Below are positions 1 to 64,000 of a DNA stretch of 64,000 bases, piece after piece (position 1 is the first letter of the stretch; each line of letters opens with the position of its first letter). The position numbers and the translations under genes are program-made. This DNA comes from Bacteroidia bacterium (GTDB taxonomy: Bacteria; Bacteroidota; Bacteroidia; B-17B0; Aurantibacillaceae): the NCBI GenBank assembly GCA_022841465.1, contig JALHRL010000012.1, positions 1 through 64,000 on the forward strand, written 5' to 3'. The notes below the pieces were generated by a model. It searched no databases and had not been told where the DNA came from. It saw only the letters and a program-made list of their open reading frames with translations.

Positions 1-586
1 ACGCTGTCACCCCACTTAAGGGCTCCAACCGCTTGTAAGCGCATGGTTTCAGGTTCTATTTCACTCCGTTGTTCACGGTTCTTTTCACCTTTCCTTCACA
101 GTACTAGTTCACTATCGGTGTCTTAGGAGTATTTAGCCTTACCGGATGGTGCCGGCAAATTCCTACAGGGCGTCTCCGACCCCGCAGTACTCAGGATACT
201 ACTAGGTATAAAATTTATTTCACATACGGGACTATCACCCTCTATGGTCGGCCTTTCCAAACCTGTTCTATTATAAACCTTAAGTCCACATTGTAGTCCT
301 ATAACCCCACAGTAACCGTAATTACTATGGTTTAGGCTCTTTCGCGTTCGCTCGCCACTACTTGCGAAATCATATGTTATTTTCTTCTCCTCCGCCTACT
401 TAGATGTTTCAGTTCAGCGGGTTTGCTCTCTTTCGAGTGATATACCTTCAGTATACCGGGTTGCCCCATTCGGAAATCTGCGGATCAATTTGTATTTGCC
501 AATCCCCGCAGCTTATCGCAGCTTATCACGTCCTTCGTCGCCTCTAAGACCCAAGGCATCCTCCATGCGCCCTTATTTACTTTCTT
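1..586 (-). rRNA. 23S ribosomal RNA, 5' part (cut by window edge)
   Basis: Read on the minus strand, the segment has the conserved start of 23S rRNA, including GGATGCC at 561-555, the GAGGCGACGAAGGACGTG stretch and the TTTCCGAATGGGG motif. Aligning GGATGCC with its E. coli position places the 5' end near 586. About the first 590 nt of the gene are present and the rest lies beyond base 1. It is the last gene seen of the operon 16S-tRNA-Ile-tRNA-Ala-23S. The end is estimated by comparison, not mapped. Confidence 0.95.
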
Positions 587-851
587 TTATTGTGCTCTTA
601 GCACTAGTTTTACCCGCTTTTGCTCAGGTAAAACAAAAATTTTATTTTTTAAAGAAGTTTAATCTTCTTTGTGAAGAATTATTTCATCTTCATCTGTTGT
701 TCACAACACTTTTTGCTAATTGCTTAACAAAATTTGTTCTCGTGTCTTTATCAATATGTCAAAGAACTTATTCGTAGTGTTTAGTTTTTAGTGATTAGTT
801 TTTAATATCGCTATTCAAAACTAAAAACTCATCATTCAACACTACTATCTG
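587..851 (-). other. tRNA-Ala to 23S internal transcribed spacer
   Basis: No gene is supported here. The spacer holds an imperfect hairpin at about 776-843, with AGTGTT/AACACT ends and TAGTTTT/AAAACTA inside. It also holds the 11-nt element AATATGTCAAA (753-763, plus-strand reading), whose exact reverse complement lies in the 16S leader at 2901-2911. An open frame at 490-777 runs from 23S into this spacer and is not a gene. Confidence 0.8.
753..763 (-). repeat. 3' arm of a candidate 16S rRNA processing stem
   Basis: In the transcript this reads TTTGACATATT, within TTCTTTGACATATTG. It is exactly complementary to AATATGTCAAA in the 16S leader (2911-2901). Pairing would loop out 16S and both tRNAs. 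Such flanking stems are known substrates for RNase III in other bacteria; that role is inferred here. The motif may also act as an antitermination box. Confidence 0.5.
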
Positions 852-929
<78 letters not shown>

Positions 930-958
930 TTTTTAAGTTATTAAGTTTGTTAGTTTTT

Positions 959-986
959 AAGTTTAGAAAGTTACCTTTCTAAACTT
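959..986 (-). repeat. 12-bp perfect hairpin between tRNA-Ile and tRNA-Ala
   Basis: The arms 959-970 (AAGTTTAGAAAG) and 975-986 (CTTTCTAAACTT) are exact reverse complements around a 4-nt loop. It lies in the transcribed spacer of the rRNA operon. It is probably a structural or processing element; no T-run follows, so it is unlikely to be a terminator. Confidence 0.6.
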
Positions 987-1009
987 TTGAACTTTCTAAA
1001 CTCCCTAAC

Positions 1010-1026
1010 TCGCGCCAAAGGCGCGA
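1010..1026 (-). repeat. GC-rich hairpin directly 3' of tRNA-Ile
   Basis: TCGCGCC (1010-1016) and GGCGCGA (1020-1026) form a 7-bp stem with a 3-nt loop. In the transcript it starts two bases after the tRNA-Ile discriminator base. It stands out in AT-rich spacer. It may protect or guide 3' trimming of the tRNA; this is inference. Confidence 0.6.
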
Positions 1027-1028
1027 TG

Positions 1029-1102
1029 TAGTCCCGACCAGAGTTGAACTGGTGACCTCTACATTATCAGTGTAGCGCTCTAACCAACTGAGCTACGGGA
1101 CT
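1029..1102 (-). tRNA. tRNA-Ile (anticodon GAT)
   Basis: A 74-nt cloverleaf on the minus strand with acceptor arms AGTCCCG and CGGGACT. The anticodon stem CTACA/TGTAG encloses the loop CTGATAA with GAT. The T arm has GTTCAACTC. The discriminator is A and CCA is not encoded. It is the first tRNA after 16S, as in most bacterial rRNA operons. Confidence 0.96.
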
Positions 1103-1357
1103 ATTTTATTTAAGATTTTTGATTCTTTGATTTTAGATCTCAATCCTAAACCTTAAATCTTACTTCTTAAATCTTAAATCCTGAATATCTCAGTAGTAGT
1201 AAGCCCTACCCTTTGTTGGTGGGTATTTCTTTCAGCTTCTTTCTTAAAACTCCTTTTAAGAATAAGTATGATAAACCAAAAAAACAGCAAATTAATTATA
1301 ATTCGAACTTTGCTTGTACTTCATTTGTGCCCCTTTGTAACGGAAAGGAACCTCTCC
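1103..1357 (-). other. 16S to tRNA-Ile internal transcribed spacer
   Basis: No gene is supported. The spacer contains AATCTTAAAT-type repeats, including an exact 11-bp inverted pair: ATTTAAGATTT at 1108-1118 and AAATCTTAAAT at 1169-1179. This can fold into a stem in the pre-rRNA. Open frames at 1213-1567 run into 16S and are not genes. Confidence 0.75.
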
Positions 1358-2879
<1,522 letters not shown>

Positions 2880-3150
2880 AAAAATTGTTTGATTCCTTAA
2901 TTTGACATATTAAGGTTGAATGTCTGTTAAAGCATTCCTTCCCTTGGGGCTCTGAAGCTGCGTTTGTTCTCTGTTACAAGAAACTTGCTATCTTTTGGTT
3001 ATCAATCTTTTCAATGAACGTGGAAACTATTACTAATCTCCTTTTATTTTCCTCTCAGGTTTTATCCCGATTTTTTTTCCCTCTTTTATCCCCCTCGCCC
3101 TTATCATCACTCACTTTCCTCACTTCTCCTAATCGCACTACTCCGTTTGG
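2880..3150 (-). other. 16S leader of the rRNA operon
   Basis: A transcribed leader of about 270 nt between the promoter and 16S. It contains a hairpin with arms CCTTAAT (2895-2901) and ATTAAGG (2909-2915). Its strand includes the 11-nt element paired with the spacer before 23S. An 81-codon open frame at 3014-3259 on the plus strand has low-complexity Ser/Leu/Phe content and overlaps the rRNA promoter, so it is not called. Confidence 0.6.
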
Positions 3151-3156
3151 GGGCTG

Positions 3157-3187
3157 CAAAAATACACCCTTTTTTCTTATTTGCAAA
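3157..3187 (-). promoter_or_regulatory. rRNA operon promoter (Bacteroidota type)
   Basis: On the minus strand there is a -33 TTTG (3187-3184), a 19-nt spacer, and a -7 TATTTTTG (3164-3157) that fits TAnnTTTG exactly. The -7 box is followed by CAGCCCCC. This matches the known Bacteroidota housekeeping promoter. The predicted start of transcription is near 3150. Confidence 0.85.
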
Positions 3188-3344
3188 ATAAATTTGAGGT
3201 ATTTGTACAAAAAATTATTTGTCTTTTCGATAAACTTGATTTTAAGCCCGTTGAATTAATTGTGTTTCGCCTTATAAGTAATAAATCTAAGCCATTTAAA
3301 AGAAAATAATAATACTTAAATTCATGCCCTTAAACCCTTGAAAT

Positions 3345-3758
3345 ATGGCCAGTTTAAACAAAGTAATACTTATTGGAAATTTAGGCAAAGATCCGGAGAT
3401 TAAATATTTGGAAGGAAATATTGCGCGAGTTGGTTTTAGCCTTGCTACAACTGAATCTTATAAAGACAAAGCAGGAAACAGAACCGACCAAACCGAGTGG
3501 CACAATATAGTAATGTGGCGCAGCGTTGCCGAAAATGCAGAAAAGCTATTAAAAAAGGGAATGCAGATATATATAGAAGGACGAATACACAACAGGCAAT
3601 GGAATGATAAAGAAGGACAAAAAAGAAACATAACTGAGATAGTTGCCGATAGTTTTAAAATACTGGGTAAACGTGAATCACCTTCCCCACAAGGCTCCGG
3701 AGGATTTGATAATGATGTGAATTTTGATGATTTAAACACTAAGGATCTTCCGTTTTAA
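3345..3758 (+). CDS. ssb: single-stranded DNA-binding protein
   Basis: A 137-residue SSB that coats single-stranded DNA in replication and repair. The OB fold fills residues 1-108, starting MASLNKVILIGNLGKDPEIK and containing the WHNIVMWRSVAENAEKLLKKG core. A short Gly/Asp tail ends in DLPF, the acidic-Pro-Phe tip that recruits partner proteins. The ATG at 3345 gives the standard family start. It is followed at once by gldD on the same strand; in many Flavobacteriia ssb sits beside the gld genes. No clear promoter box was found upstream. Confidence 0.96.
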   Translation: MASLNKVILIGNLGKDPEIKYLEGNIARVGFSLATTESYKDKAGNRTDQTEWHNIVMWRSVAENAEKLLKKGMQIYIEGRIHNRQWNDKEGQKRNITEIVADSFKILGKRESPSPQGSGGFDNDVNFDDLNTKDLPF

Positions 3759-3770
3759 TTGCTCAATACT

Positions 3771-4370
3771 ATGAATTTAAAAAAAAGTTTTTTATTAATC
3801 ACTACTTTGTTTTTTATTGCACCGCTCTTTAATTCGTGTGATGAAGACGAAGAAGTTATTTCGCCAAAGCCACGAGGTTATTTTAGAGTAAAAATGCCTG
3901 AAAAAAAATACCGCGTTTACTCGGGAAACTGTCCGTTTGAGTTTGAAATTCCGGAATATTCCATCATTAACCAAGATAAACATGCAGGCGCAGAGCCTTG
4001 CTGGTTAAATTTAGACTTTCCTCAATTTAAGGCAACCGTGCATCTGAGTTACAAAAAAGTAGAAAACAATATTGCCCTTTATTTAGAAGACGCGCGTGGT
4101 TTTGCGGTTAAGCATCAAATAAAAGCAACCGGAATGGACGAAAGTATTATTATTCGCGATAGTGCCAACGTTTATGGTTTACTTTATGATATAGAAGGGA
4201 ACACCGCCTCATCCCTTCAGTTTTACTTAACCGATAGCACAAATCATTTTTTACGTGGTGCACTATATTTTAATGCTGCCCCAAATATTGATTCGTTAAG
4301 AATGATTATTGGTTTTATTAGAGAAGATGTTTTGCAATTAATTAAAACTGCAAAATGGAAAGAGAAATAA
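3771..4370 (+). CDS. gldD: gliding motility / T9SS lipoprotein GldD
   Basis: A lipoprotein of about 199 residues. The signal segment MNLKKSFLLITTLFFIAPLF is followed by the lipobox Cys in FNSC. The mature part starts with PKPRGYFRVKMPEKKYR and has CPFEFEIPEYS, the recognisable GldD opening. GldD is needed for gliding and the type IX secretion system in Flavobacterium johnsoniae; its exact job is unresolved. The frame could open at a TTG at 3759, but the ATG at 3771 begins the signal peptide exactly. It lies 12 bp after ssb. In F. johnsoniae gldE sits between ssb and gldD; it is absent here. Confidence 0.88.
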   Translation: MNLKKSFLLITTLFFIAPLFNSCDEDEEVISPKPRGYFRVKMPEKKYRVYSGNCPFEFEIPEYSIINQDKHAGAEPCWLNLDFPQFKATVHLSYKKVENNIALYLEDARGFAVKHQIKATGMDESIIIRDSANVYGLLYDIEGNTASSLQFYLTDSTNHFLRGALYFNAAPNIDSLRMIIGFIREDVLQLIKTAKWKEK

Positions 4371-4823
4371 TTAATTTCTAATCATTAATAAATTTCCATC
4401 GTATGAAGTTGCGTATTGCTTCAATTGCCATGCAGCGGAACTGTGCATTACTGCACCATCAACAATTTGCCATTGCCCATTTTTTATTGTGTCTTTGCAA
4501 GTAAAATTATCTGCTTGAACTTTTACAGCAGAAGCAGGGTTATTTGGATTTTCAGGCGAAGTACGCTCCAACGCAACAAATAACTCCATGGTTTTTCTAT
4601 AAATAATTAATCCGTTTATTCCTGCTCCCGGATAATACATCCAACCACCAATAGCCTGAATTTTGAAATTAGACGGATCATTTGGGTAAATATTTACACT
4701 AACCGGAACATTAGGAATAGGATATTGAGGCGGAGTTTCTGTTTTCTTTTTTTTGCAAGAAAAAAGTGCAAGAAAAAGTAAGAACACCGTTAAAATTTTA
4801 CAATTATTTATTAATCCCTTCAA
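4371..4823 (-). CDS. lipoprotein with a degenerate Rieske-like fold
   Basis: A 150-residue lipoprotein starting at TTG (4823-4821). The signal ends in the lipobox LFSC (Cys23), followed by KKKK. The rest resembles small Bacteroidota Rieske-like lipoproteins: a GGWMYYPG turn, a GLIIYRK strand, an ALERTSPENP segment, and a VDGAV...WQLKQYATSYDGNLL end. In homologues I know, the ligand loops carry CPYxP and CCGSxF with Cys/His ligands. Here the first loop has no Cys and the second keeps a single Cys (Cys109). An iron-sulfur cluster is therefore unlikely. It converges on gldD, whose stop abuts its own. The family assignment is from memory of sequence pattern. Confidence 0.65.
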   Translation of the reverse strand: MKGLINNCKILTVFLLFLALFSCKKKKTETPPQYPIPNVPVSVNIYPNDPSNFKIQAIGGWMYYPGAGINGLIIYRKTMELFVALERTSPENPNNPASAVKVQADNFTCKDTIKNGQWQIVDGAVMHSSAAWQLKQYATSYDGNLLMIRN

Positions 4824-4861
4824 TTGAAACTGCTGTATAAAAAATTAAACAAACATTTAAT

Positions 4862-4869
4862 TACATTTG
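4862..4869 (+). promoter_or_regulatory. possible -7 box before the S41 peptidase
   Basis: TACATTTG fits TAnnTTTG and lies 31 bp before the ATG at 4900. No good TTTG or TTG lies 17-23 bp upstream, so this is a weak call. Confidence 0.4.
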
Positions 4870-4899
4870 TAATTCTATTAGCAACAAAGTTAGTTAAAA

Positions 4900-6546
4900 A
4901 TGCACTCGGAGCCAAACGATCACAATTCCCATAAAAAAAGTAATGCGCTAATGCCTCTTTATTTTGCATTGGTACTTGTGGCCGGTATTGGCAGTGGCTA
5001 TCTTATTACCAAAAAAAGTGTGCAGCCAATAATGTTGAACTCCAACTTTCATGCAATTAATGGGGGTAAAATGACTCAACTAATTAATTTTATTGAAAAG
5101 CAATACGTTGATACCATTAACCCTAAATTACTTGAAGAAAAAGCAATTACCAGCTTATTAAAAAATCTTGACCCACACAGTGATTATATACCGGCGCGCG
5201 ATTTTGAAATGGTAAATGAACCTTTAGAAGGCAACTTTGACGGAATAGGTGTTGAGTTTAATATTATTAAAGATACCGTGCGCGTTATTAACCCAATTGT
5301 TGGAGGGCCATCAGAAAAATTAGGTATAAAAGCAGGAGATAAAATTATTAAAGTAAACGGGAAAAATATTACTGGTAAAGACATTACCTCAAAAATTGTT
5401 TTTGAAAAATTGCGTGGAAAAAGCGGTAGTAAAGTATCGGTTAGTATTTTAAGAAACTCCGTTAAGAAACCCATTGAATTTACAATTACACGAGGCAAAA
5501 TTCCTTTGTACAGCATAGATATATCATACATAATAAAACCCGGTATTGGCTACATAAAAATCAGCAAGTTTGCAAGCACTACCTACGATGAATATTTAGA
5601 TGCCTTTAACACTTTAAGTGCAAAAGGAATGAAAAAATTAATTCTTGACCTTAGAGGAAACGGAGGAGGATTTTTAAGAACAGCATACGAACTTGCAGAC
5701 GAATTTTTAATTAATGGATTACAGATTGTTTATACAGAAGGCAAAGCACATCCTAAAAAATTATACAGCGCAACAACACGCGGTGGTTTTGAAAACAATG
5801 AACTGGTTGTTTTAATTGATGAAAACAGCGCAAGTGCAAGTGAAATTGTTGCAGGTGCTTTGCAAGATAACGACAGAGCTACAATTATTGGCAGAAGAAG
5901 TTTTGGTAAAGGTTTGGTGCAAGACCAAATAGATTTACCCGATGGTTCAGGCATTAGATTAACGGTAGCGCGCTATTATACACCAACCGGAAGATGTATT
6001 CAAAAACCTTATGACCACGGAAATGAAGCTTATTATAGCGAAGAATACGACAGATATGATAATGGCGAATTATACAACTTTGATAGTATTAAGGTGGATA
6101 AAACAAAACAATACAAAACACCGGCAGGTAAAATTGTTTACGGCGGAGGCGGCATAGTACCCGATGTGTTTGTTCCTGCAGATTCTTCTAAATACGGGTA
6201 TTTGGTTAACCGACTTTTTTACGCAGGACATGTAAATTCTTTTGCATTTGAATTTGCCGATAAAAAGCGTGATTGGTTTTTAAAACAATTTCCAAATTCA
6301 AACGATTTTAACACTAAATTTAATGTGGATGAATCGGTTTTAAAGGAATTTATGAATTATGTGCAAATGAAAAAAGATAATGGCGACATAAAAACAAATT
6401 TAAATTATTTAAAAGGATTGGATAATTTGCTTAAAGCACTAATAGGCAGAAACTTGTTTGATAAAGATTCTTATTACCCCATTTTAAACTACAATGATAA
6501 TTGTGTAATTAAAGCATTAGAAGTTTTGTCGAAAGAAAAAAAATAA
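4900..6546 (+). CDS. S41 family C-terminal processing peptidase
   Basis: A 548-residue periplasmic serine protease of the CtpA/Prc family, which trims the C termini of exported proteins. There is one N-terminal membrane segment at about 17-36 (LMPLYFALVLVAGIGSGYLI). A PDZ domain at about 105-190 contains GIGVEFN and GIKAGDKIIKVNG. The catalytic core contains SASASEIVAGAL and RRSFGKGLVQ; Ser312 and Lys337 are 25 residues apart, as in the Ser-Lys dyad of Prc. The long C-terminal tail after 440 is of unknown role. It stands alone between convergent and unrelated genes. Confidence 0.93.
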   Translation: MHSEPNDHNSHKKSNALMPLYFALVLVAGIGSGYLITKKSVQPIMLNSNFHAINGGKMTQLINFIEKQYVDTINPKLLEEKAITSLLKNLDPHSDYIPARDFEMVNEPLEGNFDGIGVEFNIIKDTVRVINPIVGGPSEKLGIKAGDKIIKVNGKNITGKDITSKIVFEKLRGKSGSKVSVSILRNSVKKPIEFTITRGKIPLYSIDISYIIKPGIGYIKISKFASTTYDEYLDAFNTLSAKGMKKLILDLRGNGGGFLRTAYELADEFLINGLQIVYTEGKAHPKKLYSATTRGGFENNELVVLIDENSASASEIVAGALQDNDRATIIGRRSFGKGLVQDQIDLPDGSGIRLTVARYYTPTGRCIQKPYDHGNEAYYSEEYDRYDNGELYNFDSIKVDKTKQYKTPAGKIVYGGGGIVPDVFVPADSSKYGYLVNRLFYAGHVNSFAFEFADKKRDWFLKQFPNSNDFNTKFNVDESVLKEFMNYVQMKKDNGDIKTNLNYLKGLDNLLKALIGRNLFDKDSYYPILNYNDNCVIKALEVLSKEKK

Positions 6547-6621
6547 AATATCTTTTTTTAAAAAGTTTATATAGCTAACTTAGAGAAATAAAATAACAAT
6601 TAACCTTAAAAAGATAAAATT

Positions 6622-7233
6622 ATGTCGTTTGAATTACCAAAATTAAATTACGCCTTTAATGCGCTTGAGCCGCATATAGATGCAAAAACAATGGAAATAC
6701 ATCATGGTAAACACCACCAAGCATATGTAACCAATTTAAACAATGCCATACCCGGGAGCGGTGCCGAAGGAAAAAGTATTGAAGAAATTTGCAGAAACAT
6801 TTCTAAATACAGCATGCCTATCAGAAACAACGGTGGTGGACATTACAACCACACCTTATTTTGGGAAATAATGGCGCCTAACGCAGGTGGCCAACCAAGT
6901 GGTGAAGTTGCAAAAGCCATTGAAACTGATTTGGGCGGATTTGAAAAATTTAAAACCGATTTTGCAGCAGCAGGTGCTACCCGTTTTGGAAGCGGTTGGG
7001 CTTGGTTATCTGTTAAAGCAGATGGTAAACTTTGTGTTTGCAGTACACCAAACCAAGATAACCCTTTAATGGATATTGCAGAGTGCCCCGGTACTCCAAT
7101 TTTAGGGATGGATGTGTGGGAACACGCTTACTATTTAAATTACCAAAATCGCAGACCCGATTATATTAGTGCATTTTTTAATGTGATTAATTGGGCTAAG
7201 GTGAATGAGAATTACTTAAAAGCGAAGAAGTAA
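6622..7233 (+). CDS. sodA: superoxide dismutase, Mn/Fe family
   Basis: A 203-residue SOD that converts superoxide to hydrogen peroxide and oxygen. Metal ligands are His27 (in HHGKHHQAY), His77 (in HYNHTLFW), Asp164 and His168 (in [18 protein letters not shown]). The motifs NNGGGHYNH and GSGWAWL, and the Gln in PNQDNPLM, resemble the manganese type, but cambialistic use of iron cannot be excluded. No signal peptide is present, so it is cytoplasmic. A strong hairpin terminator follows at 7253-7285. Confidence 0.95.
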
Positions 7234-7252
7234 AACAATAATTATATAAAAC

Positions 7253-7285
7253 AAAAAAACCGACTAGTGATAGTCGGTTTTTTTT
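7253..7285. terminator. bidirectional terminator between sod and tRNA-Asn
   Basis: The stem AACCGACTA (from 7258) with TAGTCGGTT encloses the loop GTGA. It is extended by A-runs on the left and T-runs on the right, so it should end transcription both from sod on the plus strand and from tRNA-Asn on the minus strand, whose 3' end is at 7287. Confidence 0.85.
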
Positions 7286-7286
7286 G

Positions 7287-7360
7287 CTCCCCCTCCTGGG
7301 CTCGAACCAGGGACCCCATGATTAACAGTCATGTGCTCTAACCAGCTGAGCTAAGGAGGA
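7287..7360 (-). tRNA. tRNA-Asn (anticodon GTT)
   Basis: A 74-nt cloverleaf. The acceptor arms are TCCTCCT and AGGGGGA, the anticodon stem is CATGA/TCATG and the loop CTGTTAA contains GTT. The T loop is TTCGAGC. The discriminator is G and CCA is not encoded. It is a single-gene transcript with its own promoter at 7378-7408 and terminator at 7253-7285. Confidence 0.96.
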
Positions 7361-7377
7361 ATTTCTGATTAGGGCTG

Positions 7378-7408
7378 CAAATTTAATACGCATTTTCGAA
7401 ATAAACAA
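7378..7408 (-). promoter_or_regulatory. tRNA-Asn promoter
   Basis: On the minus strand there is a -33 TTG (7408-7406), a 20-nt spacer, and a -7 TAAATTTG (7385-7378), followed by CAGCCC. The leader would be only about 10 nt. The -7 box plus CAGCCC is the same as in the rRNA promoter at 3157. Confidence 0.75.
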
Positions 7409-7416
7409 TATATTTG
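7409..7416 (+). promoter_or_regulatory. -7 box of the PfkB kinase gene
   Basis: TATATTTG fits TAnnTTTG and is 25 bp before the ATG at 7442. It directly abuts the -33 element of the divergent tRNA-Asn promoter. No good -33 was seen. Confidence 0.5.
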
Positions 7417-7441
7417 CCATAAATTTCAAAAATCACACAGA

Positions 7442-8365
7442 ATGAGCCTTTTAGTAGTTGGTACGGTTGCTTTTGACGCAATAGAAACTCCATTTGGTAA
7501 AACCGACAAGATTGTTGGTGGCGCCGCATCTTACATATCATTAGCTGCTTCTTATTTCCATAGAAATATTAGTTTAGTTTCAGTTATTGGCGACGATTTT
7601 CCGAAAGAGTTTTTAAATACTTTGGAAAAATCGGGCGTTGACTTGGCCGGTTTACAAATTAAAAAAGGAGAAAAATCTTTTTTTTGGAGCGGTAAATACC
7701 ACAACGATTTAAATAACCGCGATACTTTAGATACACAATTAAACGTTTTAGAAAATTTTGATCCGGTTGTACCTGAGTCGGCAAAAAACTGCGACTTTTT
7801 AATGTTAGGAAATTTGGTGCCTGCGATACAACAAAAAGTTATTACCCAAATGGCAAAACGCCCTAAATTAATTGTGTTAGACACCATGAATTTTTGGATG
7901 GATGTTGCCTTAGAAGATTTAAAGAAAACATTAGCAATGATTGATGTTTTAACCATTAACGATTCTGAAGCTCGTCAACTTTCTGGTGAATACTCACTTG
8001 TAAAAGCTGCACAAAAAATATTAGCAATGGGTCCGAAGGTTTTAGTAATTAAAAAAGGTGAGCACGGTGCTTTGTTATTTAATAAAGAAGAAGTTTTCTT
8101 TGCTCCTGCACTTCCGCTTGAAGAAGTATTTGACCCAACCGGAGCAGGTGACAGTTTTGCCGGAGGCTTTATTGGTTACTTAGCAAAAACCAAAGATATC
8201 AGTTTTGAAAACATGAAACGCGCCATTATTTTTGGAAGCGCCATGGCAAGTTTTACTGTTGAAAAATTTGGAACGGAAAGATTAATTGGTTTATCGCAAG
8301 AAGATGTTGATGAGCGTGTGCAAGAGTTTATTGATTTAGTTCAGTTTGATATTTCATTGGTTTAA
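7442..8365 (+). CDS. PfkB family sugar/nucleoside kinase
   Basis: A 307-residue ribokinase-fold enzyme that phosphorylates a sugar or nucleoside with ATP. The N-terminal signature region includes GGAASYISLAASYF and SVIGDDFP. The C-terminal motif DPTGAGDSFAGGF carries the catalytic base Asp237 and the anion hole. The substrate cannot be read from the sequence. It stands alone, with a promoter box shared back to back with tRNA-Asn and a terminator stem just after the stop. Confidence 0.88.
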   Translation: MSLLVVGTVAFDAIETPFGKTDKIVGGAASYISLAASYFHRNISLVSVIGDDFPKEFLNTLEKSGVDLAGLQIKKGEKSFFWSGKYHNDLNNRDTLDTQLNVLENFDPVVPESAKNCDFLMLGNLVPAIQQKVITQMAKRPKLIVLDTMNFWMDVALEDLKKTLAMIDVLTINDSEARQLSGEYSLVKAAQKILAMGPKVLVIKKGEHGALLFNKEEVFFAPALPLEEVFDPTGAGDSFAGGFIGYLAKTKDISFENMKRAIIFGSAMASFTVEKFGTERLIGLSQEDVDERVQEFIDLVQFDISLV

Positions 8366-8379
8366 AAAAAAAGAATACT

Positions 8380-8760
8380 TTAAAACCAACCGCCTTGCTT
8401 TCCTAAGTCACGGCGGTTTTTTTTTGTTGGTCTGCCACTACCCTTCTCTTGTTTTACATTCACTTTAAAAAACATGGTTTCCAACTTTCTTTCTTTTTCT
8501 ATTGGTGGCGAATGATCGATATAGGCATCCTTTACTTTTTCATAGGCTTGTCTTTTATCAATTACTAAAACAACTTCAATTGTTTTTTTATACCCGTCGC
8601 CAATAGTAATGGTATAGGTATCATTAACTTGAACTACTCGCGAAGCTTTTACCAAATTTCCTTTTAGCTTTACTTTACCGGCTTTAATTGCATTAGAGGC
8701 AAGTGTACGCGATTTAAACATGCGAATTGCCCATAAATAAGTATCAAGCCTAACTTCCAT
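8380..8760 (-). CDS. S4-domain RNA-binding protein, Hsp15 family
   Basis: About 126 residues from the ATG at 8760 (MEVRLDTYLWAIRMFKSRT), which matches the family start; a 13-residue longer form from 8799 is open but has no family support. The S4 domain fills about residues 1-60 (ASNAIKAGKVKLKG...). The basic tail contains GRPTKKNRRDLGK. Hsp15 binds ribosomal RNA on stalled 50S subunits with a nascent chain. It is divergent from holA. Confidence 0.87.
   Translation of the reverse strand: MEVRLDTYLWAIRMFKSRTLASNAIKAGKVKLKGNLVKASRVVQVNDTYTITIGDGYKKTIEVVLVIDKRQAYEKVKDAYIDHSPPIEKERKLETMFFKVNVKQEKGSGRPTKKNRRDLGKQGGWF
8388..8425 (+). terminator. terminator of the PfkB kinase gene, inside the opposing gene
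   Basis: AACCGCC (8388-8394) pairs with GGCGGTT (8412-8418), followed by nine T. It lies within the last codons of the minus-strand S4 gene, so the Gly-rich C terminus of that protein is encoded by the terminator stem. Confidence 0.7.
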
Positions 8761-8827
8761 TGTTGTAAAATTATAGATAAAATGTGACTTTAAATTCATA
8801 GTTAATTATGTAAATTCACAAAAGTTA

Positions 8828-9898
8828 ATGAAGGAAGTAGAACAAATAGTGTTGGATTTAAAACGTAAAATTTTTAAACCTGTTTACTTTTTATCGGGTG
8901 AAGAACCATACTATATTGATGTAATTAGCGATTACATTGAAAAAAACGCCTTGGAGGAAAGTGAACGTGAGTTTAATCAAACAGTTGTTTACGGAAAAGA
9001 TACTGATTTAGGTACTATACTTGGTTTGGCTAAACAATTTCCCATGATGAGCGATTACCAGGTGGTAATTGTAAAAGAAGCCCAAAACATTAAAGAATTA
9101 GGAAAGAAAAGCTCGGGTGATGAAGATGAGGAAGGAGAAAAAAGCAGCACACCTAGTAACAACGCAGCGCAAGCTTTTTTAAACTATTTACAATCGCCTC
9201 AAAAATCAACAATTTTAGTTTTTTGTTACAAATACAAAACCATTGATAAACGTGGCGCTATTGGAAAGGCTGTACAAAAAAACTCGGTTTACTTTGAAAG
9301 TAAAAAACTTTACGACAATAAATTACCCGAATGGATAAGCGATTATGTAAAAAATAAAAAGTTTACCATTAACCCCAAAGCTGCTTTTTTAATGGCAGAA
9401 TTTTTAGGTAACGACTTAAGTAAAATTGCCAACGAAATAGATAAACTTTTAATTAATTTAAAAGGAGGAACCGAAATTACAGTTGAATTGGTTCAGGATA
9501 ATATAGGGATTAGTAAAGATTACAATGTATTTGAATTGCAAAATGCATTGGGAACTAAAGATATTTTAAAGGTAAATCAAATCATTAATTACTTTGCATC
9601 TAACGAAAAAGAACATCCCTTAATAATGGTTTTAAGTTCTTTATACAATTATTACACAAAAATTTTACGTTATCACTTTTTACAAGATAAATCAAAATTT
9701 GCTGCTGCTTCGGCATTAGGCGTTAATCCATACTTTGTAGATGGCTATGTAAAAGCTGCTAACTACTACCCTGTAGGGAAACTTAAAAATATTTTTTACT
9801 ACTTAAAAGAATACGATTTAAAAAGTAAAGGTGTTGGAAACAGTAGTTTATCAAGTGGAGAGTTAATGAAAGAATTAATGTATAAAATTTTACACTAA
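8828..9898 (+). CDS. holA: DNA polymerase III delta subunit
   Basis: A 356-residue clamp-loader subunit that opens the sliding clamp. The start MKEVEQIVLDLKRKIFKPVY leads to the FLSGEEPYYID motif typical of HolA. The middle has an acidic low-complexity insert (about 98-116, GDEDEEGEKSS) not expected in E. coli. The helical C-terminal part contains FELQNALGTKD and HPLIMVLSSLYNYYTKI. It converges with the DUF4296 gene, overlapping it by 4 bp at the stop codons. Confidence 0.92.
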   Translation: MKEVEQIVLDLKRKIFKPVYFLSGEEPYYIDVISDYIEKNALEESEREFNQTVVYGKDTDLGTILGLAKQFPMMSDYQVVIVKEAQNIKELGKKSSGDEDEEGEKSSTPSNNAAQAFLNYLQSPQKSTILVFCYKYKTIDKRGAIGKAVQKNSVYFESKKLYDNKLPEWISDYVKNKKFTINPKAAFLMAEFLGNDLSKIANEIDKLLINLKGGTEITVELVQDNIGISKDYNVFELQNALGTKDILKVNQIINYFASNEKEHPLIMVLSSLYNYYTKILRYHFLQDKSKFAAASALGVNPYFVDGYVKAANYYPVGKLKNIFYYLKEYDLKSKGVGNSSLSSGELMKELMYKILH

Positions 9899-10251
9899 TT
9901 TCTTTTTGCCATTTCAATATTTAATTTTTCTAATACTTCATCCATTAACTCTTTAAACTCATCAGGATGTGCTGTATAATACACTAAAGTTGAATCGTAT
10001 TGAGATTTGGTTACTTCATTTTCTTTCAAAACATCAAAATTATAAATCGAATCAAAAGCCGGGCCATTTGCATTAGCAGTATTGCTGTTTAGCATACTTT
10101 CTACCAGCGCATAATCCTTCATTATTTCAATAAACTTGTCTCTTTCTATTAAGTTGCTTGATGCTTGTTCTATACTTTCACTTTCACATGCAAGTAACAA
10201 AAACATTCCGCTAAATAATACTGCTGCATTTTTTTTACTTAACCAACACAT
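9895..10251 (-). CDS. DUF4296 domain lipoprotein
   Basis: About 118 residues from the ATG at 10251 (MCWLSKKNAAVLFSGMF), giving a signal ending in the lipobox LLAC. A start at 10269 is open, but it adds a poor leader and deepens the overlap with the upstream gene. The mature part has the DUF4296 pattern: a helical IEIMKDYALVESML segment, then YDSTLVYYTAHPDEFKELMDEVLEKL. The function is unknown. It overlaps the 3' end of the YafK-type gene by about 17 bp, so the two are probably co-transcribed. Confidence 0.75.
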   Translation of the reverse strand: MCWLSKKNAAVLFSGMFLLLACESESIEQASSNLIERDKFIEIMKDYALVESMLNSNTANANGPAFDSIYNFDVLKENEVTKSQYDSTLVYYTAHPDEFKELMDEVLEKLNIEMAKRN

Positions 10252-10996
10252 AATTTCCTTCTTTATCAATTGTTACTTTAGGAATCTTAAAGTTCTCTTC
10301 AAAATACGTGAAACCCGGCTTTAAGTTATTCCAAAAATCAAGTTTTTCTTTTGTGTAATTTTTATTCAGCATTTTCTCGTTTTCGCCGGTAAATTTACAT
10401 GGAAAAATATTTACACTAATTCTATTTTTTCTGTTTTTAGATTCTACACACAAAACATACAATTCTTCTATGGGCTCATTTTCTATAGGAATACAACCAA
10501 TGGTAACACACTCACCATGTATCATTATATCCCCACCTGTTCGGCCTGTAGCTTTTTTTCTATCACTTCCGTTTGGGTAATTTACTTTCATGCTCAAGTG
10601 ATAACTACTGGCAGGGTTAAAACTTTCTATTTCATAAAAGCCCTCCGGTACTTGCCCGTCTCCTTCTTTTCGTTTTGGACCTAAATCCCCACTTGATTGA
10701 CAAATTGAGTAGGTTTTAAATAGTTTAAATGTGTTATCGTCTTTGTTTTTCATCCAAACTTGCAACTCCTTTTCGTATTTAAATGCGCGCAAAAATATTT
10801 CGAAACTTTTTACATCAAAGCCCGCCGTTTCAATCTGTTTTTTTAATTTATTGTACTTGGTTTCGTAGGCTTTTTTAACACGTTGATGTTTTCTTTGTGC
10901 CGATTTAAATTCACCCTCAACATCCTGCGCTAAAACAGGTATAGTTAAAGTAACTAACAAAAAGGTTTTAATAATCCTGAATAATAACAATGGCAC
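10235..10996 (-). CDS. L,D-transpeptidase-fold protein, YafK type
   Basis: A 253-residue exported protein with a signal peptide ending at VLAQ. The start is GTG at 10996-10994. The core has the short YkuD motif IMIHGECVTIGCIPI with His160 and Cys168. This form is found in E. coli YafK (DpaA), which releases Braun lipoprotein from peptidoglycan; other members make 3-3 crosslinks. Substrate here is inferred only. The segment KKYGP-like CQSSGDLGPKRKEGDGQVPEG also fits the family. It is followed by the overlapping DUF4296 lipoprotein. Confidence 0.85.
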   Translation of the reverse strand: MPLLLFRIIKTFLLVTLTIPVLAQDVEGEFKSAQRKHQRVKKAYETKYNKLKKQIETAGFDVKSFEIFLRAFKYEKELQVWMKNKDDNTFKLFKTYSICQSSGDLGPKRKEGDGQVPEGFYEIESFNPASSYHLSMKVNYPNGSDRKKATGRTGGDIMIHGECVTIGCIPIENEPIEELYVLCVESKNRKNRISVNIFPCKFTGENEKMLNKNYTKEKLDFWNNLKPGFTYFEENFKIPKVTIDKEGNYVLVK

Positions 10997-11035
10997 GACT
11001 GGATTTGATTTTATATCTTAGCTTTATAAAGTTAA

Positions 11036-11320
11036 ATGTTTTTACTCAAACTCATAAAAAATAAGTACTTTTTAACGATTATAGGCGTTTTTGTTTGGTT
11101 ATTGTTTTTTGATAAAAACGATTTTTTTACGCAATACGAAACGGTAAACAAATTAAAAAAACTTAAAAAAGATCAGGCCTATTATATTGCCGAAATAGAA
11201 AACAACAAAAGAGAATTAGAAGAACTTAAAACAAATAAAGAGAGTTTGGAAAAATTTGCCAGAGAAAAGTATCTAATGAAAAAAGACAACGAAGACATTT
11301 TTGTTTTTGTTTCTAAATAA
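11036..11320 (+). CDS. septum formation initiator family protein (FtsB/DivIC-like)
   Basis: A 94-residue bitopic protein with one membrane segment at about 12-27 (FLTIIGVFVWLLFFD), then a coiled coil from about 35 to 75 rich in Lys, Glu and Leu. This is the layout of FtsB/DivIC, which forms a complex with FtsL and FtsQ in the divisome. FtsL and FtsQ are encoded in the dcw cluster further on. It is followed within 22 bp by the Cys-cluster gene. Confidence 0.85.
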   Translation: MFLLKLIKNKYFLTIIGVFVWLLFFDKNDFFTQYETVNKLKKLKKDQAYYIAEIENNKRELEELKTNKESLEKFAREKYLMKKDNEDIFVFVSK

Positions 11321-11341
11321 TTTTATTTAAACAAAAAAGCT

Positions 11342-11827
11342 TTGGATTTAAACAAGTTTAATCAAAAGGCAAATTACCATAAAGCCGAAAACGAAAAATT
11401 TTACAAGCGTTTAAAACAAAGGCCACCAAAAAATTTAGATGAAGTATTTCACAAACTACACGATGAAGTTTTTGAGGAAATTGATTGCCTAAATTGTGCC
11501 AATTGTTGTAAAACCACTTCCCCTATTTTTTATGAGCGCGACATTGAAAGGGCAGCTAAAGCGGTTAAAATGAAACCCGGAGATTTTTTTGAAAAATACT
11601 TGCGCATGGATGAAGATAATGACGCTGTTTTAAGATCATCGCCTTGCCCTTTTTTACTGCCCGATAATTATTGTAGCATCTACGAAAACAGGCCCAATGC
11701 CTGCCGCGAATATCCGCACACCAATCGAAAAAAAATGCATCAAATTACCGAACTAACCTTTAAAAACACAATGGTTTGCCCGGCTGTACTGGAAATAACT
11801 GAACGTTTAAAAGCTATTTTACCTTAA
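11342..11827 (+). CDS. YkgJ family Cys-cluster protein
   Basis: A 161-residue protein starting at TTG. It has the cluster CLNCANCC (about residues 41-48), then CPFLLPDNYCSIYENRPNAC and a final Cys in MVCPAV. The spacing is that of the zinc or iron-cluster proteins of the YkgJ/UPF0153 family. The biochemical role is unknown. It is in the same direction as the FtsB-like gene 22 bp upstream. Confidence 0.85.
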   Translation: MDLNKFNQKANYHKAENEKFYKRLKQRPPKNLDEVFHKLHDEVFEEIDCLNCANCCKTTSPIFYERDIERAAKAVKMKPGDFFEKYLRMDEDNDAVLRSSPCPFLLPDNYCSIYENRPNACREYPHTNRKKMHQITELTFKNTMVCPAVLEITERLKAILP

Positions 11828-11880
11828 TTAAATCAGGTATCATTCCCCGTTTTTTAGTAAATTAGTATCCTTATTTTATC

Positions 11881-13326
11881 ATGGAAAAAATACTGAATTA
11901 CATTAACGGTAAATTGGTTGAACCCGTTTCAAAAACGTATATCGACAATTACAATCCTTCAACAGGAAAAGTTTATTCATTAATACCGGATAGTGATGAA
12001 AAAGATGTTGAATTAGCTTATCAGGCCGCCCATGCAGCTTTTCCGGAATGGAGTATAACCCCGAAAGATAAACGATCGCAATACCTTTTAAAAATTGCTT
12101 CGCTGATAGAACAAAAATTAGATAAGCTTGCACTAGCCGAAAGTATTGATAACGGCAAACCTTTAAAACTTGCCAAGTCGGTAGATATTCCAAGAGCGGC
12201 TTCTAACTTTCATTTTTATGGAACGGGAATTTTGCATTATGCATCGCATTCACATTCTATGGAAAATTCTGCAATTAATTATACACTGCGCCAACCTGTT
12301 GGTGTGGCCGGTTGTATTTCTCCGTGGAATTTACCATTGTATTTATTCAGTTGGAAAATTGCACCCGCCCTTGCTGCCGGATGTACCGTTGTTGCAAAAC
12401 CTTCTGAAGTAACACCTATGACTGCCTATTTACTTTCAGAAATATGTATAGAAGCAGGTTTACCCGTTGGTGTTTTAAATATTGTACATGGTCTTGGAGG
12501 CAAAGTAGGTAACGCTATTGTATCACACAAAAATATTCCACTCATTTCATTTACTGGAGGAACTACTACCGGTGCGCACATTGCTTCCGTTGCAGCACCC
12601 ATGTTTAAAAAATTATCGTTAGAGTTAGGCGGTAAAAACCCAAATATTATTTTTGCCGATTGTGATTACGAGAAAATGCTTTCCACTACCATGCTTTCTT
12701 CGTTCGCTAATCAGGGACAAATTTGTTTGTGTGGATCACGTATTTATGTGGAGAAAAGTATTTACGAAAAATTTAAAAATGATTTTGTTGCAAAAACAAA
12801 ACAACTAATTGTTGGAAACCCTTTAGATGACAACACACGTATTGGTGCCGTTGTTTCTAAACCACACAAAGAAAAAATATTAAGTTACATTGATTTGGCA
12901 AAGCAAGAAGGCGGTACTGTTCTGTGTGGTGGACATGAAGTGAAATTAGAAGGTGATTTAAAAGACGGTTATTACCTGGCGCCAACAATTATTGAAGGAT
13001 TAAGCCACACTTGCCGAACAAACCAAGAAGAAATTTTTGGTCCTGTTGTTACCATCACCCCTTTTGAAACGGAAGAACAAGCTTTAGAAATGGCCAACAG
13101 TACAAAATATGGTTTGGCTTCTGTGGTTTGGACTGAAAATCTTACGCGCGCACACCGAGTTGCAAACAACATTCATGCAGGAATTGTTTGGATTAACTGT
13201 TGGTTGCTTCGCGATTTACGTACACCTTTTGGTGGAGTAAAACAAAGTGGTGTTGGAAGAGAAGGTGGTTTTGAAGCACTTGATTTTTTTACTGAACCTA
13301 AAAATGTTTGCGTTAAACTGAAATAG
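11881..13326 (+). CDS. aldehyde dehydrogenase, ALDH8-like
   Basis: A 481-residue NAD(P)-dependent aldehyde dehydrogenase. The sequence closely follows the ALDH8A1 / hydroxymuconic-semialdehyde dehydrogenase pattern: IDNYNPSTGKVYS at the start, PVGVAGCISPWNLPLYLFSW, catalytic Glu248 in LELGGKNPN, nucleophile Cys282 in NQGQICLCGSR, and PFGGVKQSGVGREGG at the end. In that family the substrate is 2-aminomuconate semialdehyde or related ring-cleavage products. No other tryptophan or catechol degradation gene is near, so the substrate is inferred from similarity. Confidence 0.88.
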   Translation: MEKILNYINGKLVEPVSKTYIDNYNPSTGKVYSLIPDSDEKDVELAYQAAHAAFPEWSITPKDKRSQYLLKIASLIEQKLDKLALAESIDNGKPLKLAKSVDIPRAASNFHFYGTGILHYASHSHSMENSAINYTLRQPVGVAGCISPWNLPLYLFSWKIAPALAAGCTVVAKPSEVTPMTAYLLSEICIEAGLPVGVLNIVHGLGGKVGNAIVSHKNIPLISFTGGTTTGAHIASVAAPMFKKLSLELGGKNPNIIFADCDYEKMLSTTMLSSFANQGQICLCGSRIYVEKSIYEKFKNDFVAKTKQLIVGNPLDDNTRIGAVVSKPHKEKILSYIDLAKQEGGTVLCGGHEVKLEGDLKDGYYLAPTIIEGLSHTCRTNQEEIFGPVVTITPFETEEQALEMANSTKYGLASVVWTENLTRAHRVANNIHAGIVWINCWLLRDLRTPFGGVKQSGVGREGGFEALDFFTEPKNVCVKLK

Positions 13327-13334
13327 ATTGTTTA

Positions 13335-13383
13335 CGAATTTTATACGAATATACTAAATACGAATTTGTACGAATATACAAAT
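13335..13383 (+). repeat. left repeat of the GxxExxY gene: two tandem ~25-bp units
   Basis: Two tandem copies of a TACGAAT-based unit end in TACGAATATAC(T/A)AAAT. The second copy, ending at 13383, carries TACGAATATACAAAT (13369-13383). This is the exact reverse complement of 13801-13815 on the far side of the gene. The ATG at 13382 overlaps the repeat end by two bases. Confidence 0.75.
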
Positions 13384-13792
13384 GATGATGGAAAAAATAC
13401 TAAGGAAAGAGGATTTAATTTATCCTGAACTTAGCTATAAATTAGTTGGGCTCGCATTTGAAGTGTTTAACGAATTAGATGCCGGCCACCTGGAAAAAGT
13501 ATACCAAAAAGCATATGCAAAGGAATTAACCGCAGCTAAGTTTAATTTCAAAGAACAAGTTTCATATAAGGTATTATATAAAAATGAAGTTATAGGAAAT
13601 AATTACCTCGATTTCCTTGTGGATGACAAAATAATCATTGAACTGAAACGCACCGATTTTTACTCAAAAAAACATATTGAGCAAGTTTCAAATTACCTTG
13701 TCGTCTCTAAACTCAAATTGGCTCTCTTAATAAACTTTACAAGCAGGGGCGTTAGAATAAAGCGTGTAGTAAATGCTACTAAAGAGGATTAA
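13382..13792 (+). CDS. GxxExxY family protein (predicted PD-(D/E)XK fold)
   Basis: A 136-residue protein with the signature GHLEKVYQKAYAKEL at about 35-49 and a later core YLDFLVDDKIIIELKRT that resembles the D...ExK centre of PD-(D/E)XK nucleases. The family is widespread in Bacteroidota and other phyla, often as several copies per genome, and has no established function. The gene is flanked by ~25-bp inverted repeats (13359-13383 and 13801-13825), which suggests it travels or spreads as a small unit. A start at 13385 or 13388 is also possible. Confidence 0.82.
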   Translation: MMMEKILRKEDLIYPELSYKLVGLAFEVFNELDAGHLEKVYQKAYAKELTAAKFNFKEQVSYKVLYKNEVIGNNYLDFLVDDKIIIELKRTDFYSKKHIEQVSNYLVVSKLKLALLINFTSRGVRIKRVVNATKED

Positions 13793-13800
13793 AGGAGCTA

Positions 13801-13825
13801 ATTTGTATATTCGTATTAATTTGTA
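13801..13825 (+). repeat. right inverted repeat of the GxxExxY gene
   Basis: The reverse complement of this 25-mer matches the second left unit (13359-13383) at 22 of 25 positions. The inner 15 bases (13801-13815) match exactly. It begins 8 bp after the stop codon and ends 17 bp before thiL. Confidence 0.8.
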
Positions 13826-13842
13826 CTTAATTTGTAAATAAA

Positions 13843-14886
13843 ATGGATTTCGATAACACCACCCGAACAGATTTATCAAGCCTTGGCGAATTTGGTTTAA
13901 TAAATCACTTAACACAACATATAGAAATAAAAAATCCTGAAACAATTTATGGAACAGGTGATGATGCAGCTGTATTAAATTTTGGAGATAACCATACGGT
14001 AGTTACAACAGATATGTTGGTAGAAGGAGTACATTTTGATTTATCCTATGTACCCTTAAAACATTTAGGCTACAAAAGTGTGGTGGTAAATTTAAGTGAT
14101 GTGTATGCAATGAATGCACAACCAAAACAAATTACGGTTGCCATTGCTATTAGCAGTAAATTTAGTTTAGAAGCCGTTGAAGAATTGTACGCAGGAATGT
14201 TAATGGCTTGTAAAAAATACGAAGTTGATTTGGTGGGCGGAGATACCACCTCCAGCACCAGTGGTTTAATTATAAGTATTACTGCTATAGGTGTTGCCAA
14301 AAAGGAAGATATAGTTTACCGTAGCGGCGCTAAAGAAACAGATTTATTGTGCGTAAGCGGAGATTTAGGCGGCGCTTATATGGGTTTGCAAATATTAGAA
14401 AGAGAAAAAGCGGTGTTTAAAGAAAATCCAAACCTACAACCCGATTTAGAAGGCAAAGATTATATTTTAGAACGCCAGTTAAAACCGGAAGCGCAACGAG
14501 AAATAATTCATTTACTTGAACAAATTAAAGTAAAGCCAACAGCTATGATTGATGTGAGTGATGGTTTAGCATCTGAAATAATGCACATTTGCAAACAATC
14601 AAACGTTGGAGTTGAATTGTATGAAGAAAAAATACCTATTGACCCTTTAACGTACGAAACTGCACGCGAATTTAATTTAGACCCTACACTTTGTGCATTA
14701 AGTGGTGGTGAAGATTATGAATTATTATTTACCATACCCATTGGCGATTACGATAAAATAAAACACCTGCCCGATTTTACGGTAATTGGCCACATTACCA
14801 ACGAAGCCAAAGGAAAAAATTTAATTACAAAATCAGGAACATCAGTGGAGTTAAAGGCGCAGGGATGGGATGGCTTGAAGCATTAA
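13843..14886 (+). CDS. thiL: thiamine-monophosphate kinase
   Basis: A 347-residue ThiL, which phosphorylates thiamine monophosphate to the active cofactor thiamine diphosphate. It has the AIR-synthase-like fold: GDDAAVL near residue 41, DMLVEGVHFDLSY, VNLSDVYAMNAQPK, and ATP/Mg motifs GGDTTSS and IDVSDGLASEI. No other thiamine gene is nearby. Its upstream spacer is the right repeat of the GxxExxY element, so its native promoter may have been displaced. Confidence 0.94.
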   Translation: MDFDNTTRTDLSSLGEFGLINHLTQHIEIKNPETIYGTGDDAAVLNFGDNHTVVTTDMLVEGVHFDLSYVPLKHLGYKSVVVNLSDVYAMNAQPKQITVAIAISSKFSLEAVEELYAGMLMACKKYEVDLVGGDTTSSTSGLIISITAIGVAKKEDIVYRSGAKETDLLCVSGDLGGAYMGLQILEREKAVFKENPNLQPDLEGKDYILERQLKPEAQREIIHLLEQIKVKPTAMIDVSDGLASEIMHICKQSNVGVELYEEKIPIDPLTYETAREFNLDPTLCALSGGEDYELLFTIPIGDYDKIKHLPDFTVIGHITNEAKGKNLITKSGTSVELKAQGWDGLKH

Positions 14887-14941
14887 GCAATAAATAGCCT
14901 TTCTAATTTATTTTCATTAAATTTGGTATAAGCCAAATACC

Positions 14942-16699
14942 ATGAATAAATTATTTTTACTAAGCACCGTTTTACTTGTTGCCTTTATTTCAAAAGCACA
15001 AGATTTACCCAAAGGTTTTGCACCAGGTGAAAAAGAAAAAATGGAAGAATATTTAAAAAACATTAATAACAACAATCAAAAAAGTTTAATTGTTACCCCT
15101 CCACCCCATACTAAACTACGCAATGCTGCCGAGTGGGAAGAAGTGCAAACAGTAAACATTACATGGACAGGAAGTTTTACCAACATACATCGTGAAATAA
15201 TAAAAGCGGCTCAACTAGAAACAAAAGTTACTATTATTTGTAGCGATTCTAATACCGTGAAAAGCAACTTAACTACTAATTCAGTTTCATTAAACAATAT
15301 TCGATTTTTAGTTACACCATACAATTCTATTTGGGTTCGCGATTATTCCGGTAATTCTGTTTACGGTGCTTATGTAGATTCTTTAATTATGGTTGATTGG
15401 ATTTATAATCGACCACGCCCCTTAGATGATGTTACACCTACTGCTATTGCTGCAATGTGGGGCTTACCTATTTATGAAACAAAACAAGCGCCTTACGATT
15501 TAATTCATACCGGAGGTAATTATATGAGCGATGGATTTGGTACTGCGTTTTCATCAAACCTTGTGCTTACAGAAAATGCATCAAAAACAAATGCGCAAAT
15601 CGATACCATTATGCGAAGATTTATGGGAATTAACCGCTATGTAAAAATGACCGTTTTACCCTTTGATGATATTCACCACATTGATATGCACATGAAATTA
15701 TTAGATGAAGAAACCTTGCTAATTGGAGAATATCCGCAGGGAATTTCTGATGGTCCGCAAATTGAAGCAAACCTGCAATACGTTTTAAATAATTTTAATT
15801 CGGTTTATGGAACGCCCTATAAAATTGTTCGCATACCTATGCCAAAAGACAAAAATAATAAATGGCCTAATCAAAGCGGCGGTTGGTACTGTACTTATGC
15901 CAATGGAATATTTGTAAATAAATCTTTTTTATTTCCTTCTTATTACCAACAATACGATACTACCGCTATTAGAATTTTAAAAGAAAATTTACCGGGTTAT
16001 ACTATTGTTCCTATTGATGTAGATAATGGAACCGGGCCACTTATATCGCAAGGGGGCGCTATTCATTGTATTACACATGCAGTGCATGTAAATGATCCTT
16101 TATTAATTTCGCATCAAAAAATAAATAACTCCTGCGATAATTTAACCTCGTATGTTGTTAAAGCAAAAATTATGCATAGAAGCGGAATTGCAAGTGCAAA
16201 AGTTTACTGGACCATTGATACTTTGCTTGGATTTAATCCTGTAAACATGACTCTTACCAATGCTTTAACCAATGAATACACTGCCAATATACCGCAACAA
16301 GCATTGGGTAAAACAGTTTACTATTATATAGATGCGCAAGCCAACAGTGGTAAAACTTTACAACGCCCTATTACTGCACCTTTAGGTAGGTGGACTTATA
16401 AAATTGTTTCTTGTACTGCCACTTCGTTACAAGAGCAAGCTAATGTAGAATTTAAACCCGTTTACCCAAACCCTGCTAGTGCCATAACATGTATGCCTTT
16501 AGCCTCTAATAAAACACAAAACATTAAAGTGAATTTATATAATGTAACCGGACAACTAGTTGATGAAATTTATAACGGACAAATAGATGCCGGAGAAAAA
16601 AATGTGTTTTTGTTTGCAGATAAATACGCGAAAGGTATTTACATGTTAGAAGTTAAAACAGAAACGCAAACCAAAGTGCAGAAGTTTATTGTGAAATAA
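14942..16699 (+). CDS. secreted peptidylarginine/agmatine deiminase-like protein with T9SS sorting domain
   Basis: A 585-residue secreted enzyme of the Porphyromonas-type PAD family (PF04371). The signal peptide ends at about SKAQ. The candidate catalytic residues are Asp134 (in WVRDYSGN), His246 and Asp248 (HHIDMHMK), and Cys376 (GGAIHCITH), corresponding in order to Asp130, His236, Asp238 and Cys351 of P. gingivalis PPAD. An Ig-like part follows at about 405-490. The C-terminal 80 residues form a type A sorting domain (PNPAS, GQLVDEIYNG, KGIYMLEV, QKFIVK). Whether it acts on peptidyl-arginine or agmatine cannot be told from sequence. Confidence 0.88.
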   Translation: MNKLFLLSTVLLVAFISKAQDLPKGFAPGEKEKMEEYLKNINNNNQKSLIVTPPPHTKLRNAAEWEEVQTVNITWTGSFTNIHREIIKAAQLETKVTIICSDSNTVKSNLTTNSVSLNNIRFLVTPYNSIWVRDYSGNSVYGAYVDSLIMVDWIYNRPRPLDDVTPTAIAAMWGLPIYETKQAPYDLIHTGGNYMSDGFGTAFSSNLVLTENASKTNAQIDTIMRRFMGINRYVKMTVLPFDDIHHIDMHMKLLDEETLLIGEYPQGISDGPQIEANLQYVLNNFNSVYGTPYKIVRIPMPKDKNNKWPNQSGGWYCTYANGIFVNKSFLFPSYYQQYDTTAIRILKENLPGYTIVPIDVDNGTGPLISQGGAIHCITHAVHVNDPLLISHQKINNSCDNLTSYVVKAKIMHRSGIASAKVYWTIDTLLGFNPVNMTLTNALTNEYTANIPQQALGKTVYYYIDAQANSGKTLQRPITAPLGRWTYKIVSCTATSLQEQANVEFKPVYPNPASAITCMPLASNKTQNIKVNLYNVTGQLVDEIYNGQIDAGEKNVFLFADKYAKGIYMLEVKTETQTKVQKFIVK

Positions 16700-16869
16700 G
16701 AGACTTGTTTCATTACTAAATAAATTAATTTTATCTTTTTTTATGATTCATTCGCACTAGAAATTATAGAATTATTAACCAGTGTAAAATAAAGTAACTT
16801 TTTTTAATTTCAGTTTACCATAAATCTCAAAATATTGAAATGAAATAACTAAAGTATTTAAACAAAAAA

Positions 16870-17199
16870 ATGAATATAGAAAACATTGATCCAACAACAT
16901 TTAACTGGGACAACATAAACACCGAAAAGGCAAACGGCGAATTGGGTTATGCCATTATAAAAACTCAAGAATTTGATATAATTAAAATTCGCCAGGTAGA
17001 ATACTCAAAAAATTACCTTGCAGATCATTGGTGCGACAAAGGGCATATACTATTTGTCACATCAGGTCAACTAATTATCGAACATAGAAACAATACAGAA
17101 GTTACGCTTAATAGTGGCTCAGCCTATGTTGTTGGTGACAATACCATGGCGCATAAAGCAAAATCGGTAAACGGAGCATTGGTATTAATTATTGATTAG
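16870..17199 (+). CDS. small cupin-fold protein (DHCW-motif type)
   Basis: A 109-residue single-domain cupin. The segment ADHWCDKGHILFVTSGQLII carries the family motif with Asp, His, Trp and Cys, and GSAYVVGDNTMAHKAKS gives the second cupin motif with a His. The family has no assigned reaction. It stands alone; the 170 bp upstream is AT-rich and shows no clear promoter. Confidence 0.72.
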   Translation: MNIENIDPTTFNWDNINTEKANGELGYAIIKTQEFDIIKIRQVEYSKNYLADHWCDKGHILFVTSGQLIIEHRNNTEVTLNSGSAYVVGDNTMAHKAKSVNGALVLIID

Positions 17200-17264
17200 T
17201 TTAAGCCGTGGCAATGCCATTAAATCCGTTAATGTTAAGCAGAATTGTAATTCATTCTCAAAAC

Positions 17265-17293
17265 AAAAACCCCCGCTTTTAGCGAGGGTTTTT
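17265..17293. terminator. bidirectional terminator between the cupin gene and secDF
   Basis: A 12-bp stem (AAAAACCCCCGC with GCGAGGGTTTTT, one C-A mismatch) and loop TTTTA. T-runs on both strands allow it to serve secDF, whose stop is at 17312 on the minus strand, and the cupin gene on the plus strand. Confidence 0.85.
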
Positions 17294-17311
17294 AATTTTA
17301 ATTTTATTCAA

Positions 17312-20300
17312 TTACTTCTTCTTGTCAAAATCTACAACTATTGGAGTTGAGATACACAATGATGAGTAAGTACCGATAATACGACCAATTAATAAGGCGA
17401 AGATAAATCCGCGAATGCTATCGCCACCAAAAATAAAGATTACTAATAAAACGAAGAACACGGTTAACGAAGTTAAAATGGTACGGCTTAATGTACTATT
17501 TAAAGCGTAGTTAATTAATTTGTTACGCTCTTCACCAAACACATCAACTTTTCCGCTTTCAGCTAATTTCTCACGAATACGGTCGAATACAACAACTGTT
17601 TCTGTCATAGTATAACCCATAACCGTTAAAATTGCTGCAATAAAATCCTGGCCAATTTCTAACGAGAAAGGAACAATACCATCAAAAATTGTGTAACACG
17701 ATAATACAATTAACACGTCGTGGAATAAAGCTACAACCGAACCTAAACCATATTGCCATTTACGGAAACGAATAACAATGTAAATAAACATCATTAAACA
17801 CGAGAATAAAATAGCTCCGTATGCACCGTACACAATATCGGTTGCAATAGTAGGACCCACTTTTTGTTGCGACATTACCTCGTACTTGGTATTTAATGAA
17901 GTTAAACCTTTATTTAACGCTGCTTCTGCATCTGCATCTGCTGTTGCGCTGTTATCGCTAACTTTATAAGTGGTAGTAATTTTCGCTTGGTTTTTACTAC
18001 CTAAAGTTTTTACTTCCGGAGCAGCTTCAAAAGGAGTTGCTAAAGCCTGTTTAATATCTTCGGTGTTCATGTCTTTTTCAAAGCGCACCTGATAAGTACG
18101 TCCACCTTTAAAATCAACACCTAAATTTAAACCACCATGTTTAAAGTACATTACAGTTCCTGCAATTATAATTAAAGTTGAAATGGCGTAATATACTTTA
18201 CGTCTCTTTACAAAATCAAAAGCAACATTTTTAAATGCATTCTTTGTAAATGAATTATCAAATGGAATTTCCATTTTACGCTCTAACATCCATTCAAAAA
18301 TTACGCGAGTAATTAAAATGGCAGAGAATAAAGAAGCAATAATACCCACACATAAAGTAGTTGCAAAACCTTGAACCGGACCACTACCAAATGCGTAAAG
18401 AATTATACCTAATAGTAAAAGTGTAACGTTAGAGTCGATAATAGAACTCATTGCGTGTTTAAATCCTTCTTTAATAGCAACTGAACTTCCTTTTCCTAAA
18501 GCTAACTCTTCACGTACACGTTCAAAAATAAGGATGTTGGCATCTACCGCTAAACCAATGGTTAATACAATACCTGCAATGCCCGGTAGTGTTAACACAG
18601 CGCCCAGAGATGTGAGTACCCCCATAACAAAGAACATATTTAATACCAAAGCAACGTTTGCTACTAAACCAGATTTGTTGTAGTAAGCAGCCATAAATAA
18701 TAAAATAACCACTAAGGCAATGGCAAAACTCATTAAACCGGAATCAATTGCTTCTTGACCTAAAGTAGGACCAACAATATTTTCTTCAACAATGCGTGCA
18801 GGTGCAGGTAACTTACCGGCACTTAATATAGCTGCTAAAGCATCTGCTTCTGCATCTGTAAAGTTTCCTGAAATTTGAGATTGCCCGCCTGAAATTTCTT
18901 GATTAACACGTGGAGCAGAAAACACCATGTTATCCATAACAATGGCAATGCTTTTTCCTTTGTTGGCACCGGTAATAGTTTTCCATTTTTGAGCTGCTTC
19001 ACTGTTCATGCTCATACTAATTAAAGGAACACCACCACTTTGTTGATCGTAATCTTTACGTGCACTGGTAATAATATCTCCACTTAATGCAGCTTTCCCT
19101 TTCGCATCGGTTTGTTTGATTAAAAATAATTCGAAATAAGTACCAACCACTTTTCCTGCTTCATCTTTTTGCTCAACAGGTTTTGAGCTCCACATGAATT
19201 TTAATTTAGAAGGAAAAATATTTTTGCTTTTTGCAATTTCTAAATACTGGTTCACTTTTGCTGTATCATCTTTTGTATAAGCACGACCAACAACAGGTCC
19301 TTCCGCATATTGCTTTGGTTTACCTTGCTCATCAAACACAATTGCAGGACGAAGCGGAGAATACATGGAGTAAATTGGATTACGCTTAATAAAGTTTTTT
19401 AATGCAGTATCTTGCGGATTTACAGAAGGAGTTGAAACAATTGGTGTTGAATCTTTTTTAGTTAATGAATCTGTAACTACAACATTTGTAGAATCTTTAA
19501 CTGAGGTGGTATCTTTAATAGCAACTAATGTTTCCGGAAATAAAGTTTGTCTTACTGCTAAATTCGCTCTGTCGAACAATTGCGCTATTTCAGCATTCTC
19601 GTAAGTTTCCCAAAATTCTAAGTTTGCAGTACCTTGCAATAAATCACGTACACGTGCTTTATCTTTTACACCCGGTAATTCTACTAAAATTCTTCCACGT
19701 GCTTCTAATTTTTGAATGTTTGGTTGTGTTACACCAAAACGGTCAATACGACTACGGAAAGTTTTCTCGGCATTATCAATTGATTCAGCAACACGCTCGG
19801 TAATAAATGCAATTACTTCATCATTTGAAGAATTGTAAGAAATTTTATTTTTATTTTCTACTGTTTGAAAAATTGGAGCTAATTTTCCGTTTGGAGCAAT
19901 TTTTTTGTAGGTTTTATTAAATAAAGTAATAAAATCATCGTTATTGTTTACGCCTAAATTCTTTTGAGTTTCATCTAAGGCTTGGTTAAAAGCAACATCT
20001 GTACTTCCGTTAGATAAACCACGTACAAGGTCAACTACCGAAACCTCTAAAGTAACGTTCATCCCTCCACGTAAGTCTAAGCCTAAGTTTAGCTCATTTT
20101 TCTTACATTCTTCGTAAGTATACTCTGCAACAAAAAGGTTGTAAACTACTTCCTTTTTCATTGAATCAAGGTATCTATCAGCGATATTCCCTTTTATTGA
20201 ATCCAGAATACTTTGCTCGCGCGATGTGCTTCCTTTTGCTAATTCTTTTGCTGCTTCTTTGTACTTAGCACCATTAACAATTTCCTCAGCATACGTTACT

Positions 20301-20404
20301 GCTTCTGATTCTACACCACGTGTAACCCAAGTAAATGATAGATAAAAAATACAAGCGATTGTAAGTAACAAGGCAAATATTTTTATTGCTCCTTTGTTTT
20401 GCAT
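17312..20404 (-). CDS. secDF: protein translocase subunits SecD and SecF, fused
   Basis: A 1,030-residue fusion of SecD and SecF, which uses the proton gradient to pull proteins through SecYEG. The SecD half starts with a membrane helix (about 8-27), then LGLDLRGGMNVTLEV and a large periplasmic head. That head has a Ser/Thr/Lys-rich insert at about 300-330. Five clustered helices follow (GLAVDANILIFERVREEL motif). The SecF half begins at about 725 with NLGVDFKGGRTYQVRF and has the matching MGYTMTETVVVFDRIRE motif. Fused SecDF is usual in Bacteroidota. The gene has its own promoter and terminator. Confidence 0.96.
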   Translation of the reverse strand: MQNKGAIKIFALLLTIACIFYLSFTWVTRGVESEAVTYAEEIVNGAKYKEAAKELAKGSTSREQSILDSIKGNIADRYLDSMKKEVVYNLFVAEYTYEECKKNELNLGLDLRGGMNVTLEVSVVDLVRGLSNGSTDVAFNQALDETQKNLGVNNNDDFITLFNKTYKKIAPNGKLAPIFQTVENKNKISYNSSNDEVIAFITERVAESIDNAEKTFRSRIDRFGVTQPNIQKLEARGRILVELPGVKDKARVRDLLQGTANLEFWETYENAEIAQLFDRANLAVRQTLFPETLVAIKDTTSVKDSTNVVVTDSLTKKDSTPIVSTPSVNPQDTALKNFIKRNPIYSMYSPLRPAIVFDEQGKPKQYAEGPVVGRAYTKDDTAKVNQYLEIAKSKNIFPSKLKFMWSSKPVEQKDEAGKVVGTYFELFLIKQTDAKGKAALSGDIITSARKDYDQQSGGVPLISMSMNSEAAQKWKTITGANKGKSIAIVMDNMVFSAPRVNQEISGGQSQISGNFTDAEADALAAILSAGKLPAPARIVEENIVGPTLGQEAIDSGLMSFAIALVVILLFMAAYYNKSGLVANVALVLNMFFVMGVLTSLGAVLTLPGIAGIVLTIGLAVDANILIFERVREELALGKGSSVAIKEGFKHAMSSIIDSNVTLLLLGIILYAFGSGPVQGFATTLCVGIIASLFSAILITRVIFEWMLERKMEIPFDNSFTKNAFKNVAFDFVKRRKVYYAISTLIIIAGTVMYFKHGGLNLGVDFKGGRTYQVRFEKDMNTEDIKQALATPFEAAPEVKTLGSKNQAKITTTYKVSDNSATADADAEAALNKGLTSLNTKYEVMSQQKVGPTIATDIVYGAYGAILFSCLMMFIYIVIRFRKWQYGLGSVVALFHDVLIVLSCYTIFDGIVPFSLEIGQDFIAAILTVMGYTMTETVVVFDRIREKLAESGKVDVFGEERNKLINYALNSTLSRTILTSLTVFFVLLVIFIFGGDSIRGFIFALLIGRIIGTYSSLCISTPIVVDFDKKK

Positions 20405-20445
20405 AACCTATAAAATATAAATACGTTTTTTTTTAATTAAGGGTG

Positions 20446-20476
20446 CAAATATAGCATATTGGGACTTAATTCCCAA
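20446..20476 (-). promoter_or_regulatory. secDF promoter with an overlapping palindrome
   Basis: On the minus strand there is a -33 TTG (20476-20474), a 20-nt spacer, and a -7 TATATTTG (20453-20446), about 40 bp before the ATG. The palindrome TTGGGA-N6-TCCCAA (20459-20476) covers the -33 element and most of the spacer. It could be an operator. Confidence 0.65.
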
Positions 20477-20531
20477 TTTTGGGTTAAAATATTGCTTTTC
20501 AGAGGATTAAACAAGGTTAAAAGTGCTGAAA

Positions 20532-21902
20532 TTACTTATACAATTCTACCACCGTTATTTGATCGGGAAGCATGGTAAACTTCTTTTCAATGGTATAAAT
20601 ACTGCCCTTTAGCGATTTAGAGCGCCACTCTATTACGTACTTTCCGGGTTGCAGGTAAAAGGTTTGCTGTGTGGCGGTGCTAAGGTTGGTAACTCGTTCA
20701 TAGCGTCCATCTGGGTTTACCAACATAATATTACCATCACCGGCCTCAATAGCCTTTACCTGCAGCATTCCGGCATTGGGTATAACAATTTCGTTTTGTT
20801 TTGATTGCTCAATTTTTACTTTGTTTAAGTAAATGCGTGGCAAGGTTAAAACTTCAATATCATAAGTGCCAACAATATATTTTTCAAAAGTGTTGAGTGA
20901 TTGAACATGTAAGGTATTCATTTGCTCACTTTTTCTTACAATGTACTTTACCTTTTCGTTAAAGTTATAAATGCCGTTGGGCCTTTTAATTACCATAGAG
21001 CCTTGTGGCGCATCTATGGGTATCGTGGTGTGTTTTCCCTCTTGTAACTTTGTTGGCTCACTAAATGTTTGTGGAATGGTATGCGCCACAACTTTATACG
21101 TTGGGTAATCATCAATATACAAAGTATCGGGGTTGCCATTTTTATTTAAGGTGTGGATATAATTATACATGTAAACTTTTCTGTCAATATCATAAAAAGT
21201 AATGTTTACATCCGATTCCGTTGGCTTTTTATTCATATCAAGTAAATTAACTTGAGCAGTTGTTTTACTAAGCTTTTGTTTTTTTATGGTGTTGCTAATC
21301 GTATTAAAAGTTTTGGTATCATCATAATCATAATAAGTTCCAACACACTCAAACGTTTTAATTTGTTCAGGAGTAAGTCCTATACCAATAATAAAGGGTT
21401 TAAAAACAATTCCTTTTTCCATTAATTTTTTACGCGCAGCGCAAGGGTCGCCACCACATTCTTCAATACCATCGGTAATTAAAATAATAATATTGGTGGC
21501 TTTTTTATCGGGAAAATCGTTGGCAGATTGGGTAATAGAATGCTCAATGGGTGTAATTCCTGTTGGCTTTGCTTCCTTTACTTTTTGTTTAATTAAGTTG
21601 ATACTGTTTTTGGTATTAAAGGGTACCACCAATTTGCTGTCTTTGCAATCGCCCGGAGGATATTTTACCGTGTGCCCGTACATGCGCAATGCAAACGAGT
21701 AGTTAGGTAAAACGCTTAAACTATCTATAAACTTATAAAACAACTGCTTTGCACCTTCCATTCGGGTTATACTATTGTGCTCGTTTGTCATACTTTTACT
21801 GGCATCAAACACAAACAAAACACGAGTTGGCTTTTGTGAATAGCTATTTTGAAAGCAGAAAATAAAGCTTGCTAAAAGAAGATATAAAAAAAGTTTTCTC
21901 AA
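20532..21902 (-). CDS. exported von Willebrand factor A domain protein
   Basis: A 456-residue protein starting at TTG (21902-21900). The signal peptide ends near NSYSQ. The VWA domain at about 27-210 has the metal-site motif DASKSM (Asp33, Ser35, Ser37), a Thr in PTGITPIEHSI, and Asp in IILITDGIEECGGD. Two Cys pairs (GDCKDS, ECGGDPCAA) suggest disulfides. The C-terminal half is beta-rich with no family I recognise. A role in adhesion or protein binding is inferred from the domain only. Confidence 0.83.
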   Translation of the reverse strand: MRKLFLYLLLASFIFCFQNSYSQKPTRVLFVFDASKSMTNEHNSITRMEGAKQLFYKFIDSLSVLPNYSFALRMYGHTVKYPPGDCKDSKLVVPFNTKNSINLIKQKVKEAKPTGITPIEHSITQSANDFPDKKATNIIILITDGIEECGGDPCAARKKLMEKGIVFKPFIIGIGLTPEQIKTFECVGTYYDYDDTKTFNTISNTIKKQKLSKTTAQVNLLDMNKKPTESDVNITFYDIDRKVYMYNYIHTLNKNGNPDTLYIDDYPTYKVVAHTIPQTFSEPTKLQEGKHTTIPIDAPQGSMVIKRPNGIYNFNEKVKYIVRKSEQMNTLHVQSLNTFEKYIVGTYDIEVLTLPRIYLNKVKIEQSKQNEIVIPNAGMLQVKAIEAGDGNIMLVNPDGRYERVTNLSTATQQTFYLQPGKYVIEWRSKSLKGSIYTIEKKFTMLPDQITVVELYK

Positions 21903-22008
21903 CAGAATATAAATATAGGAAAGCTATAAGAGCATTAACTTGTATAACGATGATAATTTTTAACGTTACAAACTTGATAACTTAAACCCTTTGAAATAGC
22001 TAAAAGCG

Positions 22009-22016
22009 TACTTTTG
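22009..22016 (+). promoter_or_regulatory. possible -7 box of the marC operon
   Basis: TACTTTTG fits TAnnTTTG and ends 4 bp before the ATG at 22021, so the transcript could be leaderless or nearly so. TTTG at 21990-21993 is only 15 nt upstream, shorter than usual. Confidence 0.45.
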
Positions 22017-22020
22017 TTGC

Positions 22021-22593
22021 ATGAATTTACAGTTTGATATAATTGAGATTTTAAAGGTAACGATGGTGTTGTTTGCGGTTATTGATGTGATTGGTTCAAT
22101 ACCAGTTATTTTAAGTTTAAAACAAAAAGTAGGAGAGATAAATCCGGCCAAAGCATCGTGGGTTTCATTAGGAATAATGCTTTCTTTTTTATTTGTAGGG
22201 CATGCCATTTTAGATGTGATAGGAATTTCGGTTGCCGATTTTGCCATTGCCGGTTCTATTTTACTTTTTATAGTTGCCTTTGAAATGATTTTAGGAATTC
22301 AAATTTCAAAAGACAGTATGCCTGCAACGGCAAGTGTTGTTCCATTGGCCTTTCCTCTAATTGCCGGAACAGGTACCTTAACTACTTTACTTTCTATTAG
22401 AGCGGAATACAATTTACTTTCCATTATTATAGGAATTATAATAAACGTTATTGTTGTTTTTATAGTTTTAAAATACTTAAGTAAAATTGAAAAATGGTTG
22501 GGTGCCGGAGGAATTGCCATCCTTAAAAAAGTATTTGGAATTATTTTGTTAGCCCTTGCCATTAAATTATTCAGAAAATATACCGGGTTTTAA
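22021..22593 (+). CDS. MarC family integral membrane protein
   Basis: A 190-residue protein with about six hydrophobic helices, including VTMVLFAVIDVIGSIPVIL and FPLIAGTGTLTTLLSI, the latter matching the conserved PLxxGxGT pattern of MarC/UPF0056. The function of MarC proteins is not established; the old link to antibiotic resistance has been withdrawn. The stop and the next start overlap (TAATG), so it is translationally coupled to the DUF486 gene. Confidence 0.85.
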   Translation: MNLQFDIIEILKVTMVLFAVIDVIGSIPVILSLKQKVGEINPAKASWVSLGIMLSFLFVGHAILDVIGISVADFAIAGSILLFIVAFEMILGIQISKDSMPATASVVPLAFPLIAGTGTLTTLLSIRAEYNLLSIIIGIIINVIVVFIVLKYLSKIEKWLGAGGIAILKKVFGIILLALAIKLFRKYTGF

Positions 22594-22964
22594 TGTCCAA
22601 AAGTTTAAGTACCATATTACTATTAATTGCCTCCAACACTTTTATGACTATAGCCTGGTACGGGCATTTGCGTTTTAAAGATATATCATTTTTAAAAAAT
22701 GCCGGTTTACTAACTACTATTTTTATAAGTTGGGGCATTGCATTACTAGAATATAGTTTAATGGTTCCGGCCAATAAAATTGGGGCATCCATTAACGATG
22801 GCCCATTTAGCCTGTGGCAATTAAAACTTATTCAGGAAGTAATTTCAATAAGTATTTTTGTTGTTTTTACGCTATTGGTTTTTAAAACCGAAACTTTTAG
22901 GTGGAACCATGTGGTTGGTTTTGCTTTTCTAATTGGGGCTGTATACTTTTTCTTTAAAAAATAG
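22593..22964 (+). CDS. DMT superfamily small membrane protein, DUF486
   Basis: A 123-residue protein with four predicted helices. It has FMTIAWYGHLRF near the start, WGIALLEYSLMVPANKIGA in the middle and LWQLKLIQEVISISIF, typical of DUF486 members. These are distantly related to drug/metabolite transporters and have no known substrate. The start overlaps the marC stop by 1 bp. Confidence 0.82.
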   Translation: MSKSLSTILLLIASNTFMTIAWYGHLRFKDISFLKNAGLLTTIFISWGIALLEYSLMVPANKIGASINDGPFSLWQLKLIQEVISISIFVVFTLLVFKTETFRWNHVVGFAFLIGAVYFFFKK

Positions 22965-23026
22965 AATACTCGTCTTTTCCGTATTTCCTTGTTTTTTTGC
23001 ACCTTTGCTCTTCAAATTAAAAATTT

Positions 23027-24460
23027 ATGAAACGCACCAGAATTAAAGAGATTTTACAAACCACACCAACTAACCAAGAAATGAATGTGAAGGGTTGGGT
23101 AAAAACATTTCGCAACAATCAGTTTATTGCTTTAAACGATGGTTCGTGTAATGCTAACTTGCAAGTGGTGGTAGATTTTAATTCAACACCTGAAGAGATT
23201 TTAAAAAGAATAACTACCGGAGCCTGTATTAGTGCAAGCGGAACTTTAATTGCTTCTCAAGGAAAAGGACAAACGGTAGAGTTAGTTTGCAAAAACTTAG
23301 AAATTTTAGGTGATAGCGATGCGGAAAAATTTCCTTTACAACCTAAAAAACACAGCCTTGAGTTTTTAAGAGAAATAGCGCATTTGCGTTTTCGTACCAA
23401 CACATTTGGCGCAGTGTTCAGAGTTAGAAATGCTTTGGCATTTGCCGTGCATAAATTTTTTCAGGAAAGAGATTTTGTATACATACATACACCCATTATT
23501 ACTTCCAGTGATGCAGAAGGTGCCGGAGAAATGTTTCATGTAACTAATTTTGATATTGCCAACCCACCTAAAACAGAAAATGGAGAAGTAGATTTCAAAC
23601 AAGATTTTTTTGGAAAGCCAACCAACTTAACCGTATCCGGTCAATTAGAAGGTGAATTGGCTGCAATGGCTTTTAGCGATATTTACACCTTCGGCCCTAC
23701 CTTTAGAGCAGAAAATTCTAATACGGCTCGCCATTTAGCAGAATTTTGGATGATAGAACCCGAAATGGCTTTTTACGATTTAAATGATAACATGGATTTG
23801 GCTGAAGCGCTTTTAAAATATGTTATTGCTTATGCATTAGAAAAATGTGGAGATGATATTGAGTTTTTATCGCAGCGTTTATTAGAGGAAGAAAAACAAA
23901 AGCCACAAAATGAAAGAAGTGAAATGACATTAGTAGAAAAACTGAAATTTTGCTTAGAAAATAATTTTGAAAGAATTACATACACGCAGGCAATTGATAT
24001 TTTAAAAGACAGTAATCACAATAAGAAAAAGAAATTTCAGTATTTGGTAAACGAATGGGGAGTTGATTTACAAAGTGAGCACGAAAGATACTTAGTAGAA
24101 AAGCATTTTAAAAAGCCTGTTATATTAACTGATTATCCAAAAAACATTAAGGCATTTTACATGCGTCAAAATGATGACGGAAAAACAGTTCGTGCTATGG
24201 ATATTTTGTTTCCGGGGATAGGTGAAATTGTAGGTGGTAGTCAGCGTGAGGAAAGATTAGAAAAACTGGAAACCCGTATGAAAGAAATGAATATTCCGGC
24301 AGAAGAATTATGGTGGTATTTAGATACTCGCCGTTTTGGTGCTTGTCCACATGCCGGGTTTGGCTTAGGTTTTGAAAGATTGGTTTTATTTGTAACAGGC
24401 ATGACCAACATACGCGATGTAATACCATTTCCGCGTACACCAAAAAATTGTGAGTTTTAA
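23027..24460 (+). CDS. asnS: asparaginyl-tRNA synthetase
   Basis: A 477-residue class II synthetase that charges tRNA-Asn. An OB-fold anticodon-binding domain fills about 1-115 ([21 protein letters not shown]). The catalytic core has motif 2 around [24 protein letters not shown]-type residues (Arg at about 225) and motif 3 [14 protein letters not shown] near 455. The end [13 protein letters not shown] is typical of AsnS. CACCTTTG at 23000-23007 may be a weak -7 box. It converges with DUF2905, overlapping 4 bp at the stops. Confidence 0.96.
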
Positions 24461-24681
24461 AAAAACTTTCTAACGAGCCAAATAACAACATTAATTACCA
24501 GGCTAATTAAAATCATGGTTACAATCGGGAAATACACTTTAGTATTGCCCGATTCGTATCGTATATCTCCGGGTAATTTTCCCAGCCAGTTTAATTTGTT
24601 TCCAAAAAAATAATAAATAATTCCGGTTATAATTAAAATTACACCTATTCCAATTAACCATTTGTGCAAAGGGTAATTCAT
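24457..24681 (-). CDS. DUF2905 small membrane protein
   Basis: A 74-residue protein with two membrane helices ([20 protein letters not shown] and [18 protein letters not shown]). Between them is the conserved cytoplasmic stretch [20 protein letters not shown], the hallmark of DUF2905. The function is unknown. It starts 4 bp after the SpoIIE-domain gene ends, on the same strand, so the two are likely co-transcribed. Confidence 0.83.
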
Positions 24682-24685
24682 TTAT

Positions 24686-26872
24686 TTACGGTTTTAAATG
24701 AATGGCAATTAAACTTACATCATCAACCTGCTCTAGTGTGCCTCTCCAATTTTCGAAAGTTGAACTAAATACTTCTAGTTGTTCATTTAATGGTATATTT
24801 AAATTTGCACCAATAAGTTCTTGCAGATTTTTTACTTTAAACTTCTTTCCGTTTACTCCACCAAACTGATCGGCATAACCATCAGAAAAAGTATATACTT
24901 TTAAATCTTTATCAATTTTAAATGAGTGTAAAGTAAATTCAACTATATCTTCGGTAGAAGCTCCACCAATAGATTTTTTATCGGGTTTTATTTCATTTAA
25001 ATTTCCATCAACAAACAAATAAACGGGTCGGTTTGCAGACGCTACAAAAAGTTCGTTTCCGTTAACCATGCAAACTGCTATATCCATACCGTCGTGTGAT
25101 TGTACACCTGCAGTTTGGCGCAATGTAGCTTTTACTTCTTTGTGTAATTCGGTTAAAATTAAGTTTGGCTTTACAATTTTTCGTTCCATTATTATTTGGT
25201 GCAAAAGGTTGCTGCCAATCATACTCATTAAAGCGCCGGGCACTCCATGGCCCGTGCAATCGGCTAATATTCCAAACTTATTATTTTCTAATTGCTTAAA
25301 TTGATAAAAATCGCCGCTAACAATATCTCTAGGCTTAAACAATACCAGCGAATTCGGAAAAATATCTTTAATTTCTTTTGCAGTAGGTAAAATAGAATGT
25401 TGGATACGTTGTGCGTAGTTAATTGAATCGGTAATATCTTTATTTTTTTCTTCAATTACTTTTTTCTGCTCTTCAATTTCTGCCGTGCGCTCTTTAACCT
25501 GAAACTCTAAGAGATTGTTTTGTTCTGCTAAAATTTTCTGCTTTTCCTTTTCTTGTTCAATGGAACGAATTGATAACTCTTCAACCTCAATAAGCTTTTT
25601 AGAAAGCGTGTTGCTTGTTTGTGCAAAATCCCATGCTAAAAAAGCCGACATTGAAATAGGAATACTTAACAAGCCAATAATTAATAAAATATATAAAACT
25701 TCATCAGCAATTTCGCCGCTAGAAAGTTGTAAACTTCCTGTAAATATCATTTTAAGAACACTTAAAACAATAAAGGCTATAAAAGTTCCAAATCCACTGC
25801 TTATAAGAACTGCTCCGCGCTTTTTCTGTTTATTAATTTTAATTATAAAAAGTATTGATTCAACAGCCACCGTAACTATCACTATCATGGAAAGAAGAAA
25901 ACCACTTTGATTATTTAACAAGAAGCTTAAGCCCGCCAAAATGGAAAATCCTAAATAATACTTGAACTTTTTAGGGAATTTGTTTTCAAAAAGAGAAAAA
26001 AGAACACTTAAAAATGAAATAAAGAAAACGGGAAATGAAATAACTAAAATTAAATTTAATAAATCAATATTATCTATTGTATCAACGTAAACTCCTCTTA
26101 TATATAAATTCAAGAAATAGAAGCTAAAAAGAAAACAAAACAAAGAAAAATAAAGGTTAGATTTTCGAACGGTATAAAAAACAAACAACAATAAATGCAA
26201 CAATCCCATTACACAAAAAAATACAAACAAGCCTAAACCGTAGTTTGCTTTTGAAATAATGGTATTAACATTGGAATTAAAAAAGTTTTCGGCAGTGGTT
26301 GCAAACATTTGAAACCCTCCGTAAAGCATACCCGATCCGTTAAAACTGTTTTTATAATTTGAATTAGAAAAGCGCACTGCAATTAAATATTCACCTGAAT
26401 CTTTAAAAGGCAAATAAATTGCTTCTACGGAAGGATTTACCCTTTGCTCATTTGCGGGTAATTTATTCACAACCCCATACTTTGCGAAAAGCTTTCCATC
26501 AATATATACTTCTGATGCCCCTTTTTGATCTAAATAAATAACGGTAGGAATATTTCTTTGAATTGAATCAACACTTAAATGATACCGAAACCATCCAAAT
26601 CCGGAAAAATTTATTTGCTTTAATACAACTTCATTTAAGGTTGATTTTGCTTTTGCCCAAGCGGTGTCAATATAACTTGGTTGAGCAAAATTAATATCAT
26701 CATTCAAATTAAATAACCAACCATCTTTTAACCAAATGGTTTCTTTATCTACTTCTTTACCAACGATAACATTTTCAACACTATCTATTCGCTTATTATA
26801 AATTTCATCCTGTGAAATAACAGAATTACTGATAAACAGAAATAGCAGAAAAATGATTAATCTAAAATACAT
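24686..26872 (-). CDS. 7TM sensor with SpoIIE-type PP2C phosphatase domain
   Basis: A 728-residue membrane protein. The parts are: signal peptide (1-21); an extracellular beta-sandwich at about 30-190 (VIYLDQKGASEVYIDGKLFAKYG); about seven helices from 205 to 405; a coiled coil at about 415-490; and a SpoIIE phosphatase domain at 495-728. The metal-binding motifs GDFYQF and DCTGHGVPGALMSMIG are intact, as is the late DG in FSDGYADQFGG. Such proteins dephosphorylate Ser/Thr of anti-anti-sigma factors; no such partner is nearby, so the target is unknown. Confidence 0.87.
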   Translation of the reverse strand: MYFRLIIFLLFLFISNSVISQDEIYNKRIDSVENVIVGKEVDKETIWLKDGWLFNLNDDINFAQPSYIDTAWAKAKSTLNEVVLKQINFSGFGWFRYHLSVDSIQRNIPTVIYLDQKGASEVYIDGKLFAKYGVVNKLPANEQRVNPSVEAIYLPFKDSGEYLIAVRFSNSNYKNSFNGSGMLYGGFQMFATTAENFFNSNVNTIISKANYGLGLFVFFCVMGLLHLLLFVFYTVRKSNLYFSLFCFLFSFYFLNLYIRGVYVDTIDNIDLLNLILVISFPVFFISFLSVLFSLFENKFPKKFKYYLGFSILAGLSFLLNNQSGFLLSMIVIVTVAVESILFIIKINKQKKRGAVLISSGFGTFIAFIVLSVLKMIFTGSLQLSSGEIADEVLYILLIIGLLSIPISMSAFLAWDFAQTSNTLSKKLIEVEELSIRSIEQEKEKQKILAEQNNLLEFQVKERTAEIEEQKKVIEEKNKDITDSINYAQRIQHSILPTAKEIKDIFPNSLVLFKPRDIVSGDFYQFKQLENNKFGILADCTGHGVPGALMSMIGSNLLHQIIMERKIVKPNLILTELHKEVKATLRQTAGVQSHDGMDIAVCMVNGNELFVASANRPVYLFVDGNLNEIKPDKKSIGGASTEDIVEFTLHSFKIDKDLKVYTFSDGYADQFGGVNGKKFKVKNLQELIGANLNIPLNEQLEVFSSTFENWRGTLEQVDDVSLIAIHLKP

Positions 26873-26897
26873 TAATCAAATATAACAAAAATGAGGT

Positions 26898-27737
26898 TTA
26901 AACCTCAAAAGGTATCCCTTTTTTAATTTTACCGGAGTAAGTATATTCTCTTAACAATGCGGCCCATTCCTTATCGGTATAACGCTTATCGAAATAGCTT
27001 GCCGGAATTTTTTTTCCAAAATGAATTTTTATTGTTTTGCCTTGTTGTTTAAACATTTCATCAGGCAAAAACAACATTTCTAAATTGCCTTTTATTTTTA
27101 GTCTTTTTCTCCACAATGCAAAATTGTAAAAAAACTTACTGTTTTGTCCTTCTATATAAACCGGTATAATTGGTTTGTTGTATTTTTTTGCTTTTGAAAT
27201 AAAACTTTTATTCCATTCTAAATCTTTTATTCCATCTTTTAATTTTCGTGAAACCAAACCTGCCGGAAAAATTAAAATGGCCATATCAGAACTAAATACC
27301 TCTTCCACTTTTTGTAAAGCGCCTCTAGAACTTGTGCCTAATTTATTTACTCCAACAAAAACATCTCCATAATTGGTTAAATTTTTCAAAATATCATTTA
27401 CAAAGAACCTTACATCTTTTCTAACCAAGCCTACTGTATTAATAAAAGCCATACCATCTAAACCGCCTAAAGGATGGTTAGAAGCAAAAATCACACTCTC
27501 AGTTTCTGGTATATTTTCGCCATGATGTACTTCTACATTAATTTTTAAAAACTTTAATATTTCTTGATTAAATTCTAATCCATGAAACTGCCCCAAGTAT
27601 TCCATTCCCCTGTTAATTTCATCTTCACGCAATTTTCGTCGCAACCAATTAATTAAAAATCCGGGTAAAATTTTATACAAACCGGGAGCTTTTTCCCTTA
27701 ATACCTTGCGAACATCTATAAACTTTTTACCCGACAT
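26898..27737 (-). CDS. lysophospholipid acyltransferase family protein
   Basis: A 279-residue acyltransferase of the PlsC/LPLAT class. The catalytic NHxxxxD box appears as SNHPLGGLDGMAFI (about 87-100). The acceptor-binding segment is IFPAGLVSRKL, and PIIPVYIEGQNSKFFYNF matches block IV. It probably transfers a fatty acyl chain to a glycerophospholipid or ornithine-type lipid; the acceptor cannot be read. It is in the same direction as the SpoIIE gene, 25 bp upstream of it. Confidence 0.85.
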   Translation of the reverse strand: MSGKKFIDVRKVLREKAPGLYKILPGFLINWLRRKLREDEINRGMEYLGQFHGLEFNQEILKFLKINVEVHHGENIPETESVIFASNHPLGGLDGMAFINTVGLVRKDVRFFVNDILKNLTNYGDVFVGVNKLGTSSRGALQKVEEVFSSDMAILIFPAGLVSRKLKDGIKDLEWNKSFISKAKKYNKPIIPVYIEGQNSKFFYNFALWRKRLKIKGNLEMLFLPDEMFKQQGKTIKIHFGKKIPASYFDKRYTDKEWAALLREYTYSGKIKKGIPFEV

Positions 27738-27938
27738 ACTTTTTTAATTAGGATTTGTAAAAGTAGAATTAAGAGTGTTAATATCCTAACTTAAAATGAT
27801 GAGGATTATATACGGTTTGTTAATAAATCAAATCCGCTGTATCTATTGTTACTATTGAAATACAAACAAAATAACTACCTATTATGTACAAAATTTTTAT
27901 GATATGAACAATGTTGATAACCCTCATTTTTTCAACAG

Positions 27939-27980
27939 AAGTGGTAAAAAGTGTATTAAAGTGGTAAAAAGTGGTAAAAA
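27939..27980 (+). promoter_or_regulatory. MraZ operator: four direct repeats at 10-bp spacing
   Basis: AAGTGGTAAA, AAGTGTATTA, AAGTGGTAAA and AAGTGGTAAA follow each other with an exact 10-bp period. Each GTG lies one helix turn from the next. In other bacteria MraZ binds such spaced GTG/TGGG direct repeats before its own gene. The repeats sit where the -33 element should be, so repression by blocking polymerase is likely. Confidence 0.85.
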
Positions 27981-27986
27981 TATGCA

Positions 27987-27994
27987 TATTTTTG
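27987..27994 (+). promoter_or_regulatory. -7 box of the dcw promoter
   Basis: TATTTTTG fits TAnnTTTG, 22 bp before the mraZ ATG. The expected -33 position (about 27964-27967) lies within the MraZ boxes and is not TTTG. Confidence 0.65.
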
Positions 27995-28016
27995 TTAAAT
28001 CATTAATTATCAAGCT

Positions 28017-28484
28017 ATGGCAAGCCTCATTGGGGAATACGATTGTAAGGTTGACGCGAAAGGACGCTTCATGTTTCCGGCTGATTTACGGAAGCAAATG
28101 GACGCTCTTTTTGAGAAAGGCTTTGTAATTAATAGAAATCTTCACCAAAAATGTTTGGTACTCTATCCTATTCAAGAATGGAATAAGCTGAACAATAAAT
28201 TAAGCAAACTAAACAGATTAATAAAAGCAAACGATGTTTTTGTTAGACGATTTACCGGCGGCGCAACCAATGCAGATGCCGATTCTACAGGAAGATTATT
28301 ACTACCCAAATCACTTACCGAATATGCAGGTATAAAATCCGACATCAAGGTTTTAGGAAGCAACAACGTAATTGAAATTTGGGATAAAACATTATACGAC
28401 GAATTCTTGAACCAAGATGTTGATATAGAAAAATTGGCGCAAGATGTATTGGGAGGATTGAATTTTAATGATGGCGATGAGTAA
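28017..28484 (+). CDS. mraZ: transcriptional regulator MraZ
   Basis: A 155-residue protein with two SpoVT-AbrB half-domains. The first has GEYDCKVDAKGRFMFPADLRK, the second has NADADSTGRLLLPKSLTEYAG; the Dx(K/T)GR motif appears in both. MraZ forms a ring and represses the division and cell-wall cluster, including its own gene. Its likely operator of four repeats lies just upstream. Its end overlaps rsmH. Confidence 0.96.
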   Translation: MASLIGEYDCKVDAKGRFMFPADLRKQMDALFEKGFVINRNLHQKCLVLYPIQEWNKLNNKLSKLNRLIKANDVFVRRFTGGATNADADSTGRLLLPKSLTEYAGIKSDIKVLGSNNVIEIWDKTLYDEFLNQDVDIEKLAQDVLGGLNFNDGDE

Positions 28485-29388
28485 TCTCGCTTATCATACA
28501 CCCGTTCTTTTAAATGAATGTATTGAGCACTTAAACATTATACCAAATGGTGTTTATGTTGATTTAACTTTTGGAGGAGGCGGACATTCAAAAGCAATTC
28601 TTTCTAAACTGAATAACGAAGGGAAACTTTTTGCTTTTGACCAAGATGCCGACGCGATTAAAAACGAAATAAACGACAAACGCTTAACGCTTATTCCACA
28701 AAATTTCAGATTTATTAAAAATTATTTGAAGTTGCACAGTGTAAAGGAGGTTGACGGAATACTTGGCGATTTAGGCGTTTCATCGCACCAATTTGACTCT
28801 GCTGAAAGAGGTTTTTCAATTCGATTTGATTCGTTGCTGGATATGCGTATGAATCAAAAAAGCGAACTCACCGCTGAAAAAATTGTAAACGAATACAGCG
28901 AAGAAAATTTGGTAAAAATTTTTAAAGAGTACGGAGAAATCAACAACAGCAAAAAAGTGGCTGCACTTATTTGCAAAGCAAGAGAAGAGAAAGCAATTAA
29001 AACAACAGGCGATTTAAAGGCGGTTACACAAACTTGCTACCCAAAATTTGAGGAACATAAATTTTTGGCAAAACTTTTTCAAGCGCTAAGAATTGAAGTG
29101 AATCAAGAAATGGAAGCACTAAAAGAATGTTTGAATGATTGTGTGAAGCTTTTAAAAAAGAAGGGAAGGTTGGTAGTAATTTCTTATCACAGCTTAGAAG
29201 ATAGATTGGTGAAAAATGTTATTAAAACAGGAAACACCGAGGGAGTTGAAGAAAGAGATGTGATTTACGGATCTACCAAAAAGATTTTTAAAAGTTTAAG
29301 CAGCAAACCAATACTTCCTTCGTCTTCTGAAATTGAAAACAATTCAAGAGCGCGAAGTGCCAAACTTAGGGTTGGCGAAAAATTATAA
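28477..29388 (+). CDS. rsmH: 16S rRNA (cytosine1402-N4)-methyltransferase
   Basis: About 303 residues; the ATG at 28477 (MSNLAYHTPVLLNECIEHL) fits the family. An earlier in-frame ATG at 28468 is also possible. SAM-binding motif YVDLTFGGGGHSKAIL is near the start, followed by GILGDLGVSSHQFD and the C-terminal VISYHSLEDRLVK. RsmH methylates C1402 in the ribosomal P site. The start lies inside the end of mraZ, which implies coupled translation. Confidence 0.95.
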   Translation: MSNLAYHTPVLLNECIEHLNIIPNGVYVDLTFGGGGHSKAILSKLNNEGKLFAFDQDADAIKNEINDKRLTLIPQNFRFIKNYLKLHSVKEVDGILGDLGVSSHQFDSAERGFSIRFDSLLDMRMNQKSELTAEKIVNEYSEENLVKIFKEYGEINNSKKVAALICKAREEKAIKTTGDLKAVTQTCYPKFEEHKFLAKLFQALRIEVNQEMEALKECLNDCVKLLKKKGRLVVISYHSLEDRLVKNVIKTGNTEGVEERDVIYGSTKKIFKSLSSKPILPSSSEIENNSRARSAKLRVGEKL

Positions 29389-29396
29389 CACAACAA

Positions 29397-29840
29397 ATGG
29401 CTAACAAAATAAGGGAACACGTAAAAAAAGAAGAACCGGAAATAATTGAATCTCATTCAACCGAAACTTCGTCCCCTAAAACCAAATCTTCCAAACCTGC
29501 CAAAAAAGGAGTACTGGCTCGCTTTTTAGCCGGCATTTTTAGCGGTACTTTTTTAGCCAATGAAAAAAACTTTAAACACGTTCCGTTTATTTTGTTTATG
29601 GCTTGCACGGCAATTGTATATATCGCCTACGGTTATTATGCCGATGATACCATTAGAGATGTAAATAAAATTTCTAACAACTTAAAAGAATTACGTTCAG
29701 AATTTATTTATACAAAAAGTGAATTAATGTTTGCAAGTAAGCAAAGTGAAGTTGCAAAAGCGGTAGAAAGTATTGGCTTAAAAGAACCAATTACTCCTCC
29801 ACTAAAAATAGAAATAGACAGTACAACAAAAATAAATTAA
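29397..29840 (+). CDS. ftsL: FtsL-like cell division protein
   Basis: A 147-residue bitopic protein. A charged cytoplasmic part (1-55) is followed by one helix at about 62-80 (FILFMACTAIVYIAYGYYA) and a short periplasmic coiled coil rich in Asn, Lys and Glu. Its place between rsmH and ftsI, size and topology identify it as the Bacteroidota FtsL, partner of FtsB and FtsQ. Sequence conservation in FtsL is low, so position in the cluster is the main evidence. Confidence 0.85.
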   Translation: MANKIREHVKKEEPEIIESHSTETSSPKTKSSKPAKKGVLARFLAGIFSGTFLANEKNFKHVPFILFMACTAIVYIAYGYYADDTIRDVNKISNNLKELRSEFIYTKSELMFASKQSEVAKAVESIGLKEPITPPLKIEIDSTTKIN

Positions 29841-29845
29841 GTTTT

Positions 29846-31969
29846 TTGAACGAAAAGAAAGACATATTATCACGTATTTATTTAACCTACATTTTGTTGT
29901 GCATATTTGCTATTGCTATAATTTATCGCATTACCGTAATTCAATTTGTGCAAGGCGATTTATGGAGAGCAAAAGCAGAAGCCTTTACCACAAAAGTTCA
30001 TGAAATTGAAGCCGTAAGAGGAAATATTTTTGATGCAAACGGTGCTTTATTAGCCACTTCATTACCGTACTACGAAATTGGAATTGATATTAACGCCCCA
30101 AGCATTGACGATAAACTTTTTCGAGAGAAAAAAGATTCATTAGCAACTGCGCTTCATTTATTATTTAAAGATAAAAGTGCAGATACCTATTTAAGAATAT
30201 TAAACAAAGCACGTAAATCAAAAGACAGGTATGTATTACTACAACGCAATGTTCCTTACAAAGATTTGCTGGCTATTAAAAAATTTCCATTACTTAAAAA
30301 AGGCAGTAAAGGTGGTTTAGTTATTTTACAAACCAATAAACGCGAACGTCCTTTTCAACGCCTAGCTGCTCGTACCATTGGCTTATCGCGCCCCGGTATT
30401 AAACCCGTTGGTTTAGAAGGTGCTTTTGACAGTATTTTAACCGGCGTAAGTGGGCGAAGATTAATGCAAAAAATTGCAGGTGATGTTTGGAAACCCATTA
30501 ACGATGAAAACGAAGTAGAGCCAAAAGATGGAAGTGATTTGTACACTACCATTGATATTAACATTCAAGATGTGGCAGAACATGCTTTATTAAAAGCCTT
30601 AATTAAAAACAAAGCTTCGCACGGTTGTGCTGTATTAATGGAAGTAAAAACCGGCGCAATAAAAGCAATTTCTAATTTAACCAAATCTAAAAAAGATTCA
30701 ACTTCCTATACAGAAAATTTAAATTATGCTATTGGCTATCCAACTGAACCTGGTTCAACATTTAAACTTGCATCTATGCTTGCTCTCATTGATGAATATG
30801 ATGTTAACTTAAATGAAAAAGTAAATGTAGGCGATGGTAAAACCATGTACTATAATATTACGGTTAAAGATGCTCATGCACCAAAAACTCCAACACTTAC
30901 TGTTCAAGAAATTTTTGAAACTTCGTCAAATGTTGGCACTACAAAACTTATTACAAAATATTTTTCTACCAGCCCACATCAATTTGTAAATAAACTAAAC
31001 TCATTTCATCTTAATAAACCACTTGGTATATCCATTCCGGGAGAAGGTATTCCTCGCATAAAACAAATAAAAGATAAAGATTGGTCGGGAGTAACCTTAC
31101 CACAGATGAGTTATGGTTACGAATGTTTAATTACCCCATTACAAACACTAACACTTTATAACGCAATTGCTAACAATGGCAAAATGGTAAAACCACAATT
31201 TGTTCGGGAAATTAAAAAAAATGGAATTACCATTAAAAAATTTGAACCCGAAGTTATTTCAGAACAAATTGTAAAAAGCTCAACCGTAAAAAAAGCGAAA
31301 GAATTAATGGAAGGTGTTGTAAAAAACGGTACTGCTAAAGCATTAAACATTACTGCCTTTAAAGTAGGCGGCAAAACCGGAACTGCCGTAATTGCTAAAG
31401 ATGGCAAATATGGAGTTGGCGGAGAAAGAATTTATCAAGCTTCTTTTATAGGATACTTTCCTGCTGATAACCCACAGTATACATGCATTGTTATTATAAA
31501 CTCGCCTAGCAATGGTATTTATTACGGTGGTTTAGTGGCCGGTCCGGTTTTTAAAGAAATTGCAGAAAAAGTTTATTCAAGCGGATTAGATTTTCTTTCG
31601 CCCATAAATACAAATAAGAACTTATTAACGCATATTCCAACCACAGCATTAACCAAAGAAAATGAAATAGTAAAAATTGCTGAAAAACTTTCATTGCCAA
31701 TTAAAAACAATAATACAAGTGAAAAATATGTGTATCGCTCAATTTCCGATTCAACAAAAATTACATTAAATGAATCTAATTTAATTTCAAGTTTAAACAA
31801 AGGTGTTGTACCTAATTTATCCGGGCTTACTGCAAAAGATGCACTGTATTTGCTGGAAAACAAAGGATTAAATGTAATCATTCAGGGTTATGGAGTAGTA
31901 AGAAAACAAAGCCTTGAAGTTGGTCAAAAATTCATTAAAGGAGATAAAATAACATTAATACTCAGTTAA
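29846..31969 (+). CDS. ftsI: peptidoglycan D,D-transpeptidase FtsI (PBP3) with PASTA domain
   Basis: A 707-residue septal penicillin-binding protein. It starts at TTG (29846), 5 bp after ftsL. One membrane helix lies at about 9-28. The dimerisation domain includes RGNIFDANGALLATS. Catalytic motifs are Ser304-Thr-Phe-Lys307 (PGSTFK), SSN in FETSSNVGT, and Lys510-Thr-Gly-Thr in GGKTGTAV. The C-terminal about 65 residues (VVPNLSGLTAKDALYLLENK) form a PASTA domain. PASTA on FtsI is common in Bacteroidota but absent in E. coli. Confidence 0.95.
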   Translation: MNEKKDILSRIYLTYILLCIFAIAIIYRITVIQFVQGDLWRAKAEAFTTKVHEIEAVRGNIFDANGALLATSLPYYEIGIDINAPSIDDKLFREKKDSLATALHLLFKDKSADTYLRILNKARKSKDRYVLLQRNVPYKDLLAIKKFPLLKKGSKGGLVILQTNKRERPFQRLAARTIGLSRPGIKPVGLEGAFDSILTGVSGRRLMQKIAGDVWKPINDENEVEPKDGSDLYTTIDINIQDVAEHALLKALIKNKASHGCAVLMEVKTGAIKAISNLTKSKKDSTSYTENLNYAIGYPTEPGSTFKLASMLALIDEYDVNLNEKVNVGDGKTMYYNITVKDAHAPKTPTLTVQEIFETSSNVGTTKLITKYFSTSPHQFVNKLNSFHLNKPLGISIPGEGIPRIKQIKDKDWSGVTLPQMSYGYECLITPLQTLTLYNAIANNGKMVKPQFVREIKKNGITIKKFEPEVISEQIVKSSTVKKAKELMEGVVKNGTAKALNITAFKVGGKTGTAVIAKDGKYGVGGERIYQASFIGYFPADNPQYTCIVIINSPSNGIYYGGLVAGPVFKEIAEKVYSSGLDFLSPINTNKNLLTHIPTTALTKENEIVKIAEKLSLPIKNNNTSEKYVYRSISDSTKITLNESNLISSLNKGVVPNLSGLTAKDALYLLENKGLNVIIQGYGVVRKQSLEVGQKFIKGDKITLILS

Positions 31970-31971
31970 AC

Positions 31972-33426
31972 TTGAAATTACTCAGCGAAATACTATATAA
32001 AGTTAGACTTGAAGAAATTATTGGGCTTACACATGCTGCCATTTCTTCTGTTACGTTTGATTCAAGGAACGTAAAGAAAGATTCGTTGTTTATTGCTATT
32101 AAAGGTACAAATGTGGATGGCCACCAATTTATCTCAAAAGCTATTGAAAGTGGTGCAGTAGCAATTGTTTGCGAAATTCTTCCTGAAACAAAAAATGAAA
32201 ATGTTACCTACATTAAAGTAAAAGATGCGCACGAAGCCTTAGGGTATATTGCCTGCAACTTTTTTGATAACCCTTCGCAAAAAATTAAACTGGTTGGTGT
32301 TACCGGAACCAATGGTAAAACTACAACTGTAACTCTTTTATTTAATTTATTTAAATCATTGGGTTACTCGGTTGGTTTGCTTTCTACGGTAGAAAACAAA
32401 ATAAACAATACTGTTATTCCATCTACACATACAACACCTGATGCATTGAGTTTAAATGAGCTTTTAAATAAAATGATTGAAGCAGGGTGTGAATACGCAT
32501 TTATGGAAGTGAGTTCGCATGCTATTGTGCAACATCGTGTAACCGGAATTCAATTTACCGGCGCAGCATTTAGCAACATTACGCACGATCATTTAGATTA
32601 TCATAAAACTTTTGATGAATACATAAAAGCTAAAAAAGGTTTGTTTGATCGTTTAACTTCTTCTGCCTTTGCATTAACCAATACAGATGATAAAAACGGA
32701 ATGGTAATGCTGCAAAATACAGCGGCAATTAAACATACTTACAGTTTAAAATCCGTTTCAGAATTTAAATGTAAAATAATTGAGAATCATTTAAACGGAC
32801 TATTATTAAACATCGACGGAAAAGAAGTTTGGGTAAAATTAATTGGTTCGTTTAACGCATACAATGTATTAGCGGTTTATGCAGTTGCTGTTTTGCTAAA
32901 GCAAGATGCAACAAATGTGCTTACTGCTTTAAGTAATTTAAACTCCGTAGAAGGTAGATTTCAATATTACAAATCAAAATCAGGTGTTATTGGAATAATA
33001 GATTACGCACACACACCCGATGCTTTAAAAAATGTTTTAGAAACAATAAAAGATGTTCGCACCGGAAATGAACAAGTAATTACACTGGTGGGTTGTGGAG
33101 GCGATAGAGATGCTGCTAAGCGTCCTATTATGGCAGGAATTGCCTGTGAGTACAGCAACAAAGTTATACTTACTTCAGATAACCCCAGAAGTGAAGATCC
33201 TGAAGATATTTTACTGCAAATGCAAAAAGGTGTTTCGCCGGTTGACGTAAAAAAAACATTAAAAATTACAGATCGGCGTGAAGCAATAAAAACGGCATGC
33301 ACCTTGGCACAAAAAGGCGACATTATTTTAATTGCCGGAAAAGGCCATGAAAAATACCAGGAAATTAAAGGAGTAAAACACGATTTTGACGATTACAAAA
33401 TTTTTAAAGAAACAATTGAAGCCTAA
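31972..33426 (+). CDS. murE: UDP-MurNAc-tripeptide synthetase (meso-DAP type)
   Basis: A 484-residue ligase that adds the third amino acid to the peptidoglycan stem. The start is TTG (31972), 2 bp after ftsI. The ATP loop is [11 protein letters not shown] near residues 109-119, followed by the carbamylated-Lys region [14 protein letters not shown]. The motif Asp403-Asn-Pro-Arg406 (SDNPRSEDP) is the known determinant for meso-diaminopimelate over lysine. Thus the wall is predicted to be of the Gram-negative A1-gamma type. The stop overlaps the mraY start (TAATG). Confidence 0.96.
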
Positions 33427-34688
33427 TGTTATACTATTTCTTTTCATATTTAGATAAGCAGTTTGATTTTGTTGGAGCGGGTGTGTTTCAGTACATTTCA
33501 TTCAGAGCTGCATTAGCTTTAATTTTTTCATTGATTATTTCATTAGTGTTCGGAAAGCGCATTATTGAATTCATCAGAAGAAAACAAATTGGTGAGACCA
33601 TTAGAGAATTAGGATTAGAAGGTCAAACCAAAAAAGCAGGAACCCCTACTATGGGAGGCTTAATTATTATCGCCGCCATTTTAATTCCAACTTTATTATT
33701 TGCAAAAATTTTAAATGTGTACATCATCTTAATGATTATTTCAACCATTTGGCTGGGCGGATTAGGGTTTTTAGATGATTATATAAAAGTATTTAAGAAA
33801 AACAAAGAAGGCTTACAAGGTAAATTTAAAATTATTGGTCAAATAGGTATCGGATTAATTGTGGGTTGTGTGCTATACTTTCATCCGGATGTAGTAGTTA
33901 AAGAACGAATCAAATCAACTTCTAAAGATTTACTTACCATTTCAAACACATCTGAAAACAAATTAAACCCACCAAAGTATGCTGATGTTCCGGTTAAAAC
34001 ACTTAAAACAACCATTCCCTTTGTAAAAAACAACGAATTAGATTACGGAAAATTTGTTTCGTGGATGTGTGATGATTGCATGAAGTACGGCTGGCTAATT
34101 TTTATTCCAATGGTAATATTAGTTGTTACGGCAGTGTCTAACGGGGCAAATATTACCGATGGCATTGATGGCTTGGCTGCAGGTACAAGTGCAATTATTG
34201 GTGTTGTACTCGGCATACTGGCGTACGTTTCGGGTAACACTGTATTTGCCGATTACCTCAACATTATGTACATCCCAAATTCAGGAGAATTAGTAGTGTT
34301 TATTGCTGCATTTATTGGAGCATGTATTGGTTTTTTATGGTATAACTCTTTTCCGGCTCAAGTTTTTATGGGCGATACCGGAAGTTTAGCCATTGGTGGA
34401 ATAATTGCAGTATTTGCTATTTCTATTAGAAAAGAATTATTGATCCCAATTTTGTGTGGAATCTTTTTGGTTGAAAATCTGTCGGTAGTAATGCAAGTTA
34501 TTTATTTCAAATACCAAAAAAAGAAAAGGGGATTAGAATATGCGCAATCTCATCGCTTATTTAAAATGGCGCCATTACATCATCATTATCAAAAAAGCGG
34601 ATTTCATGAATCAAAAATTGTTATGCGTTTTTTAATTATTGGAATTATGTTGGCTGTATTAACGTTTGTAACCTTAAAATTAAGATAA
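33426..34688 (+). CDS. mraY: phospho-MurNAc-pentapeptide transferase
   Basis: A 420-residue membrane enzyme making lipid I from UDP-MurNAc-pentapeptide and undecaprenyl phosphate. About ten helices are visible. Key motifs are [19 protein letters not shown] with the paired Asp, [12 protein letters not shown], and the loop [15 protein letters not shown] segment of about 60 residues after helix 4 (from about 158, [12 protein letters not shown] to MKYGW) makes it longer than the E. coli enzyme of 360; this is usual in Bacteroidota. It is translationally coupled to murE. Confidence 0.96.
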
Positions 34689-34691
34689 ACC

Positions 34692-36038
34692 TTGAATAAA
34701 AGAATGGTCATATTAGGTGGAGGCGAGAGCGGAGTTGGTAGTGCAATACTGGCCAAACAAAAAGGCTATGATGTTTTTGTAAGTGACAAAGGAACGTTTA
34801 AAGAAAAATATAAAACAATTTTAACAGAAAATAAAATAGAGTTTGAAGAAGGTACACACACATTAGAAAAAATTTTAAACGCGACAGAGGTTATTAAAAG
34901 TCCGGGTATACCCGATAAAGTTGAACTGGTATTGAAATTAAAAGAAAAAAATATTCCCGTTATATCTGAAATTGAATTTGCAGGAAGATATACCAATGCC
35001 AAAAAAATATGCATCACAGGCTCTAACGGAAAAACCACAACCACCATGCTTACCTATCATATTTTAAAGAAAGCAGGTTATAATGTTGGTTTAGGTGGAA
35101 ACGTAGGGAAAAGTTTTGCGTACCAAGTTGCAACAGAAAAATTTGATTATTATGTTTTAGAATTAAGCAGCTTTCAATTAGATGGTATGTTTAATTTTAA
35201 AGCAGATGTTGCAGTACTCTTAAATATTACACCCGATCATTTAGATAGGTACGATTATAAGTTTGAAAACTATATCACCTCAAAATTCAGAATTACACAA
35301 AATCAAACTGCAAACGATTATTTTATTTACTGTGCCGACGACGACGTAATTAATAACCACATGAAATCGTGGTCGAGCCCGGTAAACCTCATTCCATTCA
35401 GCATCAAAAAACCAATTGATGGCAATGGAGCGTTTTTAAACGGAAACCAAATAACCCTTAATTATAAACCAAACCAAAATCCCTTAATTATGACAATTGA
35501 ACAATTAGCACTGCAAGGTAAACACAATGTTTACAACTCAATGGCCGCATCGCTGGCAACACGTATTGTTGATGTACGTAAAGAAATTATTAAAGAAAGC
35601 CTGCAAGACTTTCAAGGAATTGAACATCGTCTTGAATTTGTAGCTTCTATTAATGGTGTTGAATTTATTAACGATTCTAAAGCAACCAACATTAATTCAA
35701 CTTGGTATGCACTTGAAAGCATGCAAAAGCCGATAATTTGGGTTTGTGGCGGACAAGACAAAGGAAACGATTACAATGAATTAATAGATCTTGTAAAAGG
35801 AAAAGTTAAAGCTATTGTTTGCTTAGGCAAAAATAATAAAAAAATTATTAGTGCATTTAAAGATGTTGTTGATATTATAGCAGAAACGGATAATGCATCC
35901 GATGCGGTTGCAACTTCTTATAAAATTGCTAAAAAAGGTGATGTAGTTTTATTGTCGCCGGCTTGCGCAAGTTTTGATTTATTTGAAAACTACGAAGACA
36001 GAGGAATGCAATTTAAAGGCGCCGTAAGATCTCTTTAA
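34692..36038 (+). CDS. murD: UDP-MurNAc-alanine--D-glutamate ligase
   Basis: A 448-residue Mur ligase adding D-glutamate. The N-terminal Rossmann part is MVILGGGESGVGSAILA, the ATP loop is CITGSNGKTTTTML near 107-120, and the C-terminal domain has EFINDSKATNINSTWYALE. The longest frame starts at TTG 34692; the ATG at 34704 (MVILGGG) is an equally good start. It is 3 bp after mraY. Confidence 0.95.
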   Translation: MNKRMVILGGGESGVGSAILAKQKGYDVFVSDKGTFKEKYKTILTENKIEFEEGTHTLEKILNATEVIKSPGIPDKVELVLKLKEKNIPVISEIEFAGRYTNAKKICITGSNGKTTTTMLTYHILKKAGYNVGLGGNVGKSFAYQVATEKFDYYVLELSSFQLDGMFNFKADVAVLLNITPDHLDRYDYKFENYITSKFRITQNQTANDYFIYCADDDVINNHMKSWSSPVNLIPFSIKKPIDGNGAFLNGNQITLNYKPNQNPLIMTIEQLALQGKHNVYNSMAASLATRIVDVRKEIIKESLQDFQGIEHRLEFVASINGVEFINDSKATNINSTWYALESMQKPIIWVCGGQDKGNDYNELIDLVKGKVKAIVCLGKNNKKIISAFKDVVDIIAETDNASDAVATSYKIAKKGDVVLLSPACASFDLFENYEDRGMQFKGAVRSL

Positions 36039-36112
36039 TTTTTTTACGAATTAAATAAATTGTTTTCAATACTTGAAAGCAAAGATGTGTTGTAATTAAA
36101 AATGTAAATTAA

Positions 36113-37258
36113 ATGAAAGTTTTCGGCTATTTAAAAGGCGATAAGGTAATTTGGGTAATAACCTTTCTACTTTCACTGCTATCTGTTTTAGTAGTGTATA
36201 GCGCTGTTGTTACTCTTGCTCATAAATACAAGCAAGGTAATACCGAATACTTTTTAATTAAACATCTTGGCTTAATTGCTTCAGGATTTTTTCTCGCTTA
36301 TATTTTTCACAATATAAAATACACAGTTTTTAGTAAAATATCACAAATAGGTTTTTACTTGTGCATTCCCCTACTCCTTTTTACTTTATTCAAAGGTGTT
36401 AGCACAGGAGAGGCAAGCAGATGGTTGGAAATTCCGGGAACTAAATTAACATTTCAATCATCAGACATTGCTAAAATAATGTTACTGATGTATGTTGCCA
36501 GAGTTATAACCTTAAAGTTTGATTTATTGCAAACTTTTAAAGGATTAACTATTCACTTACTGATTCCAATTTTTATAATTTGTGCATTAATTTTACCTGC
36601 CAACTTTTCTACCGCAGCTCTGCTATTTATGAACTGCTTATTTTTAATGTTTGCAGGAAGAATAAAATTAAAATTTATAAGCTATATCCTTCTATTCTGT
36701 ATCGGCTTTGCCGTTTTACTAGGCACTGTGGTATACACCGCACCCAATTTAATTCCCCGAGGAAAAACATGGAAAGCACGAATTGAAAATTTTACAAGTG
36801 GGGATACAAAAAGCAATTACCAAAGCGAACAGGCAAAAATTGCAATTGCAAGCGGTATTATTGGTAAGGGGCCTGGTAATTCAACACAGCGCGCATTTTT
36901 ACCGCAAGCTTCTTCCGATTTTATTTATGCAATAATTATTGAAGAGTATGGTTTAATTACTGCACTCCTGATTATTTTTCTTTATCTGATACTTTTCTAC
37001 AGAGGTATAAAAACATTAAGGGATACCGATAAAACATTCGGTGGTTTAATCTCAGTAGGCTTATCATTTAGTTTGGTTTTTCAGGCGCTTATAAATATGG
37101 CTGTTGCAGTAAATTTATTCCCTGTTACCGGCCAACCTCTTCCATTAATAAGCATGGGTGGTACTTCCATTTGGTTTACAATGATTTCTATTGGAATAAT
37201 TTTAAGCGTAAGCAAAAGTAATAACGATAAATCTTCAGAAGAGCTTGCAGTTAATTAA
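36113..37258 (+). CDS. ftsW: SEDS family peptidoglycan glycosyltransferase FtsW
   Basis: A 381-residue polytopic membrane protein with about ten helices. SEDS signatures visible are GASRWLEIPG-like EASRWLEIPGTKLTFQSSDIAK, the loop GIIGKGPGNSTQRAFLPQASSDFIYA, and PVTGQPLPLISMGGTS near the end. FtsW polymerises septal glycan together with FtsI. A 74-bp gap separates it from murD, the longest in the cluster, with no clear promoter. Its end overlaps the murG start by 14 bp. Confidence 0.94.
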   Translation: MKVFGYLKGDKVIWVITFLLSLLSVLVVYSAVVTLAHKYKQGNTEYFLIKHLGLIASGFFLAYIFHNIKYTVFSKISQIGFYLCIPLLLFTLFKGVSTGEASRWLEIPGTKLTFQSSDIAKIMLLMYVARVITLKFDLLQTFKGLTIHLLIPIFIICALILPANFSTAALLFMNCLFLMFAGRIKLKFISYILLFCIGFAVLLGTVVYTAPNLIPRGKTWKARIENFTSGDTKSNYQSEQAKIAIASGIIGKGPGNSTQRAFLPQASSDFIYAIIIEEYGLITALLIIFLYLILFYRGIKTLRDTDKTFGGLISVGLSFSLVFQALINMAVAVNLFPVTGQPLPLISMGGTSIWFTMISIGIILSVSKSNNDKSSEELAVN

Positions 37259-38354
37259 AATAATATTAAGTGGTGGTGGCACAGGCGGACATATTTTTCC
37301 GGCAGTTGCCATTGCTAATGAATTAAAAAAAAATATACCTTCTGCCGATATTTTATTTGTTGGGGCTATTGGCAGAATGGAAATGGAAAAAGTTCCAAAA
37401 GCAGGTTACAAAATTATTGGTTTGCCAATTGCCGGTTTACAAAGACGCTTAACGCTTTCTAATTTAATGTTTCCAATTTTATTAATTAGAAGTTTTTTTA
37501 AAGCTCGAAAAATATTAAAAGACTTTAACCCCGATGTTGTGATAGGAACCGGTGGTTATGCCAGCGGCCCTATTTTAAATGCCGCTGCAAATAAAGGAAT
37601 ACCAACCCTTATTCAAGAACAAAACTCGTTTGCCGGAATTACTAATAAATTACTTGCAAAAAAAGTAAATAAAATTTGTGTTGCTTACGAGGGTATGGAA
37701 AAGTTTTTTCCGAAAGAAAAAATAATATTTAGCGGAAATCCGGTAAGGCAAGATATTGTAAATGTAAATGCAAAAAAAGAAGAAGCCACTCAATTCTTTA
37801 AATTAAACGCATCTAAAAAAACGGTTCTTATTATTGGTGGAAGTTTAGGCGCTCGCACCATCAACCTGGCTATAAATGAAGGTTTACAAAAATTTGCCGA
37901 TAATAACCTACAATTAATTTGGCAAACAGGCGTTTCATTTGCACCAACTGCAATTGAAAGCTGCAAAAAGTTTATCGACAAAGGCATTTATGCTTTTGAT
38001 TTTATTCAAAAAATGGATTTAGCTTATGCAGCTGCAGATATAGTTATTTCAAGGGCAGGCGCAAGTTCTGTTTCTGAATTATGCAATACTAATAAAGCAT
38101 GCATACTGGTTCCTTCGCCAAATGTTGCTGAAGATCATCAAACTAAAAATGCAATGGCTTTGGTAAATAAAAATGCTGCTGTACTTATTAAAGATTCTGA
38201 AGCTTCCCTAAAGTTAGTAGACGAAGCCATTACTCTTGCAAACGATATTGATTTACAAAATAATTTAAAGTCAAACATCAGCAAATTAGCAATACACAAC
38301 TCCACAGAAATTATAGCCAACGAAGTACTAAAATTATTGAATATTAAAAAGTGA
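37245..38354 (+). CDS. murG: UDP-GlcNAc--undecaprenyl-pyrophosphoryl-MurNAc-pentapeptide transferase
   Basis: A 369-residue glycosyltransferase of the GT-B fold that makes lipid II. The glycine loops are ILSGGGTGGHIFPAVAIA and TGGYASGP, and IIGGSLGARTIN and SRAGASSVSELC bind UDP-GlcNAc. The start is TTG at 37245, inside the end of ftsW. The last 4 bp overlap murC (GTGA). Confidence 0.95.
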   Translation: MQLIKIILSGGGTGGHIFPAVAIANELKKNIPSADILFVGAIGRMEMEKVPKAGYKIIGLPIAGLQRRLTLSNLMFPILLIRSFFKARKILKDFNPDVVIGTGGYASGPILNAAANKGIPTLIQEQNSFAGITNKLLAKKVNKICVAYEGMEKFFPKEKIIFSGNPVRQDIVNVNAKKEEATQFFKLNASKKTVLIIGGSLGARTINLAINEGLQKFADNNLQLIWQTGVSFAPTAIESCKKFIDKGIYAFDFIQKMDLAYAAADIVISRAGASSVSELCNTNKACILVPSPNVAEDHQTKNAMALVNKNAAVLIKDSEASLKLVDEAITLANDIDLQNNLKSNISKLAIHNSTEIIANEVLKLLNIKK

Positions 38355-39736
38355 AGATTTTAGATTACAAATATTATTATTTCTTGGGTATTGGCGGAAT
38401 TGGAATGAGTGCATTGGCCCGTTACTTTCATCATTTTCAAAAACCTGTTTCCGGTTATGACAAAACAAAAACTGCGTTAACCGATTCAATGGAAATGGAA
38501 GGAATACAATGTTACTTTGACGAGAATGTAAACCGGCTAAAAACGCTCTTAGAAAAATACAACAAGGAAGATGTTTTAATAATTTACACCCCCGCTGTTC
38601 CTAACTTACATTCAGAGTATCAATATATACTGAATAACAATTACAACATTCAAAAAAGATCGCAAGTATTAGGAGAAATAACCAAACAATTTAAAACTAT
38701 TGCCATTGCCGGAACTCATGGCAAAACAACTACCACAACCATGGTAACACACCTGCTAAAAAATGCAGGCATAAATTGTTTTTCGTTTATGGGTGGAATT
38801 TCTAAAAATTATAATACCAATTTATTACTAGGCGATCCTAGTCAAGAAAACACTTTTATTGTAGTGGAAGCTGATGAATACGACCGTTCGTTTTTAACTT
38901 TAAGCCCCTACTATTCTATTATTACCAGTTGCGATGCAGATCACTTAGATATATACGGAAGCCATCAATACGTAAAGGAGAGCTATGAATTGTTTGCTCA
39001 AAAAATAAATAAAAACGGACTCCTTATTGTTAACAAAAATGTTGATAACGATTTAAGTCTGCCTTCAAATAAGCTTATCTACTCGTTAAATTTAAATACA
39101 AATTATGTTGCTGAAAATGTGCGTTTTAAAGAAAACGAAGCGCATTTTGATTTGGTAAGTCCGGTTGAAAATATTAAAGATTTAACATTAGGAATTACCG
39201 GCGCACATAATATAGAAAATTCCATTGCAGCTATTGCAGTAGCTCAGCAAATAGGAATTAAAGGTGCTCATATTAAAGAGGCATTACGTTCTTTTAGTGG
39301 TGTTAAACGCAGGTTTGATTTTAGGGTAAAAACAAACAAAGTGGTGTACATTGATGATTATGCGCATCATCCGGAAGAATTAAAAGCAACAATTTCTTCG
39401 GTAAGAAAAATTTATCCTAATAAAAAAATATCGGGCATTTTTCAACCTCATTTGTATAGCAGAACGCGCGATTTTGCAGATGAGTTTGCAACAAGTCTTG
39501 ATTTGCTGGATGAAATTTTTTTGTTAGAAATTTATCCGGCCAGAGAATTACCCATTGAAGGAGTAAACTCTAACATGCTTTTAAACAAATTAAAAAAAGA
39601 AAAGAAAAAAGTTATTGGTAAAGAAGATTTACTAAAGCATATTAAAGAAAATGAATTTGAGGTATTGTTAACTATGGGGGCCGGTGATATTGATTCACTA
39701 ATTACTCCAATAGAAACAATTTTGAAAGAGAGATGA
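38351..39736 (+). CDS. murC: UDP-MurNAc--L-alanine ligase
   Basis: A 461-residue ligase adding the first amino acid of the stem peptide. The start is GTG at 38351, overlapping the murG stop by 4 bp. The N-terminal loop is FLGIGGIGMSALA, the ATP loop IAGTHGKTTTTTMV, and the C-terminal domain has VVYIDDYAHHPEELKATI. The stop overlaps ftsQ (ATGA). No murB or ddl lies between murC and ftsQ, as is usual in Bacteroidota. Confidence 0.96.
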   Translation: MKILDYKYYYFLGIGGIGMSALARYFHHFQKPVSGYDKTKTALTDSMEMEGIQCYFDENVNRLKTLLEKYNKEDVLIIYTPAVPNLHSEYQYILNNNYNIQKRSQVLGEITKQFKTIAIAGTHGKTTTTTMVTHLLKNAGINCFSFMGGISKNYNTNLLLGDPSQENTFIVVEADEYDRSFLTLSPYYSIITSCDADHLDIYGSHQYVKESYELFAQKINKNGLLIVNKNVDNDLSLPSNKLIYSLNLNTNYVAENVRFKENEAHFDLVSPVENIKDLTLGITGAHNIENSIAAIAVAQQIGIKGAHIKEALRSFSGVKRRFDFRVKTNKVVYIDDYAHHPEELKATISSVRKIYPNKKISGIFQPHLYSRTRDFADEFATSLDLLDEIFLLEIYPARELPIEGVNSNMLLNKLKKEKKKVIGKEDLLKHIKENEFEVLLTMGAGDIDSLITPIETILKER

Positions 39737-40545
39737 AAAAAATAAGTTATAAAAAAATACTTTCCTTAGGACTTTGGGTGTTTGCACTTATTGGTTTATT
39801 TCTTTCATGGTCTTTTGCCGCTAAAAAACAAACCTCTAACAAAGTTCATTCCGTTAATATTGAAATATTAAACGAGAGCGAAACCCCTTTTATTAACGAA
39901 AAAGACGTTAAAGAGTTTTTTGATGAACGTAACGATGCACTTATTAATAATGAAGTAAAAAACATTAACATTCACAATTTAGAAAAAGCATTAAACGCTC
40001 ACCCTGCCGTTGAAAATTCAGAAATATCATATACCATTGATGGCGAGTTAAAAATTTCAGTTACGCAACGCAGACCCCTGGTTAGAATTATAAACGCAAA
40101 TGGTGAAAGTTATTATATTGATTCCTTAAGTAAATTAATGCCTTTAAGCTATAAATCAACAGGTAGGGTTTTAGTGGCAAACGGATTTTTGCATGAACCA
40201 TATTCAAGAAGATATAATTTAAGTGTAGAAGATATTATTAAAAATGAATCTTTAAGTGCAGTTAGTTATTTAGATGATATTTATCAAATCTCAAAATTTA
40301 TCTATGCCGATGAATTATTATCCAATTTAATTCATCAGATTTATTTGGACGAAAATCGTGATTTCATTTTATTTCCCGCAATTGGAGAACAAACCATTAT
40401 ACTTGGTAAAACAGAATTTTTGGCAGACAAGCTTACTAAATTAAAACAATTTTATACCGATGGATTAAACAAAACCGATGGTTGGAAAAAATACTCAACA
40501 ATTAATTTAAAATATAAAAACCTTGTTGTTTGCACAAAAAAGTAA
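39733..40545 (+). CDS. ftsQ: cell division protein FtsQ
   Basis: A 270-residue bitopic protein. One helix lies at about 11-28 (LGLWVFALIGLFLSWSF). A POTRA-like domain follows (about 37-110), containing NIEILNESETPFINEKDV and the strand KISVTQRRPLVRI. The beta domain follows to the end. It joins FtsB and FtsL to control septal synthesis. It overlaps murC by 4 bp and is 3 bp before ftsA. Confidence 0.9.
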   Translation: MKKISYKKILSLGLWVFALIGLFLSWSFAAKKQTSNKVHSVNIEILNESETPFINEKDVKEFFDERNDALINNEVKNINIHNLEKALNAHPAVENSEISYTIDGELKISVTQRRPLVRIINANGESYYIDSLSKLMPLSYKSTGRVLVANGFLHEPYSRRYNLSVEDIIKNESLSAVSYLDDIYQISKFIYADELLSNLIHQIYLDENRDFILFPAIGEQTIILGKTEFLADKLTKLKQFYTDGLNKTDGWKKYSTINLKYKNLVVCTKK

Positions 40546-40548
40546 ATT

Positions 40549-41898
40549 ATGGAAAATAACACATCAAACTTTAACACTGACTTAGTAGTAGGCCTTGATA
40601 TTGGAACTACAAAAATTGCCGCTATAGTTGGTCGTAAAAACGAAAATGGAAAAATTGAAATCATGGGAATTGGCAAAGCCGAATCTCTTGGTGTTAATCG
40701 TGGTGTTGTAGTTAATATTGAGCAAACTGTTGCATCAATAAAAGCTGCAATAAGTATTGCAGCCGATAAAGCAAATGTAGATATTGGAGAAGTAATAGTG
40801 GGTATTGCGGGTCAACATATTAAAAGTATGCAACACCGCGGAATGATTACGCGTCAATCTTTAGATGATGAAGTTAGCCAGAAAGATGTAGATCAATTAA
40901 TTGATAACATGCATCGTTTGGTAATGAATCCCGGAGAAGAAGTAATTCATGTTATTCCGCAAGAATATATAATAGATAATGAAAGTGGAATTAAAAATCC
41001 AATTGGTCATTCAGGAATTCGTTTAGAGGGAAACTTTCATATTATTACCGGCCAGGTTAGTGCCGTAAAAAATATTTTTAAATGTGTTAACCGTGCAGGA
41101 TTAGAAATTGTTGATTTACATTTAGAGCCATTGGCCAGTGCTGATGCAGTATTAAGTGACGAAGAAAAAGAAGCGGGAGTTGTATTGGTAGATATTGGTG
41201 GTGGCACAACAGATGTTGCCGTATTTTACGATGGTATTATAAGACACACTGCCGTTATTCCTTTTGGAGGTAATATTGTAACCGATGATATTAAAGAAGG
41301 TTGTGGTATTATTAAGACACAAGCTGAACAACTGAAAGTAAGATTTGGCTCTGCATTAGCTCAAGAAAATCAGGAGAATGAAATTATTTCTATCCCCGGA
41401 TTAGCCGGCCGTGCACCAAAAGAAGTTTCTGTAAAATTACTTGCCCAAATTATTCAAGCACGAATGGAAGAAATTTTAGAATTTGTTTCATACGAAATAA
41501 AATCTTCGGGTTACGAGCGCAAATTATCTGCCGGTATTGTAGTTACCGGTGGTGGCTCTATGCTTAAGCATTTACAACAACTGGTAATGTTAACTACCGG
41601 TATGGATTGCAGAATTGGAACACCAAACAGCAACCTTGCAACAGCAGATAATGAATTAAAAAATCCTTTGTATGCTACTGGTGTTGGCTTGGTAATGAAA
41701 GGAATTGAAAAATACGAACGCGATAACAAAAGAAACAGTAATACAAATAAAGTAGAAATAAAAGAAGAGGAAGAAAACACTGCAATTAAAACAAAAGAAA
41801 CTAAAAAAATATCTAATCATTCATCTAAAAAAATTGGTTCATTCTTTGATACACTTATAACAAGAGCCAAAGATTGGATGAGCGACGATATTGAATAA
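40549..41898 (+). CDS. ftsA: cell division protein FtsA
   Basis: A 449-residue actin-like ATPase that ties FtsZ to the membrane. Nucleotide-binding motifs are VVGLDIGTTKIAAIVGR (phosphate 1), VLVDIGGGTTDVAVF (phosphate 2) and GIVVTGGGSML (adenosine). A Lys/Glu-rich linker (about 395-428) leads to the C-terminal amphipathic helix IGSFFDTLITRAKDWM, the membrane tether. It lies 29 bp before ftsZ. Confidence 0.96.
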   Translation: MENNTSNFNTDLVVGLDIGTTKIAAIVGRKNENGKIEIMGIGKAESLGVNRGVVVNIEQTVASIKAAISIAADKANVDIGEVIVGIAGQHIKSMQHRGMITRQSLDDEVSQKDVDQLIDNMHRLVMNPGEEVIHVIPQEYIIDNESGIKNPIGHSGIRLEGNFHIITGQVSAVKNIFKCVNRAGLEIVDLHLEPLASADAVLSDEEKEAGVVLVDIGGGTTDVAVFYDGIIRHTAVIPFGGNIVTDDIKEGCGIIKTQAEQLKVRFGSALAQENQENEIISIPGLAGRAPKEVSVKLLAQIIQARMEEILEFVSYEIKSSGYERKLSAGIVVTGGGSMLKHLQQLVMLTTGMDCRIGTPNSNLATADNELKNPLYATGVGLVMKGIEKYERDNKRNSNTNKVEIKEEEENTAIKTKETKKISNHSSKKIGSFFDTLITRAKDWMSDDIE

Positions 41899-41927
41899 AA
41901 CAATTAATAACCAAAAATAAAACCACC

Positions 41928-43499
41928 ATGATGCAATTTGAATTACCAAACGTAGAAGGCTCAATTATAAAAGTAATTGGAGTTGGAGGCGGCGGAAGCA
42001 ACGCTGTTAATCATATGTTTCGCCTTGGAATTAAAGGCGTTGATTTTATAATTTGTAATACCGACAGACAAGCACTGGACAAAAGCCCTGTGCCAAATAA
42101 AATTCAACTGGGTAACCAACTAACCAAAGGCCTAGGTGCCGGCTCAAAACCTGATGTAGGTAGAGATGCTGCCATTGAATCTATTGATGAAATTAAAGCC
42201 TACTTATCAGACAATACGCAAATGGTATTTATTACTGCCGGCTTAGGTGGCGGTACAGGAACAGGTGCTGCTCCGGTAATTGCAAGCATAGCTCGTGAGT
42301 TGGGGATATTAACCGTAGGTATAGTTACTTTACCTTTTATGTTTGAAGGAAAGAAACGTAGAAGTCAAGCCGAAGAAGGTTTGGAAGAAATGAAAAAGTA
42401 TGTGGATACTTTATTGGTTATTGGTAATGATAAATTGCGCGAAATATATGGTAATTTAAAAATGAGTGAAGCTTTTGCACACGCTGATGATGTATTAACA
42501 GGCGCAGCAAAAAGTATTGCAGAAATAATTAGTTTGCACATGCATATTAATGTAGATTTTAATGATGTTAAAACGGTAATGAAAGATAGTGGCGTTGCCA
42601 TTATGGGTAGTGCAGTTGCAAGCGGAGAAAAACGTGCGCTAAAAGCAGTAGAAGATGCATTAAACTCTCCGTTATTGAATGACAGTGATATTAGTGGTGC
42701 ACGCCATGTTCTTTTAAATATTATGAGTGGCGGTGATGATATAGATATGGATGAGTTTGGTGAAATTACAGATTTTATTCAAGAAGCTGCCGGAGGAACG
42801 GCTGAGTTAATTACCGGATATGGAACCGATCCTTCTTTGGGAGATAATGTAAGTGTAACAATAATTGCAACCGGCTTTAAAACAAAACAACAACCCGAAT
42901 TTGAACTTACTCATTTAAAAGAAAGAAAAGTTGTTGATTTAAATGAAAATAAAACGGAACAGATTGCAGAAACCGCTGTTACAGAAACCACACCCGAGCC
43001 TTTTGTGTTTACCAAACCTGAAACAATAAATGAGGAAGTAAAGGAAATTTCGTTCGAAACTAAAATTACACATTTAGATGAAGTAACAAATACAGTTAGC
43101 ACAAATACAAGCTCAACAGAAATTGAAGAAACAACAACTACCGAGTTTACTTTTACTGTTGTTAATTCAGAATCTAGTTCTCAAAACATAGAAAACAGTA
43201 TTGAAGAAATTTCCTCTTCTGAAAATAATGAGAACAGCACACCTGTTTCTAGAGAAGAGCAAATTAAACTTGCGCAAGAAAGAATAAGAAAACTAAAGGA
43301 AATTACCTTAAAAATGAAAAGTCCTGAGGGATTAGCTTCACTTGAAAAAGAAACAGCGTTTACAAGAAAAAACATCAATCTTGAAAATAAAAATTACTCG
43401 CAAGAATCAAATGTTTCAAGATTTACATTAAGTGAAAGTGAAGATAAGAAAATTGAAATTCGTCCTAACAATTCGTTTTTACATGATAATGTAGACTAA
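41928..43499 (+). CDS. ftsZ: cell division protein FtsZ
   Basis: A 523-residue tubulin-like GTPase that forms the division ring. The GTP-binding signature GGGTGTG spans about residues 107-113, and the T7-like loop includes NVDFNDVKTVM. The globular domain ends near 320. A long disordered linker rich in Thr, Glu and Ser follows (about 330-470), then a conserved C-terminal peptide RPNNSFLHDNVD, the Bacteroidota form of the tail that binds FtsA. It is the last gene of the cluster; a terminator follows. Confidence 0.97.
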   Translation: MMQFELPNVEGSIIKVIGVGGGGSNAVNHMFRLGIKGVDFIICNTDRQALDKSPVPNKIQLGNQLTKGLGAGSKPDVGRDAAIESIDEIKAYLSDNTQMVFITAGLGGGTGTGAAPVIASIARELGILTVGIVTLPFMFEGKKRRSQAEEGLEEMKKYVDTLLVIGNDKLREIYGNLKMSEAFAHADDVLTGAAKSIAEIISLHMHINVDFNDVKTVMKDSGVAIMGSAVASGEKRALKAVEDALNSPLLNDSDISGARHVLLNIMSGGDDIDMDEFGEITDFIQEAAGGTAELITGYGTDPSLGDNVSVTIIATGFKTKQQPEFELTHLKERKVVDLNENKTEQIAETAVTETTPEPFVFTKPETINEEVKEISFETKITHLDEVTNTVSTNTSSTEIEETTTTEFTFTVVNSESSSQNIENSIEEISSSENNENSTPVSREEQIKLAQERIRKLKEITLKMKSPEGLASLEKETAFTRKNINLENKNYSQESNVSRFTLSESEDKKIEIRPNNSFLHDNVD

Positions 43500-43522
43500 A
43501 GAATTAAAAATTAATATTACGC

Positions 43523-43553
43523 AAAAAACCCAATTATTAAAATTGGGTTTTTT
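43523..43553 (+). terminator. terminator of the dcw cluster
   Basis: AAAAAACCCAATT (43523-43535) pairs perfectly with AATTGGGTTTTTT (43541-43553) around a 5-nt loop, 24 bp after the ftsZ stop. Confidence 0.88.
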
Positions 43554-43750
43554 GTTTTATAATACTTACATCAGCTTTAAAGTAATATCCCATAGATTTT
43601 TTAATTGATTCAAAGAGAAATGAAAAAAAAACACAAGGAGATAATACATGAAATAAAAATAGTTGAACTAAATACTTTTTTCTGCTATGGCATTTATCCT
43701 ATAGATAAAAGTAGAATAAAATTTACTACAAGGAAGAATAAGCAAATAAA
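43554..43750. other. intergenic region between the dcw terminator and the next terminator
   Basis: About 200 bp of AT-rich sequence with no supported gene. A 54-codon frame opens at 43620 on the plus strand, but it has no promoter, runs through the opposing terminator stem and has low-complexity Lys-rich content. Confidence 0.6.
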
Positions 43751-43776
43751 AAAAGGGCGCTTTAGGGCGCCCTTTT
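43751..43776 (-). terminator. terminator of the large T9SS cargo gene
   Basis: AAAAGGGCGC pairs with GCGCCCTTTT (to 43776) around a 6-nt loop. On the minus strand the stem is followed by TTTTTTTATTT. It begins 16 bp after the stop codon at 43793. Confidence 0.85.
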
Positions 43777-43792
43777 ATAATTAAACTACTTT

Positions 43793-46700
43793 TTATTTTG
43801 ATACAATTAACTTCGCGTAACGTTTAATACCCAATGAACTTGAAATATTTACAATGTAAACACCGTTACTTAATTCATTAGTATTAAATTTATAATCCTT
43901 ATATCCTGAATATAAATTATTTATTGGTTCTGATTTCACAACACGACCATTAATATCAAGAATATTTACAATTACATTCTCATTATTTGCTGCGTAAAAA
44001 TTTAAGTTTACATCTCCGTTTGTAGGATTTGGATACAATGATAATCCTGTATTTTTAGCGATCACTTCATTTTCCTCAACACCAATTACAGTTTGCGATA
44101 AATAGTTTTTGTTTATCCAAGCACCTCTACCATTAGTTGCTACATAAATAACACCCGAATTATAAGATTGCCAACGTTCTAATTTTTGCTGTTTTAAATC
44201 AAACACTTGAACATTTGGCAATTCGCTATTATTAGCATTGTTCCAGTTAGGAGAAGCAACTGTAATATCTTCTGTAACATACACTCCATTATCGGTTCCA
44301 ATAAATACACGTTTATTGTCTGTCATTTCAAACAATGCACAGTTAACTCCAATTGCAGGTAAATTTCCTGTTTTATCGGTAAAGGTAATAACGGTATTAT
44401 CTACATTTTGTAAATCGATGTTTGGTGTACTAACGTAAATTCTTTTATTAGGCCCTGTTTTATCGGCAGTTGTAAGTAATAAAGTTTTACTATTATCACT
44501 AACTGCCAAATTTGTAATTCTTTCTGAGAATGTACCAATTAAAGTTGTTCTAAATGGTGAATTAAAATTAGTTGTAAATGAAAAGGCTGTTGCAGTATTT
44601 CTTTTACTAGTTACACAACCCGTATAAAATGCGCCTCTATAATCATTAATTGAAAAATCGTGAATACTTGCACCCAAGTTAACCTTGTATACTCTGAAAG
44701 TAGCAGTAGGTGTTGTTACACTGGTTACATAATAAAGACTTTTTCCATCCGGTGCCCATTCTAATAAATAAGGTAGTCCTGTAACAGTCATTTGACCAGC
44801 TGTATAGGTTCCTGAATTAGTGGTTAAAGCTCCGGTACAACTTACAGGCTGAAACTTTTGAGGATCATTTGTGCTTAAAGATCTTTTACTAATTAAAACA
44901 CCTTTATCATTTAAAACGGCTAACCTAGAACCTACAGGAGCGTAACGTTTAATGGGTGGAGCTGCGCTAACAGGCACAATTGAACTTGTAGCTACATCAT
45001 TGAACGTCCATGTAAGTGGTGATGCTAAATCAAATGAATCTTTAAATGTAATAGAAGGAATATCATTATTGCTTAAATAAACTCTACTTCCGGCATTGTA
45101 TCTATAATATACCGTAACCCCAACATTTATATACTTATATTTTGCAGCAGCAATTGAAGCTGTGGTTGTATAAGCAGGGTTTAAAACACAAGGGTTATTA
45201 GGTAATTGAAATGAAATTTCATCTCTACTTTCATTGGCAATAATAAAAAGACTATTTGCAGTACTTGTTGCTAAACCAGTTAAAATAATATTACTTGGTG
45301 TTGGAACCGTTGTTGCGTTAGGCGCACCATTAAATTCCATGGATGCCTTCGTGCTTAAAGTAAATTCAGAATTTGCTCCGGCAAAAGTTTGACAGGTCGC
45401 ACTTTCAGCACTTTGAATACCAGTTGTAAATGTTTGAATAATTACTTTATCTATTATGGCAGATTTTTGAGGTTTAATTAAATCCAACGTAAATACCGTT
45501 TGAATCGTATTCGTTAAAGGAATTAATACTCTAACCGAATCGTTGAAGAAAATAGTTGAGTCAATTGAATTTACTTTATCAACAACTAAAGGCCCTTCCA
45601 TAATTGAATAGGTTTTTACGCTTTCCCAAAGTTTAAAAGGTGTACCGATTACAGAATAACTATTATTGGTATAAACATCATCTGTTGTTGTTCCACCATT
45701 TGTAATTCCTCTAAAATCAATTTGAGTAATAGAAGGCTCGGTATTACATTTAGAACCAAGGTGACTAGCTTGCATTAAAATAGGTTCGTTAATTAAAACG
45801 TCAGATGCAACATATAAATTCCCGGTTGAGTTTGAAAGAAACGCAGAGTTCGGAGAAAGCTTTGAGAATTCAACATTCATTATATCGCCAGTTAAATAAT
45901 TAAACTCAGTAGTTACGGCAGGATAGTTTCCGCTAAAATAACTTACGCCATTTCCGGCTGTAGCTGCAATATAATTAGAATATGGAGTAAGCACTGAGTT
46001 TGTATTCGCAGATTTTGGATATCTCCCTATGCTAATACTATTATACTGTGCTGTTCCTAAACCTTTAAAATATGGTTGAAAAGTGGTTAAACCATCAGCA
46101 GATCTATAAATACCTGCCTCGGTTGTAAAATAAAACTTATCAAAATTGTTTCCGGTTGTGGTTATTTTGATATCATGTATATTTTGCCTTAAATAGATAG
46201 GTGTATTAAAAAATAGTTCATTTCCAAATCTAGTCCATGTTCCAACGCCTTCAGCAGCACTCGGATTTTTGGCCCACAGATAAAATTTGTAACTACCAAC
46301 AAATACTTGGTCGTCATTTAGTGGGTTAATTAAAACGCAATGAGCATAATCACCGCTATTTGTTGAGCCTCCACTTGATAATGGATCTAATTGAGGCGAG
46401 CCTTCTAAAATTAATATCCAAGATTGGCCACCATCTTTACTTACAAAAAAACCATATAATGATGCAGAAGATACATTTAAACCGGGGTTAGTTGGTTTTG
46501 CTATAGAAGCATAAACAACAGAACTATTGTTACTTGATACGGCAAACTCAATTCTTCCGTAATTTGAATTAGGTAAAAAAGAGGATGTTGGTGTAATGTC
46601 GTTAAATCCGGCAGGGTTACCAGAATCAGATTTATACATTCTAACACCCCCACCTGTAGTAACCGATGTTGTGGTTACATAAACATTTCCTTGTACATCA

Positions 46701-47266
46701 TAAGATACAGTTAAAGCTGTTGCTGTAGGCGCAATTGAACCGCTTGCTTTTGTGAAACTTGTACCACCATCGCTAGATAAAAATAAACCTTTATTTCCGG
46801 CAACAGCAATTTTGCTTGCATCAGAAGGGTGGCAGGCAATACGAGTAATAACAGTACCTAAAACAGATGAATCCATTACCAATTGTAAAGTATTGTTTGG
46901 TAATAGTTTATATAATCCTGTTCCAATTAATGCTCTTTGCCTTGCAGAAACTCTCAAAAATCCTTCGCCTGTAGAAGCATAAATAGTTCCATCTGCTGCT
47001 TGTGCTAAATAACTAATATTTCTTATACTTCCCTGATCGTCCAACGGAGCCCAATTTGCACCGGCATCTGTTGATTTAAAAATACCACTTGATACACTTC
47101 CTACGTACAATACATTCTTGTTGTTTCTATCAACAACCATGTTTCTTGAACGACCTGCGCTTAATACAGGGCCGGCTGGCGACCAATTGTAGGTTTGCGC
47201 TATAACTTCAACGCCGCTTAATAACGCAATTAAAAATGCTCCAACTAATTTGTATTTGTTCATCAT
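43793..47266 (-). CDS. large secreted beta-propeller protein with T9SS sorting domain
   Basis: A 1,157-residue secreted protein. The signal peptide ends at about VIAQ. The first 420 residues hold Asp-box (BNR/sortilin-like) repeats: STDAGANWAPL, SSDGGTSFTKAS, SKDGGQSWILIL and SADGLTTF. A long beta-rich middle part has no family I know. A second propeller-like segment at about 790-1060 ends with NGRGAWINK. The C-terminal domain (about 1075-1157) has the type A sorting features YPNPTNGDVNLNF, DINGRVVKSE, LSNGVYIVNI and a terminal KLIVSK. It is expected on the cell surface. Its ligand is unknown. Confidence 0.85.
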   Translation of the reverse strand: MMNKYKLVGAFLIALLSGVEVIAQTYNWSPAGPVLSAGRSRNMVVDRNNKNVLYVGSVSSGIFKSTDAGANWAPLDDQGSIRNISYLAQAADGTIYASTGEGFLRVSARQRALIGTGLYKLLPNNTLQLVMDSSVLGTVITRIACHPSDASKIAVAGNKGLFLSSDGGTSFTKASGSIAPTATALTVSYDVQGNVYVTTTSVTTGGGVRMYKSDSGNPAGFNDITPTSSFLPNSNYGRIEFAVSSNNSSVVYASIAKPTNPGLNVSSASLYGFFVSKDGGQSWILILEGSPQLDPLSSGGSTNSGDYAHCVLINPLNDDQVFVGSYKFYLWAKNPSAAEGVGTWTRFGNELFFNTPIYLRQNIHDIKITTTGNNFDKFYFTTEAGIYRSADGLTTFQPYFKGLGTAQYNSISIGRYPKSANTNSVLTPYSNYIAATAGNGVSYFSGNYPAVTTEFNYLTGDIMNVEFSKLSPNSAFLSNSTGNLYVASDVLINEPILMQASHLGSKCNTEPSITQIDFRGITNGGTTTDDVYTNNSYSVIGTPFKLWESVKTYSIMEGPLVVDKVNSIDSTIFFNDSVRVLIPLTNTIQTVFTLDLIKPQKSAIIDKVIIQTFTTGIQSAESATCQTFAGANSEFTLSTKASMEFNGAPNATTVPTPSNIILTGLATSTANSLFIIANESRDEISFQLPNNPCVLNPAYTTTASIAAAKYKYINVGVTVYYRYNAGSRVYLSNNDIPSITFKDSFDLASPLTWTFNDVATSSIVPVSAAPPIKRYAPVGSRLAVLNDKGVLISKRSLSTNDPQKFQPVSCTGALTTNSGTYTAGQMTVTGLPYLLEWAPDGKSLYYVTSVTTPTATFRVYKVNLGASIHDFSINDYRGAFYTGCVTSKRNTATAFSFTTNFNSPFRTTLIGTFSERITNLAVSDNSKTLLLTTADKTGPNKRIYVSTPNIDLQNVDNTVITFTDKTGNLPAIGVNCALFEMTDNKRVFIGTDNGVYVTEDITVASPNWNNANNSELPNVQVFDLKQQKLERWQSYNSGVIYVATNGRGAWINKNYLSQTVIGVEENEVIAKNTGLSLYPNPTNGDVNLNFYAANNENVIVNILDINGRVVKSEPINNLYSGYKDYKFNTNELSNGVYIVNISSSLGIKRYAKLIVSK

Positions 47267-47477
47267 ATCTTAAATCCTTTATGTGGTTCCTTAATTATAT
47301 AATTTTAACAAAAATGTTCATTTTTCTTTGAATAAAAAAATAGAAAAGGCTAAATTTTACTACTTATACTTGATTTTTTTTACAAATGGTTCATTTTAAC
47401 AATTAAGTGAAAATACCCCATTGATTATCAAAATTTTGTGATTTACCTGCTTTTCCTAAATTTGTGCTCTTATTTTT
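47267..47477. other. divergent promoter region
   Basis: 211 bp between the large cargo gene (minus) and the sugar operon (plus). The plus-strand promoter at 47435-47464 is clear. The minus-strand side has TTTG near 47308 but no matching -7 box that I could find. No gene is supported. Confidence 0.65.
47435..47464 (+). promoter_or_regulatory. promoter of the acetamido-uronic acid sugar operon
   Basis: There is a -33 TTTG (47435-47438), an 18-nt spacer, and a -7 TAAATTTG (47457-47464). The predicted start leaves a leader of only about 7 nt before the ATG at 47478. Confidence 0.8.
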
Positions 47478-48059
47478 ATGGCAACTATTAATTATTATTC
47501 TCATCCATCGGCAATTATAGATGAGGGATGCGAAATTGGTGAGGGAACAAAAATTTGGCATTTTTCACACATAATGCCTAATTGTAAACTTGGTAAAAAC
47601 TGTAACATCGGTCAAAATGTTGTAATTTCCCCGGAAGTGGTTTTGGGCAACAATGTTAAGGTGCAAAATAATGTTTCTATTTATACCGGCGTAACTTGCG
47701 ATGACGATGTTTTTTTGGGCCCAAGTATGGTTTTCACCAATGTTACAAATCCCAGAAGTGCTGTTAATAGAAGAGGCCAATATGCTAAAACTCATGTTGG
47801 AAAAGGGGCTTCAATTGGCGCCAATGCAACCATTGTATGTGGACACGATATTGGTGAATTTGCATTTATTGGTGCAGGAGCTGTTGTTACCAAAAATGTA
47901 CCTGCATTTGCCTTGTTAGTTGGCAACCCCGCTAAACAAATTGGCTGGATGAGTGAATTTGGACATAAATTAAGTTTTGATGCAAACGGAATTGCAGAAT
48001 GTGAAGAAAGTAAACAAAAATATAAATTAGAAAACAACCTTGTAAAACGTATAGCATAA
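47478..48059 (+). CDS. sugar N-acetyltransferase, WbpD-like
   Basis: A 193-residue left-handed beta-helix acetyltransferase. It starts MATINYYSHPSAIIDEGCEI and runs through hexapeptide repeats (IGEGTKIWHFSHIM, LGKNCNIGQNVVIS, IGANATIVCG, IGAGAVVTKNV). The start closely follows Pseudomonas WbpD, which acetylates UDP-2-acetamido-3-amino-2,3-dideoxy-glucuronate using acetyl-CoA. It is first in the operon; the stop overlaps the next start by 1 bp (TAATG). The exact substrate is inferred from family and neighbours. Confidence 0.85.
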   Translation: MATINYYSHPSAIIDEGCEIGEGTKIWHFSHIMPNCKLGKNCNIGQNVVISPEVVLGNNVKVQNNVSIYTGVTCDDDVFLGPSMVFTNVTNPRSAVNRRGQYAKTHVGKGASIGANATIVCGHDIGEFAFIGAGAVVTKNVPAFALLVGNPAKQIGWMSEFGHKLSFDANGIAECEESKQKYKLENNLVKRIA

Positions 48060-49087
48060 TGACAAAAATAAAATTTGCTGTAATTGGACAGGGACATATT
48101 GGAAAGCGTCACGCAGAAATGATTAGGCGAAATGACAATTGCGAGTTAATTGCCGTTTGCGATATTCTTTCTAAAAAAGAACTTGGAATTGAAAATTTAA
48201 AAGAAAACTTTTACAACAATGTAGAGGAAATGCTTAAAGCACACCCCGAAGTTGATGTTGTAAATATATGCTCGCCAAATGGTTTACATGCAATTCATTC
48301 TATAAAATCGTTGGAAGCTCAAAAGCATGTAGTGGTTGAAAAACCCATGGCGCTTTCTAAAACAGATTGCGAAAAAATTATTTATACGGCATTGGCGCAA
48401 CATAAAAATGTGTTTTGTGTAATGCAAAACAGATACTCTCCCCCAAGCGTTTGGTTAAAAGAAGTAATGCAAAATAAAATAATTGGGGATGTTTACATGG
48501 TACAATTAAACTGTTACTGGAATCGTGATGAAAGATATTATAAGCCGGGTAATTGGAAAGGAACGCAGGATTTAGACGGAGGTACCTTGTTTACTCAATT
48601 TAGCCATTGGATAGATATTATGTATTGGTTGTTTGGAGACATCACCAATATTCAGGCAAAATTTGCAGATTTTAATCATCAAAAAACAACTGATTTTGAA
48701 GACAGTGGCCTGGTAAGTTTTGATTTTATTAATGGTGGAATGGGTTGTATTAACTACTCTACCGCTGTTTGGGATAAAAATCTAGAATCATCTTTAACCA
48801 TTGTTGGCAGCAAAGGAAGCGTAAAGGTTGGCGGACAATACATGGATCAAATAGAAGTTTGTAATATTAAAGATTATAAAATACCTGAATTGGATGCAAC
48901 TAACCCTGCAAATGATTATGGGGCATACAAAGGTTCTGCCAACAATCACAGCAATGTTATTGAAAATGTGGTAGACACTTTAACCGGAAAAAATAAAATT
49001 TCTACCAACGCCTTAGAAGGTTTAAAAGTAGTAGATATTATAGAACGAATTTATGCATTGCGTCCTAAAAAAGTTATAAAAAAATAA
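48059..49087 (+). CDS. Gfo/Idh/MocA oxidoreductase, WbpB-like
   Basis: A 342-residue NAD-dependent sugar oxidoreductase. The Rossmann motif is VIGQGHIGKRHAEMI at the start, then VEKPMALSKTDC with the catalytic Lys. The segment YWNRDERYYKPGNWKGTQDLDGGTLFTQFSHWID is highly typical of WbpB, which oxidises UDP-GlcNAcA at C3. It is coupled to the acetyltransferase and 12 bp ahead of the dehydrogenase. The aminotransferase WbpE (PorR) that should act between the two is not in the window. Confidence 0.86.
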   Translation: MTKIKFAVIGQGHIGKRHAEMIRRNDNCELIAVCDILSKKELGIENLKENFYNNVEEMLKAHPEVDVVNICSPNGLHAIHSIKSLEAQKHVVVEKPMALSKTDCEKIIYTALAQHKNVFCVMQNRYSPPSVWLKEVMQNKIIGDVYMVQLNCYWNRDERYYKPGNWKGTQDLDGGTLFTQFSHWIDIMYWLFGDITNIQAKFADFNHQKTTDFEDSGLVSFDFINGGMGCINYSTAVWDKNLESSLTIVGSKGSVKVGGQYMDQIEVCNIKDYKIPELDATNPANDYGAYKGSANNHSNVIENVVDTLTGKNKISTNALEGLKVVDIIERIYALRPKKVIKK

Positions 49088-49099
49088 AATTGTACTGTT

Positions 49100-50389
49100 A
49101 TGATGTACCAAAAAATAATAAATAAAGAAGCAAAGGTTGCATTAATTGGCCTTGGGTATGTTGGATTACCAATTGCTTTGGCATTTGCAAAAAAAGTAAA
49201 AGTAATTGGCTTTGATATAAACGAAGACAGGGTTAAATTAATGAAAAAAGGAATTGACCCAAGTAACGAATTACCAGCAAGTGAATTTAAAAAATCGGAT
49301 ATTGAATTTACAAGTAAGTTAGAAGATTTAAAAAAAGCTAATTTTTATATTGTTGCAGTTCCTACACCAATTGACGAACATAACTTACCGGATTTAAAAC
49401 CCCTAATTGCAGCGTCTACTACCGTTGGTAAGGTTTTAAAAAAAGGAGATTATGTAGTTTATGAGTCTACCGTTTATCCGGGCTGTACAGAAGAAGATTG
49501 CATTCCTGTTCTGGAAAAAATGAGCGGCTTAAAATTTAAAAAAGATTTTAAAGTTGGTTATTCACCTGAACGCATTAACCCCGGCGACAAAGAACACACC
49601 ATTACAAAAATTTTAAAAGTTGTTAGCGGATGCGATAACGAAAGCTTAGAAAACATAAGTAAAGTTTACGAAATAATTGTGGAACCGGGAACACACAAAG
49701 CCTCAAGTATAAAGGTGGCCGAAGCAGCTAAAATTATTGAAAATACGCAACGAGATGTTAATATTGCGCTAATGAATGAATTGTCTATCATCTTCAATAA
49801 AATGGGCATTAATACATTTGATGTGTTAGAAGCCGCCGGAACAAAATGGAATTTCTTAAAGTTTTTCCCTGGCTTGGTTGGCGGACATTGTATTGGTGTT
49901 GATCCTTATTATTTAACCCACAAGGCCGAAAGTTTAGGATATCATGCACGTGTTATAAACAGCGGCCGTTATGTGAACGACAGCATGGGTTTTTACGTTG
50001 CAAAAAATTGCGTTAAAAAAATTATTGCAGCCGGTAAAAACATCTCCAAATCTAAAGTATTGATAATGGGTGCAACTTTTAAGGAAGATGTGAGTGATAT
50101 TAGAAACAGTAAAGTTTCTGATATTGTTAAAGAATTAAAATCTTTTGGAGTAAAAGTAGAGGTAGTTGACCCCCATGCTGATAGTAGCGAGCTTAAACAT
50201 GAATATGGTTTTGGCTTAAACAAACAAGGAAAAAACTACGATGGTGTTATTGTTGCCGTTAATCACAAAGAATATAAAAACCTGGATGAAAAATTCTTTA
50301 AATCTGTATTATCAAAAAATGGAGTTTTTGTTGATGTAAAAGGAATTTACAAGGGGAGAATAAAAAATTTGACTTACTGGAGTCTTTAA
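49100..50389 (+). CDS. UDP-N-acetylhexosamine 6-dehydrogenase (WbpA/TviB/WbpO class)
   Basis: A 429-residue nucleotide-sugar dehydrogenase that oxidises C6 of a UDP-HexNAc to the uronic acid. NAD site: VALIGLGYVGLPIALAFA. Active Cys264 lies in VGGHCIGVDPYYLTHKAE. The region EAAGTKWNFLKFFPG favours the TviB/WbpO type over plain UDP-glucose dehydrogenase. With the two genes before it, it should start the route from UDP-GlcNAc toward a 2,3-diacetamido-uronic acid. A strong terminator begins 10 bp after the stop. Confidence 0.88.
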   Translation: MMYQKIINKEAKVALIGLGYVGLPIALAFAKKVKVIGFDINEDRVKLMKKGIDPSNELPASEFKKSDIEFTSKLEDLKKANFYIVAVPTPIDEHNLPDLKPLIAASTTVGKVLKKGDYVVYESTVYPGCTEEDCIPVLEKMSGLKFKKDFKVGYSPERINPGDKEHTITKILKVVSGCDNESLENISKVYEIIVEPGTHKASSIKVAEAAKIIENTQRDVNIALMNELSIIFNKMGINTFDVLEAAGTKWNFLKFFPGLVGGHCIGVDPYYLTHKAESLGYHARVINSGRYVNDSMGFYVAKNCVKKIIAAGKNISKSKVLIMGATFKEDVSDIRNSKVSDIVKELKSFGVKVEVVDPHADSSELKHEYGFGLNKQGKNYDGVIVAVNHKEYKNLDEKFFKSVLSKNGVFVDVKGIYKGRIKNLTYWSL

Positions 50390-50398
50390 TACTAAAAG

Positions 50399-50429
50399 AA
50401 AAGGTGATTAATTTTTAATCACCTTTTTT
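50399..50429. terminator. bidirectional terminator shared by the sugar operon and a T9SS cargo gene
   Basis: AAAAGGTGATTA (50399-50410) pairs with TAATCACCTTTT (50416-50427) around ATTTT. The stop codon of the minus-strand gene (50410-50408) lies in the left arm. Confidence 0.85.
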
Positions 50430-52123
50430 ATTGCAAAACCTTTTTCAGTTTCAATTTTTAAGAAGTAAATACCACTTTCAATTTCTCCTAATTCTATTTC
50501 TATATTTTTTGAACCAACCAATTTAGAGGATAATGTTCTACCTAATTGATCAGTAATAACAATACTTCTTACTAATTCATTGCAACCAATTGTTAGTTTT
50601 GAATTAAAAGGGTTTGGGTAAATACTAACGCTGATATGTTCAAATTCATTTTCTTTAATTGATACTGCAACTGGTATTATAAAATTAGTGCACAATTCAT
50701 TATCTAAAAAAACATTATCGTTTTCACCATTGGGTACAGTAGTAAACAAACAATAATTTGCCAAAACGGTAGAAGATGGGTATATGCTATTAAGAAACAT
50801 TTTATGAATAAATCCGGTCATTACATAAACAGTATCGTTCATTGCCAGTGAAGAAATGTTGTAATCCTGTTGATAGAAATACGCGCCACATGCCACGTCA
50901 GGACCGATATATGCGTTTAATTTAAAAGTAGTTAATGGTAAATTCGACTTATTTTTTACACCAACCTTTGCACGCATGTAAGAAGTATATGTTGCCATTG
51001 GAGGATACCCTGGGGCTATCAAATAGGCATAAGCTGAATCTAATTCAACGGAAATAATTTCAATATCATTACTAAACATATTTCCGGAATTCTTTGGAAA
51101 TACATTTAATGTCACAGACATATGTTCGCCTGGCCAACTCAAGCTTGTTTTAGAAACACAGGATGATAAAACCCCAATTAAAGATTGATTCTTTACCAAA
51201 TTAATTTGAGTAACCTTTTGAGTGCTGGTGGTAGAAGAATGTATGCTTTGAAATGAGGTATCAGTAATAAAATAAGTTTGTATAGTTGAAGAAGAGGATA
51301 TAGAATAAAGAGAGTCATTTTGCAAAACAAAATCAGCAACATTTATTCCTGCCTGATATAAACTGTTGCCTATTAAAGTAAAATTTGGAGAGAATTTGTA
51401 ATGCTTTCCATCTGAACCAATTGCCATTATTTGATTACCATTGTAGTAACTCATTTTTATATAAGTAGTTGCTGTTGGAATTGAATTTATAATATTTGCT
51501 GAGGCATTTAATTCATAAAAACCATTCGTATTGCTTTGCTTAGCGCTTAATATTAAGTTGTTATTTGGAAGTTGGAGAACAGATGAAATTTGACTTAATC
51601 CTGTATTTTTTCGAAGTAGTAGTTGGCCTGATTTACTATAACGACACATTACACTATCAGTAAAAACATAATAAGTTGAATCAGTATGTTGTAAAACGTT
51701 TTTGTAGTTATCCCATTGTGTATCTGTTGTGAAATTTGAAAATAAAATTACCCCATTAGTATCTATTTTACAGATATAGTTTTTCATATCGCTAAAAAAC
51801 ACATCGCAAAAAGATTCGCGTCCAACCAACATTAATTTATTATCTAATGTTTTAATAGAATTTGAAGTTATAATTCCTACATTTAAAAAAGACCTGGACT
51901 TAAGCAATCCGCTTTCTGAATATCGATATAAATATGGGGTTCCGTACCCACCTCCATTAACTAAATAGGTAGAAAAATAATAATTATTCGCTATGTACTG
52001 TAAACTAGGTGTTGCCTGCTCCGATTTATCATGAAACGCAACATTAAAAACCGATTGGCTACTTAAAGTATCTGCAAAACAATAGAATATAAATAAACCT
52101 AAATATTTTTTGAGAACCCTCAT
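50408..52123 (-). CDS. secreted protein with T9SS sorting domain, unknown function
   Basis: A 571-residue secreted protein. The signal peptide is MRVLKKYLGLFIFYCFADTL. The body is beta-rich with Ser, Asn and Tyr repeats and no domain I recognise; it may form a propeller (repeated YxFSDS- or LPNNNLILSAK-like strands). The C-terminal domain (about 490-571) has YPNPFNSKLTIG, DQLGRTLSS, ESGIYFLKI and KKVIKN, the type A sorting signature. It faces rfbB across only 31 bp. Confidence 0.8.
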   Translation of the reverse strand: MRVLKKYLGLFIFYCFADTLSSQSVFNVAFHDKSEQATPSLQYIANNYYFSTYLVNGGGYGTPYLYRYSESGLLKSRSFLNVGIITSNSIKTLDNKLMLVGRESFCDVFFSDMKNYICKIDTNGVILFSNFTTDTQWDNYKNVLQHTDSTYYVFTDSVMCRYSKSGQLLLRKNTGLSQISSVLQLPNNNLILSAKQSNTNGFYELNASANIINSIPTATTYIKMSYYNGNQIMAIGSDGKHYKFSPNFTLIGNSLYQAGINVADFVLQNDSLYSISSSSTIQTYFITDTSFQSIHSSTTSTQKVTQINLVKNQSLIGVLSSCVSKTSLSWPGEHMSVTLNVFPKNSGNMFSNDIEIISVELDSAYAYLIAPGYPPMATYTSYMRAKVGVKNKSNLPLTTFKLNAYIGPDVACGAYFYQQDYNISSLAMNDTVYVMTGFIHKMFLNSIYPSSTVLANYCLFTTVPNGENDNVFLDNELCTNFIIPVAVSIKENEFEHISVSIYPNPFNSKLTIGCNELVRSIVITDQLGRTLSSKLVGSKNIEIELGEIESGIYFLKIETEKGFAIKKVIKN

Positions 52124-52154
52124 TTTATTTTAAATTTACAAAAAATTACTTCAA

Positions 52155-53207
52155 ATGAAAATACTTATTACCGGAGGAGCTGGATTTATTGGCTCGCATG
52201 TTGTTAGATTGTTTGTAAACACTTACCCAAGCTATCAAATTTATAATTTAGATGCCCTAACCTACGCCGGTAATTTAGCCAACTTAACGGATATTGAGAA
52301 TAAACCCAACTATCAATTCATTAAAGGAGATATTGTTGATGCCAAATTTATTAATGAACTTTTTGAAAAAGAAAACTTTAATGCAATTATTCACTTAGCT
52401 GCTGAAAGTCATGTTGACCGCAGTATTACCAATCCATTAGAATTTGTAATGACAAATGTAATTGGTACCGTTAATTTATTAAATGCGGCAAAAAATTTAT
52501 ATAAAAAAGATAATAATTCCTTTAACCGCTTTTATCACGTTAGTACCGATGAGGTTTATGGTGCCTTAGGTGAAACAGGTATGTTTACCGAAACAACTGC
52601 CTACGACCCACACAGCCCCTACTCTGCTTCTAAAGCAAGTAGCGATCATTTTGTTCGTGCTTACCACGACACTTATGGTATGCCGATAGTTATTTCTAAT
52701 TGCAGTAATAATTATGGCCCAAATCATTTTCCTGAAAAGCTTATACCTCTTTGTATCAATAATATTTTAAATAATAAATCTCTACCTATTTACGGTAAAG
52801 GTGAAAATGTGAGGGATTGGCTTTATGTAGTTGATCACGCACGCGCTATTGATGTTGTTTTTCATAAGGCAAAAGATGGCAGCACTTACAATATTGGCGG
52901 ACATAACGAATGGACAAACATAGATGTAATTCGTTTATTATGCCGCATTATGGATAAAAAATTAAACCGCCCTGTAGGTACAAATGAAAAACTTATAACT
53001 TTTGTAACCGACCGTGCCGGACATGATTTACGTTACGCAATAGATGCCACCAAATTAAAAAATGATTTAGGATGGATACCTAGTGTTACTTTTGAAGAAG
53101 GCTTAGATAAAACAGTGGATTGGTATTTAACCAACAGTGATTGGTTAAATGAAGTAACATCAGGCCACTACATGAAATATTACGAAGAGCAATACGCTAA
53201 AAGGTAA
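52155..53207 (+). CDS. rfbB: dTDP-glucose 4,6-dehydratase
   Basis: A 350-residue short-chain dehydratase making dTDP-4-keto-6-deoxyglucose, the precursor of rhamnose and other deoxysugars. NAD motif: ITGGAGFIGSHVVRLF. Active-site: STDEVYG with the acid/base Asp-Glu pair, and Tyr/Lys in YSASKASSDHF. Also typical are HVDRSI and NNYGPNHFPEKLIPL. No rfbA, rfbC or rfbD lies beside it. It is divergent from the T9SS protein gene and continues the surface-sugar theme. Confidence 0.95.
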   Translation: MKILITGGAGFIGSHVVRLFVNTYPSYQIYNLDALTYAGNLANLTDIENKPNYQFIKGDIVDAKFINELFEKENFNAIIHLAAESHVDRSITNPLEFVMTNVIGTVNLLNAAKNLYKKDNNSFNRFYHVSTDEVYGALGETGMFTETTAYDPHSPYSASKASSDHFVRAYHDTYGMPIVISNCSNNYGPNHFPEKLIPLCINNILNNKSLPIYGKGENVRDWLYVVDHARAIDVVFHKAKDGSTYNIGGHNEWTNIDVIRLLCRIMDKKLNRPVGTNEKLITFVTDRAGHDLRYAIDATKLKNDLGWIPSVTFEEGLDKTVDWYLTNSDWLNEVTSGHYMKYYEEQYAKR

Positions 53208-53211
53208 TTTT

Positions 53212-53889
53212 TTACTTCTTTTTAATTAAATCAAATAAGAGTAATTCTATAAAATTCCGGTAACTTTTTTCGTCAATTGGGCTGCTAAAATCATTAAGGG
53301 AGGGTAAATTTTGCATAAAAAATTTTTGCGTATGAGCAAGCTCAACTATTGAACTGGCTAATGCTTTCGGATACTTAAAATTTGGATTATACTCGTGTAT
53401 TACCTTAGCAAACAAAGCGCACATATCTTTATAAGGCTTAAAAAGCTTTTCCTTATTATCAACTCCTACATGTCGCGTTAAATATGCTTTAGATCCTTCC
53501 CAGATGATTAATTCGTATAGTTTTTTCTCATCAATAATTGAATTACTACCTATTGAATTATAGGGTTGTGTAATTACATCAAGTATTTTCTTTAACTTCA
53601 GCTCCGGCTTGCTTAAATTATTTATTTCAAATAAGATGCGATACTCTAATTGACTCCAATACCAACCAAATAGATAAATCAACATTTTGTGTTTGTTCTC
53701 AAAATACCTGTATATGCTGGCTTCGGTGGTTCCAATTTCCGCTGCTAGCTTTCTAAATGTAAACAATTCAAAGCCCAACTTGTTAATTTCCTGTAAGCCT
53801 ATTTTAATGATTTTACGCCCCAACTCAGAATCCTGCGGATCTTTCAAAAAAAGTTTTTCATTCAGCTTTATTTTTAAATCTACCTCCAT
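53212..53889 (-). CDS. TetR/AcrR family regulator
   Basis: A 225-residue repressor type. The helix-turn-helix at about 38-72 reads TFRKLAAEIGTTEASIYRYFENKHKML, a clear TetR motif. The C-terminal ligand domain is not conserved enough to name an inducer. It is divergent from the export locus 54001-57999 with 111 bp between, which makes it the likely local regulator. It converges on rfbB with a 4-bp gap. Confidence 0.88.
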   Translation of the reverse strand: MEVDLKIKLNEKLFLKDPQDSELGRKIIKIGLQEINKLGFELFTFRKLAAEIGTTEASIYRYFENKHKMLIYLFGWYWSQLEYRILFEINNLSKPELKLKKILDVITQPYNSIGSNSIIDEKKLYELIIWEGSKAYLTRHVGVDNKEKLFKPYKDMCALFAKVIHEYNPNFKYPKALASSIVELAHTQKFFMQNLPSLNDFSSPIDEKSYRNFIELLLFDLIKKK

Positions 53890-53904
53890 AATTATTAATC
53901 AACA

Positions 53905-53912
53905 CAAAAGTA
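53905..53912 (-). promoter_or_regulatory. -7 box of the tetR gene
   Basis: TACTTTTG on the minus strand fits TAnnTTTG, 15 bp before the ATG. No -33 was found at the normal distance. Confidence 0.5.
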
Positions 53913-53926
53913 AACCTTTACAAATA

Positions 53927-53941
53927 AATTATAATATAATT
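53927..53941. promoter_or_regulatory. candidate TetR operator
   Basis: AATTAT-AAT-ATAATT is a 15-bp palindrome lying between the two divergent -7 boxes. TetR-type repressors bind such dyads. In AT-rich sequence it may be chance. Confidence 0.35.
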
Positions 53942-53976
53942 ATTGTTAAAAGTATTACTATCATTTTTAATATTTA

Positions 53977-53984
53977 TACTTTTG
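53977..53984 (+). promoter_or_regulatory. -7 box of the ABC-HlyD/TolC locus
   Basis: TACTTTTG fits TAnnTTTG and lies 16 bp before the ATG at 54001. It is the same 8-mer as the tetR -7 box, so the region has mirrored promoters. Confidence 0.55.
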
Positions 53985-54000
53985 CCAAATACTCAATTAA

Positions 54001-56313
54001 ATGACAATATTTAAAAAATTAATTACCCTGCTAGTCCCTGAAAAATCAAACATTTTTCAGATTTACTTTATGGCTATGCTGCAAGGTTTATTTTATATTT
54101 CTATTCCTTTATTTATCCAATCGGTTATTACATATACCATGGCCGGTTCTATCTCTGTATCGCTGGTTTTACTTTGTACATTTACTGTTATATCTGTAAT
54201 TTTTATTGGACTATTTCAACTTTGGCAGCTTCGCATTAATGAAACGATACAACAAAGTATACTACTTAATGTTGGTGTGAAATTTTCAGAAAAACTTTTT
54301 AAGTTAAATCCTTCACTTTACTTAAACGAATATTTATCCGTTAAAATAAATCATTTTTACGATACACTAACTCTTCAAAAAGGTTTGGCTAAAATTCTAT
54401 TAGATGTTTCCTTTAGTGTTGTATCCATTGTGTTTGGTTTATTGGTGCTTTCTGCCTACAATCCATTATTCTTAGTTTTTACATTACTAACGGTACTTAT
54501 TTTTTACTTTATTCTAAAAAATTACGGTTCTAAAGCACTCGATAAAAGTTTAAATGAATCGCGTAGCAAACACTTGTTTGTAAATTGGCTGCACAATTTA
54601 GTAATTGGTTTAAGGGATAAAGAAAAGAGCTACACCGATGAGTATATATACGAAACAACTTCCGTTAAGTTAAAATCTTACATTGATGATAAAAGCGATT
54701 ATTTTAAAATACTCGACTTACAATACCGAAGCATCCTCGTCTTTAAAATAATATTTATTACTGTTCTGCTTTTTTTAGGGGTTATTCTAGTACAAACAGG
54801 TTATTTAAATATTGGACAATTTGTTGCCTCAGAGATATTGGTGCTTTTAGTAATCAATGCAATTGAAAAACTAGTTATTAATCTTAAAACAGTTTTTGAT
54901 GTTTTAACAGCAACTGAAAAACTATTTCAAGTGTTTGAAATGGAAAATGAAATTGAAAAAGAAAACAGAATATCATTTAGCCAATTAAAAACGAATGTTT
55001 CCGAATTCATATACAAACACGCTTACTCAAAAAAATTTAAAAGTACCCTATACAGTGTTTTATTAATTGGATTAATTGTACTCTTTCTTCCATGGACCCA
55101 AACAGTAGAGAGCACTGGGCAAATAACAACGCTTGATCCAACAAAACGTCCGCAAACTGTTACAAGCAGGATTGCCGGAAGGGTTGAAAAATGGTATATT
55201 AATGAAGGTACATTAATTAAAAAGAATGATACTATTGCTTTCATTTCTGAAATTAAAGATGATTATATGGATCCTAATTTAATTGAGCGATCAGAATCGC
55301 AAATTAAGTCAAAGGAATCTTCTATTGAATCCTATGAGTTTAAAATTAATGCTATCAATTCTCAAATTGATGCTTTAAATAAATCTCTTCTTTTAAAAAC
55401 CGAACAATTAAAAAATAAAATACTACAATCAAAAATTAAAATTTATACAGATAGCATTGAGATGGTTGCTGCTGAAAATAATTACAAAGTAACAGAAGAA
55501 CAACTTAAACGATTTGAAGAACTCTTACAAAAGGGTGTTATTTCAAAAACCGATCTTGAAAATAGAAAAGTGAAATTGCAAGAAGGTATGGCAAAAAGAA
55601 TTTCTTCTCAAAACGATTACAGGAATTCACTCAATGAATTATTAAATGCAGAAATTGAATTAAACGCCACACGCCAGGATTTTAATGAAAAATTAATGAA
55701 AGCCGAGTCGGAAAAATTAAGTACTTTTTCTAACTTGTACGATGCAGAAGCGAACTTAACCAAAATGCAAAACCAACTTTCTAATTATTCTATTCGACAA
55801 GGTTATTATTTTGTGTTGGCACCGCAAGATGGATTTATATCTAAAACATTTATAAATGGAGTTGGAGAAATAATAAAAGAAGGTAGTGCAATTTGCAGTA
55901 TTGTTCCCTCGCAAGAAGAACAAGCTGTAGAATTGTTTATTAATCCTATTGATTTACCATTAGTTCATCCAGGACAAAAAGTTCAGCTTTTATTTGATGG
56001 TTGGCCAGCTTTTGTTTTCTCAGGATGGCCCGGGGTAAGTTTCGGAACCTACGAAGCCGAAGTTGTTGCTGTAGACAAAGCAATTTCTGAAAATGGGAAA
56101 TTTAAGGTGCTTGCAGTAAATAAAGAAAAGCCTTGGCCCGAAGCCATTCAAATTGGAGGAGGGGTTAAAGGATTTGCCTTGCTTAATAATGTTTTGGTGA
56201 TCTATGAATTGTGGCGAAAAATTAATGGGTTCCCGCCAGAGTTTTATACAATTGAAAATAAAGCTAAAGAAGAAAACAAAAAGAAAGAGGAAAATAAAAA
56301 TGAAAAAAACTAA
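54001..56313 (+). CDS. ABC exporter membrane domain fused to an HlyD adaptor, no ATPase domain
   Basis: A 770-residue protein with an unusual layout. Residues 1-310 look like the six-helix membrane domain of a type I ABC exporter (helices near 20-45, 50-75, 137-160, 164-182, 244-268, 272-297), ending with the linker VLTATEKLFQVFEMENEIEK. Where an ATPase domain should follow there is none: no Walker A, LSGGQ or Walker B motif occurs anywhere. Instead a seventh helix at about 349-367 leads into a membrane-fusion part: RIAGRVEKWYINEGTLIKK (half-lipoyl, about 390-408), long coiled coil (420-600), VLAPQDGFISKTFINGVGE, and a beta barrel. A Lys/Glu-rich tail overlaps the tolC start by 14 bp. Confidence 0.8.
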   Translation: MTIFKKLITLLVPEKSNIFQIYFMAMLQGLFYISIPLFIQSVITYTMAGSISVSLVLLCTFTVISVIFIGLFQLWQLRINETIQQSILLNVGVKFSEKLFKLNPSLYLNEYLSVKINHFYDTLTLQKGLAKILLDVSFSVVSIVFGLLVLSAYNPLFLVFTLLTVLIFYFILKNYGSKALDKSLNESRSKHLFVNWLHNLVIGLRDKEKSYTDEYIYETTSVKLKSYIDDKSDYFKILDLQYRSILVFKIIFITVLLFLGVILVQTGYLNIGQFVASEILVLLVINAIEKLVINLKTVFDVLTATEKLFQVFEMENEIEKENRISFSQLKTNVSEFIYKHAYSKKFKSTLYSVLLIGLIVLFLPWTQTVESTGQITTLDPTKRPQTVTSRIAGRVEKWYINEGTLIKKNDTIAFISEIKDDYMDPNLIERSESQIKSKESSIESYEFKINAINSQIDALNKSLLLKTEQLKNKILQSKIKIYTDSIEMVAAENNYKVTEEQLKRFEELLQKGVISKTDLENRKVKLQEGMAKRISSQNDYRNSLNELLNAEIELNATRQDFNEKLMKAESEKLSTFSNLYDAEANLTKMQNQLSNYSIRQGYYFVLAPQDGFISKTFINGVGEIIKEGSAICSIVPSQEEQAVELFINPIDLPLVHPGQKVQLLFDGWPAFVFSGWPGVSFGTYEAEVVAVDKAISENGKFKVLAVNKEKPWPEAIQIGGGVKGFALLNNVLVIYELWRKINGFPPEFYTIENKAKEENKKKEENKNEKN

Positions 56314-57691
56314 GCTTTTTATCTTTTTACTTCTTTGTTATTTTATCGGAATTTCGCAAACCGACGAATTTTCTTACGAAGGGCTGTTTCGCTCCATCGA
56401 GAAAAATCATCCTCTTTTTTCACAAGCACAAAATCAATCCGCAATCGGTAGACATCATATCCAAATGGCGCAAGGGGGATACGATCCGCAGGTTAGTGCA
56501 AGCTTCCATAATAAATATTTTGCCAATAAAAACTATTATTCCTATTTACAAGGTGAAGTAAAACAACAATTATTTGCATCGCAATACATAAAGGCCGGAT
56601 ATGAATATGGGCAGGGAACTTTTGCCAATCCGGAATCAATTACACCTTTTTATGGTTTATACTATGTAAGTTTTGAAACAAACTTACTGCAAGGTTTAAC
56701 TTTTGATAAACAAAGAGCCGATATATTAAAATCAAAACAATACAAGAACTTTTACTCAACAGAAAGGATTATTTTACTTAATAATCTATATTACGGGGCG
56801 GGTTTAAGTTATGCAGAATGGGCGTACGCGCATAAACTGATGAGTTTAAATACCTATTATACTCTACTTGCCAAACAGCGTTTAGGCGCAATGAATGATT
56901 TGGCTTCCATAGGAGAAAGAGCGGCAGCAGATACAGTTGAAGCTGCTATTTTTTATCAAACACGATTGCTCGATTACAATATTGCAAAAGTTGAGGCGCT
57001 TGAAAAAACAACTGAAGTTTCTAATTTTTACCTTAACAACCAACTTGTAGATTTTAATAATGGAATCAAACCTGTTGACACTCTTGATTATTTGTTTGAA
57101 AAAATTAAAGAGAAAACAATGATTTTTTTGAAGGCAGATTCTTTAAACAATCCCCTATTAGCTCAATATCAAATTAAGCAAAACATCTTTGAAATTGAGA
57201 AAAGATTTAGAAAAGAAATGATAAAACCTCAACTTTCTGTGAACTACAATCTAATATCTGAATCACAGGGAAATACTTTGGCTCAGTTATCCACTAATAA
57301 CTACAAATGGGGTGCTTCACTAAATTTTCCGTTGTTTTTTAGAAACTCATATAATAGTTTTAAAATTTCAGACTTAGAAGCAACCAATAATAAAATGGAA
57401 TTAAATTTTAAAAAATTAGAAATTGATTATAAAAACAATTTACTAAAACAGTCTATCTCTGTTTTATCTGAACAAATTGTAGCAGCGATAAAAAATGTAA
57501 ACTATAGTAAAATACTCTTAGATGCTGAAAAACTAAAATTCAGTATTGGAGAAAGTTCGCTTTTTTTACTTAATACCCGCGAAAACAAATTAATGGAATC
57601 TGAATTAAAATTAGCTGAATATAAACTTAAATACATTAAAACAGTATTAAAACTAATTCATTTGAACGGTAATTTAAATTATCAATTATGA
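56300..57691 (+). CDS. TolC family outer membrane efflux protein
   Basis: About 463 residues from the ATG at 56300, which gives the signal peptide MKKTKLFIFLLLCYFIGISQ; an open frame further upstream has no signal and is rejected. The protein is helical with TolC-like halves (SIEKNHPLFSQAQNQ near the start; long helices with NLYYGAGLSYAEWAYAHKL and EATNNKMELNFKKLE). It should form the outer-membrane channel for the upstream ABC-HlyD fusion. The start overlaps the fusion gene by 14 bp, and its stop overlaps the next gene (ATGA). Confidence 0.82.
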   Translation: MKKTKLFIFLLLCYFIGISQTDEFSYEGLFRSIEKNHPLFSQAQNQSAIGRHHIQMAQGGYDPQVSASFHNKYFANKNYYSYLQGEVKQQLFASQYIKAGYEYGQGTFANPESITPFYGLYYVSFETNLLQGLTFDKQRADILKSKQYKNFYSTERIILLNNLYYGAGLSYAEWAYAHKLMSLNTYYTLLAKQRLGAMNDLASIGERAAADTVEAAIFYQTRLLDYNIAKVEALEKTTEVSNFYLNNQLVDFNNGIKPVDTLDYLFEKIKEKTMIFLKADSLNNPLLAQYQIKQNIFEIEKRFRKEMIKPQLSVNYNLISESQGNTLAQLSTNNYKWGASLNFPLFFRNSYNSFKISDLEATNNKMELNFKKLEIDYKNNLLKQSISVLSEQIVAAIKNVNYSKILLDAEKLKFSIGESSLFLLNTRENKLMESELKLAEYKLKYIKTVLKLIHLNGNLNYQL

Positions 57692-57999
57692 TTGTACTGA
57701 ATATAATAACCAAGAATATTTCTGAAATTGAAACCATAATGAAAGAAATCATTACAAATCGCTTTGCGCAAAGTGTTCAGTTAGATCATGAAGTAAAACA
57801 CATTTTAATTAATGGAAAATTATCTGAATTAAAAACGCCAAAAATAAGCTTTATTACTAAAGCATTGTTGTATAATGAAATTGAAACTTTTTTGCACCAT
57901 AAATTTCCCACAACCGATTTTATGATTTATTCCATTCCAATAAGTCAAATGAACCTCGAACATTCCAATAAATTAAGAGAATATTTAAAACCTATTTAA
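57688..57999 (+). CDS. small CutA-like protein, unknown function
   Basis: A 103-residue protein, overlapping the tolC stop by 4 bp. Its length and strand-helix-strand pattern recall CutA1: a first strand MIVLNIIT, helix ISEIETIMKEIITNRFA, strands QLDHEVKHILINGKL and KISFITKALLY, helix EIETFLHHKF, and strand FMIYSIPIS, ending in a C-terminal helix. The conserved Trp and metal residues of classic CutA are not evident. I offer CutA-like as a structural guess. The tight coupling implies a job linked to the exporter. Confidence 0.55.
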   Translation: MIVLNIITKNISEIETIMKEIITNRFAQSVQLDHEVKHILINGKLSELKTPKISFITKALLYNEIETFLHHKFPTTDFMIYSIPISQMNLEHSNKLREYLKPI

Positions 58000-58011
58000 T
58001 ACCAAAAAATC

Positions 58012-58036
58012 TATTTTAGGATTAAAACCTAAAATA
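58012..58036. terminator. hairpin between convergent transcripts
   Basis: TATTTTAGG pairs with CCTAAAATA around a 7-nt loop. A second stem, TTTGATT with AATCAAA, follows at about 58038-58057. T-runs are weak, so termination is only probable. Confidence 0.5.
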
Positions 58037-58074
58037 ATTTGATTTTTAATGAATCAAAAAACTAATAAACTTGA

Positions 58075-59910
58075 TTAATTACTATTTGTAGATTTAATCC
58101 AATCTCCAAATGAATGCACGCCATTTTTTTCAGACAAATGCTTTTCAATATCCTCAATTCTTCCCTTTGGAATAGAATTAATTAATTTTTTAGTGTAATC
58201 ACTGGTTGGATTATTGCAAATTTCATCGGCATCACCCATTTCTTCAATTTTCCCTTGATTCATTACCACCATGCGATCACTCATAAATTTCACAACACTT
58301 AAATCGTGACTAATAAAAATATAGGTGAACTTAAATTCCTTTTTTAAATCGTTTAATAAATTTAAAACTTGCGCCTGTACACTTACATCTAATGCACTTA
58401 CACTTTCATCACAAATAATAAATTTAGGGTTTAAAGATAAAGCTCTGGCAATACAAATACGCTGTCTTTGCCCTCCGCTAAACTCATGCGGGTAACGGTA
58501 AAAATGCTTGCTTTCCAATCCTACTTTTTCCAATAAATCATACACCATGCGTTTTCGAACATTGTTGTTGCCCCCAATTTTATGCACCTTCATGGGTTCC
58601 ATTAAGGCATCACCAACGGTTAAACGAGGGTTTAAAGAAGAATAAGGGTCTTGAAAAATTATTTGAATATCTTTTCTCAAAAATCGGAAATCGCTTTCCT
58701 TCATTCTTAAAATTTCTTGTCGCTTATAAAATATTTTACCTTCTTTTGCTTCGGTAAGTTTCATTATTGTTCTACCCAAGGTAGATTTTCCACATCCACT
58801 TTCTCCAACTAAGCCTAAAGTTTCGCCTTCGTAAATATCAAAACTAACATCGTCAACCGCTTTTGTCCAACTTAATACTTTGCCAAACATTGTCTTCTCT
58901 GCCGGAAACCAGGTTTTTACATTTTGAATTTCTAATATTTTATCACGTGCATAAAGCTCTTTGTGTTGCTTTATTCTTTCATCGACTGTAACTTCAACAC
59001 TGTGCAAGGTATCATCTACTGTTCTATCAATCTCTTCAATGTCCCCGTTTTCTTTACGAATCATAAAGTCGCTAACAACCGGTAATCTTTTTACACGCAA
59101 ATCCAATGGAGGTCTACAGGCAAGTAAACTTTTAGTGTAAGGATGCTGTGGGTTTTTAAAAATATCTAACACATGGCCTTGCTCCACAATTTTTCCTTTG
59201 TACATTACTACCACCTTATCTGCAAGTTCTGCAATAACACCTAAATCATGGGTAATAAACATAATTCCCATGTTGTGTTCTTTTTGCAGATTACGCATTA
59301 AATCTAAAATGGTTTTTTGTACGGTAACATCCAAAGCTGTAGTTGGCTCATCTGCAATAAGAATGTTAGGATTACAACTCATTGCCATTGCTATCATTAC
59401 CCTTTGTTTTTGCCCACCTGATATTTGATGTGGGTACCTATCCATCATTAATTCCGGAGTTGGTAATTGTACCTGATTAAACAAATCTAATACAATTTTA
59501 TATGCTTCTTTTTTAGAAATTTTCTTGTGTAAAATTAAAGCCTCTGCAACTTGGTCGCCGCATTTAATTACAGGATTTAAAGAGGTCATTGGTTCCTGAA
59601 AAATCATGGCAATTTCATTTCCGCGATAATGCCTCATTTCCGATTCAGGAGCCTTCACTAAATCAACTACTCTACCATCTTTGGTAGTATAAATAATTTC
59701 GCCGCCAGTAATTTTTCCGGGAGGGTTTGGTATTAAGCCCATAACAGACAAGGAAGTAACTGATTTACCCGAGCCACTTTCGCCAACTATACCAATTGTT
59801 TCGCCTTTGTGTAAAGTAAAACTAACGTCGTTAACAGCTTTAATAAACTCGTCGTCACTTTTAAACTCGGTTACTAAATTTTTAATCTCAAGTAAAACTT
59901 CCCTTTCCAT
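58075..59910 (-). CDS. peptide ABC transporter ATPase, DppD-DppF fusion
   Basis: A 611-residue protein with two ABC ATPase domains in one chain. First domain: Walker A GESGSGKS near 44, signature ISGGQKQRV, Walker B ILIADEPTTALD. Second domain: GESGCGKS near 367, FSGGQRQRI, and FIICDESVSALD. Each ends with the oligopeptide-binding C-terminal element (HPYTKSLLACRPPL; YTKKLINSIPKG). It drives uptake of di- or oligopeptides with Dpp/Opp permeases that are not encoded nearby. Fused forms are common in Bacteroidota. Confidence 0.93.
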   Translation of the reverse strand: MEREVLLEIKNLVTEFKSDDEFIKAVNDVSFTLHKGETIGIVGESGSGKSVTSLSVMGLIPNPPGKITGGEIIYTTKDGRVVDLVKAPESEMRHYRGNEIAMIFQEPMTSLNPVIKCGDQVAEALILHKKISKKEAYKIVLDLFNQVQLPTPELMMDRYPHQISGGQKQRVMIAMAMSCNPNILIADEPTTALDVTVQKTILDLMRNLQKEHNMGIMFITHDLGVIAELADKVVVMYKGKIVEQGHVLDIFKNPQHPYTKSLLACRPPLDLRVKRLPVVSDFMIRKENGDIEEIDRTVDDTLHSVEVTVDERIKQHKELYARDKILEIQNVKTWFPAEKTMFGKVLSWTKAVDDVSFDIYEGETLGLVGESGCGKSTLGRTIMKLTEAKEGKIFYKRQEILRMKESDFRFLRKDIQIIFQDPYSSLNPRLTVGDALMEPMKVHKIGGNNNVRKRMVYDLLEKVGLESKHFYRYPHEFSGGQRQRICIARALSLNPKFIICDESVSALDVSVQAQVLNLLNDLKKEFKFTYIFISHDLSVVKFMSDRMVVMNQGKIEEMGDADEICNNPTSDYTKKLINSIPKGRIEDIEKHLSEKNGVHSFGDWIKSTNSN

Positions 59911-59979
59911 ACAATAGAACTAACGAAGTAAGCAATTTTTTTAAACAATAAAAAATACATTCGCCTTGTGGCGAGATTC

Positions 59980-59987
59980 CAAAGATA
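59980..59987 (-). promoter_or_regulatory. -7 box of the dpp ATPase gene
   Basis: TATCTTTG on the minus strand fits TAnnTTTG; the leader would be about 65 nt and include the small hairpin. No -33 TTTG is seen. Confidence 0.5.
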
Positions 59988-60093
59988 AAATAATTTATAT
60001 TAATTCTAAATAAAGAATTTATAGGCCCATACCTCTGCCAAAGTAAGTTTTTTGAAATTAGTTAAAAAAAAGTGAAGTCTTGCTAAACTAAAT

Positions 60094-60125
60094 TTTGCTA
60101 TTGTTTGTTTGTATACATAGATTTG
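60094..60125 (+). promoter_or_regulatory. sdhCAB promoter
   Basis: There is a -33 TTTG (60094-60097), a 20-nt spacer, and a -7 TAGATTTG (60118-60125), about 31 bp before the sdhC ATG. Confidence 0.75.
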
Positions 60126-60156
60126 TAACGCTTTTAACAAATAATCTATTTAATGT

Positions 60157-60849
60157 ATGGGAAGTAATTCTGGATTTTTAAAATCTTCTATTGGTAAAAA
60201 GTTTGTAATGGGCACTACCGGTTTATTTTTAATAACCTTTTTAATAGTGCACTGCTTTATAAACATGCTTATATTTCTTAACGATGGCGGAGAAACCTTT
60301 AACAAGGGCGCCGAGTTTATGGGCACAAATTGGCTTATTAGAACCATGGAAATTGTGTTGTTTTTAGGCTTAATACTTCACATGGTTCAAGCTTTAACTT
60401 TAACTTTAGAAAACCGCAAAGCGCGCCCTGTTCAGTACGCTCAGGTTGCTGGTGCTGCTAACAGCACTTGGTATAGCCGCTCTATGGGTTTATTGGGTAC
60501 TTTAATTTTAATGTTTTTAATTATTCACTTAAAACATTTTTGGGTACCAAGTCGCTTTACCGATCACATTGCCCATAACGAATACGAGAAACTACCGGGC
60601 CAAGAAACCCTGTATCATGAAATGTTGGAGGTTTTTGAAAATCCTATTGTAGTTGTAGTTTATGTTCTAGCTATGATTTCTTTAGCCTACCACTTACTGC
60701 ACGGCTTTCAATCTGCATTTCAAACATTGGGCTTAAACCACAAAAAATATACACCCATGATAAAAAAATGTGGTGTTGCATTTTCAATTATCATCTCAGT
60801 ATTATTTGCTGCAATGCCTATTGCAATGTATTTAAAATTGATTCATTAA
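60157..60849 (+). CDS. sdhC: succinate dehydrogenase cytochrome b subunit
   Basis: A 230-residue membrane anchor of the Bacteroidota/Chlamydiota type, with five helices and His residues for two hemes ([52 protein letters not shown]). It passes electrons from succinate to menaquinone. The ATG at 60157 is chosen because the one at 60153 meets a stop after four codons. It is first in sdhCAB, 22 bp before sdhA. Confidence 0.94.
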
Positions 60850-60871
60850 TCGCATATTCAAATTAAAAAAT

Positions 60872-62884
60872 ATGGCTTCATCAAAAAAATTAGACGCTAA
60901 AATTCCGGAAGGGACATTAGAACAAAAGTGGACCAAATACCGTTCTACTGTACATCTTGTTAACCCTGCCAATAAGCGTAGTTTAGATGTTCTTGTTGTA
61001 GGTTCAGGATTGGCGGGTGCTTCTGCAGCTGCAACCTTGGCTGAAATGGGATACAAAGTAAAAGTATTTTGTTTTCAAGATTCTCCACGCCGTGCCCATT
61101 CAATTGCTGCGCAAGGTGGTGTGAATGCTGCAAAAAATTATCAAAACGATGGCGACAGTGTTTACCGTTTGTTTTACGACACCATTAAAGGTGGAGATTA
61201 CCGTGCACGTGAAGCAAATGTGCATCGCTTAGCAGAAGTATCAGGAAATATTATAGACCAGTGTGTAGCGCAAGGCGTGCCCTTTGCGCGCGAATACGGC
61301 GGATTATTAAGCAACCGTTCTTTTGGTGGAACACAGGTACAACGTACGTTTTACGCAGCCGGCCAAACCGGCCAACAATTATTGTTAGGTGCTTATTCTG
61401 CTTTACAACGCCAGGTAGGAATGGGTGCTGTAAAATTATATGCTCGTCACGAGATGTTAGACGTAGTAAATATAGATGGTAAATGCCGCGGAATAATTGC
61501 GCGTGATTTAGTGAGCGGAAAATTAGAAAGACATTTCGGTCATGCTGTTTTATTATGCACAGGTGGTTACGGTAACGTATTCTTCCTATCAACAAATGCT
61601 ATGGGAAGTAACGTAACTGCAGCCTGGAAAGCACATAGAAAAGGTGCTTTTTTCGGAAACCCATGTTACACACAAATTCATCCAACGTGTATACCTGTTA
61701 GTGGCGATCATCAATCTAAACTCACCTTAATGTCAGAATCGTTACGTAATGACGGAAGAATTTGGGTTCCAAAGAAAAAAGAAGATGCCATCGCAATAAG
61801 AGAAGGGAAATTAAGTCCGGTTAACTTAAAAGAAGAAGACAGAGACTATTATTTAGAAAGAAGATACCCGGCTTTTGGAAACCTTGTACCGCGTGACGTT
61901 GCAAGCCGTGCAGCCAAAGAAAGATGTGATGCTGGTTTTGGTGTTAACGCAACCGGCCAGGCAGTTTATTTGGATTTTGCTTTTAATATGAAATACAAAT
62001 ACGGTAAAATTGAGGCAACTAAAAAAGGTATAGAAAACCCTACAGAAGAGCAGTTAACCGAATTTGGAAAAGCAGTTATAAAAGAAAAATACGGGAACTT
62101 GTTTGATATGTACGAACAAATTACCGGTGTAAATCCTTATGAAAACCCAATGCAAATTTATCCTGCGGTGCATTATACCATGGGAGGATTGTGGGTTGAT
62201 TATCATTTAATGACAACAGTTCCGGGATTATACGCATTGGGTGAAGCAAACTTTAGCGACCATGGTGCAAATCGTTTAGGAGCTTCTGCATTAATGCAAG
62301 GTTTGGCAGATGGGTATTTTGTGATACCATACACTATTGGTGAATACTTATCGGAAGAAATTAGAACAAAAGCAATACCAACCGATAATGAGGCTTTTGT
62401 AAAAGCTGAACAAGAAGTACAAAATACGTTAAACCGTTTATTAAATATTAAAGGAACCAAATCAGTTGATTATTTCCACAAGCGTTTAGGAAAAGTAATG
62501 TGGGATCAATGCGGTATGGCACGTAACGAAAAAGGTTTAAAAGAAGCAATTGCAGAAATTAGAGCCATTCGTGAAGAATTCTGGAAAGATGTTCGTGTGC
62601 CGGGAAGTGCCAACGAATTTAATCCTGAACTTGAAAAAGCAGGACGCGTTGCAGATTTTATTGAACTAGGAGAATTAATGTGTATGGATGCTTTACATCG
62701 TAATGAAAGTTGTGGTGGCCACTTCCGCGAAGAATACCAAACTGAAGAAGGTGAAGCTAAACGCGATGATGAAAACTTTGCCTATGTTGCAGCCTGGGAA
62801 ATGAAAGAAGTTGGAAACTGGGAACTTCATAAGGAAGAATTAAAATACGAGAATATTAAAATTGCTCAAAGAAGCTATAAATAA
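60872..62884 (+). CDS. sdhA: succinate dehydrogenase/fumarate reductase flavoprotein subunit
   Basis: A 670-residue FAD enzyme that interconverts succinate and fumarate. FAD loop: [20 protein letters not shown]. The FAD-attachment His is probably in [18 protein letters not shown]. Active-site segments include THPTC-like [17 protein letters not shown] and the Arg/His region [18 protein letters not shown]-terminal: [20 protein letters not shown]. The length fits the menaquinone-linked type. It is 13 bp before sdhB. Confidence 0.96.
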
Positions 62885-62897
62885 CAAAACGAAAGTT

Positions 62898-63671
62898 ATG
62901 GGTGGTAATTCAGGAAAAACAATAAACGTTACGCTTAAAGTGTGGCGCCAAAAAAACAAAAGTGAAAAAGGAACTTTTGAAACACATGAAATGAAAGGTG
63001 TTTCAACGGATATGTCTTTTTTAGAAATGTTTGACGTTTTAAACGAACGTTTAATTAACGAAGGAAAAGATCCGGTTGCATTTGACCACGATTGCCGAGA
63101 AGGTATTTGCGGTATGTGCAGTATGTATATAAACGGTCGTCCACACGGACCAAAAAATGCAGTAACTACATGTCAATTGCACATGCGTAGTTTTAACGAT
63201 GGCGATACCATTGTAGTTGAGCCTTGGAGAAGCGCTGCCTTTCCGGTAATTAAAGATTTAGCGGTAGACAGAGCTGCATTTGACAGAATTATTGCCGCTG
63301 GCGGGTTCGTTTCAGTAAACACCGGTAACGCGCAAGATGCCAATAATATTTTGGTGCCAAAGCACGATGCAGACGATGCATTTAATGCAGCAGCTTGTAT
63401 TGGTTGCGGTGCTTGTGTTGCGGCATGCAAAAACAGCAGTGCTATGTTGTTTGTATCTGCAAAGGTTTCTCAATTAGCCTTATTACCACAAGGTAAAGTG
63501 GAAAAAGAAACACGTGTGTTAAACATGGTAAAACAAATGGATGTGGAAGGCTTTGGTAATTGCACCAATACCGGCGCATGTGAAGCAGAATGCCCAAAAT
63601 CTATTTCTCTAGAAAATATTGCAAGATTAAACAGAGAGTATTTATTTGCATCAGCTAACGATAAAAAATAA
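62898..63671 (+). CDS. sdhB: succinate dehydrogenase/fumarate reductase iron-sulfur subunit
   Basis: About 257 residues from the ATG at 62898 ([18 protein letters not shown]); a frame opening at 62862 would overlap sdhA and lacks family support. The [2Fe-2S] ligands are in [19 protein letters not shown] and the following TTC. The second domain has [17 protein letters not shown] for [4Fe-4S] and [17 protein letters not shown] for [3Fe-4S]/[4Fe-4S]. It carries electrons from FAD to the hemes of SdhC. A terminator follows. Confidence 0.95.
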
Positions 63672-63691
63672 GTTACAATAATTTAATTTTT

Positions 63692-63723
63692 AAAAAGCAT
63701 ATCTAAAAACGGTATGCTTTTTT
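63692..63723 (+). terminator. terminator of sdhCAB
   Basis: AAAAAGCATA (63692-63701) pairs with TATGCTTTTT (63713-63722) around an 11-nt loop, followed by more T, 20 bp after the sdhB stop. Confidence 0.82.
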
Positions 63724-63865
63724 ATTTTAACTACTTTTAAAGTAATTTAAGTATTGCTTATAATTATTCTGCAAAATGGTGGGATATTATATACATTAAT
63801 TAAAAATAGAACAGATATTTGCCGATACTTTTAAAAGCTGAACAAACTATTATACAAGTCGCTAA

Positions 63866-64000
63866 TTGAAAAAAGATACTAACATACTGAATGAGTTTAA
63901 AGCAATTGATATATCAGAAATAAATAAAAACTCATTTCTAGATAGGAAAGACACGAAATTTTTTATACCGGAAGAGAAAATAAATGAATTTTTAGAACGA
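63866..64000 (+). CDS. probable VTC-domain polyphosphate polymerase, 5' part
   Basis: 45 codons are open to the window edge, starting at a TTG that directly follows an in-frame stop. The peptide includes LNEFKAIDISEINKNSFLDR and then KDTKFFIPEEKINEFLER. The pattern of a short lead helix then (N/D)RxDTK(F/Y) and a helix is typical of the start of bacterial VTC-domain proteins, where Arg and Lys bind polyphosphate. The call rests on a short segment. Confidence 0.6.
   Translation, partial: MKKDTNILNEFKAIDISEINKNSFLDRKDTKFFIPEEKINEFLER

Follow-up and report, generated by a model that had tools for sequence, protein, structure and literature searches.

How can an exporter of the ABC fold work when it has no ATPase domain, and how did it come to be without one? 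This question is raised by a gene at 54001..56313 on the plus strand of the 64,000-nucleotide stretch of Bacteroidota DNA analyzed here (the window), which encodes a 770-residue protein joining an ABC transmembrane domain (TMD) to a HlyD-type adaptor. An earlier note, made by reading the DNA alone, had described such a fusion without an ATPase domain (NBD), and ORF calls, Pfam, NCBIfam, AlphaFold and structure searches bear this out. Residues 1-308 (54001..54924) form a six-helix, type IV ABC exporter TMD, with helices at 3-47, 53-101, 110-153, 155-205, 213-266 and 271-308 in an AlphaFold model (mean pLDDT 81.8) that was built from 101 alignment rows and superseded a weak 21-row model (pLDDT 63.8). 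The site of the expected NBD is occupied by a linker, residues 309-343 (54925..55029), which contains a helix at 326-338; pLDDT falls below 50 at 308-323. An adaptor membrane helix follows (residues 344-361, 55030..55083), and then a HlyD/EmrA-like adaptor (55090..56310) consisting of barrel strands, a coiled-coil hairpin at 427-594, further barrel strands and a C-terminal helix.

The structure prediction and profile searches proposed in the earlier note identify the first part as ABC-exporter-like and the remainder as HlyD/EmrA-like. Residues 3-345 match bacteriocin/HlyB-type exporter models (TIGR01193, 5.4e-8) and the rest matches HlyD models (TIGR01843, 6.4e-23), in both cases under the curated NCBIfam cut-offs. 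In Pfam, HlyD_3 is found at residues 605-695 (4e-8), and ABC_membrane reaches 0.025, under its cut-off. Profile matches of the TMD are to ComA (2.1e-7), an HlyB-subfamily ABC transporter (5l22, 1.1e-5), HlyB (1.5e-4) and PCAT1 (about 1e-3), and the adaptor lies near EmrA (profile 6.4e-9, Foldseek 1.3e-14). Residues 2-312 resemble ABC proteins in fold (VIA-align), the best structural match being SUR1 at Z 22.4, a likeness of fold only. Pfam lists no ABC_tran match on the fusion up to E = 1, a profile of the family's NBDs gives no match above 10 bits, and there is no NBD with Walker A, signature and Walker B motifs.

Most of the genomes compared here are fragmented assemblies, as would suit an assembly artifact, a single-strain deletion or a pseudogene. 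The homologues refute this explanation, which we regard as having a negligible chance of being correct. The genome search suggested in the earlier note recovered the complete fusion from 15 of 37 congeneric genomes, with 3 more at contig edges, and from 11 further distinct records. These 26 distinct rows form one clade with support of 100. Because the same TMD-HlyD junction recurs across other genomes, a collapsed assembly is very unlikely. The reading frames are uninterrupted, and where dS is unsaturated, in two of eight comparisons of fused genes, dN/dS comes to 0.03-0.04, a rough estimate at dS of 1.8-2.4; the recent deletion that had been considered earlier does not fit this picture. We claim no TMD-NBD-HlyD fusion, since the very large frames that might suggest one (1139, 1005, 1017 and 1021 residues) split into separate genes on ORF calling.

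The fusion gene overlaps by 14 nt a gene for a 463-residue TolC-family outer membrane channel (56300..57691, plus strand; PF02321, 8e-16), which in turn overlaps by 4 nt a gene for a 103-residue CutA1-family protein (57688..57999, plus strand). The window copy of the latter is by itself below the Pfam cut-off (PF03091, 0.0044); a homologue reaches 4.4e-7, and a profile of 21 homologues matches the solved CutA1 structure 1nza at 8.4e-11. A TetR-family regulator (53212..53889, minus strand; PF00440, 2.2e-8) is divergent from the fusion, and a TetR gene lies near 24 of the 26 fused rows. The overlaps and the divergent gene had been read correctly from the DNA, and the domain searches and adjoining tolC support the accompanying proposal that the inner-membrane part and the adaptor form a single piece served by an outer-membrane channel of its own. 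In the intergenic region, TACTTTTG boxes occur at 53905-53912 (minus) and 53977-53984 (plus); we take these to resemble the Bacteroidota -7-like promoter motif. There is no enrichment of TANNTTTG, with 5 found and 10.1 expected in L001, and the inverted repeats in the interval between the TetR gene and the fusion gene are AT-rich but not convincing. No conserved cargo gene could be recognized beside the operon among the neighbor clusters, the two largest of which look like antisense frames of core genes. A bicarbonate-uptake module (SbtA/LysR/DUF6671) and CutA-like genes recur near loci of the family.

An ABC fold can serve as a membrane regulator, SUR1 being an example. The window's protein might likewise be a sensor or scaffold and not a pump, with a possible link to bicarbonate uptake by way of the CutA-like protein. 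Both the recurring module and the structural match to SUR1 would suit this role, but an adaptor and a TolC gene are present with 26/26 fused rows, which implies a conduit across the envelope, and we consider a purely regulatory function quite improbable.

The relatives of the protein suggest how the ATPase was lost. Outside the fused clade, the operon in Bacteroidota has separate ABC and HlyD genes; Zobellia russellii and Fulvivirga sediminis are examples of species with pseudo-NBD relatives. Among 102 NBDs of the sister group, none has the full set of catalytic motifs: Walker A is present in 71, the Walker B Asp in 17, the Glu in 18, the His in 2, the signature in 6 and the Q-loop in 4. The combinations Walker A, Asp and Glu or Walker A, Glu and His likewise occur in 0/102, and Walker A with the catalytic Glu is retained in 9. 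Seven of 10 proteins of this pseudo-NBD group still pass the Pfam cut-off for ABC_tran, and L051, which adjoins the fused clade in two trees, retains Walker A, Asp and His. By contrast, Walker A, Asp and Glu are found in 11/11 outgroup NBDs and His in 10; signature and Q-loop score 0/11 there under the rule used, so these NBDs are only presumed to be active. The NBD is gone altogether in two groups, with fusion in the window's clade and without fusion in a TMD-only clade of 6 rows, and its loss maps as two changes on the tree. An AU test rejects both NBD-less groups as a single clade (p-AU 7.9e-50; 32 rows under a simpler model, with the tested group picked after the first tree had been seen). 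Faster evolution of the NBD than of the TMD was dropped as a sign of decay, since two outgroup pairs behave alike (0.67 vs 0.85; 0.72 vs 0.84). As judged from these sequences, the window's fusion is one end of a phylum-wide series of NBD decay and not an isolated oddity.

An ATPase encoded elsewhere could still dock on the TMD in trans, as the earlier note had allowed. Such an NBD would need the two cytoplasmic docking loops, intracellular loop 1 (residues 90-125, 54268..54375) and loop 2 (residues 190-232, 54568..54696), and family alignments indicate that these have diverged. In pairs matched on HlyD identity, loop identities are 0.27/0.22 in the fused clade, compared with 0.50-0.62/0.45-0.52 in pseudo-NBD and outgroup rows and 0.71/0.42 in the TMD-only clade, whereas membrane segments are similarly conserved across groups. 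Median loop lengths are 33 and 31 in the fused clade versus 37 and 38-39 elsewhere. This shortening affects 23/26 fused rows, the exceptions being L031, L063 and the window, whose loops are full length (37 and 38) but changed in sequence; the loop 1 motif is lost, with INHFYD in place of the MNRFFD of relatives. Divergence of both loops alongside conserved membrane helices argues against a borrowed ATPase, and it is confined to exactly the fused clade. The TMD-only clade retains loop 1, which may therefore still be a docking site for something in the cytosol.

Among YddA relatives, the TMD and the NBD are reportedly encoded in some cases by separate genes (PMC13316013), and the window's own genome is rich in ABC ATPases (41 ABC_tran matches, some partial). 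However, the orphan-ATPase search proposed earlier found no stand-alone NBD close to the family among the frames searched in this genome: the closest NBD is 31% identical and lies within a 592-residue frame, and matches in short frames (216-325 residues) are weak (22-29% identity, E of 5.7e-10 or worse). Near the TMD-only loci, an NBD gene occurs at just one of six. The earlier note's statement that no neighbor supplies an ATPase is literally wrong, as a convergent gene at 58075-59910 has two Walker A motifs and looks, by its sequence, like an Opp/Dpp-type double ATPase. We rejected it as the source because the other loci compared have no gene with two Walker A motifs, and it is thus not a conserved partner. 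For the fused clade, then, we find a borrowed ATPase improbable.

The absence of an ATPase would also suit a passive gated conduit, with the TMD as a valve through which cargo enters the TolC duct by following its gradient, uncoupled from any energy source. The fused clade has gained a single acidic position, D/E239 (25/26), accompanied by K/R243 (22/26); this fits as well, since both sit at the inner end of TM5 in the AlphaFold model and not clearly inside the membrane. On the other side, polar residues E81, Q126-K127, K131, K249, E278 and E289-K290 are invariant in the fused alignments and TM6 evolves slowly (0.74 identity); the invariant Glu and Lys of the membrane helices together with TM6 suggest, without proving, more than a pore. 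We judge a simple valve unlikely. A glutamate specific to NBD loss was rejected: E278 and E289 are also present in 10/11 and 9/11 outgroup rows and do not tell ATP-free from ATP-driven forms. The membrane Glu and Lys residues in general are common in the outgroup, so they are not specific to ATP-free operation.

Known systems offer partial parallels. SbmA/BacA (SLiPT) shares with the fusion an ABC-exporter-fold TMD without an NBD. SbmA is a proton-driven transporter that reportedly arose from a full ABC transporter, lost its coupling helices, and carries a glutamate ladder in its TMD; it is a peptide importer with an additional TM0 (PMC13316013), whereas the adaptor joined to the window's TMD is of the export type. 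The SbmA family PF05992 was found in 0/60 genomes (the window's own and 59 relatives) and in 2/14 controls, including E. coli; Pfam does not list it for the fusion, and SbmA is absent from the best 50 rows in each of three match lists, which carries no evidence on fold. The origin appears separate from that of SbmA because the closest solved relatives by profile are ComA, the HlyB-subfamily transporter, HlyB and PCAT1. With HlyB-HlyD-TolC, ComA and PCAT1 the locus shares TMD and adaptor homology, adjoining adaptor and TolC genes, and possibly a 1:1 stoichiometry; it differs in lacking an ATPase, in having TMD and adaptor in one polypeptide, and in having no domain before the TMD. The HlyD-type adaptor and TolC of type I secretion are present, but an ATP-hydrolyzing ABC subunit was found neither in the fusion gene nor, as a close stand-alone NBD, in the genome. 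EmrAB-TolC is tripartite and has an inner part that is no ATPase, and its EmrA is close to the window's adaptor; that inner part is MFS-type by entry title, in contrast to the ABC-fold TMD that is joined to the adaptor here.

On balance we lean towards a tripartite exporter that descends from a type I secretion or peptide-export ABC transporter and gave up ATP hydrolysis. That ATP was abandoned is supported by the NBD motifs of the outgroup, the incomplete NBDs across the group, the two NBD losses and the TMD-HlyD fusion. The ancestral pump would have had an NBD with Walker A and the Walker B Asp and Glu, as in the outgroup; NBDs without the full catalytic set would then have spread across the group, followed by complete loss on two occasions and, in the window's clade, joining of the TMD to HlyD. 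HlyB-HlyD is built of three dimers plus six HlyD (PMC11026475), and with the same 1:1 ratio, three dimers of fusion TMDs would supply six adaptors to a TolC trimer. The TMD would alternate access, with export most likely driven by proton-motive force or a cargo gradient, comparable to the use of protons by SbmA. A small molecule or peptide is the probable cargo; the divergent TetR protein would sense its level, and the CutA1-like protein may act as a regulator in the cytosol.

We found no description of this family among the titles and abstract openings searched, a scope that left out bioRxiv and most subscription journals, and the available text of a tripartite-pump review (PMC8277102) has no match for 'Bacteroidetes' or 'lacking NBD'. 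For SbmA, the path of ATPase loss was inferred from a tree of distant forms (PMC13316013); in the window's family several stages coexist, and a single tree holds two complete losses. Tentatively, a primary ABC exporter within a tripartite pump that spans the envelope may here have undergone a separate conversion, becoming a transporter that is either secondary-active or passive. The stages of this conversion would survive in Bacteroidota: an NBD that has catalytic motifs, a dead NBD, one that lacks Walker A, loss of the whole NBD, and that loss combined with adaptor fusion. Motif losses suggest that ordinary-looking ABC-HlyD-TolC pumps of this family in Bacteroidota do not hydrolyze ATP. If this conversion is real, tripartite pumps would have one more kind of inner part beside RND, MFS and ABC transporters, namely an NBD-less ABC-fold class.

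The fusion gene (window 54001-56313, forward strand) is a single open frame of 770 codons that overlaps tolC by 14 nt. Between tolC and the CutA-like gene the overlap is 4 nt; the TetR gene is divergent. NCBIfam assigned residues 3-345 to bacteriocin/HlyB-type exporter models and the remainder to HlyD/EmrA adaptor models, all under curated cut-offs. Pfam matched HlyD_3, found ABC_membrane only below its cut-off, and gave no ABC_tran match in the protein. Against solved structures, a profile of 21 fusions matched ComA (2.1e-7), the HlyB-subfamily transporter 5l22 (1.1e-5), HlyB (1.5e-4) and PCAT1 (about 1e-3), and its adaptor part matched EmrA (6.4e-9). An AlphaFold model (101-row alignment, mean pLDDT 81.8) predicts six long helices in residues 3-308, a low-confidence linker after the sixth, a short helix at 326-338, and an adaptor membrane helix at 344-361 followed by a complete adaptor. 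In structure comparisons, the predicted first part reached Z values of up to 22.4 against type IV ABC exporters, and the second resembled EmrA, MacA and HlyD. Elsewhere in the window, at 48059-53207, the translations read as sugar-nucleotide proteins resembling Gfo/Idh, UDP-sugar dehydrogenase and dTDP-glucose dehydratase, and as a secreted protein whose C-terminus carries a sorting-like domain.

The fusion is old and conserved. We obtained matches, some of them weak, in 33 of 60 genomes (the window's own and 59 relatives). The genus is represented by 37 genomes: the fusion is complete in 15 and edge-truncated in two (G023, G032), one has the adaptor part alone at a contig edge (G002) and four have a two-gene form (G014, G027, G028, G036); the pump is absent from the other 15, G033 being counted with these despite a weak match. 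When named genomes were scanned, taking the best 80 from 522 confirmed relatives, the fusion was found at loci L063-L082 and L102, with L068 truncated at an edge, and we took ten of these to be the same assemblies as genomes already counted. After identical and short rows were dropped, 26 distinct fused rows remained, of which the genus search had supplied 15 and 11 were additional; they formed a single clade with support 100. Four fused pairs compared over two domains yielded a usable dS in two of eight comparisons, with rough dN/dS values of 0.03 and 0.04 at dS 1.8-2.4.

Elsewhere in the phylum, the equivalent operon keeps its ABC gene separate. Of 159 TMD loci, 155 were of sufficient length and 145 remained as distinct rows, and a TMD-plus-adaptor tree of these 145 rows comprised 71 with a Walker A motif, 31 without, 26 fused and lacking the nucleotide-binding domain (NBD), six TMD-only and 11 outgroup rows. 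NBD motifs were read off a single alignment in which five ABC-exporter-like NBDs of the window's own genome served as references. The 102 ingroup NBDs retain Walker A in 71 cases, the Walker B aspartate in 17, the catalytic glutamate in 18, the H-loop histidine in two, the signature in six and the Q-loop in four. Nine have both Walker A and the glutamate, and none combines Walker A with aspartate and glutamate or with glutamate and histidine. One of the two histidines, in L053, resembles an alignment-end effect; the L051 NBD has Walker A, aspartate and histidine and lacks glutamate, signature and Q-loop. All 11 outgroup NBDs have Walker A, aspartate and glutamate and ten have the histidine, with signature and Q-loop in none under our scoring rule; we infer that they are active. 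Of ten ingroup proteins scanned with Pfam, seven exceed the ABC_tran cut-off at 46-71 bits, and L052, L053 and L055 fall short of it at 13.5-18.2 bits. This gradient shows that the NBD fold is still recognisable in most ingroup proteins and that the loss is one of catalytic residues. About 150 additional residues precede the TMD in L052, L053, L055, L059, L060 and L061, in the position of the C39-like domain of HlyB/ComA.

On the tree, NBD loss takes a minimum of two changes. The six TMD-only rows (L173, L174, L184, L192, L193, L194), whose genes of 332-339 aa adjoin separate HlyD and TolC genes, form a second clade (support 100) neighbouring the pseudo-NBD row L172. The fused clade groups with the pseudo-NBD row L051 in two trees (support 98 and 97), a grouping that the small 32-row tree did not resolve. 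A single clade uniting both NBD-less groups, chosen after inspection of the tree, was rejected (p-AU 7.9e-50; 32 rows, LG+G4).

In the window's clade, the NBD-docking site also appears to be gone. Row pairs were matched for adaptor identity (0.50-0.70). Over 253 such pairs, the fused clade has identities of 0.27/0.22 in intracellular loops 1/2, against 0.58/0.50 for Walker-A-bearing pseudo-NBD rows (a sample of 400 from 1075 pairs), 0.50/0.45 for Walker-A-less ones (207 pairs), 0.62/0.52 for the outgroup (4 pairs only) and 0.71/0.42 for TMD-only rows (12 pairs); membrane segments of the same pairs stayed at 0.44-0.74 across all groups. Fused-clade loops measure 30-37 (median 33) and 24-38 residues (median 31), against 34-37 and 37-41 in every non-fused group; the window, L031 and L063 are exceptions with loops of 37 and 38. 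The fused clade has lost charge at 16 positions, eight in the docking loops and four in the N-terminal stretch 6-17, and the losses include E199, present in five of five reference exporters. This erosion parallels SbmA, which is reported to have lost its coupling helices (PMC13316013). Loop 1 is not eroded in the TMD-only clade, and the docking-loss argument is therefore limited to the window's clade.

Over the 20 kb inspected, an NBD gene lies near one of the six TMD-only loci, where a 282-aa ABC ATPase (L229:15019-15867), some 1.3 kb past tolC, is a possible partner of that pump; the other five have none over the same span. The closest NBD to the family's in the window's own genome is 31% identical and sits in a 592-aa frame; short ABC ATPase frames reach 22-29%. 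A convergent 611-aa gene at 58075-59910, with two Walker A motifs, is apparently an Opp/Dpp-type double ATPase and a neighbour by position only.

The TetR gene (53212-54001 region in the window) is present and divergent at 24 of 26 fused loci, on the same strand at none, and co-directional with the operon in 49/71 and 28/31 pseudo-NBD relatives with and without Walker A; the operon has therefore been rearranged besides being fused. A CutA-like gene is nearby in 16/26 fused, 8/31 Walker-A-less (flanks short in 2), 3/71 Walker-A-bearing (short in 30), 0/11 outgroup (short in all 11) and 0/6 TMD-only rows, the last re-inspected over 20 kb, again with none. A bicarbonate-uptake-like module of SbtA, DUF6671, 80-100 aa proteins and LysR recurs near pump operons (for example L040:4804-9840). 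At 96 wide-flank loci, related ones counted separately, the neighbours included SbtA-type transporters (15 loci), LysR (22), DUF6671 (15), a small protein (14) and CutA-like genes (27). Two SbtA-type proteins matched PF05982 (6.7e-115 and 5.8e-113), and two small proteins of the module matched no Pfam family above cut-off. The order CutA-like, SbtA, fusion, tolC occurs in the close relatives L040 and L082; in the window's genome, the module starts a separate contig, C13 (L237:1-2052). Across the genus (n=37), 18 genomes have pump and SbtA, four the pump alone, two SbtA alone and 13 neither (Fisher 5e-5, relatedness uncorrected). By coordinates, the two lie within 20 kb on one contig in eight of 22 relatives having both (G007, G009, G013, G026, G031, G045, G046, G050). 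A phylum draw of 395 genomes included 96 with a pump adaptor (E ≤1e-30, outgroup pumps counted in) and 26 with close SbtA (E ≤1e-110); 24 of the 26 belong to the 96 (Fisher 3e-14, relatedness uncorrected), and 72 pump genomes lack close SbtA. This co-occurrence is an association, not a function.

The SbmA family PF05992 is absent from all 60 genomes and detected in two of 14 control genomes, including E. coli, which argues for an origin of the pump family separate from that of SbmA. A title- and abstract-level literature search found no account of it, and the family is new among tripartite exporters, as a variant.

The fused pump lacks an NBD, has eroded docking loops and a conserved membrane core, and retains adaptor and TolC. 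It may assemble as three TMD dimers with six adaptors by analogy with HlyB-HlyD, described as three dimers with six HlyD (PMC11026475), a ratio that a 1:1 TMD-adaptor fusion would meet. Transport would be driven by proton-motive force or a cargo gradient. Candidate residues are E81, K131, K249, E278 and E289-K290, invariant across fused alignments, near-invariant in pseudo-NBD rows and largely present in the outgroup too; D/E239 (25/26) and K/R243 (22/26) were gained in the fused clade. ATP-free transport, if shown, would add a further energisation class of tripartite exporters.
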